Source of the DNA: Lytechinus variegatus
Lineage: Eukaryota > Echinodermata > Echinoidea > Temnopleuroida > Toxopneustidae
Length of the DNA: 64,000 nt
NCBI RefSeq assembly: GCF_018143015.1
Contig: NC_054749.1
Coordinates: 33,889,000-33,952,999, forward strand
Direction: 5' to 3'
Below the pieces are notes generated by a model. That model saw only the letters and a list, made by a program, of their open reading frames with translations. It did not search any database and was not told where the DNA came from. How positions within the stretch are numbered: position 1 is the stretch's first letter; the number at the start of each line of letters is the position of its first letter. Position numbers and translations under genes: made by a program. Shown piece by piece: positions 1-64,000 of this stretch.

Positions 1-2600
1 AAGACTGTGCTTATCATTTAGCATTTTTATGTTCAGCACCCCCCTAAAAGGGGAAAAAATAAATAAATAAACATATTTTTATCGAAATTTGTACTTTTCT
101 GGAGCCATTTGCAACATTGATATTCATCTTTATGTTCAGCATTACCAAAACATAAGTATTTTTGTCAACCTAATGGAACAATGCATAACACTTAATGTAA
201 CTCTTGTTCAAAATTTCTTGTAAAAGAGCAGGTCCAATCTTGTGCATATTAAGTTAATTTTATTGTATTTTCCGTCTGTCCATTATTTTGTCAGCTATAG
301 TTTTTTTTTTGGTAAATTAAATGTTATGTTATTGCAATATTAATGCCTCAATATGTTATTCATAAACAACAAAAATGTACGCGTATCTTTGGCACCCTAA
401 CTTTAGTAAAAATAAAAATGAAATATAAGATTCTACTAGGTATTTTTTTAATCAAAGATGGTCTTTTCTGGAGGAAAAATGATCCGTTGCCATGGCAACC
501 GAACACACATTTGCAAACATTGATATCATTAAGTTCAACCGTTACCAAGGCAGCATCAGTTTTATCATGCTATTGTACTCATGCAGAACACTCACTGTAA
601 TTTTTTTTCAAAACTTAATGACTGTTCAAACATTATGTAGATTAAGTAAAATTTTATTTTACCACCTGACCATTATCATTTCAACAGTGTAATTTTTTTG
701 TATTTATAAATTACATCTTAATCCCAATGGCTGAAGATGTTATCTACATATTAACAACAAGCATATGCTTAGCACCCTAAAATTAGGTGAAATGAAAGAA
801 AAATCAAATTTTACCATGTTTTTGTTTATCAAAGTTGCTTATACTTTTCAGCTCAGGGAGGAGGGGGAACATTTGAATTACTAATATTTATCATTAAATT
901 CAAGTATTACCAAGGCGACATCAATTTATTATTCAAATGAACTCATGCAGAATGCTTAATAAGTTTTTTGTCCAAAATTAAATGACTGGCCAAACCTTTC
1001 ACACATTGAGTTATATTATATTTTCCACCTGTCCATGATATTGTCGTCCAAATTAATATTTTTGTAAATTAGATATTATTTGGTTGTCATGTCAATAGCT
1101 TTAGATGTTATTTAAACATTTTACACCAAACATATCGATGTTTAACACACTAAGATTAGGGGAAATGCAAGAAAAATAAGATTCTATAGTCCTTTTTTAA
1201 TAAAAATTGGTACTAAATGATCCGTTGCTATGGCAACAGGCCATTTGCAACATTGATTTTTATCCTTGAATTCAAGTATTACCAAGGCAACATCAATCTG
1301 AATCAATCCAATTACTTCATGCAGAACACTCACTGTATCATTTCCCCTAAATTATTGAGTATGGTCAAACCTTATGCATAAAAGTTATTTTCATTGTATT
1401 ATTCACCTATCCATAACCTTGTCATCCCTGTTTTGTTGTTTTTTAAATTGAATGTTATCTGGTTGCCATGGCAATGACTTAAGATGTTTTATATATATAT
1501 ATAAATTTAGTCACAAACATATCTCGATTAGTACCTTAAAATTATTGAAAATGGAATGATGATCATACATGTATTCTACATTTTTATCATTTTTTCCTTT
1601 CTAGAGGGAAATAAGCTGTTGCCATGGCAACGGGTTCTTTGCAACATTGTTTCTTTTTATTTAATTCAAGTATTACCAAGGCAACATCAATCTGTATCAT
1701 TCCAATTAGTTCATGCAGAACACTCACTGTAATATTTCCCCTAAATTAATTGAGTAGGTCAAACCTTATGCATGTACATATAAGTTAATTTTTATTGTAC
1801 TTTTCACCTTTCCATAACCTTGTCATCACTGTTGTTGTTTTTAATTAGATGTTATCTGGTTGCCATGGCAATGACTTAAGATGTTATATTTATAAATCTA
1901 GTCACAAGCATATCCCGATTAGTACCTCAAAAATGATTGAAAATGGACTGATGATCATACATGTATTCTACATTTTTATCAATATTTTTACTTTTCTAGA
2001 GGGAAATAAGCTGTTGCCATGGCAACGGGATCTTTGCAACATTGTTTGTTTTAGTTTAATTCAAGCATTACCAATGCAACATAAATTTTTATCTTTATAA
2101 AGAACTCCTGCAGAACACTTTCTGTAGTTGTGGTTCAAATGAGGGGGTCAAAACTAAAGCATACAGATTAAGTCAATTCCAGTTGATTTTTCCACCTGCC
2201 CATTGTCTTGTCAACCATGTTATTTTTGTAAATCAGTTGTTATTTGGTTGCCATGGCAATGGCTTGAGATATGATTTATACATCTAGCAACCAAAATATC
2301 TTTGTTTAACACTGTAATATTAGGGGAAATTAAAGATAAATCATATTCTACAACGTTTTTTTAATCAAAATTTTATTTTTCTGGGGAAAAACAAGCCGTT
2401 GCCATGGCAACGTACCAAATGGAACTATCTTGTTGATTTTGAATGTTTCTAAATTTTATATATATTTAATTAGAAGCTTGAAAATTATCATTTTATTCAT
2501 CTATATCATGTTTATTTACCATTTACATGGGAATGTATGTCATTTTTGAGAAATTATTCCGTTGCTATGGCAACGGCCGAAAATGGTATTTTTAAATTTA
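1..2600. repeat. Tandem array of ~360-400 bp repeats with X-box palindromes
   Basis: Related units repeat at about 360-400 bp. One marker (attaccaaggcaacatcaat and variants) recurs near 540, 907, 1270, 1673 and 2069. Another (catgcagaacactcactgta) recurs near 580, 943, 1318, 1711 and 2110. Each later unit carries two copies of the 14-bp palindrome GTTGCCATGGCAAC or a close variant, near 488, 1220, 1462, 1617, 1857, 2012, 2247, 2396 and 2560. The array runs off the left edge. No coding sequence is seen. The palindrome matches the consensus for RFX transcription factors; any function is inference. Confidence 0.8.
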
Positions 2601-2983
2601 CCTCCCATCTTTAAAATAAATCTTACGGCATATACTAATACTTGTGAAAGTTTCATGCTTTAGTCAAATTTTGCACAATTGTTCGGCTAATCCGCTCTAC
2701 TATACTGTTATGACGAATCTTGAGCAAATAGTTTTATAAGAATAATGCTATGGTCAAACTATGTATTCATCAAGGCGATCAGTGTTCTGTGACGTCTTAC
2801 TTAGGGTATAAAGTAATCAAAATCAAGACTCGCTCATGAGCAGGGGAAGCCAAAGTGTTTAAAATTTATGGCTCAGTTAAAAAAATATCAATAAGTCTTA
2901 TTAGTAATAAATAGCATAAGTACTCTTTGTAACACCATGCACTTTTGTAAATAAAAAAATTCTCTGATTCTCCTCCATTCAAG

Positions 2984-3037
2984 CCCGAAGCATCGTTAGT
3001 GTTTCAACAGAAACATCAGGTCATCATATAGCTGCAG
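2984..3037 (+). CDS. Candidate 54-nt internal exon of the GT77-like gene
   Basis: A pyrimidine-rich tract ending in CAG-like AAG precedes position 2984, and a good donor (GCAG then gtatga) follows 3037. The segment is open in one frame, starts and ends in phase 1, and joins in frame to the exon at 3421 (its final G plus GG gives Gly). It would encode about 18 stem-region residues with no recognisable motif. The support is splice-site quality and phase only. It could instead be noncoding, and the start-codon and membrane-anchor exon expected upstream is not seen in the window. Confidence 0.35.
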
Positions 3038-3420
3038 GTATGAATTTTTTTTATTTATACATAGCGTGACATTTTAGAAACGTGATTTTATCGACTAAAT
3101 GAATTCAATGTTTGCTCGCATTAATATGTACCAATAATTTCCCTTCGGTATATCAGTGTTCGTTTACAATGTTGCAAGCTTCTTCCTTCGTCGCAGATGG
3201 CGTAGTTGCTGATGAAAGCTTCACCAGGGAAAGTTCTCACTCCGTCTTTGAATCAAATTCACAAGACATATAGTACATTGACATATCTAGCACCTACTTC
3301 GTTAATTTTTTGTATTTTGCTATAAGTTAATGTTGGGATGATAGCAAGGCGTTCCCAAATGATTGAGTTTTATTTCATAATGTATACTTTTCTATCTCCT
3401 TCATTTTAATCAATTATCAG

Positions 3421-4397
3421 GGATCTCGCGGCCAAACGACGCCATCAAACTTGGCGAAGAATCTATTCCCAATCAAAGGAAAGTGAAGATACCTACTGAC
3501 CATGCAGTTATTCATGTTGATTCTGATCTTACGAACAAGACTAGTCATGTAGAAAAGCAAGATACCATGGATATGGAACCACTACAGGGATTCGGGATTC
3601 CTGATCCCTTTACCATCTTGACAACAACTAACACGGCCTTCAGCGACTTGACTGAGAATTGGTTGGAGAGCTTGCGACGGTTGGAACGTCCCTACAACAT
3701 TACCCTAATCGCAGAGGACTATGGGGCTTACCAGTACCTCAATGGCCACAAGGACGTCATGGAGTCTTCAAAGCTACGGATCAACCTGAAATTCACGGAC
3801 CAGAACGTGAGCCATTCTAAAGCTCTTGGGTTCTACACCAAGGAATACATCCAACTCGTCGGGAAACGTCCACATTACATCCTTGACATACTGCGTACGG
3901 GAGCTGGTGTCCTCTTTGCTGATGCTGATGCAGTATGGCTGAAAGACCCTGTTCCTCTCATCACCGATACCTACTCAAAGTATGATATATGGGTGGCACT
4001 TGGTGAAGGAGGACAAATTCCTTGCCCTTGTTTCATGTACATCAAGCCAAGTCCTAGATCCACAGCAATGGTCAAAGCTTGGCAAGCCAGGATAGAAGAT
4101 CAACTCAATACAACATCTCCTGAAAATGACCAGGGAGCATTGGACTGGGTTATGCGTAATCATATCCGATATAAGAAGTTACGGGTTAAGAAACTAGACA
4201 TGACTGCATTTCCGACTGGGCAGTCTATGTTCTTGAAAAAGGGCTGGTACGCAGCTCATAAGAATGAAATATATGTTGTGCACGCAAATAAGGTCGGCGG
4301 ATATGCCAAGAAGAAATTCGTATTGAGATGGAAAAAGCTTTGGTTTCTTGGAAAAGATAAAAAGGAAAATGATACTCAACCAAAAATAGATATGTGA
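3421..4397 (+). CDS. GT77-like nucleotide-diphospho-sugar transferase, 3' terminal coding exon
   Basis: This exon encodes about 324 residues ending at TGA 4395-4397. The frame is open back to an acceptor at 3418-3420 (aattatcag), in phase 1. There is no in-frame ATG near the GTG at 3483, so it is a terminal exon and not a whole gene. The protein resembles the nucleotide-diphospho-sugar transferase family (DUF271/PF03407, GT77; plant RGXT and animal MGP4-like proteins). A WLESLRRL helix is followed by a DXD metal/nucleotide-sugar motif, D-A-D at 3921-3929, in the context VLFADADAVWLKDP. Then come a CPCF segment, an NDQGALDW block and a VVHANK block near the C-terminus. Such enzymes are type II Golgi proteins that move a sugar such as xylose from a nucleotide donor. 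The exact donor and acceptor cannot be read here. A diverged paralogue lies at 16355-21716. Confidence 0.85.
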
Positions 4398-5238
4398 TTA
4401 ATTATTATTCAAATTATAGGTCTAGGTCTTAATTCAAATTATAGCTCTAGGTCTTAAAATTAAATATTAAGTCTAATTCATGCAAGTAGAAATAAGCCGT
4501 TCATGAAGGCACATTGATATTCTTTGAATTCAATTAGAACTGCTCATTCATGACGTCATAAACAGGCCTAGCTATCAAGAATCATATTCGGTATATTTCA
4601 TAGTCTTCCTAGTCTTGTACGATTTCGTTTTTCTGCTTTCGCACAAAGGATACTTTGGAGACATTCCAAGGAATGGTGGATATAAACATGATAAATAGAG
4701 TTGCCATGGATAATGACACAAATTATTCAACTTGATAGGGTCCCTGACACATTAATGAGGCATTGCCAGAAACTCATGTTTAATTGCAAATCAAGCGTGA
4801 GTCAAAAATCAAATGTAATAGAGTGTTACTTGCAATAACGTCAAGATGTATTAGAAAAAAAAATGTATTTTCTAACAGGACCTGTGCTTCATTTGTTTTT
4901 TTCTTACTTTGTTCTTGAATGAATTGAAATTTTCTTATAATGCCTCCTGCAATCTGATCAGATAATATCCTACAGAAATTTCATGTAGGCTTATCTTCTA
5001 GCGATATGTTATATGCTACATTTTCCAGAACAATTACAGAATTTTAAAGAAAGATATTGGAGAGTTGAGTAGAGGCAATATTTAGGAGGGAAAGAAAAAT
5101 GAATGTCGTTATGAAGAAATGGGGATGAAAACTTATTATGTTGCAATGAGAAAACACGGACAATGCTAAGATTAACAAATATACTCAACGAATATTGCAT
5201 TCATGATAATTGGTACCATGTACACGGTAATTAGCAGC
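4398..5238 (+). other. 3' flank / probable 3'UTR of the GT77-like gene
   Basis: AT-rich sequence follows the stop codon. A variant poly(A) signal ATTAAA occurs near 4458, but no site is decisive. A short direct repeat (aattatagctctaggtctta-like) occurs at 4408-4456. I see no other gene. Confidence 0.35.
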
Positions 5239-5246
5239 CAAAGAAA

Positions 5247-6489
5247 CAGTGGCGTAGCTACGGGGGGGGGGGCACGTACCCCCCCGAGATTTGGTGTGCC
5301 CCCCAGGTGCCCCCCCCCCCCCCCAGAAAAAAATTGGCAGAGCCCAAAAAAGGGGAAAAAAGGAAAAGAAGAAGAGAGAAGAAAAAAAAGAAAGAGGAAA
5401 ATAAGAGAAGGAAGACGAATGAATAAATTAATGCGAGGGGAAAACTAGTAAAAAAAATTATTTCATGTTGCTATATAAACTTGCCTGTTCAATGAGATTC
5501 ATATCTTGCTCAATAGGCTGATATGGAGCAAGTTTTGAAGTCAATATACAAAACATATTTTAGCTCGGACATCGAGCTTTCATTATTTTTTACATTAACT
5601 AATTTAAGTGCTCTGTAAAATGTTCGTTTTATGGTCTACATATCAGCATTTTAAGCTCACGCTGCGTGATCACATTGTTTGATTTGCCAAGTTAATATTG
5701 TCTACGTGTATTCCATAATGTTCCATAAACAAATATATTCAGCCATGCCCAGATTCTAGGTCTAAATCTAAAACATCCGGGATAGCCTGCATGCATGTTC
5801 TTTAAATTATCCTGTGTTACATCAGAATATCAATAATTGCTTGCTCACGCTTCACGATCGCATTATTAATAATACCCAATTAACTATATATTTTTTAGGT
5901 CAAATATATCAATTTTCTTCCTCTCGCGCTTCGCGCTCGCATCAGTTGTTTAGTAACATACCTATCCCATTTATTAATACAAAAAGTGCTTAGAATGACC
6001 TTTTTTGGTCGGAATGTCAAAAAAGATTTGCTCGCGCTTCGCACTCGCTTTATTGAAATATATACCATCTTTGTGGGTAATTGTAAGCAGTCTTTAACCG
6101 GGTCCCTTTTCAATAATGCTAGAACAGAATTTCTGCTCGTGCTTGGCGTTCGCAGTAACCATCTAGTTACATACAAATCTTGTTCAGGATCACATATAAC
6201 ATTGCCCAGAATATTAAATTTTCAGGACAAAATACATGAAAGTAAAAAAAAATTCGCTCGCTCTTCGCGCTCACGCTTTTTATAAGGCTTATAAGATTAT
6301 TTCATGTTTATGTTGTTTTATAAGAAAAAAATTAAGAAGTGACTGATCGGGGAATATAGGTAAAGATAATTTTGGGCCCCGTCCCCTATTGGCGAAAGTC
6401 GGATTCGCCCTTGTGACACATACACACACACTGGAAAAAATGGCCGGTTCCCCCCCCCCCCCCGGAAAAAAATCCTAGCTACGCCACTG
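5247..6489. mobile_element. Nonautonomous hAT-like element, copy 1
   Basis: The element begins CAGTGGCGTAGCTACGGGGG and ends with the inverted form (CCTAGCTACGCCACTG). A perfect 8-bp duplication CAAAGAAA flanks it at 5239-5246 and 6490-6497. Terminal CAGTGGCG and 8-bp target duplications are hallmarks of the hAT superfamily. Homopolymer G/C runs lie just inside both ends. The interior contains spaced copies of CTCGCGCTTCGCGCTCGC-type motifs (near 5925, 6028, 6254). There is no transposase frame. Confidence 0.85.
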
Positions 6490-6497
6490 CAAAGAAA

Positions 6498-7800
6498 GTG
6501 GTCGCAAATCAAAATGATTTTTAGTGCCTGTCCGAAAAAAAATTAGCTTTGAATTTTTTGTATGAACACAAAGCCTTGAACATTCTAGAAAGCGAAAACA
6601 TACAATTAAACTCTTTTTAAAAGCTGATTGTACTGTTTCTATTATAATTTCTAGCTCGAAGAATGGTTGTTGTATGGCTGCACGTTGCACGCTGAGAATG
6701 ATGTCTATCAGTGAGAATATGTGCATGCATGTGGTCCATGGATGCCCAATGAATCTATTGTGTGATATATTATAATAACCATTTCCCGTTTTCAGCTGCT
6801 GCTCTCTTATGCTCTCTCTAGCTTTCTCTCTCCTTTCAAAATAAAATCTCTCTCGTGAGCTAGGGAAGTGTTTAATGCCATATTCCAACTATGTTATTCC
6901 TGCAACTGCACACGCTTGATACGTGCAGGCTTGCATGAGTAAGGGCTCTCATAATTACCTATACTCATTAGCTTTGACGAGTATTTCAACTACGCGATAT
7001 CGAGGCATCCAAAACAATTCGATGAGCACCTAGGGTAAGCAGAGGCACTGGACTGGTATATAAATTTTCATTCAAACAAAGAGTAAGTATGCATATACCT
7101 TCATATTGTGATTCCTCGACTGAATGAGTATGATTCAATATTCATATTAATTTCGTGAATATGTTAATGATATCCATAAGGCATATAGGCTATTCATGGT
7201 AGAAACCATGCATGCCCACATTCATGTGCGCATGACCTAAAATGTTTTGGATTATTAAAAACGCGACAGCTTTGTCATATTTTGATATGCAGCCAACTGG
7301 ACTCAATCTGATGAAATGGCTGTTCTGAGTAAATAGATGCTATATCATGATTATTATGACTTAATCATTGTTCACTTATTCATGTTGACATGGAATATAT
7401 ACTAGGTTGAGCCCTGATATACTAAATAGTCTTTCCGTAGCTAAAACTTCACTTCATTTTTATTTATACATTGTAAAGCTCTTTGATATGGATTTCATGA
7501 AAATCGCAGTTATAGGCATATTATAATAAAGCTCATGATGGCCTTGAAAATAAGATTCATAATTGTAATATAAGTGTATTTTGGTGTATACTGAAATAAA
7601 GTGGGAGCGATGAGCATGGAATAATAATTTATGGTAAATGCTAATTAGTTTCTGTTAAAAATGCACGCTTATAGCTCCTATAGTTACTAGGAAACGCGTA
7701 CCAAGTCCATGAATATTTTAGCACTCGTTCATAATATCAGTATAACCCGCCTAACCCCCAGTATGAAGCACGAAGTATAGTAGTGGATCATGGAGTGTTG
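6498..7800. other. AT-rich intergenic sequence
   Basis: No conserved coding frame, RNA gene or clear repeat boundary is seen. The ORF-like stretch on the minus strand near 6475-6888 has no recognisable domain. Confidence 0.5.
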
Positions 7801-8788
7801 AAGGACAAGTCCACCCTAACAAAAGGTTGAATCGAATAAAAAGAGAAAAATCCAACATGCATAACACTGAATATTTCATCAAAATCTGTTGTAAAATAAG
7901 ACAGTTATGACATTATAGAATAATGACGTTCAACCATCATACTTACCACTCTGCTCCTTTATTTTATGATCTAAATATTCTCGATATTTTCAAACACTAC
8001 CAATATTTGATAGGAGTATTTATGCACGATTTAATCAATAATCGGTTGCCACATAGTTTTATTGATTATTTTTCATTTATAGATCATCCTTAGAATACAA
8101 GAAATAGAGAAAAGAGAAATGTTAATCTTGAGAAAAATAATACCAATTTGGGAAAACAATCAATTTCATTTTCTGGTCCTACTTTATGGAATCTCCTGCC
8201 AAGTAATATTAGAAACACCCCCAGTCGTAAGACATTTAGCAAATCGTTAAAATTAATGCTACTGGGAGATTATAATTAATTTGGTATGGTAAAATACTGC
8301 CTGAAAACAAATAATTCTATGTAAAGATTTTGTGGATAATTAAGATGTTTTTTTTTCTTGTAAATAGTGTAAATAGTGAAAATATGTTCACTGAAAATGA
8401 TAATTAGCATAATGTAATATGGCTCAGTCAAGTTTGTCAAATATGTAAAAAAAAATATGTATAATTCAAAAATTAACAACAACTGCTTTCCGTTTTGGAA
8501 AGCAGTTTTGAAACTGACAATATGCCACCCTGTATAAATAAAACTACAAATAAATAAATTAATAAAAACCAAAAGAAATAGTGAGTGAAGGACATCATCG
8601 ACTGTCTCATTTTGGATGTCACTGAATTGTGCATATCACTGTTTTGTGAAAAATAAGCGAAACTTTAAAACGTCATGTATAACTTTTTTTATTTTAAATC
8701 CGATTTTGATGAAATTTTCAGTGTTATGCTTGTATTATTTCTCTCTTCTTATTTGAATCAACTTTTTGTTGGGGTGGACTTGTCCTTT
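7801..8788. mobile_element. Foldback element (AAGGACAAGTCCACCC termini) split by a LINE
   Basis: The left end AAGGACAAGTCCACCC is matched by the inverted right end GGGGTGGACTTGTCCTTT. The same family occurs at 59395-61484. The copy is interrupted at 8108-8572 by a LINE 3' end. Without that insertion it would be about 500 bp. There is no coding capacity. Confidence 0.75.
8108..8572 (+). pseudogene. 5'-truncated LINE 3' end (reverse transcriptase C-terminus)
   Basis: The frame ending at TAA 8277-8279 reads like the C-terminal tail of a non-LTR retrotransposon ORF2: LGKQSISFSGPTLWNLLPS, then NIRN and TFSKSLKLMLL. About 290 bp of A/T-rich 3'UTR with an (aaat)n-like tail follows. A 9-bp direct repeat AAGAAATAG flanks the insertion (8099-8107 and 8573-8581), as expected for target-primed insertion. 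It lies inside an older foldback element. It is severely 5'-truncated and inactive. Confidence 0.75.
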
Positions 8789-9267
8789 AATGGTTTCAAG
8801 TAATACAAGTGATCTGAATCGCATGTTGGTTTCGCATCCAGTTCCTTTCATGAAAGATCAAATTGAAAATATCAAGTTATAGGCTTTATATTCATGTCAC
8901 AACTACCAAACCAGTCACATGCTGACAGACAGACAGACAAAGAGAATACCATAATACAATCGGTCGGTTTGGAGTCCGTTTCGCGAGTGTGACTGATCCG
9001 AATGCAACATCAATCAAAATAGACATAAAAAACGATTTAAGCAGGGTATTTTTTTCTTCAAGAGGTCAAGGGGTTCAATTTTGACTCAACACCAGTTGAT
9101 TCGAATGAAAACTGTAACATCAAACAAGTATGATGATGTATGGTGCAAAATAAAAAAAGTGTAAAAATAAAAAAATGAATCATTCTCGAGAACTAATCTC
9201 AGGTGACAACTCCCACCGGAGAACAATATCCCCCACTCCCTGGCAGACAACGCCCCCACCGAGAATG
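8789..9267. other. Intergenic, no gene seen
   Basis: AT-rich sequence with a short (agac)n run near 8930. No gene or element boundary is recognised. Confidence 0.5.
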
Positions 9268-9275
9268 CCCCCACC

Positions 9276-10782
9276 CAGTGGCGTAACTACGGGGGGCACG
9301 TGCCCCCCCCCCAATCGGCTGGCCAAAAAAAAACGGGGAAAAGGAGAAAAGAGGGAAAAAAGGAAGAGAAACGTAATGGGGGAAAGAAGAAATTGTTGTT
9401 TATCATAGTGTTATATCATATTATGTTATATAACATAAGAAGCATTTTTTCACAACTTTATGAAACATTATTTGCTTAATTGTGTCTTCATTGTTCCTGG
9501 TGCTCGCATAGACTTTTTAACGAGATATATAGACCTGTACTAAAGCCTCCCGTTTTCAAATCAATATACAACAAAATAATATATTTCCTCGCAATTAGAG
9601 TTATTATTGTTTTAAGTAGTGATATATTCTTCTTTTTCATGACTACTGAAAGTTATTGCCCTATTTTAAGGTCTTAATATAAAACATTTCCTGTCCATGC
9701 TAACGTTCGCATTAGTGGATTGGTGAGATTTCTGCTCTTCATGAACTCCTAAAATCAGTCCTTATAATGTCAATTTTTCTGATCTGAATATCAAAAAATT
9801 TTAGCTCGCGCTTCGCGCTCGCATCATTTGGTTAGTGAAATACGTGGGGTCTTAGTGAATTCCTGCAAACAAGCCTTGGAATGCCCCTCTTCATGTCTGA
9901 ATTTCCTAGATTTTCAGCTCGCGCTTCGCGCTCGCAGTATTTCATTAGTGAGATGCGTATAATAATCATGATTACAATGACTTCAAAAAGTGCTCCATGT
10001 GTTTTGATGTAATTCTAACAAAATCAGCAAGCGCTTGGCACTCGCATTAGATGACTATGGTGAGATATGTATACTCTGACTTAATGGATTCGTAACTATA
10101 GTCCTTAAAATATCCATGTTTGTGGTCAATATATACAAAAATTTCAGCTCGCGCTTCGCGCTCGCACCATTTGGTTAGTCAAATACGTAGGGTCTTAGAG
10201 AATTCCTACAAACAACCCTTAGAATGCCCCTCTTCAGGTCTATATTTCCTCAATTTTCAGCTCGCGCTTTTGCGCTTGCATGCAGTATTTGATTAGTAAG
10301 ATGCGTATGATAATCATGATTACATGACTACAAAAGGTGCTTCATGACTGTGTTTAGATGTAATTCTAACAAAATCAGCAAAGGATGGCAATAGCATTAG
10401 ATGACTATGGTGAGATATTTATACTCTTAATGGATTCTAAAATATAATCCTTAAAATTTCCTTGTTTAGGGTCAGTATACACAAAAAATTTTTGCTCGCG
10501 CTCCGCACTCGCATTGTTTGTTTAGCGAGACAGTTAAGTATCATGATTACAAAACAATTCGCTTATAATGTCAATTTTTAGCCCTCAATATCAAAAATTT
10601 TCAGCTCGCGCTTCGCGTTCGCATTATTTAATCAGTGAGAGATCCGTTTGATGGCACTGCATGTTTTAAAATATCTCTATTAGGTCAGTATACCTGACAA
10701 CTGCGGGCGCTTCGCGCGCTCCCTAGGTGACCCGAAATTTTTGCTGGTGCTCCCCAATGCCGTGACCCACGGTACGCCACTG
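9276..10782. mobile_element. Nonautonomous hAT-like element, copy 2
   Basis: It begins CAGTGGCGTAACTACGGGGG and ends GGTACGCCACTG. A perfect 8-bp duplication CCCCCACC flanks it at 9268-9275 and 10783-10790. The interior carries at least six copies of AGCTCGCGCTTCGCGCTCGC or variants (near 9803, 9917, 10147, 10259, 10494, 10603), embedded in diverged ~110-120 bp subrepeats. It is the same family as 5247-6489. No transposase is present. Confidence 0.87.
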
Positions 10783-10790
10783 CCCCCACC

Positions 10791-11554
10791 CCTCCAGATA
10801 TATACCTTTCCCAGCAATTTACTATGATTCGGTCAGAGACAACTCCAATTCCAATCGAAGGACTTCCCTTCATGATTAAATTACTACCCTAGGTGATGAC
10901 TCCAGCATTATTAATTCACTGGGACGATTCTCCATCCAATTTCTCCTCGTATATACAAAATTTATCACACTGAATGGAACAGAGATGAACTTATTCATAG
11001 ATTATTTTGAAACCAATATTATCCAGGTGTCGTATAGAAACAATAAAAGGCCAATCAGAAGGCAGAATCTTGTATATTTTGGGGTAAGAATTTTTGCACC
11101 TGCAGGAGACGGGATCCAAAATGACAAGCAAACAAAGAAATATCATCACTCCTTAATTGCTATTGGAACCAGTGAGGAAGGAGTCCATCGCGCTATAATG
11201 GACAAGACAGTGCACGCAAGCTGTGGAGTTTAAGCGTCCAACGCATAGAGATACCTACGAAAGGACAAAATTATATGATCGACATTGTGTTCCAAAAAGC
11301 TAATCTACATAACTACTTTTAAAATGTGGACCAATTTTGGAAGAGAAAAATCATAACCCGATGATGAGAATGGGTACCGAAGTACAAACCAAGGGTGGAA
11401 GGAGACCGATCCAATACAAAACATTTACCGACCTATCAAACCTTTTCTTTTAATCTAAGCTAATTCATAAACTGGTTGATAGGACTCATTATAGAAAATG
11501 AAATAAATGAGGTCGAGAAGATCACAGATTGACAGAATAGATACAGATACAGTA
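10791..11554. other. Intergenic, no gene seen
   Basis: The 82-codon frame at 10985-11233 has no recognisable domain and no splice context, so I do not call it. Confidence 0.45.
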
Positions 11555-11798
11555 CACTGTAAAAACTGTGGTGTTAAAACTGACACCAATCGGTGTTAAT
11601 AGAGGACCACACCCTGAGGTGCTAAAATTACACCCCATGCAGAGATTAAACATAACACCAAAGATTATAAATGTAACAACAAAAGATGTTGTAATAACAC
11701 CTATAGGGGTAAAACTAACACCACCAATTTAACACCGGTGTAAAATAACTGGTGTGGTCCTCTATGTACACCGGTTAACACCACAGTTTTTGCTGTGT
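11555..11798. mobile_element. MITE with CACTGTAAAAACTG-type ends, copy 1
   Basis: The 244-bp element is built from alternating GGTGTTA/TAACACC words in inverted orientation. It starts CACTGTAAAAACTGTGGTG and ends with the complement (CACCACAGTTTTTGCTGTG). The flanks suggest a TA duplication, as in Tc1/mariner-type MITEs. Copies are at 12528-12766 and 14506-14746. Confidence 0.8.
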
Positions 11799-11968
11799 AC
11801 ATACCAAAAGCTTGGGGCCATCTTCAGATTTAAAAGAAAATCATACAAAAAACTGAATTCTGCATGTATTGATACTGAATGTGCTAGCTATGGCTGTTCA
11901 GTCACATCACACATACATTTTTCAACCTGTTTTGACTGCTTTTCTGTCAAACCCCAGTCGGTTTCATA

Positions 11969-12021
11969 ATTCAAATTTTATGCATACCTTTAAACTTTAA
12001 AGGTATGTATAAAATTTGAAT
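11969..12021. repeat. Near-perfect 26-bp inverted repeat (hairpin)
   Basis: The left arm at 11969-11994 and right arm at 11996-12021 are complementary with one mismatch, separated by a single base. It is AT-rich and could extrude as a cruciform. It is not obviously part of the neighbouring MITEs. Confidence 0.7.
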
Positions 12022-12527
12022 GTAAATATTTATTTTGGACAACCAGAAAGCCTGTCAGATGCTTGTCCGACATAGCAATAAATGATATATGTCAACCTGT
12101 GGACTGTCAACGTCCCTGAAACGTCGAGATTTCTCTCCAGTTCCTGCTCTACAAGTTACAACTTCACTTAGCCAACTCTAGCCAGCCTTCTCTCATCTAC
12201 CCAATCTTTTCTCTTCCTCCAACATGTCCAACTCAAACAGCCTTCTATACTCTAGTCTCTCACCCTGCCCACTTCTCAAACTTTCCGCTCTTCCTGGTTT
12301 ACAATCCTAAAGATACTCTGCTTTCTTTTTCTCTTCCACCTCTATCCACACGGTGTCACCGATTGTTTATGCTACCAAGCAAACATCTGCTAGAATCAAG
12401 TTTGCATTGTTGCTATGTCAGACAAGCCTTTGACAAACTTTCAGGTTGTAAAAACAACCTTTACTTGAAATATATTCAAATTTTAATGCATACCTGTAAA
12501 GATCATATAGTATGCATAAGATATGAA

Positions 12528-12766
12528 CACAGCAAAAACTGTGGTGTTAACCGGTGTACATAAAGGACCACACCAGTTATTTTACACCGGTGTCAAATTG
12601 GTGGTGTTAGTTTTACAACTATAGGTTTTATTACAACACCTATGGTTGTTACATTTACACTCTTTGGTGTTATGTTCAATCTCTAGGGTGTAATTTTAAC
12701 ACCTCAAGGTGTGGTCCTCTATTAACACCAATTGGTGTCAGTTTTAACACCACAGTTTTTACAGTG
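12528..12766. mobile_element. MITE with CACTGTAAAAACTG-type ends, copy 2 (opposite orientation)
   Basis: The sequence closely matches the reverse complement of the copy at 11555-11798, with both terminal inverted repeats present. Confidence 0.8.
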
Positions 12767-13451
12767 AATAAAGTGACTGGAGTTTGAGAGTAGTGCAATA
12801 AAAACCTGTTGGAAGCAGGCTTGTGTGATGTTGCATAGCCCATTCAGTATCAACCCATGCTTATTATGCAGAATGCAGTTTTATGTATGATTATCTTATA
12901 AATCTGAGGGTGGCTCCAAACTTTTGGCCTGTACTGTAGATGAATAGATAGATTAACACATTTATGTTTAGAGAGAGATAGAGATTTATCAATAAATGAA
13001 AAATTATCGACTAGTAAAATTCCAAAATGAGTAAAAAAAAAAAAAGATAAACCACTGCCTATTTTACTCACTCATCCAACTCAACATCAGCAAGTTGAAT
13101 AAAGAAAAGGAAATTAATTAAAGAACAGTATATGCAGATCCTGGATATCCAGATAATTTCTTCACACCCGGATGTGTAAGTGGTATAGGTCAGGGGGGTT
13201 ATATCCGTGAATGTTGTCGAGGTAATTCTGAATTCAAATTTCAGGACTATGATCAACATGATTTCCTGAGGAAGTTATAACCGGGATAACCACATTTTAC
13301 AGTTAAGGTCACACGATGATATACTAAATATATTATCACTGATATCACTTTTTTATGCAGCTTTTTTTTAAGGGCGAAGTTGTGTTTAGGCAGCTGAAAT
13401 TCATATAATTTGAATATTTCAAACTTCAAATATTAAAATGCATATAAGTAC
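12767..13451. other. Intergenic, no gene seen
   Basis: AT-rich sequence with no supported gene, RNA or element boundary. Confidence 0.45.
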
Positions 13452-13544
13452 GCTGTAAATATGGTAAAAAAAAATGAAGCGCTTGTATGGTGACTGCACT
13501 GTATATAAGTGCTAAATTAGCACTTCATTTTTTTTTCTACAGTG
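13452..13544. mobile_element. Relic of the AAAAAATGAAGTGCT foldback MITE family
   Basis: A short remnant with the ends CTGTAAA...AATGAAGCGCTT and AGCACTTCATTTTT...ACAGTG. It matches the termini of the foldbacks at 17289-17450 and 17897-18057 but lacks most of the arms. Confidence 0.55.
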
Positions 13545-14429
13545 TAACATATAACAACTTTTTTTTTCATTCATATAAACATTTACTTTCTTCCGCTTCC
13601 CCAAAATTTCACAAAATTCAGCTTGTCATAAAAAGATAGGCCTGGCTTGTTTACAGAAGACGTTATTGGATACAAACTTGAATCATGATCGATTCAAATT
13701 TCGCTCAGTAGGTTTTCTTCTCCGGTTAGAATTCTTTGCAAACATAAAATGTACGAAATTGTGAAAATTCATGATCTTGTACGCAAATGATTTTTTTCCT
13801 TTGACTTTTAATATTTTTTTTGTTCTTTCTTGGACCCTGTAATATAATGATAGTATAGTGATTAGTCCGATTTCTACGATTTATATGCATTGAAAATGAT
13901 TGAATAGTTGATTATGATGAACTGGTTTAAATTTACCAGCATTGTGCGTGGATGATTTTATCTATTATTGAAATAAACCTCATGTTGAACGAGCTCTCTA
14001 TTGGTAAAACATACCCAGTAATCCAAAGAAGCATAACAATATTTGAAAATTATAATTTTATATTACCGACAGGTTAAGAAATAAATTTCATGAATTTTGA
14101 AATTCCAAAATATAAAGTTAAAAGAAAATATTTTAAATAAGCAATAATGTTTTAATAATGTCGGTAGGATGGCATTTGGTTGCTTTCTTTGAAATGTTGT
14201 CACAGAAAAAATAATAAAAAGGGGGCCTATAAAACTCCCTGTGGTACCCTTCTTTCTCCATGATGAAAATCCTGGCGCCTTCTAAATCAGCAGGTTAATG
14301 TGAGTTTTAGTATTGATAGCTAATTGAAATATAATACAACGTTTCACAGTCTTGTAGTCACAGAATTAAAATAAACATCCCAGACTCTCTACGAGGGGGG
14401 GGGGGATTGATGATGCCCCCCCCCCTCAT

Positions 14430-14950
14430 AATGGGGGCGTCGTGGTATAGTGGTTACGACTTTCGTCTTTCAATCTGAAGGACGTTGGTATGATTCCAAG
14501 CCATGCACAGCAAAAACTGTGGTGTTAACTGGTGTACATAGAGGACCACACCAGTTATTTTACACCGGTGTTAAATTGGTGGTGTTAGTTTTACACCTAT
14601 AGGTTTTATTACAACGCCTATGGTTGTTACATTTACACTCTTTGGTGTTATGTTCAGTCTCTATAGGGTGTTATTTTAACACCTCATGGTGTGGTCCTCT
14701 ATCAACACCAGTTGGTGTCAGTTTTAACACCACATTTTTTACAGTGTGGCGTGTTATCCTTCAGCAAGAAATTTACCCACAATGTGCTGCACTCAACCCA
14801 GGAGAGGTAAATGGGTAACGGCATGAAGTAATTCCTAAAAAGCTGTGCGCACCGGAATTGGTAGACTGGTTTAGCCGGTTTGATATAGGAGCGTCTTGAG
14901 CACCTAGAAAGGTGGATACGTGCGCTATACACTGAAATCCTATATTTTTA
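14430..14950 (+). mobile_element. tRNA-derived SINE interrupted by a MITE
   Basis: A tRNA-like head at about 14433-14505 has an A-box-like GTGGTATAGTGGTTACGAC and a degenerate B box (TTGGTATGATTCCAA). The SINE body resumes after the MITE at about 14747 (cctt-cagcaagaaatttacc, gctgcactcaacccaggaga) and ends with a gagcgtcttgagcacctag block near 14890-14940. The same body lies in reverse at about 38870-39032. Confidence 0.65.
14506..14746. mobile_element. MITE with CACTGTAAAAACTG-type ends, copy 3, inside the SINE
   Basis: It is nearly identical to the copy at 12528-12766 and sits between the tRNA-like head and body of a SINE, so it inserted later than the SINE. Confidence 0.8.
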
Positions 14951-15784
14951 TTATAAACATAATTACATGGTATGCGATGGCGAGAAAAAAAACGAAGTGG
15001 AAGTGCCAAAGTATATTTTTTGTATGTGGGGGGGGGGGGAGATGAGGGGGGGGGGGTGATAAGCCCAGGTTGATTCAAATAACTCCTCTAAGAAATAAAG
15101 GAAAGGTAATAGCTCCTAGTAGGCTAAGGGGCGGAATGATAAGTTTTATCATGTTTATTACAGCATGGTATTGTCCTGTTGCCAACAAATTATTATTCTT
15201 GTTTTCATTGCCTCTACTCAGTTCCTTACTATACTTCCCTATCTACCCCCCCCCTTCATTGCAATGACCACACCCTGATTCGAAATGGCAACATAAGAGA
15301 GACATAAAATATTCATTTTATTTCATTGTGGGATGAGGAAAGCAAAGCTAGTAAACAAACCATTAACTATTTCTCCACATAGGTTCATATAAGATTTGAT
15401 AAAATCCCTAAAAAGTGTTAAAACACATAATTTTCATGGCTTTGTTATTCAAAGATCACCAAATGTCCTCTAGTTCTGAGAATAAGATGATATGTTTTTC
15501 AGCTCATTTTCTCGGTATACACAGGGGGCCTGAAACTCAGACTACTCTGAAACTTAGCTGCAGCAACAGTGATGATAGGTATTCTTGGGCAACTATAAGT
15601 CCCCATAAAATGATAAAAGGATTAATGATATACTCGGCTTATCTGAAGCAGTATGCTCTTAATTCGTGTTCATGTGATGAAAAATTCTCAGATACGTGCA
15701 TCATTTATTTCATATTTTATTTCTATATTTCTATGTATGACGTCATTGTAGACACGGGTGAGGGAGAACTCCCCGATAATGACC

Positions 15785-16102
15785 AGGGGCCGATTGCACG
15801 AAAGAGTCTTTGCAAGAACCGTTTTTCATGTCGCCCATTTTTTACGATGCGCCATGTGAAACGCATTTTAAATAAATTATCTGCAAACATATGTTATTCG
15901 TCCGTCTTTGTCTTGTCAAAGTCTTTGTTTATAAAATGTTATATAATTTATCATGAAATTGTATAAAAATTGATTGAAAAGCTAGCTAACGAATTGTATT
16001 TGTTCATTATAAATTTCAAAAATATCCAACTTATAGCACATTATAAAAGACAGACGACACGAAAGACGATCCTTGCCAAGACCCTTTCGTGCAATCGGCC
16101 CC
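15785..16102. mobile_element. Foldback element with AGGGGCCGATTGCACGAAAG ends
   Basis: The left end AGGGGCCGATTGCACGAAAG is mirrored by CTTTCGTGCAATCGGCCCCT at the right. Internal inverted similarity continues for part of each arm (acgaaag / gtctttgcaagaac versus ccttgccaagac). It is noncoding and about 320 bp, just upstream of the second GT77-like gene. Confidence 0.75.
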
Positions 16103-16320
16103 TGAACTTAGTGGTGTGTGGTATCATGTGGTCTGATTTGGGATTTAACACCCTCATGGGGCAAACTGGTGTTTAGATTAACTCATCTATATTCAGTAGT
16201 TGTAGGCCTAATAACTTTCGCATATATTGTTAACATTTTCATTCTCTCTTCGCCCATGCATTATTCTTCCTGCTCTTTGACTACACTCGACCTGAAGCAA
16301 GACGTAACAACTATAGCTCC

Positions 16321-16354
16321 ATGATCGTCATCATCTCAAACAAGACTCTTCATC

Positions 16355-16374
<20 letters not shown>
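16321..16374 (+). promoter_or_regulatory. Possible overlapping upstream ORF
   Basis: An ATG at 16321 opens an 18-codon frame (including stop) that overlaps the proposed start at 16355 in another frame. If transcription starts upstream of 16321, it could reduce translation of the main frame. The TSS is unknown. Confidence 0.25.
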
Positions 16375-21716
<5,342 letters not shown>

Positions 21717-21802
21717 TTTGGAAAACATATTAAGATAAGCAAAAGGACTGACTAGATCAGAACCCCGAGAACCTCTGACGCGCAGTGACGTCATCATCAG
21801 AC

Positions 21803-22405
21803 TTAAAGGGAAATCCAACCCAAATAAAAACTTGTTTTTATAAGGAAAAGAAAAATCAGACAAGTTGATAGGTGAAAGTTTGAACAATATTGGACAAACA
21901 AAAAGAAAGATATGAATTTTTAAAAGTTGTAAATATTGGTAATCACTATACCCATGGAGATTTCAAATTGGCCGCATATGGGATGTCATAGTGATGTAAG
22001 GCAAGGACTACTCTTCCATGTACTCCAATACATATTATGGCTAAAATGTAATTTTTCCCAAAAGTTTTATTTCAAATTATATTTTTCTTTCATGAGGACA
22101 TAAAACAATATATTACATGGGTTATATTTAGATTACTGCCCCAGGGGAATGGGTACTTAGGAGAAAACCACAAATCCCTGATAATAAAGTACATGGCCTA
22201 TGGGAAAGTTGTCCCTGCCCCTTGTCATAATTTACTTACCCAGTTGCCAATTTGAAATCTACATAGTATTAGTGATCTCAATTTTAAAGCAGCTATAACT
22301 TTCTTATTGCCTGTCCAATTTCTTTCAAACTTTCACCATTCTGTTTAATTTATTTTTCTCCTTCCCAACACAACATTTTATGGCCAAGGCTGGATTCCCC
22401 TTTAA
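21803..22405. mobile_element. Foldback element (TTAAAGGGAAATCCAACC), copy 1
   Basis: Begins TTAAAGGGAAATCCAACCC and ends GGCTGGATTCCCCTTTAA. The arms share complementary blocks (for example tcaaattggc... and gccaatttga...). A copy in the reverse sense is at 56161-56755. It is noncoding. Confidence 0.75.
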
Positions 22406-23759
22406 AATCCACGAGCGAACGAAAAAAAAGTCAATATATGAACATTTAATTTTGCAATAAGGTTTTGATATTAATGATATTAATTGAGAAAGCGATATCA
22501 TACACTGTTAGAAAATTTATCCTTAAAATAAAAGAAGTTCCTGCAGCAGAGTCTCGAGATCACCTGTAATCTTACCAGATTGCGCAATCTTACAGGAAAT
22601 TGGTATTTGGTGTATGGAATCTTACAAATTTCCTTAAATAAAATACCCTTTTCCCCATTTTAAATTGCAGACAAATTCATGTTTTATGAATTTACAGAAT
22701 GATTCTGTTATTGCTTTCTGCAAAATCTTCTTTTTCTGAAAAATCAAGCTTTTTTTACAGTCTATCTCACCCTTTTTCATTTACATGGTAACATCTTATC
22801 TTCCATTTTTTTCAGTGATGATAGTAGCAGATTCAGTTTTTGCAAATATAGGGGGGTGGGGATCGTCATCCACATCCACTCGTAGGGCCAAAAAGTTGGG
22901 GTGTGGTAAAGTATAAAGACTTAATTCGAGTAGTTTTAAATGTATTCTTATAAACATGATATGTATGTATAAGACTAAGTAAACTATTTAAATGCGAGCG
23001 CGAATCGCGAGTGATAACTTTACTTTATTTATTTATCGATTTATTTTTTTTGTTCATTTATTTTTTTTAGATATATTGTCTTTTTTTTTACATATACGTG
23101 TATAATTATGGCACATTCTTAACACTTTTTGTTATCGTGCACAAGATGTCGGCGACAAGTGTGAGCCAAATTTTTTTTTTTTTTTTTTGGGGGGGGTACA
23201 TAATATATTTAAACTTTTCTGTGACATTTTAAGGCCGAATCATAGCATACCAACCAATTTTCCAGGGATGCTTCAGCATCCACGGCAATCCAGCTTCCCA
23301 AGACCACATAATTTTTTCTCCCAGACAAAACCGACTCCAGACTTGCATATACAGGTTTTAGATTATTTGTAACAATGTCTGTTTGGAGTAAGTATCGTTG
23401 GTGTGACTGTATCACAATGTTTATGAGCTTCACAATCAGCACGAATGTAAAAATAGTGTCAGGATCTTGACGTCACTTGTGAGTTACTAGCTCCATGGTT
23501 TATCTATAAACCAACTTTTATAGCATGCACTTTGGTACAAATGAAACAAGTCGTCACGAGATCTCCGGGAAAGGAACATCCAATCCGGAAAGGAGGATGA
23601 GCCATGATTTATGGGTGTTTTTTCATGAGGAAAACGTGTTGTTTTGGTTGATGTATAAATCATCCATGTGCCTTGCACAGGGGCGACACCTATACGAGGG
23701 TAAAGGCAGGGGCGGTGATTTACCCCATATGAAATTTAAATAGTGAACAAAAGAAAGAA
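22406..23759. other. Intergenic, no gene seen
   Basis: AT-rich sequence with T and G homopolymers at 23165-23200. A short CGCGAATCGCGAG-like motif near 22996 resembles the GC motif of the hAT-like elements. Confidence 0.45.
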
Positions 23760-24874
23760 AACAAGTGGAATGCCTCTGGCCGTCTCACCTGCATCACGCG
23801 ATTCAACATAGCAGCAGTGCTGACTTTGAAAACTACTATAACTCGCACAAGATGTTCAGTGATACTTGGTTACTCTTATTTCCACGTTTTATGAACTAGA
23901 CCAATACACTTACAGAGATATATAGGATGGTAATTCAACATATACCCCCAATGTTGCCAAAATTCATTGACCTCACATGACCTTTGACCTTGATCATGTG
24001 ACCTGAAACTTGCACAGGATATTCAGTGATACTTGATTACTCTTATGTCCAAGTTTCGAAAGTCAGATCAATAAACTTGCAAAGTTATGATGGTAATTCA
24101 ACAGATACCCCCATTATGGCCAAAGTTCATTGACCTTTGACCTTGGTCATGTGACCTAAAATGCACACAGGATGTTCAGTGATACTTGATTACTCTTATG
24201 TCCAAGTTTTATGAACTAGACCAACATACTTTCAAAGTTATGATGGTAATTCAACAAATACCCCCAATTCAGCCAAAGTTTATTGACCCTAAATGACCTT
24301 TGACCTTGATCATGTGACCTGAAACTTGCACAGGATGTTGAGTGATACTTGATTACTATTATGTCCAAGTTTCATGAATCAGATCCAAAAACTTTTAAAG
24401 TTTTGATTGTAATTCAATAGATACCCCCCGAATCGGCCAAAGTTTATTGACCCCAAATGACCTTTGACCTTGGTCATGTGACGTGAAACTCATGCAGGAT
24501 GTTTGGTGATACTTGATCAACCTTATGTCCAAGTTTAATGACCTAGGTCCATATATTTCCTAAGTTATGATGACATTTCAAAAACTTAACCTCAGGTTAA
24601 GATTTTGATGTTGATTCCCCCAACATGGTCTAAGTTCATTGACCCTAAATGACCTTTGACCTTGGTCATGTGACATGAAACTCTAATAGGATGTTCAGTA
24701 ATACTTGATTAACCTTATGGCCAAGTTTCATGAACTAGGTCCATATACTTTCTAAGTTATGATGTCATTTCAAAAACTTAACCTCAGGTTAAGATTTGAT
24801 GTTGACGCCGCCACCGCCGTCGCCGGAAAAGCGGCGCCTATAGTCTCACTCTGCTATTCAGGTGAGACAAAAAC
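23760..24874. mobile_element. DR1-bearing repeat element, copy 1
   Basis: It opens AACAAGTGGAATGCCTCTGG then GTCTCACCTGC, and closes GCAGGTGAGAC-like (attcaggtgagacaaaaac), so GTCTCACCTG is inverted at the ends. The interior has diverged ~155-190 bp tandem units. Each holds TGACCTTTGACCT followed by TGGTCATGTGACC or a variant, starting near 23978, 24131, 24294, 24458 and 24650. TGACCTTTGACCT reads AGGTCAAAGGTCA on the other strand, a perfect DR1. No open frame is present. Confidence 0.8.
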
Positions 24875-25526
24875 GAAGAAAGAAGGTAGAAGAAATCTGG
24901 GTCATGATCTTTATATTACCCTGTTATTCAACAGAGAAAATAAAGAGATATCTTTTGGCTTCAGGACATCTTGCCACCCCCCACCCCTCTCATCAAAATC
25001 CCAGTGCCGACCCTCGTATTGTGCAGTAAAGAATGGGAGGGGGAGTGGCTTTGTACCTCAGAAAACTGATTCATAGTTAGAAGAGGACATATATTCTTGT
25101 ACATACAAGATACTTGTTAATCACATCGCTACCATGTAACATAAGTACTTGCGTTAACGTATTAATTTTTCTTTTAGGTTTTGACATTTACTTGAACGAA
25201 AGTGGTTGAAATTGTTTTCCACTTACTGTTGTCAATTTTACTTGGTCTTATATCCAAATGGGGAGCTGTCTTGACACGACCCTTAGTGATGTATTTAACA
25301 GCTGCATCTAATTCATTCCACTGATATTTTATATACGTGCATTTAAAAAAAAATCATTACATTTTTTTTAATTGAATTATTTTCATTCTAGCTGGTATTT
25401 TTAATTGAATAAAATTGAACTTAAAATTATTAAGTAATTGGTACACGAATATTCACTTGGTTTACAAACAGTTGGTCTGCTTCTTAGTCTAACACCACAT
25501 GGGGTTATTTTGAAGTTGGAATCGAT
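24875..25526. other. Intergenic, no gene seen
   Basis: AT-rich sequence with no supported gene or repeat boundary. Confidence 0.45.
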
Positions 25527-26117
25527 TTTAAGGGATGGTCCGGGCTGAAAATATTTATATCTATATAAATAAGAGTAAAATTCACTGAGTACAATGCTGA
25601 AATTTTCATCAAAATCGGACACCAACGAAGTTATTGAATTCTAAAATTTATCAATAGTTTGTGAAAACAGTTATGCACACCATCATGAATATTCATTAGG
25701 TGGGCTGATGATGCCCACCTTCCATTTTCTTATGTTATTACATGAAATCATAATTGATTCATATTTTCATACATGTGTAAACGTGTCTCCATTTTGATGA
25801 AGTTGAGGCAATCAATAACTTATGCACTTAATCAGTTGTCAATCCTATTCTTTTAGTTCTTGATATATTTTTTTAAATAAACCTCATTTAATATAACAAA
25901 ATACAAAAGAACAAGTGGGGATATGACATCATCAGCCCATCTAAAGAATATTCACGAAGACATGCCTGGAACTATTTTACAGAAATAATGCAAATCTTTA
26001 AAATTCAACAACTTCGTTATTTGTTATCCGATTTTGGTGAAATTTTCAGCAATTTGCTCTGTGAATTTTACTCCATTTATTTAGATTTAAATATCTCCAA
26101 CCTGGACCATCCCTTTA
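25527..26117. mobile_element. Foldback element (TTTTAAGGGATGGTCC ends)
   Basis: The left end TTTTAAGGGATGGTCCGGG is mirrored by the right end CCTGGACCATCCCTTTAAA. Internal complementary stretches continue inward (gaaattttcatcaaaatcgg versus ccgattttggtgaaatttt). About 590 bp, noncoding. Confidence 0.78.
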
Positions 26118-26558
26118 AACCCTGGTTTAAAGTTGTGGTTTAACTATGGATAGCCAGTTGTGACATAAATATCTAACAACAGTTCAATGTATCATCTAAT
26201 TTGACTCTGAAATCATTCTTAAATGTCTCAGATATATTAATATATTAGGGAAGATGACGGTAAAACATGAGAAACATGCAATGTAAACAAATTTTTGACA
26301 TGCTTGGCTTCCCATAACTTTAGCACAAAAATAGAACATGGTCTAAATCAAACCCGACCTCAGAATAAGGGCTATTTGGTTTCATTGCCATTTGGTAGCC
26401 ACTACACTAGATCCAATACCCAGTTAGTCTAATTATCATTTAGTAGTCTGATGCACAATTGGTCTAATTCCCATTTTGCACTTCGTCTGATGAAAATTTG
26501 AAAGTTCATCAAAATTTCATCTTACCATAAAGATCATGTGGATATTAGATGAAATATA

Positions 26559-26645
26559 TATAATAATAATAGGCATTTATATAGCGCCATCTATCTAGAA
26601 ATATTCTATTCTGAGGCGCGTTGTTATTATTATAATTACCCCAGC
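26559..26645 (-). mobile_element. Short LINE/SINE 3' tail fragment
   Basis: Read on the minus strand, the sequence ends tggcgctatataaatgccta followed by (ttattat)n, the type of tail seen on many invertebrate non-LTR elements. Only about 85 bp remain. Confidence 0.45.
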
Positions 26646-29045
26646 TATATAGCCTAACTGGAAATTAGACAAAATGGTAAATAGCCATTAGAACAGAAAT
26701 GTTTAGTCGACAAACTAGGATTAAAGCAAATGGATTCACACCAAATGGAAATTAGATCAAGCATCAACAAACCTTAAAAAGATAGATTTAATCAGGCCAA
26801 ATGATTAGTAGTCATACTATTACTGAAAGAAAGTAAAAATTATGACATCCATTTCTTGTTGGTGTTTTTACACATTGGTTGCTCGTTACAGCAAATTTAT
26901 TACAAAAACCAAATAATATCACAAAATCCACGGACAAAAAACGGAACTGATTTCATCAAACATGTTTGAAATAACACAAAACCAAGATATGTGATTGAAT
27001 TATCAGTGCAAAATGGTGGGACAGCATTGATGCATTTCCAAAGGTGCCTGTAACAATATAGAAATTCACAAAACATGAATGATTTGACGAGATATGAAAT
27101 CTTATATAGGGATAAATTATACTAGGAAATGCAAGGTAAAAATTTTCAACGAGTATGATTTGGCAAGTTAATTAACCATGACACAATACCATGTTGTAAG
27201 ACAAGAGTCAGTGATTTTGACAATTTTTCATAAGTTACTGCAAATCCTTCAAACACTCCCTAGAACTTTGATCAATTGTTTCGGTACTCGTGTAGATGAC
27301 ACCTGTTTTTTGTTTGCAGTCCAGAGGGAAAAATATAAATCTTAGGTCATAGTATAACTGTTCCATTCATAATTAGGAAACAGCTGTACTAAATAATGCT
27401 AATGTAACATCAAAACCGACACCAAACTGACCTATGGTATATCAGTGGAAACAACGTAAATAGATTTGGTCATGCCGGGTGTCAGTATTGCTGATGTGAC
27501 CCAAGGCATTATAAATATATTCTTCCCTCTACACCTAAATCATATATATACTATCATTTCATCAATGCTTTGCAGAGACCTAAACCAATCTCATATATAA
27601 TGGAAATATTAGGGTACAAAATCAACAATAAAAAAAATTCATTCTTAATAATATCATTCATGAAGTCCAATAATGCATGTTTTACTCCCAATGCTATTTA
27701 TTTTGACTTTTTTTCCTTCAAATAAAATCTTGGTATTTATAATGAAATGACAAGTTTCTGTGTTTTTTTTTTATTATTAAAACCTAAGGTTTTCACTTAA
27801 TTGTTCAATGCATAACCAAATCAACATCAATCTCATATACACAAAATGTTTCATAAAAATGTTGATATCTCCATCAGAATCACTGTTTATAAAAACAATT
27901 GATAACATTTAGGTACAATTGATAGAAAATGTGCACCCAACGGGTCTAGGATTCCTCTTTTTACAATTTGTTATGAATTGCGAGTTGCAAGCTACTGTAA
28001 TCTACCCTAATACATGCAACCTGAAGAGAAAATTTGTCAGAGAATTTTTGTTGACGTTTTATGAGACAGTCTGAATTTCCCATAAACTCTCTCATCAACA
28101 TTAGGCTTTATATGGGCCTCAAAGAAACCCAAAATAAAATGACTAGGAGTACAAAAAAAATTCTCTCTTTCTACAAATTGAAATGAAATATTACAACCGT
28201 TTTTCATACGTATTCATATCAATTCTACCCGTTATAGAGCCTACAACTATTATAACATTATTACTAAATCTAAAGTGTCTAGCAAGTCTAGGATATTTAC
28301 ATTCTTGTAAAATAGCTCTGAGCAACTGCTACTGAACGGTATTTACATCAACTTCATCTTCAGTTGCTCCAATGTGAAAATAATTCAAAGTTGTTACTAA
28401 GAAAAAAGGTTTATTTGAATAGAAGCAGGAAATACAAGTATAAACACGGACAGGAACAGGTCAGTCACAGAAATCTGATCAGAAATAAAATATCAACGAA
28501 TGTGTATTTCCTGAACAGCTTTGTTGAATGGTTAACACAGGGTATCAAGAAAGCTGTGCAACAGTTGCATCAAGACCGCGAAGCCATGGTTTCTTCATAA
28601 CTTTTCAAGCATTTCAAAAATACTTATTCATATTCAGTTAATATTAACATGTATCATAGATACCCCCCCCCCCAAAAAAAAGTCATCCCGACGTTCTTAC
28701 TTTTAATAAGATTTCTATAAAGTTTAATTGCCTGAGCAGCCCGATCCTCAATTTTGTTTTGCTTCTATTCAAATAAAACTTGCTCTAAAGCTGCACTTCT
28801 TTACTAATCTTCCATTATGCTAGGCATCTGTATTTTCAGATAGAGAGGATGTGAAAGTCAAGGAATATGTGATGCCACATACCTATAACATCAAAGAATT
28901 ACATTGTGCACACAAAAATCACATACATTTTCTATAAATAGAACATTGTGCCTCTGACTTGGTTTATTAGGATAAGAAGTAAAAAAGAACATAAGGGATG
29001 AAGTGATCACAGACAGAAAGTACAGGTGTGCCTAATGAGAACCTG

Positions 29046-29208
29046 GTGGATGTTTCATAAAGCTGTTCGTAAGAGCGACTTAAAGATCGACTGGTGATCC
29101 TTTCTCATGGCGAATGGTGTATTCATTAGCGATGGTTTTGCGTGTAAGAAAGGATCATCAGTCATTCTCAAAGTCGCTCTTAACTTACAAACAGCTTTAT
29201 GAAACGGC
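29046..29208. mobile_element. Foldback MITE (GTTTCATAAAGCTGTTCGTA)
   Basis: Left arm GTTTCATAAAGCTGTTCGTA, then agagcgactt, with the mirrored right arm (aagtcgctcttaacttacaa, then acagctttatgaaac). A relic of the same termini may lie near 45357-45400. It falls in the putative UBC9 3'UTR. Confidence 0.75.
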
Positions 29209-31057
29209 CTCCGGGTTCAATAGTCCACAAATGGGTGGCTAAACACTGGGAGGGAGGGGAGGAAAGTGTGTAAATGAAAGTGAAAGCGAGAGAAAATGAG
29301 AGATACAGGTAAATAAATAACAATTTACAATCTCTCCATACAAAACATGTTTTCTGAGATCGAGGTCAGAACAGTAGAAAGAAGACCGTGATAGAAACAG
29401 AAATAGTTTATACCGGTATAAGGCCAATATGAAACTGACCTCCTACCTAGATGGCTCAAAATGATCTATTTAGGTCATATTTGATAACTCAAAACAAATC
29501 TTACCTTAAGCAGTAATATAAAGAATAAAAAATAACAGAACAAATGACCAAGAAAAATACCGCATGTATTTTTCCTGCTTACAAAGTAATACATTTGCCC
29601 ATGACAAGAGAGCAAGGTTAGTTATACAGTAGTTAGAACTGAGTGCATACAGGTTGGTATAAACAGTGACAGAAGGATAGACAAAGAAAGAGACAGAGAG
29701 ATAGAGGAGAAAAAGAGAGCTACGACATCAGCAGAGTAAGAAAGAAACCCAGCTATCCCATAAATATTCATGTGCATGCATCCTCCATTTGGTTTCAGAA
29801 GATGATATAATACAAAAACATATACTTTATACACCATAAACATTTGAGAAATATTTCCATGTGCATGCATATCAACCAGTGTAGAAGAATAAATCTGATA
29901 GAGACGTGTAATTTAGTCTTCACTGAATTCACTGAAAGGTTTACACTCTTATTACACCGTTAATATCAACAAAGGCCTGAAATCACAAAGAGAGGATTTT
30001 CTTTCAAGCACAAGCACTGTTTATATCATGCTCTCCATACTCTTGCCAAGAGCACTTTGTGCTTCTTTTACACAATAGTATGCCTTAATATGCTTTTACC
30101 ATCAATGATGATTCAATTTGTGAATTTAGGCCAAACGGGTGTAACAGATGCATACAGAGAGGTAACCGCTTTCAACAAACAAAAAGAATGCCTTTCTTTT
30201 GAACATATCTGTACATCTGGCATTGCAGACAAAATACATTCCTCTTTAGCTGCACTATCATTCGTAAAATATATATACGTATAAAAGCTTGATAATTAAA
30301 CATGGTCCTTTCGTGGTTTCTGCTTCTATGCCGTCAGATGCCAAAATGTTGCTGAAATGTAACCAACTGTCACGGTAGCAAGCATTTCCCCCATCAATAC
30401 ATGATTTACTATCCTGTAATCAAGGATCTCACACTCGGCAACATTATAGTTACATACATACATACACAAAGAAATGGACAGAAAACATTTAGAGGGACAA
30501 GTCCAAACATATCATCTCCCTTTGATTACATGTTCAAGACTTACGCAATGTGTACACATGTAAGGTAGATAACTAGTTATTTCCTGATTGTGAAACAGGA
30601 ATAAAAATATGAAAGTTGAATAGTTTTATAAGTAAAATACTTAAACAAACTGAAAACATAAGATGCTCAGAAGTGCAGACTCTGCAGTTGATTGACTTTC
30701 ATTTTAAGGGTTTCATCCAATAGATTGAATTGGTGTCTGATTAAAATTACTTAGCAAGGCCCCACATAGAAGTTGTCAGTGAAACATTCTAGCAAATTGT
30801 AGTCTTATGTAAAATATGCAACACAAACACATTTTGTTTTGCATTTATAATACTACTAATAATAATTTTGAAAATGTGATACCAGAAAAATTATTCCCAG
30901 AGAGTGCAAAACAGATTTAGAATGTAGGTAAAGTACAAGTAGTTGGTCATCACTTAGCCTGCAGCAATTTTTTACAATAAACCTAATGGCCCAAATTCAC
31001 AAAGATAGTTTTGAACCCATCATTTGTGAAGACTTCCTGTTGTTACTGATGCAGGCT

Positions 31058-31228
31058 TTTGTCACATTGCACTAAATTGACGCTTGTTGCCATGGTTCAT
31101 ACCATGGTTGAGCAAGCTATTTAAAACAATGCGTACACTGTTTTGAGCAATGGATTCATTAGTTCAAAACATTGGACTCATTAATAAATAGCATGCTCAA
31201 CCACGGCAACAGGCATCAATTTGGTGCA
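31058..31228. repeat. Foldback segment in putative UBC9 3'UTR
   Basis: The left arm (tttgtcacattgcactaaat, then tgttgccatggttcatacca) is complementary to the right arm (ggttgagc/..caaccacggcaacaggcatc, then aatttggtgcactgtgaaaa). It contains ATTAATAAATAG near the middle. Confidence 0.7.
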
Positions 31229-32185
31229 CTGTGAAAAAGCATTCACTAGTATTGGACATTTTTAATATACGCGGTCAATAAAACAAAATTTATACAGAAA
31301 ATCTGCATAAACCACGGGTTTAACCAGTTATTTTCAACACTATCTTTGGGCCAATGTGTTAAAAAGTACAACTTGATTGTACCATTGGGCAAGAATGATG
31401 AGAAAAGCGGTTTCCTCAAGACCAGCGACGTGCAGAGCTGATATGTCGAAACCTTGTTTCTCAACATTCAAAAGTGGCAACCTTCTTTGACCTCAAAACA
31501 ATTCTCTACTGGAATGATGAGACTGTTTTCAGACAGTAGGAGTTTGGCACCATTGCTATTATTCTAAAATACAGCTTTTTCTGAACTGCCTTAACATTGC
31601 TAATATTTGAGATTCAAGAATTCGACTGACCATCGACAGTATGGCAACACATTGTAAAGCTATCTTTTCTTAATTTTTGCTGACCTCTCTGAAAAAGCCA
31701 ATGATCCCTGTTACAAAGATTTTGTATCAATAAGATGCACTGCATTCTAATAAAGTCACAAGAGCTGGAATATATGATTTTGCTTAAATCATCATTGTGA
31801 CATCACCTTCATGAAATGCGTTTCCACGCTGCGGATATCATTAAAGGCAACAACAGCAGCAACATGAGTTGCAGCGGCAATAGGACGTATCCCTTCTTAA
31901 ATTGACTACACTCTACAAAAAAAAAAACAATTCATGGGTTTAAAGTGAAGAAAACATTTAGGTATGACTTTCACAGTGCAGCTAGATTCTCACAAGTTCA
32001 TCCATGTTTCCCATCTGTACTTCATTGAGTAGCTGCTCCAACATGATCAAACAACAGCAGCCGCCCAACAGATTCTTTTTTTTTAAAGTCCACATACGCA
32101 TGATTTGGCTTTTCTCTTTGGGTTAGAAGGGAGAGTTCATCTTGCGTGTTATTGGTTGGTATGCTCCCAAACGGTTTGAAGGGCC

Positions 32186-32339
32186 CTACTTATCTTGCCT
32201 ACTGTTTGATTGGTGATGGTGGTGATGGTGGTGGTGATGATGATGCTGCTGCACTTGCTGTTGTAGAGGGGGATCTTTGACTGGAGCGCATTTCTTGGCT
32301 TGTTCTTTCACCTTCTTCTCATATTGCATTGGGTTTTGT
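32186..32339 (-). CDS. UBE2I: UBC9 exon 7, C-terminus with His11 tail
   Basis: The exon follows acceptor tcctgttcag and completes Ser138. It encodes [20 protein letters not shown], then KDPPL, a Gln/Val-rich stretch, 11 consecutive His residues (codons at about 32212-32244, mixed CAT/CAC) and a short polar end QSNSRQDK before TAG 32188-32186. The helix up to about residue 157 matches the family end. The tail is additional. Confidence 0.93.
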
Positions 32340-35300
32340 CTGAACAGGACGAGAGAAGAGAATAACGGTACAAGATAAAATATTCAAAATGCATATGGTA
32401 TTTTGAAGTCGATTCTACTATTCTACAGGGATCATTTATATTACAATATTTAAGGGAATTCATTTTAAAAGAACACACAAATATCAACAGACCAATTGCA
32501 AGGCCATTGAGAAATACGAAAAGGACACCTAAGACCATGGCCTTGGATAGATATATCCCACATAGATTGAATCCTGTATAGTGATTGGTTCAAATAGCAT
32601 CATGTGACCAAATATATTTCAACTATGACATTGCGTGACGTCAGAACTCGATATATTTTTTCGCTATACCAATATTCTGACGTCATTATTTCAGTAAACT
32701 GGATATTTAGCTAAACTGTCAGGTGCACCGGGCAAGTCCTGTGATGCGTCGGCGCAGGCACTTATCTGCGTTCCGCTGAGCATGGAGGCTCGGAGAAAAG
32801 TAGGTAATTCAACACAAGTAACTGGACTTTGCAAGCTCAGCACATAGATTTTGGTTATAAGTTATTAAAAGTAGGATATAAAACAAATATATCAGGCGTT
32901 TCATTTGAAAGCATAGTGGAAATTATTAATCCTCGGTTGGACTGGCAAAACTACTATCGCCCCTCGGGAAAAATAGTAATTGCCAGACCAACCTCGGATA
33001 AATAATTCCACTATACTTTCTCAAGGCCTGATATATTTAATGTATCCCCTTTTAGAAAAAGACCCAGCATTACAAAAAAGTAAAAGTTGCAAAATGTGAT
33101 TTCAAGTTGGACCCTGTCAAAAGTGCTTTGATTAGAATGATATTCAATTTTTGGTTACTTTTTGACAATTGCCTACATGAAGTTTTACTGCTCCAATTAA
33201 AAAAAACTGCTTATTTGAGAATTCTTATTGGACCTATTTTCTTATCAATTTGTCATCAGTTCTTTATTTCAAAGGACCATTCCACTATCAAGATCTCAAA
33301 CCCCGATCAATACCGATCAGTAGATCGGTGGAGAGTGCAATAGGAATCAGTTGAAATGGGGAGCAGCCTAATAACAACGTTGTGAAGACAGAGTAACAGC
33401 AGACATTTCATTTAGATCGACATGATCGCCTAAAAGTTTTTGAACATGTTCAAAATTGATGCCGATTGTGGTGGCAGCGGGAAAACCGTAAACGACAGTG
33501 CGCAACGCCGTGGACGAGCATAATCGGGTCTTTCCTAAAGCAGCGTGTGGACATAATGAATCCCTCATTCCTTTGGAAAATTTTCATTACTGCAAATTAT
33601 TTTTCGCTGAGGCCCAGTAAAATGGTTCATTTCTCCCTGATCCTGCCCGATTCAAGATTCAAGATTCAAGATAATTTATTGTCATGCATAAGAACACACA
33701 AATTTGCATTCGGGCATAAAGTTACAAACATGAATACAATCTGAAGGTTTGTCAAATCGTAGCCAAATTGGCTAAGTGGAACAGGGGCTTTAAAGATTAA
33801 CAAGTGGAATGCCTCTGGCCGTCTCACCTGCATCACGCGGTTCAACATAGCAGCAGTGCTGACTTTGAAAACTACTATAACTCGCACAAGATGTTCAGTG
33901 ATACATGGTTACTCTTATGTCCACTTTTTATGAACTAGACCAAGACACTTTACAGAGATAGGATGGTCATTCAACAAAAAAACCCAACATGGCCAAAGTT
34001 CATTGGCCTTACATGACCTTTGACCTTGATCATGTGACTTGAAACTCGCACAGGATGTTCAGTGATACTTGATTACTCTTATGTCCAAGATTCATGAATC
34101 AGATCCATAAACTTTCAAAGTTATGATGGTAATTCAACAGTTACACCCAATTTGGCCAAAGTTCACTGACCTTTGACCTTGGTCATGTGACCTGAAATGC
34201 GCACAGGATGTTCAGTGATACTTGATTACTCTAATGTCCAAGTTTAACAAACTAGACCAATAAATTTTCAAAGTTATGATGGTAATTCAACAGATACCCC
34301 CAAATCGGCCAAAGTTCATTGACCCTAAATGACCTTTGACCTTAATCATGAGACCTGAAACTTGCACAAAATGTTCAGTGATGCTTGATTACTATCATGT
34401 CCATGTTTCATGAATCAGATCCATAAACTTTCAAAGTTATGATGGGAATTCAACAGATACCTCCAATTCGGCCAAAGTTCATTGACCCTATGACCTTTGA
34501 CCTTGGTCATGTGACATAAAACTCACGCAGGATGTTCAGTGATAATTGATTAACCTTATGTCCAAGTTTCATGAACTAGGTCCATATACTTTCTAAGTTA
34601 TGATGACATTTCAAAAACTTAACCTCAGGTTAAGATTTCGATGTTGATTCCTCCAACATGGTCTAAGTTCATTGACCCTAAATGACCTTTGACCTTGGTC
34701 ATGTGACATGAAACTCTAATGGATGTTCAGTAATACTTGATTAACCTTATGACCAAGTTTCATGAACTAGGTCCATATACTTTCTAAGTTATGATGTCAT
34801 TTCAAAAACTTAACCTCAGGTTAAGATTTGATGTTGACGCCGCCGCCGTCGGAAAAGCGGCGCCTATAGTCTCACTCTGCTTCGCAGGTGAGACAAAAAC
34901 ACTTCTCTCACTATTCTCTTATATTTTTGAAACTGTGTAGACCAGTGGTGGATCTAGCCAGGAAATGTGTATAGGGGTCATATTGACTGTGCACAATAGT
35001 GGGGGTCTTTCAAGGTATATTGTATCTAATCCTGATAGATCCTGGTGTAGTCTCACCTTGCACATAAACTTGCACGTAAACAATGAACAGGATGCGCCTA
35101 ATTATATCAACTGAGGGGGTAATTTGATGACTTCTAGGAAAGTTATATCGAGTTCTAATCATCCTTTTGTCACCTTTGCACAATATTGGATGAGTCATTA
35201 GCGCTTCCACAGACTGACTGACTTACTTTTTCATCCATTATGTGTCAGAAGTGCTCTTCTATTGTAATAATCAACATTTTTTTTTCACTTTGTGAAGTTG

Positions 35301-38300
35301 GTTAGGAGTTTAGGATCTAGTGCAGGGTGCTACATAAGCACTTGCCCGATTGCCCAGGGCAAGTTAAAGTTAGAGTCGGGCAAGTGTTTTGAAGTAAAGA
35401 CCAAAACTACTTGCCCGAATTGGGCAAGCAAAATTCTCACAGTAGAATGACCCAAATTAGGGTCGATATGATATATATTGACCCTAATTTTGGTCATGGC
35501 AGGCAAGATAAAATCACTTAGGAAAAAGAAATGCAATAACAAGGTAGATCAGTTCATGTCAAAAGAAAAGAAAAGGTCAATGGTTTATAAAATCGCAAAA
35601 CTATCTTTTGAAGAGGTAAAAAAAAATTCAAGGATTTTTCAAGCAAGTGAAATAAATTTTTGGGCAAGTATATTCCAACTATTTAAAAATTTACTTGCCG
35701 GAGTGGGCAAGTGTTTCTAAAAACATATGTAGCACCCTGTAGTGGCGATCGTTTATTTACATTTTAGAGCTGTCAAATGTTTCAACCAATCCGAGCATAT
35801 TCAAAGACATTACAGTTGCGTAAACGTCATCAGTTTTCAAATATTAGTGCAATAATGTGAGCTATTGATTTCAAGCTATCAGATTTATGTTTATTTGTTG
35901 CATCATAGTCCATCGACATTTCACAAAAAACAGAAAGCTAAGCTTTGTTGCTGATCTGTTATTGCTACTGTTATTGCTGAGTTTTATTGCATTATTGCTG
36001 AAAGTGCTTGTTGAGCATTGTTGCCTAGTTTTGTTGATGAGCATCGTTGACAAGCGTTGTTGCTGAGCGCTGCTGCTGGGAATTGTTGCCGAGTGTTGCT
36101 GCCGAGTGTTGTTACTGAGATCTGTTGACAAGTTTTCTTGATGACCACTGTCTTTCCTAGTTTGAACATGTTAGAAAGACATAAGAATACTTACGAATAT
36201 ATTGTGTATGCTTCTGCCTGGGCTGGATCATTGATGTTAGGGTCATTTAGTAAATCCTGAATTCCTAGCAAAATCTAAGATAGTAATAAAAAACAAAACA
36301 AAAAAACAAATAGAGTGAACATTTGCCACATGGCAGTAATAATTCTTATCAAAAATTATATTTTTAAGTTGATATGCTTTGAAAATAAGTTAGGACATGG
36401 TTTTACTTTCAAAGGAAGATGTTTAATCAATAGCACATCAAAAATGAGCTTTCTATCTTCAAATCATTGCATATTTTCTTAAATGTCTATCTGGGCAATG
36501 TTAATGCCTTGTAATTGTGATACCAAAAGATTTTGCCAGATTATATTATATGGTATATCTTCATTGGTGAAAAAAAATCAGAAATCAGCTATTAGCTAAT
36601 CCAGTTTAAGACCATTTTCTGAATGCTCCCCACAGACAGAATATGAAATTATCAATGATAATAGATTAGTGCGCACATCTGCCAAGTTGGATAAATCTTA
36701 TCTGATGTATTACCGCATTCCATCTACCTGTCATATTAACAGTGGCAGTACGATAAATGTTAATTGTCATCACAAAGGCATATTTTTGTTTAATAGGCAC
36801 GCAATCATACAGAAAGCACTTGTTTACCATCCAGGGAGATTCCACAAAGTACATCCCTGACATAGCTTCTGCTAGCGGCTTCGAATATGGTTCATAAATA
36901 AGTGTTTGATACCGCAAAAATGGACATACCGAAGCTTTTAGACATGCACTCATCGGAGTAAACTAGCATGAATGACTATTCATGGGAATGAGTTACGCTG
37001 TAATTCAATCTACTTAAAACTTCTTGCTCAGATTGTATCCATGAATTGGTTTTTGAGCCCTTTAACTACTACAACATTTGCTCACATTGTCAGTAAGGTA
37101 TACTGTTGGATAACTGTAAGCGCCAACTCCTGCAGATATATTCAAACTAAAGCCCAGTGCACACTGCACAATCAGATATGACATTTTCTTTTAAAATCAC
37201 ATTTTTCATTACATGTTTAAAGAAGAATGAAACCATTGGAACAAGATAGCTTGTGTCAATACAGAAAAATCAAAGAAACAGATCAACGAAAGTTTGAGAA
37301 AAATCGGACAAATAATGAGAAAGTTATGATCATTTGACTATTGCGATCACTAATGCTATGGAGATAGCAAATTGGCAATGCGACAAAGATGTGTGATGTC
37401 ACTTGTGAACAACTCTCCCCATTACTTTAGTATATATTTCACTAGAAGTGCCTCTTTTATCACAACTAATCATAAATTATGTGTTCTGTCTACATGAGGG
37501 CATGTAATCCATATTTTTAAGAATACATCATGGATAAAGAGTCTGTATCATCATAAGAAAAAGCAAAAATAGACATTTTGAGGGTATTTTATAGTCCACC
37601 AAAGGGAAAGTTGTTCATCAGTGACATCACACATCCTTGTCGCATTGCCAATGTGAGGATCTCCATAGCATTAGTGATTGCAATATTCAAATGCTCATAA
37701 CTTTCTCACTATTTGTCCAATTTTTCTCAAACTTTCTTTATTCTTATTCTTTGATTTTTCTGTTTCTACACAAGCCTATTTGTTCCAAAGGTTTCATTCC
37801 CCTTTAACCCTAAATAGACTGGGCTATTTCGACGCCTAAGAAGACTGGGGGGGGGGGCTGATTCAGCCCCCCCTTATGATCTCGGCCGTTGATCGCGCGA
37901 TCGCGACGAAAATTGGCACACGCGTTACCCATGGCATTATCTACAAAACTATAACATCAAATTCTGCAAAAATCTCATGTTTCATTAATTATGCTAATTT
38001 ATGCGTAAAATCATAAGTTTGCTGTAATTAATAAAATAATGCCCCTGAAATGCTAATTTTTGTTTCACATACTCTAGATAGGCATCTGATCAAATTTATT
38101 GAAAAAAATTTCAACATCACATTTAATTTCTTATGTATTCTATTGTTTTCTAAATTTCTTATGTATTTCTTTGTTTTTCGACTTTTTGTTTTTTATTGTT
38201 TTTTCAATGGAAATTGTCAGGGACTTTATTTGGACCATAAAAAAGATAAAATTAATTGATTTTAAGCAGTAAAAGGAAAAATAATGATACATTTATGAAT

Positions 38301-41300
38301 TTTGGTTCAAAATACTATTTGCATTGGATTTGTACACAAATTCACGTTTTTGAGTAATTTTGAGTGTGCATGCACTTACGAAATGTTGCGTAATTTCCGA
38401 ACCGCGTACCCGGGGGTCACAATTTTGGTCTCAAAAGTTGCGCGAGACTTGAAAGTAAAAAGTCAGTGAGCGACGCGGTCAAAAAATTTTGCACGGCGGA
38501 TTTATCGCGAAAAATGTCGAGGGGGGGGCTGAATCAGCCCCCCCCAGTCTTTTTAGGGCCAAGTTCCAATAAAAACGTGAGATTCAATCATCTATTAATT
38601 TTCAGTTCAGCATAAAGCTAGGAATACTGAAATCGGAAAATCTGCTTTGCTGCAAGCCCCTGTGGTTGGAATAAAATACAAATCGGCTTCAAGTCACAAT
38701 GATGATGATGTCATTATAAGTTCAAGGCTAATCACTTTATACAGATGGGTATTGGTATCATATCACCCCATGCTCTGGCCTCAGGCAGTATAATAAGAGC
38801 CATTCCATCTAAATATAGTATTACTCCATCTTAAGCTCAAGCTACTGCTTCCAGTGCTGTGCATTCAAGAAAACATTTCTGACAGGTACATATTTACCTT
38901 GCCTGGGTTGAGTGCATCACAGTATGAATAAATCTATTGCGGAAGGAAAACACACCATTGCTAGGATTTGAACCCACACCCCTCTGACTGAAAGAGTCAG
39001 AACAACTAGACCAAGATGCTTTCAACAAGTATAATCTACTTTATTATGCGGTAATGTGGATGTATTTCAAATCCCTCTCTGGCCACTGGAATGGATGTAT
39101 TACCTGTTTGATTGTTACAGCTGGTCTCCAATCTTTATCCTCATCCAGAAGAGAAAGGCACACTGTGCCTGATGGGTATACATTGGGATGAAACAATGGA
39201 GGGTCAAATTTACCTGCAAGGCAACAGACAGCAAAAGAACAGTTATCACTCACATCTAGGATTGAAATGGAAGAGGATATTAATTGTGGTTTGACGACAC
39301 TTGATGTATAGGTCTAATTGCATATACTTACATTTTTTGAGATAATTCACAATACAATATTAATTTAATTAACAAATACACTCCTGTCAGGTCCCTACGT
39401 TCATCCAACTCTGGTTCCCTAGTTGTTCCCAAATCTGCTTAAACATGGGGGGCACAGGCTTTTGCTCACGCTGGCCCTGTTCACTGACATGACCTTCCCC
39501 TGGTGATATGTGACTGCACTTCCATTGAAACATTTCAAAGCTACCTTCAGACGCGTCTGTTCAATGCTTCCTATTCCTAATTGTTCCTTAATTTATCTCT
39601 GTATTTGTACTACTCTCTCTCTCTCTCTTTCTTTTACTGCGCCTTGGGCACTCTGCAGACTGGATTTGGCGCATTAAATTAGTATTATTATTATCAACCA
39701 TGTGATAGCCAACCTCTAATAAGATCATTTTCCGAAACAAAAAAATCAGCATACCTCTGATCGGTAGCCTGATCCATGCTCGCACCCAGTGTAATAATTG
39801 AAATTTCTTTTGAGAGGGCTGTTTATATAGAAGTCCATCTAGTGTGCTCTCAGAATTGAGTGAACATTCACATTGACACATAGGCAGAAATATTATTTGA
39901 AGGTGTTTTTTTATAATCATTTAAGGTAACTATTTAAAGAGTATCGCCCTTACCCCATCTGCCCATGCGCACCATTTGTCAATGCTCTCAACAACAATAT
40001 TCAAACCACAGTTTGCTCATATCAATGAGTCACTAAAGCCTTCAAAATACTATATCTTTACCGGATTCATCAAAATGAGTAATGGAGGGAGGGGGGGGGG
40101 GGGGGGTAAGGGCGAGGGCTGGAATATTGAGATTTGTATTGTTTCTCAAAGGTTATTTTGCAATAATTTTTGTGTGTATGTGTCAGTCACTGTCAGATAT
40201 AGAATTTTTCACATTGAGATAATATATCTAAAGTAAAGACTTTGTGCCGACCGTATTCAACACATGTTGTGTTCAACTGATGATGCACATACATGGACAT
40301 TACTATGGGAAAATATTTCAAATTCAATTTGATTAAAATAGACCTTGATTCCAAGAAATCAAACCTCTTTTTGTCTTCACTAGGAATGGCCTATCCATAA
40401 ACCAGCATGAATGCACATGTACAACACAATGAACAGGATTTGAAAGTAAATGAATACATGAATGGTAGTATTTGGATCTATGCCAACCTCTAGAAATATA
40501 AGAGTAATTACAACCCATTGCGGCAATATATAGTAACAACCACCTTCTAAGAGACAGAGATATAATAGTGGGTTAAAGAGACAGTTGATTTTCTAAGAAA
40601 GATTTTAAATGAATTAAATTAAGTTTTCAAAATTTGTTCCAGAAAGAACATCAAATGAAACTCACAGGAATAAGTTGCTTTCTCACATTTCCTCATAGTT
40701 ACTTTGGCAATAGCTGAGAAGTTTGGGCTGAATACTCTTCAAGGAGCTGTGTGTGATCCAGCACCCATAGTTCAGCAAGTAGGGCAAATGCATCAAGGGT
40801 AAACTTGTAAGTTTACCCTTTTTAAAATCAGTTCAATAATCCCCAGATATCACACTACACACCAAATGTATTTTGCTTTATGAAATAAATAAAATTTGCA
40901 TGATATGGGACCCAATACAGAAGATCTGCAATTAAATTACATCATTTATCAAATGCAACTTGATTTTTTAAAAAATACGAAGCACATATTTTTCAATTTC
41001 TTTAGTTTCTGCTGAAGGTTCCAAAACTGGATTTTATCTTTAAAAACAGAGAATGAATCGCTAGTATGTGTGTGATGAAATAGAGTCATTGACAATGATT
41101 GATAGAGAATGGCCTTTCAATAATCTAAATCAAACTTCAAATTCCCCACTATCTCCTGAATCATTAAATGGAATAGATACTATTTATAGGATAATAAAGT
41201 CCCATTACTGGGAAGTTATACATTTCAATTCATGATAAAGACTAGTGATGGGGGTATTTTTTTATATTGTTGCAAATAAAGCTGATCTTGATCTGGAATA

Positions 41301-44300
41301 GTGATCTATTATTGCCATCATTCACTATTTTGGTTCTAATTTCACAGCAATCACAAATCATATACTTGTCAATAAAGTGAACCTTTTTTTCCAAAATCAA
41401 ACTGCAGAATCAACCCTTGTATGTCTAAAGTTAAATCAATTTTTTTTTATTTGAAAACACCACAATTTTTCATGGGAACTAGGAATTTAAAAGAGACAAA
41501 GTATTAATGTTAGGTTGGATAAATATGGACAAGACATACACTTTATGGATTACCCAACTCAGGCTTTATGAATATTACACTGAAGTTCTAGACCTTCCGA
41601 TTTCGTCTATTTAATGTTTTTTTAATGGAATACCAGATGTGACCAGTTAGACAACATCAGAAAGAAAACCTTCAGACAAGACAAAGCCCCATCACAATGT
41701 GTCATGAATGTACTTACATTTGGGTGGTGTCGTAGGGTAATCATCCTTGAAGATCATTCTAAGCTTGTACAGCCCATCTTCCCATATTGTCTGTAAATCA
41801 CAAATAGAAAAGGAAATCGTTGTTCCTGTCATGCTACTGGTCTAAAATATGAGAGCAAATGCACGGTTAACGTAAATAAAATATATTCATGAGTACAAAA
41901 ATTATTCACCTGCCACAAATTCATGCCATGTGGTGTAAACGGTTGCTTTCAATACATATATTTTTTTTTCTGAATAATGAATGACATATTTGGGTATTCC
42001 ATTAACGCTAGATACAAAGATTCATCAGCCCCCATGATTATCAAAGAGTGTCAAACAATGTTCACATACCATCTTTTCTTGAAACTAAGGCTAGGTATGA
42101 AAACATAGATAACAAGAGTGTCGCTAAGGCGAGCACATAATACGCCTCCCTCTAAGGCAGGAAATGGAGTTTTTTGTCAGGCAAGAAAAGTGGATGGTGG
42201 AGACTTCACCTGTGACCTTCAGACCTTAAAATCAATAGAAATGCTGGGACTATGCTAGTATCCTACATGTACACACCAAATTATATGAGCCTAGGTTAGG
42301 TTCAACTAAAGTTAGAGTATTTACAAGGACTTCAGAAGGGTAAGATGAAAATATGTCACTGTGATCTTCACCTCATAATCAATAGAATTGCTGTGATCCA
42401 TGCTAATATCATACACACCAAATTATACGAGCCTAGCTTAACTTACAGTGAAGTTATCGCGTTTACAAGGAAACGTTAACGGAAAGACGGATGGACGGAT
42501 ACCGAGCGTGATACCACAATACGTCCGTTCTACAACGGGCGTATAAAAAATATGGGGGGGGGTGGGGGGGCTTGGTTAGGATTGATAATTTCATGCCCTT
42601 TTCCCTTGACCCTAGTGAGATGGATTGTAGTAAAGCAAATGAGTTTTATGACCTAAACTTATGATGGAACATTATCATATCAAAGTAAGTTTCTTGTTTG
42701 AAACAAATTTAAACCTCTACTTTTAAGATATTGTCTATTCATTGAAATTTCAATGTCACAATTTTTATGTTATCATAATACCTTTGAATCCTAATCGTAA
42801 TTTGTCTCAATGAGCACCACAGTCCAGGTATTGTCAATGTCAACAGTGTTCAGTTTAGTACTGACTTAATAATGAACTCAATTTTACATGATGACTCACA
42901 CGACTCTTTTTTTATTTTTCATGAAGGTCGCCTTCCAGTGAAAACAACATTTTAGCCACATACACACCATGTATGAGGCCATTTACCATGCTCTTCTAAA
43001 ATCAGAACATGTATGCTTTTTCTTAAAGGTATTGTTTCACTTTGTGTGCAGCCGATTTAAAAAATTCTCAAACCAAGATGAAACATGTGTACAAGTGCAT
43101 GTATTAGAACTAATAAACCCCGAAAACAACCATTATTGAGAATTAAATGCTAAAACTACAAGGCAAACCCAGATTTTGTAAATAGGCGTCTTATAGACAT
43201 CTAAATAGTACACATAAGTGTATGGGATGAAATTAAGATGGTGTTTCTGGTCACTTTATATTTCAATTTTTGAAGCACTAAATAATTATTTTCAAATGCA
43301 ATTTTTTCTGGGCTTCAATTTTGTAACATATCACAGACACAGGTGACAAGTGTGACCTTCTAGCTCAGATTTTTTAAAAGTCGAACCAATGTTAACCAAT
43401 CACTTTAACAACACATTTTATTTAATATCTTAATGTCATAAGGGTTTGTAACCTGCCTTTTGGACATTATAATATAAGGGTCTTTTGAACAATTAAGAAA
43501 ATTATCTCTTTATTTCCTTTTCAATTGATCCCTGACCAAAATGAATTTTCCTGCAGACTCTAATAAATAACCCTAGACCTATCTGCAAATGAGCCCTGTA
43601 AATTCACACAAGTTTTTCTAAGTATTACATTCTTTGGAAAAGGGAACTACAAGTATCCTTTCTCTTAACCACGCGAAAAGCCACACAATGGTGTTTGTAA
43701 CTATTTATGAACATAGAAATGTAATATTCACTCAATAGAATGTTTGTCTGTACCACGCATCCTGTTCAATTACCTTTTTTAATCAGTAAAGAATTGCCTT
43801 TCATTACTAACATAGACAGCTTAACTTTAAAAATATATATCCATTCATCACTGCATTCACAAGATTACCTTTTTAAAGCCTTTTGAAAATTTGCAAATTG
43901 CATGCACAGACCCGATTTAATTTTGTTCTCATATAAATATATAAAAAAAATCTACATGTATCTATTTTTATATAATTAAAATCATTAAAGGGGAATGAAA
44001 CCTTTGGATCAAGTGGGCTTGTGTGGAAAGGGAAAAATCAAAGAATGAGATCAAAGAAAGTTTGAGAAACATCGGACAAATAATGAGAAAGTTATGATCA
44101 TTTGAATATTGCGATCACTAATGCTATGGAGATCCTCCCATTGGCAATGCGACAAAAATGTGTGAAATCACATGTGAACAACTTTCCCTGTGATGGACTA
44201 TAAAATACCCCTATAATGTCTTTTTTGCTCTTTTCCATGTCAATACAAACTCTTTATCTATAATGTATTCCATGAAAATTTGTATTACATGCCCTCCTAA

Positions 44301-46965
44301 AGAATGAATACATGATCTACTGATAGATATGATAAAAGAGGCAGTTTAACTGAAATATACAGAAATAGAAAAGTAATGGGAAAGTTGTTCACATGTGACC
44401 TCACACATCTTTGTCGCATTGTAAACTGGAGGATCTATATTATGATAACGATTCAAACTTCCAATGCTCATTACTTTCTTATTATTTATTCAATTTTTCT
44501 TAAACTTTTGTTGATCTGTCTCTTTGATTTTTATGTTTTAACTCAAGCTATCTTGTTTCAAAGGTATCATTTTTCTTTAATGTTAATCAAACACAAGGTT
44601 CAACCATTTAGCTATCAAAATTAAAATATTGGGACAAACAGAAAATTAACAAGTTGGTTTTTGCGAACCACAAGTCTCCCCTGATTTTGCAATCAATAAA
44701 ATATGCAAGATGATCTTTAGACCCCTAGATGACCTTCGACCTTATCATCCTCATGAACACATGTGGTATAACATGCACCCAAGGATCATTTGAAACAAGC
44801 ATAATGATAGCAATTGATGCAGAAATGAATGAGAGCAAGTTGATCAAAAATGTAAACATTTTTGTAACAGAACAGACTAATAGACCAACTGGAAAAACGA
44901 TCACAACTTTGTTCAGGTGAGTCAATAAGGGCAGGATGCCACATGGGTTACCAGCCATGCACAACGGTGAGTACCAGTATGTAAAACTGGTTATCAATAC
45001 ATATGTTTTCTATTATCACTGTTAGTTTAACTTCAACTTTTAACACTGAATTTCCTTTCATGAATTTACTTACCGAATTCTTTCCTGGAATTGCTGTTAT
45101 TTTGAAGGAAGAATTTGAAAGCACAGAGAGACAAGAAGAGAGAGAGAGAGGGGGGGGGGGGGGACAAGGATTAATGAGAGTCAGTTGCACAATTCAGATA
45201 TAATTGTATGCTACAAATATGTGAGGACAAGAATAACTAATTTTCTTCATACAGGAGTCAAGGAGATATTTTTCTTGATGCTTTTATCCTTTCCAAATTA
45301 GAGTTTGTTTTAGCTCAAACAAAAGTATATTGGGGCTCTTTGCTACTAACAAGAATGGTGTATCATAAAGCTAACTGTAAGTTATGCGTGACTTATGTAA
45401 TAGGAGAGTCTCCATTAATAGATCTCTTTCCTCATCCATTCCCATCATACATGCATTAGGCATGTTATTTGGTATTAATTAAAAGTATTAGGAACTGCCT
45501 AAAAGAGCTGGAAATATTTGTTCTCACAGAGTAAATTGTGTGATGTAATCCACCGTTAGCAAGGTCAACCATATTTATAAATTTACATCGTAAATACAAT
45601 CAAAGTACAAAATACATTGTAGATTTAGATTCAAAAGACCCCTTACTTTATCATTGAAATATCAAAGAGAGTAACTGCATGTAGTCTCTCCAATCACTGC
45701 TGACTTAACTTAAAAAAAAAATATGATTTGCTTACCACATTCCCAGTTCATGAGGTTTAATGTACCATCTGCATTCTTAGTTGGCTTGGCAACAAAACCC
45801 TGTAGAAGTAATGTAAATAATTTATAAACATGGTTTTACTTTACTAATTCAATATTGCAAATTATGAAGGATACTCGAACTGTTGAATTAAAGCCGTTTT
45901 CCTGACGTATTTAGTGTTATGATCAGGGGCGTTTGACCCCCTCATACATGTACAAATTGGTCAACAAGGGTACAAGGGCTCATCACAATAAGGACGTCCA
46001 TATAAAAAATAAGAGTATAGTGCTTATTGTCAGTGTTAATGACATTACAAAAATGCATAACAGAACAGCTATCATCTCAGGTTCCCCCACTCGATTGGCA
46101 AAAAACTTGACAGAGTTTTATCCAACCATATTGCATACATACATTGTATATAGGATATGTTCATTTACCCTAATGACATTTGACCCTGATTATGTGACTC
46201 AAGACTTGCAAAACAATCATTCTTACTTGATTACCCTTTATGTTTCATGAACTACATGTACATGTTCATTATGCAAGTTGATGCAAGTTCAACAAATACC
46301 CCCAACATGGCCAAAGTTCAAATACAATGACCTTACATACGACCTTTGATCTTGATCATGTGACCTGAAATGCACAAAGGGTGTTCAGGGATACTTGATT
46401 GCTCTTTTTTTCAAGTTTCATGAAATAGAACCATAACATTTTAAAGTTATGACAGTTCCACACATACCCCTAACATGGTCTAAGTTCATTGACTCTAAAT
46501 GACCTTTGACCTTGGTCATGTGACATGAAACTCATGCAGGATGTTCAGTAATACTTGATTACCCTTATGTTCAAGTTTCATGACCTATGTCCATATACTT
46601 TCTGAGTTTATAATGAAATTTCAAAAACTGAACCTTGGTAAAGATTTCAATGTTGACGACGCCATAGCCATAGGAAAAGCGATGCCTATATTCTCACTCT
46701 GCTATGCAGGCGAGACAAAAACAAACATTTCATTGAGACTTTATATTCCTTCAGTTTCATGTACTGGCAGTTGACTATCTATCTTTTGCTATCACTGATT
46801 ATGTGTGGAGTTCAATTCCTTGGGGGACGTCTAGGAATTAAGAAAGCAAAACAAAAACAATAAATGCATAGAGTCTGGTGTCTTTTAGAGTGTACTTACA
46901 AATGGATGGTCTTTTCTCCAGGCTTTTCTCTCTTCCGACAGTCTTGTAATTGCGATACCGGACAT
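32186..46965 (-). CDS. UBE2I: SUMO-conjugating enzyme UBC9 (UBE2I), seven coding exons
   Basis: Joining 46965-46900, 45799-45736, 45093-45074, 41790-41718, 39213-39104, 36274-36195 and 32339-32186 gives 567 nt and 188 residues. All introns are GT-AG and every junction is in frame. UBC9 accepts SUMO from the SAE1/UBA2 E1 as a thioester and passes it to lysines of mostly nuclear targets. The start [20 protein letters not shown] is diagnostic. HPN (83-85), catalytic Cys93 in GTVCLSLL, and Asp127 in [11 protein letters not shown] sit at the family's usual positions. Known UBC9 proteins are about 158 residues. Here the C-terminus runs on about 30 residues, Gln-rich then 11 His. Position 138, usually Cys, is Ser. 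Residues 49-50 are Asn-Ser where vertebrates have Lys-Gly. Confidence 0.96.
32570..33798. other. UBC9 intron 6, proximal part
   Basis: No coding sequence. A triplicated attcaag run begins at about 33648 (gattcaagattcaagattca), followed by a LINE/SINE-like stretch to about 33740. There is a locally inverted sequence around 32880-33030 (aaacaaatatatcaggcgtt... / ...ggcctgatatatttaatgta). Confidence 0.4.
33799..34900. mobile_element. DR1-bearing repeat element, copy 2 (UBC9 intron 6)
   Basis: It has the same ends as 23760-24874 (AACAAGTGGAATGCCTCTGG, GTCTCACCTGC ... GCAGGTGAGACAAAAAC) and the same internal order. DR1 motifs TGACCTTTGACCT start near 34014, 34168, 34330, 34491 and 34683. Confidence 0.82.
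35323..35739. mobile_element. Foldback element (CAGGGTGCTACAT ends)
   Basis: The ends CAGGGTGCTACATAAGCACT and (AAACATATGTAGCACCCTG) are inverted, and TAGTG is repeated on both flanks (35318-35322, 35740-35744). Inside is a recurring CTTGCCCG/CGGGCAAG word in both orientations, giving several possible hairpins. It lies in UBC9 intron 6. Confidence 0.72.
35935..36155. repeat. Degenerate GTTGCTGAG minisatellite
   Basis: Imperfect repeats of about 15-24 bp with GTTGCTGAG/GTTGCCGAG cores end about 40 bp from the donor of UBC9 exon 6. The resulting Gln/Asn/Ser-rich minus-strand frames are by-products of the repeat, not a gene. Confidence 0.65.
36195..36274 (-). CDS. UBE2I: UBC9 exon 6
   Basis: 80 nt, acceptor tatcttag and donor gtaagt. 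It encodes [20 protein letters not shown], then EAYTIY and part of Ser138. It includes Asp127, which in the family helps position the acceptor lysine. Confidence 0.96.
36275..37216. other. UBC9 intron 5, distal part
   Basis: AT-rich intron sequence with no supported feature. Confidence 0.5.
37217..37805. mobile_element. Foldback element (GGGGAATGAAACC family), copy 1
   Basis: The left end ttaaagaagaatgaaaccat is mirrored at the right (ggtttcattcccctttaa). Long inner complementary blocks cover gcgatcactaatgctatgga on one side and its complement on the other. About 590 bp. It is the same family as 43985-44582. Confidence 0.8.
37807..38558. mobile_element. Element with G/C-run stem ends, copy 1
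   Basis: The ends CCCTAAATAGACTGGG and CCAGTCTTTTTAGGG are inverted. Just inside each end is a strong short hairpin of a G run, CTGAATCAG-like loop and C run (37847-37871 and 38520-38545). GATCGCGCGATCGCG palindromes follow. A related copy is at 54370-55197. Confidence 0.72.
38870..39032 (-). mobile_element. tRNA-derived SINE, minus strand
   Basis: Read on the minus strand, it has an A-box-like TTGGTCTAGTTGTTCTGAC and a B box GGGTTCAAATCC. The body (ttccttccgcaatagattta, gatgcactcaacccaggcaa) matches the SINE at 14430-14950. It lies next to UBC9 exon 5, and the 3' limit is uncertain. Confidence 0.68.
39104..39213 (-). CDS. UBE2I: UBC9 exon 5 (catalytic exon)
   Basis: 110 nt, acceptor ccttgcag and donor gtaata. 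It encodes [20 protein letters not shown], then [16 protein letters not shown]. It contains the HPN motif, whose Asn stabilises the oxyanion, and the active-site Cys93. Confidence 0.98.
39490..39700 (+). pseudogene. LINE 3' end fragment
   Basis: The frame through 39520-39570 reads [19 protein letters not shown], typical of the very C-terminus of a non-LTR retrotransposon ORF2. A short 3'UTR (ctgcgccttgggcactctgc) and an (att)n tail near 39685-39698 follow. It is 5'-truncated and lies in UBC9 intron 4. Confidence 0.6.
39701..41717. other. UBC9 intron 4, remainder
   Basis: AT-rich sequence with a G run at 40087-40107. A small inverted repeat (gggtaaacttg/caagtttaccc-like) lies at 40797-40820. 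No gene is seen. Confidence 0.5.
41718..41790 (-). CDS. UBE2I: UBC9 exon 4
   Basis: 73 nt, acceptor tgatttacag and donor gtaagt. It encodes [20 protein letters not shown], then TPPK and one base of Cys75. It continues directly from the 20-nt microexon upstream. Confidence 0.96.
42110..42548. mobile_element. Unclassified interspersed repeat
   Basis: It starts aacaagagtgtcgctaaggc and ends in a block with gacggatggacggataccga and tacgtccgttctacaacggg. This type of sequence recurs in marine invertebrate genomes by my recollection. There is no second copy in the window, so the boundaries are rough. Confidence 0.35.
43985..44582. mobile_element. Foldback element (GGGGAATGAAACC family), copy 2
   Basis: Starts TAAAGGGGAATGAAACCTTT and ends with the diverged complement (aaaggtatcatttttcttta). 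It aligns throughout with 37217-37805. It lies in UBC9 intron 3. Confidence 0.78.
45074..45093 (-). CDS. UBE2I: UBC9 exon 3, 20-nt microexon
   Basis: A segment of exactly 20 nt lies between an acceptor (cttcaaaataacag) and a donor (gtaagt). With the last base of exon 2 it encodes A-I-P-G-K-N-S (residues 44-50), matching the AIPGK block of UBC9. It restores the frame between 45736 and 41790. Without it, the protein would lose AIPGK and shift frame. Confidence 0.92.
45736..45799 (-). CDS. UBE2I: UBC9 exon 2
   Basis: 64 nt, acceptor cttctacag and donor gtaagc. It encodes [20 protein letters not shown], then C and one base of Ala44. Together with the microexon it makes 84 nt. Confidence 0.96.
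46157..46722. mobile_element. DR1-bearing repeat element, truncated copy 3
   Basis: It matches the 3' half of 23760-24874 and ends with the same gcaggcgagacaaaaac type terminus. One perfect TGACCTTTGACCT is near 46500, with diverged motifs upstream (tgacatttgaccct, cgacctttgatctt). It lies in UBC9 intron 1, about 180 bp from exon 1. Confidence 0.75.
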
Positions 46966-47014
46966 CTTGCTGATCTAACTTCTGATATGTTTTCTTTTCT
47001 GGATCCCTCACGTT
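46900..47014 (-). CDS. UBE2I: UBC9 first coding exon with 5'UTR segment
   Basis: Coding part 46965-46900 (22 codons: [20 protein letters not shown], then PF), with donor gtaagt. A 49-nt leader segment runs back to an acceptor (caattctttttag) at 47015, so at least one noncoding exon lies further upstream. The ATG is the family's conserved start. Confidence 0.93.
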
Positions 47015-47089
47015 CTAAAAAGAATTGATATCTTTATCAAGTAGAAAGGTGGAAAAATGCATAAGATCAATTCAGCAAAGTGATTTCTA

Positions 47090-47610
47090 AGGCCCCAGTC
47101 CACAGAAGGGAGATATTTGAAAGACCCAAAATTGGCAAGGTCTTTCAGCAGTCTCCAAGATCACTGAAATTTGTCATCTCTGTGGAATGGCTCTAAAAGA
47201 CCCAAAAAGAATACCAAAAAGGTGATTGATAATTATTGTCTTACTGGGCTCAGTCTACCCTAGTCCTATAGAGATCCTTTATGCAACAAGTGATCTTTCA
47301 GAATTCTTTCTGTGGAAATTTCCTGGTCTTTCATGATCTTTCAATCATCTTTGTACGATCTCTCATGAGTCTCTAAGCAATCTCTGCAAAAATCTTGAGA
47401 CTGTCAAAAGACCATGGAAAGACTAATAAGAACATTGAAAATTCATCAAGAGACCGCAGAAGGACCATCAAAAGACCATTTTCCTGAAAGACTGTTTTGA
47501 ACCGTTTCAAAAAGTTTTGGAGATCATGGAGACCACAAAGATCACTGAAAGATCAAACAAGAATTATGAAAGACCTTTGTCTGCTGAGAGATCTTTGAAA
47601 GTTGATTGAA
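47090..47610. repeat. Repeat of GAAAGACC/GGTCTTTC words
   Basis: About 500 bp rich in short words gaaagacc, agatctttc and ggtctttca in both orientations. It suggests a degenerate foldback with ends near ccccagtccacagaagggag. The boundaries are unclear. Confidence 0.4.
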
Positions 47611-47652
47611 AGGTGTCAACCTAGTTGGAGCTTGTAAGGTACAGCATAACCA

Positions 47653-48308
47653 ATTCATTGGGTGATTTTAAGTACGGTGTTGAAATCTGGTGTCACCAAC
47701 ACCAGCCACAACACCGTACTTGAAATCAGGCTGGTGTTGGGATTGACCTCGAAAAATATGACGTATTTCCGGCAGTTCGTGTTGAAATATGGTGTTGAAT
47801 ATCGTCTGCTGAACCCAGCACTGCGTCTGGTGTTGACGATCTACTTGCAATTTCCCCATTCACCAACACCAACCCCCAAGGATTGGGAAAATCATGATTT
47901 CAAGTTCGGTGTTGGTGTTGGCAATCTTAAGCTCTTGAACAGGCGGCGAACACGATGAAAAATTACCGTAAAATTAGCTTTTACAGTTAAGATGAGTACA
48001 AATCAATTGAGATTTATATATTTTGATGAAGAATAATGTTCACTCTTTCGAATTCTTGAATTAAAGCATTGGTATTCTGTACGATGAGAATTTAATGCAT
48101 TTCTCTCCGATTTCATTTTCGTCGTCGACACTTCTCGCGTGAAGCTGAGATGATTTAGCAGCGCAGCGCAGAGGCGTGACGTCATGTGCTAACGATGAAC
48201 GCAACCGGTATCGTTCCTCTGAACCCAGCTCGGTGTTGGAGCTCGGTTCAGCGGACTTTTTACGCTCTCAACACCAACACTGAACACCGTACTTGAAATC
48301 CCCCATTG
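47653..48308. mobile_element. Foldback element (AAGTACGGTGTTG ends)
   Basis: The left end (attgggtgattttaagtacg, then gtgttg) is mirrored by the right end (caacaccgtacttgaaatcc, within ...ttgaaatcccccattg). Near the ends are many inverted GGTGTTGG/CCAACACC words. It is noncoding and about 655 bp. ORFs in it are by-products. Confidence 0.7.
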
Positions 48309-48964
48309 TCATGTTCATCTGTGTATTAAAAGAACGCATACATGTACACATGTACAAATGGCTACCTGACACATTTTATCTGACGGGTAAGGTACAGAAA
48401 AATCTGCTATCTTAATAAAGTCAGGCCTTTGTACACCAAAATACCCAGTATAATTTCAAAAGAGAATGAAACCCTTGGAACAGATTAGTTTATGAAGAGA
48501 AAGTAAATGAGCATTTGAATATTACCCAAGCTGGTGATCACCCCATTCAGATCTATATCAAATTTTCATAATTTTGATAGAGACCGAATCATACAAACGG
48601 GTGGGCTGCCACAAGGAAGATCTTTTGCTCGCGAACGTTACTTAGAATTCATGCATGCACCCACCAGTACCAGTTTGAGATTTTGTGAGCAATTTTCAAT
48701 ATGAGAGAACGGATGCCGCACTATTTTCCATATTTTTCGGGTCGAGCTCCTGAATACTTGATAGAGACTACGTCCCATGGGCAAACAATGGTAGAATTGA
48801 GTGCAGCCATGATTTCCAATTTCTTTTTAATTTTGCCTTTTTGGGGTTGTTTTGATGGAGAGTTAGATATATCTATGTAGATCTAACTTAAGGACGCAAT
48901 GATGATGACTTTTAAAATAATGAAATATACTTCTTCATCTTTGACTTGACACTCTTCCCATACG

Positions 48965-49211
48965 GCTTAGCCGTGAACCAGAATAGCCTGGTGGTTGAGT
49001 CGCTGCCCGGAAAGCAGTAGATGGCAGGTTCGAATCCCACTTATTCCAATTTTTTCTGACTTATGATTTATGATTTTCATACAGATCGAGCATACTGATC
49101 TTATGATTTTCATTACAGATCGAGCATACTGATCTTAAACAAATAGGAGTAATGCCGAAAATTTGTTAAACAAATCATAATTTCCTCCTATAAAAGCCTC
49201 TTAATTTATTA
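48965..49211 (+). mobile_element. tRNA-like SINE, copy A of a close pair
   Basis: The tRNA-like part has a D-stem/A-box region agcctggtggttgagtcgct, an anticodon-like hairpin (gctgc, 7-nt loop ccggaaa, gcagt) and a B box GGTTCGAATCCC. A body containing two copies of cagatcgagcatactgatct follows. The loop has C33, so a functional tRNA is unlikely. Confidence 0.65.
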
Positions 49212-49296
49212 TGTATTGTCCACGGCGGACGGCATTTGAATAGTAATGAGTCAGAAAGAAGAGGATCGAGGGTACTTGAATTCCAGTTCATCGTGA

Positions 49297-49542
49297 CTTA
49301 GCCGTGAACCAGAATAGCCTGGTGGTTGAGTCGCTGCCCGGAAAGCAGTAGATGGCAGGTTTGCATCCCACTGGTTCCAATTTTTTCTGACTTATGATTT
49401 ATGATTTTCAAACAGATCGAGCATACTGATCTTATGATTTTCATTACAGATCGAGCATACTGATCTTAAACAAATAGGAGTAATGCCAAAAATTTGTTAA
49501 ACAAATTATAATTTCCTCCTATAAAAGCCTCTTAATTTATTA
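49297..49542 (+). mobile_element. tRNA-like SINE, copy B of a close pair
   Basis: It is nearly identical to 48965-49211 along its whole length. The B box has decayed to GGTTTGCATCCC. The 85-bp spacing and near identity suggest a local duplication rather than two independent insertions. Confidence 0.68.
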
Positions 49543-50404
49543 AATTTTGTTTCTAAAAAGAATAGTTGTGAAATTGTTGAACTTTCTTTTGCTTTAATCT
49601 TTAAACAAAAAATAAGTCATTTCTACTTTCATTCTTAAAATGAAAATTAAAAAAAAAATCAAAAGAAAAAATTCAAAAAAATATTGATGACGACAGAATC
49701 AGGACAGTAACAGAATTACAAAGATCAGAATATTTTTTTTCATGATTATTTCATGTAGCTATGATCATGATTGATTATGATGTCATTGCCAATGCAGCTT
49801 CTCAAATTGGAAAGTGTTGATCGGGAATGTCGAAACAGTAGACAAACAACCTCCACTCAACTGTTATCATACCGGTAAAATTCACATTCCAAAGAATATG
49901 AGTGTTTTAGAAAGTTCCTATTTTCTGAAAAGTGGTAAAATCTGGTCAATGAATTACTTTAAAAAGATAAAATATCAGTCCATTCTTGGTCCAGAAAGAT
50001 AGACGCTATGTGACTTCAAACATATTTCCAACACGAAAATTGAGTACATGGGACTGTACTGTGTATTTTAGTGTTGTGAAATCACTCGGCGTTGATCGTC
50101 AGAACTAAGACGGAACTGATAATTTATCATTTCATTTTCAGTAATTGACCAGATTAAACCCCTTTTAAGAAAACATTGATAACGGAAAAACGTTTCAAGT
50201 TCGGAATACGAATTTTACCTGTATAATAGCAACCAAGAGCAGGTTGTTTTGACTTCCTTTTTCAACTTTCCTTACCAACCATTTCCGGAACATCGATCAG
50301 GGAACATACGTTGATTTAGTTTGAATTTTTATCTTTTCTGTTTTTTCACCCTCATTCCTTCATCTCTTATTTATCTTTTATATTAATATGGAAACTTCAG
50401 AAGG

Positions 50405-50890
50405 TGGAATATATATACTTTACCATTACTTTGTCAGTCACAAGGAATTAATTTATGTCTTGTCTTTTTCTTTTTTTAAATTCAAAACAATTAAATGTAT
50501 GTCCGATTACAGCAATACGTAATTCAACTACACTTTTTAACTGAGTTATGCTTAAAATGTCCCCACATTTTATAAGGAAAAAAATATATTCATGTTTATA
50601 AAAAAAATTGAAAACGATAAAAATTTAATCAAACACGAGACCGAAACTGTCATACTTTGACATTTACGAGGAATGAATTTATGTCTGGTTCTTTTTCTTT
50701 ATTAAATACAAAATGATTAGGTCCGATTACGATCACGATCGATTACGGCAATACGTAATTACACCACACTTTTATACCGAGTTTAGCTTCAAAATGTCCC
50801 CTCATTTTATCAAGAAAAATATATTTATGTTAATAAAATATTCTTAAGTTGATAACAGTTCAATCAAAGACGAGATGGGAGCTATCATAG
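50405..50890. repeat. Tandem duplication of a ~245-bp unit
   Basis: Unit 1 (about 50410-50650) and unit 2 (about 50665-50890) share tttatgtct, tccgattac, gcaatacgtaatt, aaaatgtcccc, cattttat and ttcaatcaaa/cgaga blocks in the same order. Confidence 0.6.
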
Positions 50891-51102
50891 TGGATTTTAA
50901 AAATATATTGAGTGGAATTCTCTTTGTGCACAATCACAAACCCTCAAGGACCCGATATTAGTCGTAAGAAGTGCTCATTTTTATTTTCAGACCAATTGAA
51001 AAAGGTAAAAAAAAAATCAGTTTCCAATTAAATAAAATTTCCCACGTCACCAAGTTCAGCAATCCTGTATTTTAGGGGTCTAAATTATTTTAGGTTGCTA
51101 AC

Positions 51103-52234
51103 TTCAGGCAACAGCTCCACGACCGTTGTTAATGGTAGTTCAGTAGTGCGTACGTACGTGCCACTCATTCAATGAACAAGGTTATGATATAACCTTGTTC
51201 TCACTTATATCTCCATGTGTGGCAAAATAAGGGTGGCAATGTTTGGCTTATTTTCTCTTTTTATTTGGGGCAAATGCTTGAATTTTTTACACTGAAAGTT
51301 TCCATTACACCTATTATTCATACAACTTGACTCTTATTTAAATTTGATTCTTTTAATTATTTTTTTCTTAATTAAAAATAGAGATCAAAAAATGAAAATT
51401 TTCTTGCCATATTACTTTCCACCAATAGAGGGCGTACAAAAAATATGCCCCAAATTCCAGTTTTTGAGCGATCTGGTGAATACAAAAATTATTCCCAAGT
51501 TACTAATGAAAAATAAATTCCAACTGTATGGAAATTAGTAATTTTGGTCACAAAAGTGATATTTTAATGATTTTTTAAAGTGTGTGCTCTGTACCACATT
51601 GGCATATCATAGTCCTACCTGTAGATTCCCCACAGGCAGGGTGGTAGCAGTGAACAAGTGGTACGTGCCGGGTATGGCGGGCCATTAATGCCATTATTAT
51701 AGGACTACTAGTATACAGCTACACGCCTATGTAGTAGATGTAAAGTTGTATTATAATGGGGTATCATGCGATATATAGGGGCCGGGGGGGGGGGGGGGTG
51801 GTATAGAATAACGGTAGACCCCTATACCTAATCCGTCGGGGTGTCACGTGACCCGGGACTAGTCATGGCCGTTGCATGGGGGTATACATTGAAGGGGGGT
51901 ATGCATTGAAGAAATATAATGGCGCGGCCATGACTAGTCTCGGGTCACGTGATACCCCAACGGCTTTAGGTAGATCTATAACGTTGATCGTTATTCTATT
52001 TCTATACCACCCCCCCCCCCGGCCCTATCGCATGATACCCCATGGCATTGGCAAATACAACTTTACATCTACTAGTACTACATAGGCGTGTAGCCCGGGG
52101 CATGTAGCTGTATACTAGTAGTCCTCTAATAATGGCATCAACAATTTAACAGCCCGCCATACCCGACACGTACGTACGCACTGTCTGAACTACCATTAGT
52201 ACAGCGGTCGTGGAGCTGTTGCCTGAACTTGAAG
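51103..52234. mobile_element. Large interrupted palindrome (foldback element)
   Basis: The left arm begins with tcaggcaacagctccacgac and the right arm ends with its complement (gtcgtggagctgttgcctga). Arms resume at 51670-51880 and 51930-52180, covering actactagtatacagct, tggggtatcatgcga, G/C runs and TCACGTGA. The loop is about 51880-51930. The left arm is split by a 498-bp insert. Confidence 0.78.
51163..51660. mobile_element. 498-bp insertion in the palindrome's left arm
   Basis: A 9-bp direct repeat GTACGTGCC lies at 51154-51162 and 51661-51669 and brackets sequence absent from the opposite arm. A 9-bp duplication fits a MULE-type or related insertion, but no clear terminal inverted repeats were seen. 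Confidence 0.6.
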
Positions 52235-52274
52235 TTATACCTATGGACGCTTTTGAACACAGTCTAAGACTCTA

Positions 52275-52790
52275 TATTCAGTTCCAAAGTCCGTCTCCTT
52301 TTTAGGTTGGCCGAGTCATGTCCTGGTGGGTCAGCATCAAACTTGAACTTCACAGGTTCACATCTCCAATACTTATCCAATCCATTCTCGAAGTGTGGAC
52401 ACTGGGTGCATTTACTAATTAATTACTTATGCTATTCCAAGGTTTCCTCATTCTTATGTAAAACTAAAAGGAATTCTTACGTTTCTCAGTTACTGACCTC
52501 GGAATGTACAATTTTTTATCATGACCCCTGGTAGGCCCCTGCACCTGTCCCAAATCTGGCACTACTTCCTGGTCATACCTGTGAAATAACTTGTATGTTT
52601 CGATCATGTCTCCTCTAATAAGCTAATGTTAAATGTAGGAAGTTTTACTTGAATCAATCTTTGTTCATATTGTACATTTTCTATTGCTTGAATATGTTTC
52701 TTTAAGTATGGACTCCATACTGCATGAGCATACTCCAAATGAGGCCCAATCAATGCTTTGTATAGCCTAAGAAGTTCTCCTTGTGAAGAT
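52275..52790 (-). pseudogene. CR1/L2-like LINE ORF2 3' remnant
   Basis: Read from about 52775 downward, the minus strand gives LYKALIGPHLEYAHAVWSPY, then LKKHIQAIENVQ, then after a deletion YEQRLIQVKLPTFN with later frameshifts. Near 52400-52290 it gives NGLDKYWRCEPVKFKFDADP and a stop. This is the C-terminal region of a non-LTR reverse transcriptase ORF, broken by stops, an internal deletion and shifts. It lies upstream of UBC9 in its putative first intron. Confidence 0.75.
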
Positions 52791-53168
52791 AAACAAATGT
52801 TCTCCTAATATTAAGCCTATAAATATATTGGCTTTATTTATCTTCATGACTTTGACTTTGAGTTTGAGTCTGACTGAACTTTGAGTTTGAAATTACAACC
52901 TAAAAATTTAGAACCCTAAAATACAGGATTGTCCCAAGTTCTGATTATAAAAAAAGAAGACATGATGAATCATTGAATGATAATGAAAATTGAAAAGGAA
53001 AAGATGCAGCAATGGCAGTGCCACAGCACTGCACGTCTACAGCACTGCTGCATGCATGCTGTGCAGTCTGCGACTGCTGGTCTATGCCAGTGGCAGTGCC
53101 AGTGCATTGTCAGAAAGACAGAATGTCATTCAAATTTGTGTTGAAAGACTAAGTTACGATTTACTCAC

Positions 53169-53330
53169 CCTGACGTTAAAAGGTTGCAATTCACGACAAA
53201 GGTCGTGGGCATGTAAACTGTTATTCGGCGAGATAAAAAGAAATCCGTGTATCGTAGACGACTCGGCAAAAAGATGAGATCTCATTCATTCACAAAAGCA
53301 ACGGAGATCCTGGCCTCAAGCGCAGATACG
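53169..53330 (-). promoter_or_regulatory. Candidate UBC9 noncoding leader exon and promoter region
   Basis: On the minus strand a strong donor (GTCAGG then gtgagt) ends a GC-richer, CpG-containing block at 53169. The next acceptor on the UBC9 side able to take a leader exon is at 47015. A transcription start near 53.3 kb is plausible but not demonstrated. Confidence 0.3.
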
Positions 53331-54369
53331 GTCTACGCACAGCATGCAAACTACACACGGTAAATATATGTGCAATATACAAGTAGACCGCGCAGACATG
53401 CAATAGTACGTACAAAAATGAAAAATAAAAAATGAACGTGAAATGAGCGAAGGTCACGTGATTTGACTAAACCAAGATTGATTAACGAAAGAGGGCGCAA
53501 TAGCTTTCGATCTTTCGGGCATTTGGGAAGAGGGAGGCGAAGGCCCATGGAAAGAAAAAATAGAAAAATAGTAAATAAAGAAGGAAAATGGGAAATAATG
53601 GAGAAAAAATAACAAGCACTGGTGTACAGCTGAAAGGGGGGGTGCTTTGGAGGCTCTTGCCCCCCCAAAAAAAATACGACTAAGAAAGGAAAAGAGGAAA
53701 AGAAAGAAAAAGAGAGTTTGGCGATATATACTATTTTCTGAAAATTATGACAAAATCTACTATAAAATTTGATTTTTTAGAATAAAAATGTCAAATCTTT
53801 GCTTGCACTCGTGTCACTCACAGCCTTTCATAAATCTTACGGCCAAATCATGGTTTTGAGAACCACTCGTCGATTTGTAATCCGCGCACTTGTGTACAAA
53901 GTGAATAGAGGTGGAAATAGCATATATGCCACATCTTGCCAAGGTAAGAGAGCAAAGAAAAGAATATAGAAGAGTAATAAACAAAAGAGGGAAGAAAAGA
54001 AAGGGGCAGGGGACAAAGGGAAATTACCTCAGGCGCCACTTGATCGGAGTGGGGTCTGCAAAAAATAAGAGGAAAAAAGAACAAGATCAAGAGGGAGAGA
54101 AAAGAGGGCGAGGAGAATAAAAAAGAAAGTATCCTTAGAGATTTTGTGTGTTGTAAATGAAAATACTTCACAACATTCAAGGGTGGCATGGGAAGGATGT
54201 GCAGTAAAATTAAACAACAAAAATATATCAACTAACAAGGTGCGCAAACTATCATTTTTGGACTGCTGGAGTTGCATTTTCCCCCCAAGTAACAAAATAC
54301 ATTTCTGAGAGGTTTGATAAGTTCATGAAGCTGTTTGACACTACTCAACAAATTTTCCCAGAGCACCAT
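53331..54369. other. Intergenic, low-complexity purine-rich
   Basis: Purine-rich runs (aaagaaaaag, gaggaaaag and similar) at 53550-53720 and 53940-54130. A G/C-run hairpin lies near 53635-53668. No gene is seen. Confidence 0.5.
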
Positions 54370-55197
54370 ACCTATCTAGGCTGGGGTATTTTGGGAGTTC
54401 ATAAAGCGGGGGGGGGGGGGAGGCCTTCTAGGCCCCCCTCCCCTTGAGATCTTGGCCATCGACTGCGCGATCGCGCCAAAAATTGGCACGCGGGTTGCCT
54501 GGGACATACTCTACAAAATTGAACAGTAATTTATTTCATGAGAATTGCTACTAAGTGATTATGCTAATTAATGCATAATTAGTATGCGAAATCACACTTT
54601 TTCCTCTAACTCCCTATATAATGCTAAAAAAGTACTAATTTTTGGTATAGAAACTCTTTGTGGTGTTCTTAGCAAGTGCACATGAAAAAAAATGTGATAT
54701 CAAATAGTTTTCTTATGTATTATATTGTTTTTTGCAATTTCTTATGTATTTCTTTGTTTTTTTTACCTTTTGTTTTTCATTTTTTTTCAATGAAATTTGT
54801 TGGGGACTCTTCTGAGATCATAAAAAGCACAAAATAAATACATTTAGACCAGCAAAACTAAAAAAATAATCATACATTTATGAATTTTGGTTGAAAACAC
54901 AATTTGCATTGACTTCGTACACAAAACCACATTTTTTAGCAAGTTTTGGTCTGACAGTTTAAACACCTTTATGGCGTCTTTTGGAGGATTCCTACCAAGT
55001 ACCAAGACATGCACTTACATAATGTTGAGTAATTTCAGAACCAGGTACCTGGGTGATGCAAAATTGGTCTCAAAAGTTGCGCAAGACTTGAAAGTAAAAA
55101 GTCGGCGAGCGACGGGGTCAAAAAATTTCATGCGGCAAAAATATCGCGCGATTCGTTGAGGGGAGGCCTCCGAGGCCCCCCGGCCTAGATAGGGTTA
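54370..55197. mobile_element. Element with G/C-run stem ends, copy 2
   Basis: The ends cctatctaggctgggg and cccggcctagataggg are inverted. GGAGGCCTTCTAGGCCCCCC-type hairpins lie inside both ends. Internal blocks (gcgatcgcg, ttggcac, gcaaaattggtctcaaaagt, ttgcgcaagacttgaaagta) align with 37807-38558. Confidence 0.72.
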
Positions 55198-56160
55198 AGA
55201 TTCTGATAAAGAGTAATGAGTAAGACATTCTGTATTATTTACATTATTTTTAATGAATCCTCTTGCTTGCACTGATACAATATGGCAAAAAAAAATAAAA
55301 TCATCAAAATAGAAATGACAATTAAAATCTTTTTGACAGAACACATTTTTGACACAGATGAAAACCATCCCATATTCTAAAAATAATCCCTAACAAATGA
55401 ATATTATGGTAGTACAATCAATTGCCATTAACTTCCTTTACATCATTTGCCAATTGTAATCATAGTTATTTTTCATGTATAAAAATAATAATCACAACAA
55501 TCATCATTTTTTAATACTCCATGAATTGAACAAACCTGTTTTATCCAACAATGATCATAGCAACATTGCTTTTCAGCTAATCAAAATCAAGAAAATTGTC
55601 GGATCTATCAGATGAAAAATGTTGACGAAATGCTCCCAAGGATGATTATTTTAAGTGCTGTATTATTACCCTGGTCATCAAGCTCTGACTTAATTGCCTT
55701 CACATATTCATGGCCATAAGCAGAAATTACTTTCATTAGTATTTTTTTTTTTGGGGGGGGGGGTCAGGACGTGTAAACTTTTTTTTGCAGGAAAACAAAT
55801 TTGAAAATGAGGAAGAGATGCATTTTGTGAATTGAAATTGAAGAATTTTGTGCATAATTTTTTTTATAATCAGTAAAAAATGCAAGTTTTCAAATTTTTT
55901 TTACCCCCCCTCAGCATATGGCCATGCACATATTGAAGCTGTGCGCCTACTTCCTCGGGGAAGACTCGAACAAGAGAGAACAAACACAAATTATCAAGAA
56001 CACTATACACTTTCCTTATCCTACTAGGTCACCATTCAACACCTGGGTGGAGAGAAGCAAATTGTCAAAATGACATCTTGCCAAATAATGCTCATGCTCA
56101 GGTGGGATTGGAACAAATCCTGAAGAATTAGAAAAAAAACTTACTTTGGTAATTAATCAT
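55198..56160. other. Intergenic, no gene seen
   Basis: AT-rich sequence with T/G homopolymers at 55741-55765. No supported gene or element boundary. Confidence 0.5.
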
Positions 56161-56755
56161 TAAAGAGGAATCCAGCCTTGGCCATAAAATGTTGTGTTGG
56201 GAAGGAGAAAAATTAATAAAACAGAATGGTGAAAGTTTGAAAGAAATTGGACAAGCAATAAGAAAGTTATAGCTGCTTAAAAATTGAGATCACTAATACT
56301 ATGTAGATTTCAAATTGGCAACTGGGTAAGTAAATTATGACTAGGGGCAAGGACAACTTTCCCATAGGCCATGTACTTTATTATCAGGGATTTGTGGTTT
56401 TCTCATAAGTACCCATTCACCTGGGGCAGTAATCTAAATATAACCCATGTAGTATATTGTTTTATGTCCTCATGAAAGAAAAATATAATTTAAAATAAAA
56501 CTTTTGGGAAAAATGACATTTTAGCCATAAAATGTATTGGAGTACATGGAAGAGTAGTCCTTGCCTTACATCACTATGACATCCCATATGCGGCCCATTT
56601 GAAATCTCCATGGGTATAGTGATTACCAATATTTACAACTTTTAAAAATTCATAACTTTCTTGTTGTTTGTCTAATATTGTTCAAACTTTCACCTATCAA
56701 CTTGTCTGATTTTCCTTATAAAAACAAGTTTTTATTTGGGTTGGATTCCCCTTTA
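56161..56755. mobile_element. Foldback element (TTAAAGGGAAATCCAACC), copy 2, reversed
   Basis: It starts TAAAGAGGAATCCAGCCTTG and ends GGTTGGATTCCCCTTTA. Read in reverse it matches 21803-22405 along its length. Confidence 0.78.
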
Positions 56756-57292
56756 ATTATACTGCTCATATGCATACTGTATAGATATATTTCAAATACT
56801 GTGTGATTTTCAATCATGGAAACATATAATACTACCCCTTGGCCTGCAATATTACTAAGTAAATATACATGTATAATCAGAATAATCAGTAACTTTCATT
56901 AATTTTCATTCTACAAAAATGGCAATAAACAAAATAAACAAACCCTTCAGTGTACCGTCATATAAAAAGTGGAAATAGATATTTATCCATTCTGAATCTA
57001 GGAGAAAATGAAAGAGTGAGCGGGTGGTGTGTAAAAATGGTGTGTGTGTGACAGAGTGAGAGAGAGGGAGAGAGAAAAAGGGGGCTTTGGATGGATGAGG
57101 ATAGAGAAGTAGCAATGGTTGAAATCACAAAGTTCATATTTTTTTCAACTTTTTCAAATAATGAATTCAAAAAAACTCAAAGCCAAACTTATTCAAGCTT
57201 TTTCAAATGATACTTTCACTGTTCTGTACCCTTTTGAATAAAAGTTGATTAATTGCATTTTATAATAAATGCAATTATAAATATAATCGATC

Positions 57293-57403
57293 AGTGGCGG
57301 ACCGTGACCGGGATGAGACAAAGATTGGAGGGGCACTGTATTGTTTGTGAACAATGTTGTGCCCCTCCAATGTTTTGTCTCCTCCAGTCACGGTCCGTCA
57401 CTG
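57293..57403. mobile_element. Short palindromic MITE (CAGTGGCGGACCGTGAC ends)
   Basis: The 111-bp element has ends CAGTGGCGGACCGTGAC and GTCACGGTCCGTCACTG, and an inner inverted pair gaggggcac / gtgcccctc. The CAG...CTG ends are hAT-like. The flanks share only TAAT-like sequence, so the target duplication is not certain. Confidence 0.7.
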
Positions 57404-59394
57404 TAATAAACCATATTTTGACAAGATATAATCTACAAATTTCATAATAAATACAAATTTTACAACTAATTTCACAGCCACAAGCTTGACTCCACTGGTT
57501 GCAAATAAGAAATCAAATGAAAAAGGGACCAGCCCTAGTTTTCATCTTCATTAGTTTAAAAAAAACATCTTATCATATATCAGCATCACATTCATCCTAT
57601 CACAATGACCATACATGAAACATAATTACAACTGTGCAGGTAACACATAAAACCCTATAAAAAATCAATAATCAAGTAGTATTTTTTGTAGTCAAGTAGC
57701 AACCAGTTTGGGGCTGATAGTGCTTTCAAACTTTGTCATGTATTCATCATTTTAGTTTTTTATTCATGAAATCATTATGAACACAAGTCAGAACACATTT
57801 ATTGACAACGTTGGATTACCTAAATTTATATTTTGGATCTTTTTTTTTTAAAGATTTAACAATACCAAGTGAATAACATCATACCAACACAATGGCATAC
57901 TGTTCTCCTGAAAAGAAATACAATGTATAAGAATAATTACCCTGACATGTGATACTCCTAATGTGCAAATATAATTCCTCAAGTATTCACATACTGTATT
58001 CATAATCACGAGAGTGAATGAGTTTTATAGGTAAAGTGCATGCAATTATGCTCAGTAATCAAGTATAGTACTGAACCATTATTTCACATGCATTCACAGA
58101 AAACATGTGATTTGTGTATATGATAGAGTTGTATAAAAAAGGAGTATAAAGAACAAGACTAATGCTGCCTAATCAAAAAGCCAATCAATCAACAGGCCTT
58201 GTATCATCAAGTGTGGAGATTGTGTACAAGGAAAAAATATACTGTCAGAGCTCAAACCCAGCAACCCCTTTGCTCTAATTATAGCCAATTATGTTCTCAA
58301 CTGGTCATGTTCCCACCTTTTGTACATATACTACAATATTCATTTCTCATTCGAGCAGGGATATCTTTAGTATGGATTACCCCTACTCATTCGAAATAGG
58401 ATAATTGTATGTCCCACTTGTTCATGCTTTTAAGAAAATAACCTATATGATCTCAATCCCAAAACCAATATCTGAAGTAACAAATATGAAAACCTGATCA
58501 TAAGACAGGCATCTCTGCAATGAATAAATGATTCAATATTAGTTACAATCATTCTTGACTTGACACAGTGAAAGACACACATAATGAGTGCTAGTTGACA
58601 TATGGTTGAGGCGTAGTTTTGCTCAACTGGATTTTCTTTCTTGCTAGAGCTATGCATCTGCGACCAGACAGTCTTAAATAAATACATTACATATATACGC
58701 ATACCTGGAATTAAAGATGATGGTAGTATATTAATTTCCATCTTCATTGATAATAGATGCTGAAAACATAATTAACACAAAGCAGTGGTTCCCAACATAT
58801 CTGTATATTTTGACAACATGGCTATATGTACTCTATATAGTATTACAGTGTGCCAAGTAATACTAGTATACAGCACCCATGACTTCCATTAACAACTAGT
58901 ACTTTTTCTACCCCCCCCCCCATAACCTGGATGGATGTAATCAACTGCTATCATCTCTGTGATGATATTCCAAGGGGGGGGGGTACTCTACTCTCTCATC
59001 ATCCGACACTCTATATCTTGGTTTTAACTTGCATGTTGCCATTATATTGGTAATAAAATCAATCATTCCTCAATCTTAAAGGGGGAGTGAACTGTGTATG
59101 GTCTCTCAATGACTGTGTGTTAAAATACATAGTCCTAAAATATACGTTTTCAGATATCTACTAATACTACAGATAATAAATTGAACTATAATTGTATTTG
59201 TATAGAGAAACTAAAATGTTTGGAGAGGAAGGGTAATTGTTCTACTATAACTACTGCGGTATAAATGTATTGATCAGTTAATTAGCATGTTATCATTCAA
59301 GTGGGTCTATATTACTAGACTACACTAGCATGATGGGTCAGGAAACTGGCCAGGTTATAAGTAATTCTCACAGAACCAAATTAAGTCTGGTTTT
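57404..59394. other. Intergenic, no gene seen
   Basis: AT-rich sequence. C and G runs at 58912-58921 and 58974-58983 could pair. No supported gene. Confidence 0.5.
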
Positions 59395-60250
59395 AAAGGT
59401 CAAGTCCACCCCAGAAAAATGCTGATTTGATTGATTGATTCATTTATTGATTCCACTTTTAAAACAAATATCAAAATATACGTAACAAATGATTTGAATT
59501 GATAGAGAAAAATAAAACAAACATAATGCTGCAAATTTCATCGAAATTGGATGTAAAACAAGAAAGTTATGACATTTTTACTGTTTCGCTTATTTTTCAT
59601 AAAACAGTTAAATGCACAACTCAGCAATATGCAAATGGGAGAGTCTATGATGTCCATCACTCACTATTTCTTTTGTTTTTATTGTTTGAATAATACAATA
59701 TTTCAATTTTTACAGATTTGACAATAAGGACCAACTTAAAGGCGCTGTCACACCTTGGCGTTTTAGACAGCGTACATGTATGTCCGACGTATGAGGAATT
59801 TGGCGAATACGCTGGCGTACGTCGAATACGTTACGGGTAAGTTTTGCATACGTTGAGAATACGCTAAAACACGCTGGTATACGCCGTCATGCGGCGAGGT
59901 CGTCGAAAAATTTTGTGCAAGCACAAAATTTTTCGACGTATGCCAACGTATGGCTCATACGTCCCGCATACGCGGGTCATAAGTTGTAGGCAAGTTACGC
60001 GATCGTTGATACACGTTGACACGCGTTACTCGTAAGTTACTCATAAGTCGATGTACGTCGAGATAATGTCCAGCGTACCCTAAAACTTAATTCTAACCTA
60101 TAACGTGCTTTGAACGTATGTGTAACTTAACTCCAACGTATATTGACGCATGAAGACGTGCTCGGACGACCACAAAACAATACTGAACGTGTTTATAACT
60201 TACAGGTACCGCGCGCGGCAGCGTATCGCTGACGAACACGTGTCATAGCC

Positions 60251-60260
60251 TATAAAAAGG
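60251..60260 (+). promoter_or_regulatory. TATA-like box in the foldback loop
   Basis: TATAAAAAGG lies in single-copy loop sequence about 69 bp upstream of an ATG in good context (accaccgccATG). This suggests a retained promoter and short leader from a longer ancestral element. Transcription is not shown. Confidence 0.5.
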
Positions 60261-60319
60261 CTGCCCTCGACTATTCAAATCATAACCGCACGATACATCA
60301 CCGTATCAACACCACCGCC

Positions 60320-60370
60320 ATGCCGAAGAAAACTCCTGTGAACCCCAGCTTTGTATACCAATTCCTATAA
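60320..60370 (+). pseudogene. Truncated ORF start in the foldback loop, possibly MADF-type
   Basis: Sixteen codons, MPKKTPVNPSFVYQFL, then TAA where the right arm begins. The start context is good. The last residues resemble the beginning of a MADF/SANT-like domain, the DNA-binding type encoded beside the transposase in PIF/Harbinger elements. I infer that internal deletion removed the rest. The match is too short to be certain. Confidence 0.4.
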
Positions 60371-61484
60371 ACGTTGTCAATATGCCATTATACGGTAGCT
60401 GTAAGTTATAAACACGTTCAGTAAGTTTTGTTGTCATCCGGAGCACGTCTTCATACGTCAATATACGTTGGAGTTAAGTTACACATACGTTCAAAGCACG
60501 TTACTCATAGGTTAGAAGTAAGTTTTAGGGTACGCTGGACATTATCTCGACGTACATCGACTTATGAGTAACTTACGAGTAACGTGTGTCAACGTGTATC
60601 AACGATCGCGTAACTTGCCTACAACTTATGGCCCGCGTACATGGCGTATGCGGGACGTATGAGCCATACGCTGGCATACGTCGAAAAATTTTGTGCTTGC
60701 ACAAAATTTTTCGACGACCTCGCCGTATGACGACGTATACCAGCGTGTTTTAGCGTACTCTCAACGTATGCAAAACTTACCCGTAACGTATTCGACGTAC
60801 GCCAGCGTATTCGCCAAATTCCTCATACGTCGGGCATACGCTGTCTAAAACGCCAAGGTGTGACAGCGCCTTACGTTAGGCTATCGTAGGGCATAAGTTG
60901 TGTACGCCAGCAATACGCTAAGCATTCGTTGGAATACGTTACTTATAAGTTAACGAAGCGTTCGATATAAGTTACTAATACGTTATGTGTACGTCCAACT
61001 CGTTATGAATACGCTAAGTATACGCCCAGAGTTGAAAAAAACAACAACAAAGTTCAGCGTATGCCGACGTTTTAGAGAAATTTTGATACGTCGGGCATAC
61101 GCTGTCTAAAACGCCAAGGTGTGACAGCGCCTTAACATAACCATAGAGCTAATAGCTCTATGACATAACCATAAACTGTTAAAATGATGGTAATTCCACA
61201 TGTTCAGGGAGAAATAAAACTTCTTTTCACTTGACGAGGAGAAAATTAGAATATTTCATATAATAAAATACAAAAGAAATAGTGAGTGGGTGACGTCATC
61301 AGTCTGCCAATTTGCATCCCGACCAGGATGTGCATATTACTGTTTTGTGAAATCAAGCGAGACTTTAAAATGTCATAACTTTCTTATTTTACATCCAATT
61401 TTGATGAAATTTTCAGTGTTTTGCTTGTTGGATTTTTCTTTTTTTTTTTCAAATCAACATTTTGTTGGGGTGGACTTGTCCTTT

Positions 61485-63185
61485 AACTTTAAATGTAAAA
61501 GTGTATATTTTCAGAATACCCTGCTGTCAATGTATTTACCCTGTGAAGATTACTCTGGGAGAATACTTCAATCAAAGAATAATCTTAATTGATTTATTTT
61601 TCAAGAAATGCAAAGAAAAAGATGGGAATATCTAACTTATCTAAATGAATCCTTAGTAGATTATTTTTTTCCTAGAATACTGCAGGTGGATGGCAAAATT
61701 AAGCATTTCAATGGTGTGTGCAATTAAATGTTTGGTTTAATAAATAATGTCCAAGATAAGCCTATCATAGCATCAAACAATTTGGTTTACTTTCAACTTC
61801 ATCTTAATGCCATTTTGGTCTTATAATATAATCAGTCATTCTTTGGCATCTGGTAAAAAAACCCACAATATTTTATTTTGCTTTATTACCAGTTTATCAA
61901 GTCTGGTAAACAAATGCTGAAATTCACACAGGAAGTTTATCTTTGACAGTCTATGTCTACGCCTTACGTTTACCTATAAAGGTTCAAACTTTAATTCAAT
62001 CAACTTTTGGGCCAGGTGCATGCAAGTCGTTACAAGTGATCCTAAAACAATACATAAATATACTTGACAACTATCTTACCGGCAAATCACTTTGAGAACT
62101 TTGTTGTCAGAATCATGTCACTTGTAAACAGTGCTGGTCAATATTTGATTATCGCCAGCAAAATATCGCTGCTAACACGATACATCATGTCTGAAAATTC
62201 ATAATATATGTTTATTACGAGCTGCAAGTACTTAAGAGCAAGGAAGAAGCAAGTAAAAATTTTTTCATCATTGTTTGAACATAGGCATTTCGGTACCAAC
62301 TTACAAAATCCCGAGTTGATTTAAACATGGTTTAAAGCAATATAGAGCACCATTTGTGGTTAATGAATAGTGATTAACTTTACATAATCAACATTTTGGG
62401 AAAATTGTGTTACTGCGATGTATCAACATAATCATAAGACCATTATAAAATTTTCAATATATTTTTAATTTTCAATATATTTTAAATTTTAAAACAATTT
62501 ACCTGTTCAGCACTGAATCATCTAATATATCATGATTCCTTGTGTATGCTGTTATTTTCAAACTTCAAAATTAGCCTTCATTTTAGTCCATGATAATTAA
62601 GAAACTATTCTGTATATACCGGTAATATCTTTTAGACCTGCTTGGCATATTTAACAATTTGGTTGTTTTGCATAGATTTGACAATCTCATTTTTTTTATA
62701 TCCACAGCTTTTTAATATTCTTGTCGTCTTCTTGAAAAATGTCAGATTTTCACAAATGGTTAAGCGAATTGAAACGTGGTGGAATCAATTTTCTAACTAT
62801 AAGTAGCATAATATTCAAACTGTAAGGGATGTTGCAAGAAATTACAAGTCAACGTTATGTCCCAAAAATCAATCATACGTCAGTCAAAATTAAACTCTAA
62901 AATAACTAGCTCTACTAAAATCAATTTCCATTGAAAATTACAATCAAAATGCAAACAGGTTTCTTTCAACACACTTTAATGAGAGTCACCATGACTTTGT
63001 GTGTCTGCTTGCGAAAAAGAGGGGGTTATGATGAAGAGAATGATACCACCTGTCGTATGGAGTCGAGTTGACCATGTAACAGTCTATCCACTTCTTCTAG
63101 AGAATAGAACTCCAGATGGCCTAGTAGCACTGGCCCTTCTTGCTGTGCAATGTATCCAACGCGGGATCCGAACTATTCAAGACTG
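61485..63185. other. Intergenic, no gene seen
   Basis: AT-rich sequence without supported genes, RNA genes or element ends. Confidence 0.5.
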
Positions 63186-63194
63186 AATTCCAAC

Positions 63195-63565
63195 GCATAC
63201 ATTCGTAATTCCGAAGGTTCGTTATTCCGAAAGTTCGTATTTCCGAAGGTTCGTAATTCTGAAGGTTCTTTAGTCCGAAAACAAAGTGAGGTTCGTAATT
63301 CCGAAGGTTCGTTAATCCGAAAACGTAATGATTAACGAACCTTATTTCGTTTTTGGACTAACGAACCTTCGGAACAACGAACCTTATTTCGTTTTCGGAT
63401 TAACGAACTATCGGAACAATGAACCTCATTTCGTTTTCGGACTAATGAACCTTCGAAACATTGAACCTTATTTCGTTTTCAGACTATCGAACCTTCAGTA
63501 TAACGAACCTTCGGAATAACGCCACAAATGTTCGGATTAACAGACCCTTTTACGTTTTCGGATTA
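63195..63565. repeat. Inverted array of TTCGGAAT/TTCGTT-type short repeats
   Basis: The left half (63204-63327) repeats GGTTCGTAATTCCGAA and TCCGAAAAC words. The right half (63332-63565) repeats the complements (AACGAACCTT, TTCGTTTTCGGA, TTCGGAA) about every 16-45 bp. The two halves are inverted about 63330. Repeated peptide frames (NSEGSLIRK, NEPYFVFGL) on the two sides are by-products. Confidence 0.8.
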
Positions 63566-64000
63566 ACGAACATCGAGGTATGGGCAATTTACATGTTTCG
63601 TAATTACGATGTGTAGCCGAATCCCAAATGGATGCTGCACGTCCAATTTCAAATATATACAAATACATGATGAACATTGTCCAAGAATACTGCAGTGGAA
63701 GGTCTGATAGTTGCATCATAACCCTCATGATGGGATAATGAGGAATAGTTCTTGGTCTCAGTGGCTGGGTATCTAACCTGACCAAGAGGAAGGGACTAGT
63801 CACCACATATCCATGCAATGGTTGAACCGCGAGAAGCAGCACATCCCCCAGAAAACAATCGGCATTAGACTTATGATGAGTGTTAGCCACATAACCACGC
63901 TGATCTGCCCTGTTGATGTACCACTGCAATAAGACAGAAATTAAAAGAAAAACGATAAGTCTTAAAATTTATGTACATTAAAGACTTTCTTGTAATAATA
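63566..64000. other. Window end, no gene recognised
   Basis: A minus-strand frame of 130 codons at 63537-63929 starts inside the repeat side and has no recognisable domain. I do not call it. A donor/acceptor context could not be assigned. Confidence 0.4.

Follow-up and report, generated by a model that had tools for sequence, protein, structure and literature searches.

What kind of element is the sequence at positions 59740..61132 of a 64,000-nucleotide stretch of Lytechinus variegatus DNA (the window), and what could have moved it there? It is 1,393 bp long, has TAA at either side, and is dominated by two inverted arms. The left arm (59739..60211, plus strand, 473 bp) is mirrored by the right arm (60393..60872, minus strand, 480 bp), and an alignment of the two gave 453 identities in 466 aligned bases, five indels (6, 9, 4, 1, and 1 bp), and a longest perfect match of 75 bp. 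Such identity is far beyond chance. Between the arms lies a loop of 181 bp (60212..60392, plus strand), and a 38-bp palindrome (18+2+18) in the left arm (59901..59938) has its partner at 60679-60716 in the right arm. Hence, the picture of two arms of about 470 bp around a loop, drawn in an earlier note on this DNA, agrees with the alignment. Long near-identical arms, short internal repeats, and a middle that lacks long frames are the traits of foldback-type elements, among which TU is a sea-urchin name. The reading as a nonautonomous foldback DNA transposon, already proposed in the earlier note in the form of a deletion derivative, is well supported, and the foldback is a new member of an already known kind of element.

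The foldback is inserted in another inverted-repeat element, near the middle of a TTAA-flanked host MITE (59397..61482), which has the ends AGGTCAAGTCCACCCC and AGGACAAGTCCACCCC and TTAA at 59393-59396 and 61483-61486. The two halves of this MITE align with each other (59484-59704 versus 61241-61466); positions 61136-61240 have no match in the other half and were assigned to the MITE center by their position. Its right end, AGGACAAGTCCACCCC, agrees with the Xenopus Kolobok A3 end, AGGACATGTCAACCCC, as listed in Table 5 of PMC6004289, at 14 of 16 bases in a by-eye count, and strictly, it too falls outside the AGGRR pattern of T2-MITEs. Judging from its sequence, the host MITE appears to be Kolobok/T2-like. 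The element is a small, apparently noncoding foldback DNA transposon nested in another transposon. Kin of the host MITE was found elsewhere in the window, at 7798-8790; this copy appears to hold a different middle, since 7918-8433 was left unmatched by BLAST.

We show here that a degenerate motif, NTA(A/C)G(T/C)(T/C) (NTAMGYY; consensus about ATACGTT), recurs in the arms and in a tail to the right of the right arm at a spacing of 10 to 11 bp, as can be seen in a part of the left arm laid out by motif: ATACGCTGGC / GTACGTCGA / ATACGTTACGG / GTAAGTTTTGC / ATACGTTGAGA. All 27 motif pairs at this spacing in the window (17 of 17 on the plus strand and 10 of 10 on the minus strand) lie inside the element, which accounts for about 2% of the window sequence, and none lies outside, these 27 pairs not being independent of each other as the two arms are mirror copies. 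On the plus strand of the left arm, 12 matches were counted where 1,000 dinucleotide shuffles averaged 2.08 and never exceeded 7, and 6 pairs at 10 to 11 bp where the shuffles averaged 0.02 and never exceeded 2; on its minus strand, the counts were 11 matches (2.42 on average in the shuffles, at most 8) and 3 pairs (0.03 on average, at most 2). The plus strand of the tail has 12 matches (1.33 on average in the shuffles, at most 7) and 6 pairs (0.02 on average, at most 1), and its minus strand a single match, under the shuffle mean of 1.54, and no pairs. These shuffle figures overstate the significance of the array, because the motif was chosen after the layout had been viewed, as were the points at which the arms were split. 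Autocorrelation at lag 11 (left arm, z of 3.3; right arm, 3.5; tail, 4.6) is weak when taken alone, because one of three control stretches, chosen from flanking or unrelated sequence, reached a z of 2.6 at the same lag (50001-50473). In the other two controls (59261-59733 and 61134-61486), lag 11 was absent from the eight best lags. Within the left arm, lag 52 (z of 3.5) stood above lag 11, and lag 10 had a z of 3.3.

The orientation of the motif is ordered, mostly inward in the outer parts of the arms and outward in the inner parts. The outer left arm (59739-60060) carries 12 motifs on the plus strand and 5 on the minus strand, the inner left arm (60061-60211) none and 6, the loop (60212-60392) none and 1, the inner right arm 8 and none, the outer right arm 5 and 13, and the tail (60873-61133) 12 and 1; the total for the element is 64 to 65, depending on the minus-strand position convention. 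The observed/expected ratio of CpG is 1.98 in the left arm, 1.54 in the loop, 1.88 in the right arm, and 1.94 in the tail versus 0.65 in the window. In part, this ratio is raised because the motif contains CG, and it suggests recent or unmethylated sequence. By analogy with the Drosophila transposon Galileo, the long terminal inverted repeats (TIRs) of which contain several THAP binding sites identified by footprint and electrophoretic mobility shift assay (EMSA) in the account given in PMC3688188, the phased motifs are probably sites at which the transposase or its partner binds.

The loop raises the question of whether it is a remnant of a parental element. It contains a TATA-box-like string matching the consensus, TATAAAAAGG (60251..60260, plus strand), with CACGTG upstream of it (60237-60242), and an ATG at 60320, which opens a frame of 16 codons, MPKKTPVNPSFVYQFL (60320..60370, plus strand, including its stop). 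String, ATG, and frame length are as the earlier note had them. The ATG, the context of which was described there as good, has a G at -3 but a C at +4. The frame itself shows no evidence of coding. It was thought to be cut off by the arm, which was rejected, since its own TAA stop (60368-60370) lies within the loop, 22 bases ahead of the right arm. Its supposed resemblance to the start of a MADF-type protein is unsupported, 16 residues being too few to carry it; a Pfam scan of a padded 23-mer from the frame, too short to inform, returned no family. Downstream of the frame, GTAAGT occurs in the right arm at 60401, 60421, and 60518, and these may be splice donors.

Neither the TATA box nor the frame is significant alone, because at the rate of the window, 0.5 matches to TATAWAWR are expected in 181 bp with both strands counted, and short frames abound, the two strands of the window together having 1,175 frames that start with ATG and span 16 or more codons. 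A loop that is an arbitrary spacer, in which chance brought together a short frame and a string resembling a TATA box, is thus a serious contender, which we stop a little short of favoring. It is at odds with three features: the exact 10-mer TATAAAAAGG occurs only once in the window; TATA box, leader, and ATG with its G at -3 are arranged on one strand in an order that makes sense; and the motif content of the loop is unlike that of the arms. The TATA-leader-ATG order and a loop nearly devoid of the arm motif lend mild support to a relic of the parental promoter or 5' end, which we regard as plausible.

The element is asymmetric, because a 49-bp stretch with the right terminus is present twice. 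In the inner copy (60825..60873, minus strand), the terminus GCGCCT has its last base at 60871, and the next three bases are TAC and not TAA, whereas the outer copy (61086..61134, minus strand), identical to it at 49 of 49 positions, reaches the TAA; the final two bases of the stretch (TA) fall outside the element end. The extra right tail of 261 bp (60872..61132, plus strand) contains the motif array described above. Accordingly, the bounds 59740-61132 given in the earlier note fit the TAA at either side, but the right arm already stops at 60871/60872, 261 bp short of the right bound. The tail body (60873-61085) has an arm-like motif content, yet it is not a copy of an arm: its local alignment with the left arm scored 31 on the plus strand (reached by 0 of 200 shuffles) and 28 on the minus strand (reached by 2 of 200). 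A weak resemblance over 20 bp connects the tail with the minus strand of the loop (score of 25, reached by 0 of 200 shuffles, maximum 23), and the plus strand of the loop scored 20, a value reached by 20 of 200 shuffles.

It is conceivable that the true element ends at 60871 and that the outer 261 bp are a separate partial relative lying beside the foldback. The inner terminus is complete, the TAC behind it is one base off TAA, and the tail body resembles the left arm weakly. We consider this doubtful, considering that the exact TAA pair is formed by the left end and the outer right end, and that 60872-61132 has no match to the host MITE, which becomes recognizable again from about 61241. If the tail is part of the element, the double terminus would be explained if members of the family had recombined, or if one had inserted into a relative and the composite had then moved as one; either fits.

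Which transposase superfamily is responsible has to be judged from the ends. The left target-site duplication (59737..59739) lies in the context CAACT, TAA, AGGCGC, and the right one, again TAA, is at 61133..61135; such a 3-bp pair alone would match by chance in about 1 of 64 cases and more often in AT-rich DNA. In this single copy, the TAA pair corresponds to the 3-bp TWA-type duplication of PIF/Harbinger (PHIS superfamily), and AGGCGC starts with A, one of the two usual first bases of PIF/Harbinger TIRs (A or G), as stated in PMC4482050. Because of the TAA duplication, PIF/Harbinger is the most likely superfamily, which makes the Harbinger-like label of the earlier note a fair first guess. 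The same ends can also be read as TTAA, at 59736-59739 and 61132-61135, and the empty site is identical under both parses, CAACTTAACATA. Thus, the same foldback might have been mobilized by a Kolobok-type transposase, with TTAA followed by AGGCGCTGTCACACC at the left and a right end that has lost its terminal T. The surrounding MITE likewise ends in TTAA next to AGG, the AG of the foldback terminus agrees with the Kolobok RR terminus, and the Xenopus Kolobok ends in Table 5 of PMC6004289 all start with AG, several of them with AGG; a THAP DNA-binding domain is described in the same source as usual in Kolobok transposases. Mobilization by Kolobok nevertheless appears unlikely to us: the 4-bp parse has to assume a lost base on the right, where the TAA parse is exact, and AGGCG departs from the T2-MITE pattern AGGRR at the fourth base (PMC6004289).

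Folding prediction for RNA of 59739-60872 gave a single long hairpin with a minimum free energy of -878 kcal/mol, compared with -304 to -317 kcal/mol for five mononucleotide shuffles, and a role of the element in siRNA formation, suggested by this prediction, is possible. A natural hairpin-RNA locus, at which read-through would give long double-stranded RNA and siRNAs that silence the parent family, would resemble what has been proposed for maize Mu killer, an inverted duplication with transposon ends from which a hairpin RNA could likewise arise (PMC3440606). The 75-bp perfect stretch in the arms is in keeping with it, and so is the lack, on both strands of the element, of any AATAAA or ATTAAA that could stop read-through. 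We regard it as improbable, since any foldback has this property by its geometry, and a transcript started at the loop TATA box would cover no more than a portion of the loop plus the right arm and form no long hairpin, so that read-through from outside is required. As for Mu killer itself, its duplicated part is transposase coding sequence, and tests have shown that Mu killer silences MuDR (PMC3440606), whereas no coding sequence is mirrored here.

The element was found as one copy in the window, and no autonomous partner was seen there. When the element was compared with the window by BLAST at E values up to 1, the one match beyond the element itself spanned 20 bp at 38344 (E of 0.26). Searches of plasmids and phages by blastn and of viral contigs with exact 20- and 17-base terminus patterns, in collections from which records of this genome may be missing, returned no relatives, which says little for a sequence of this kind. 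Among genome contigs, one exact 20-mer was found in a Paraburkholderia record; at 0.47 expected, it is at chance level, and with no extended similarity it was rejected as a relative. A bacterial promoter and terminator scan gave 3 and 1 sites versus shuffle means of 3.4 and 1.8 and was set aside as not meaningful for eukaryote-like DNA. Rfam at gathering thresholds and a tRNA search gave nothing in the window. An 11-bp phased foldback arm was not named in the titles and abstract openings searched, a partial coverage of the literature that is not proof of its being unpublished.

Several other inverted or tandem repeats were observed in the window. A foldback at 11555-12766 has arms of about 245 to 249 bp that are 93 to 96% complementary in two stretches, and a third copy of its arm, 91% / 89% complementary to the first, is found 1.7 kb on (14506-14747). 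An inverted-repeat element at 17199-17532, with the ends CTCAGTCACA...TGTGACTGAG, contains a nested 162-bp palindrome (17289-17450, 95% complementary), part of which recurs at 17995-18060 (80%). At 63202-63521, a TTCGTAATTCCGAAGG-type tandem array becomes its own reverse complement (63236-63331 versus 63426-63521, 81%). Two other arrays, at 23840-24805 and 33879-34837, have units of 163/316 bp and 191/192 bp that are similar in the two arrays, and their starts are 10 kb apart. A frame at 3381-4397 has strong similarity to nucleotide-diphospho-sugar transferases (PF03407, 94.5 bits); a PF03407-like frame at 20916-21716 stays below the Pfam cutoff (20.4 versus 22) and is possibly a diverged or decayed relative.

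How, then, might the foldback have originated and moved? The explanation that we favor, with moderate confidence, is that of a nonautonomous cut-and-paste foldback mobilized in trans, with phased binding platforms in its arms, a parental remnant in its loop, and a second terminus added later. The transposase of an autonomous relative, most likely of PIF/Harbinger, would move the element in trans, and the long arms would provide large platforms for end binding. A motif that recurs every 10 to 11 bp would present its copies on the same face of the helix, and many molecules of the transposase or of a Myb-like partner may load cooperatively at each end. Binding of the Harbinger Myb-like protein to TIR sequences has been reported (PMC9179366). 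As for the order of events, we infer that the loop, with its TATA box, leader, and ATG, would have been left over from the 5' region of the parent after the element had lost its body and gained an inverted copy of one end, and that the second right-hand terminus would have been acquired later, by terminus recombination or by nested insertion into a relative and composite movement. It is tempting to go further and to imagine the arms as a purpose-built scaffold, in which helically phased arrays of one site, switching orientation midway in each arm, let the transposase or its partner assemble along hundreds of base pairs, pair the ends, and at once cover the loop promoter. This would make the element a self-repressing, self-synapsing minimal transposon, whose second nested terminus would be usable; we consider such a design improbable.

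The element shares some traits with known systems and differs from them in others. PIF/Harbinger, which has the traits of the ends discussed above in common with the foldback, differs from it in arm length, with about 93% of its TIRs under 60 bp (range, 5 to 1042) in the survey of PMC4482050 compared with arms of about 475 bp here, and no transposase was seen here. Galileo, of the P superfamily, likewise has long and internally repetitive arms, which contain several sites for DNA binding (PMC3573991, PMC3688188), and extended, recombinant, and chimeric TIR forms are documented for it (PMC3573991). Galileo is set apart, however, by its 7-bp duplications and, in group F, by internal tandem repeats of about 210 bp in place of an 11-bp register. 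Tetris, a member of the foldback class, is similarly an apparently nonautonomous element with long arms, internal repeats, and a middle without apparent coding, but its duplications of 8 to 10 bp and repeats of about 220 bp (PMC4079207) differ from those of the foldback.

Little evidence so far bears on the promoter in the loop and on the siRNA account. Of broader relevance is the question of why some DNA transposons have arms that are hundreds of bases long, for which the reason is only partly explained. In the foldback characterized here, the arms come down largely to a single short motif that recurs at about one copy per helical turn and switches orientation, which yields a concrete binding prediction for the protein that would recognize the ends of this element.
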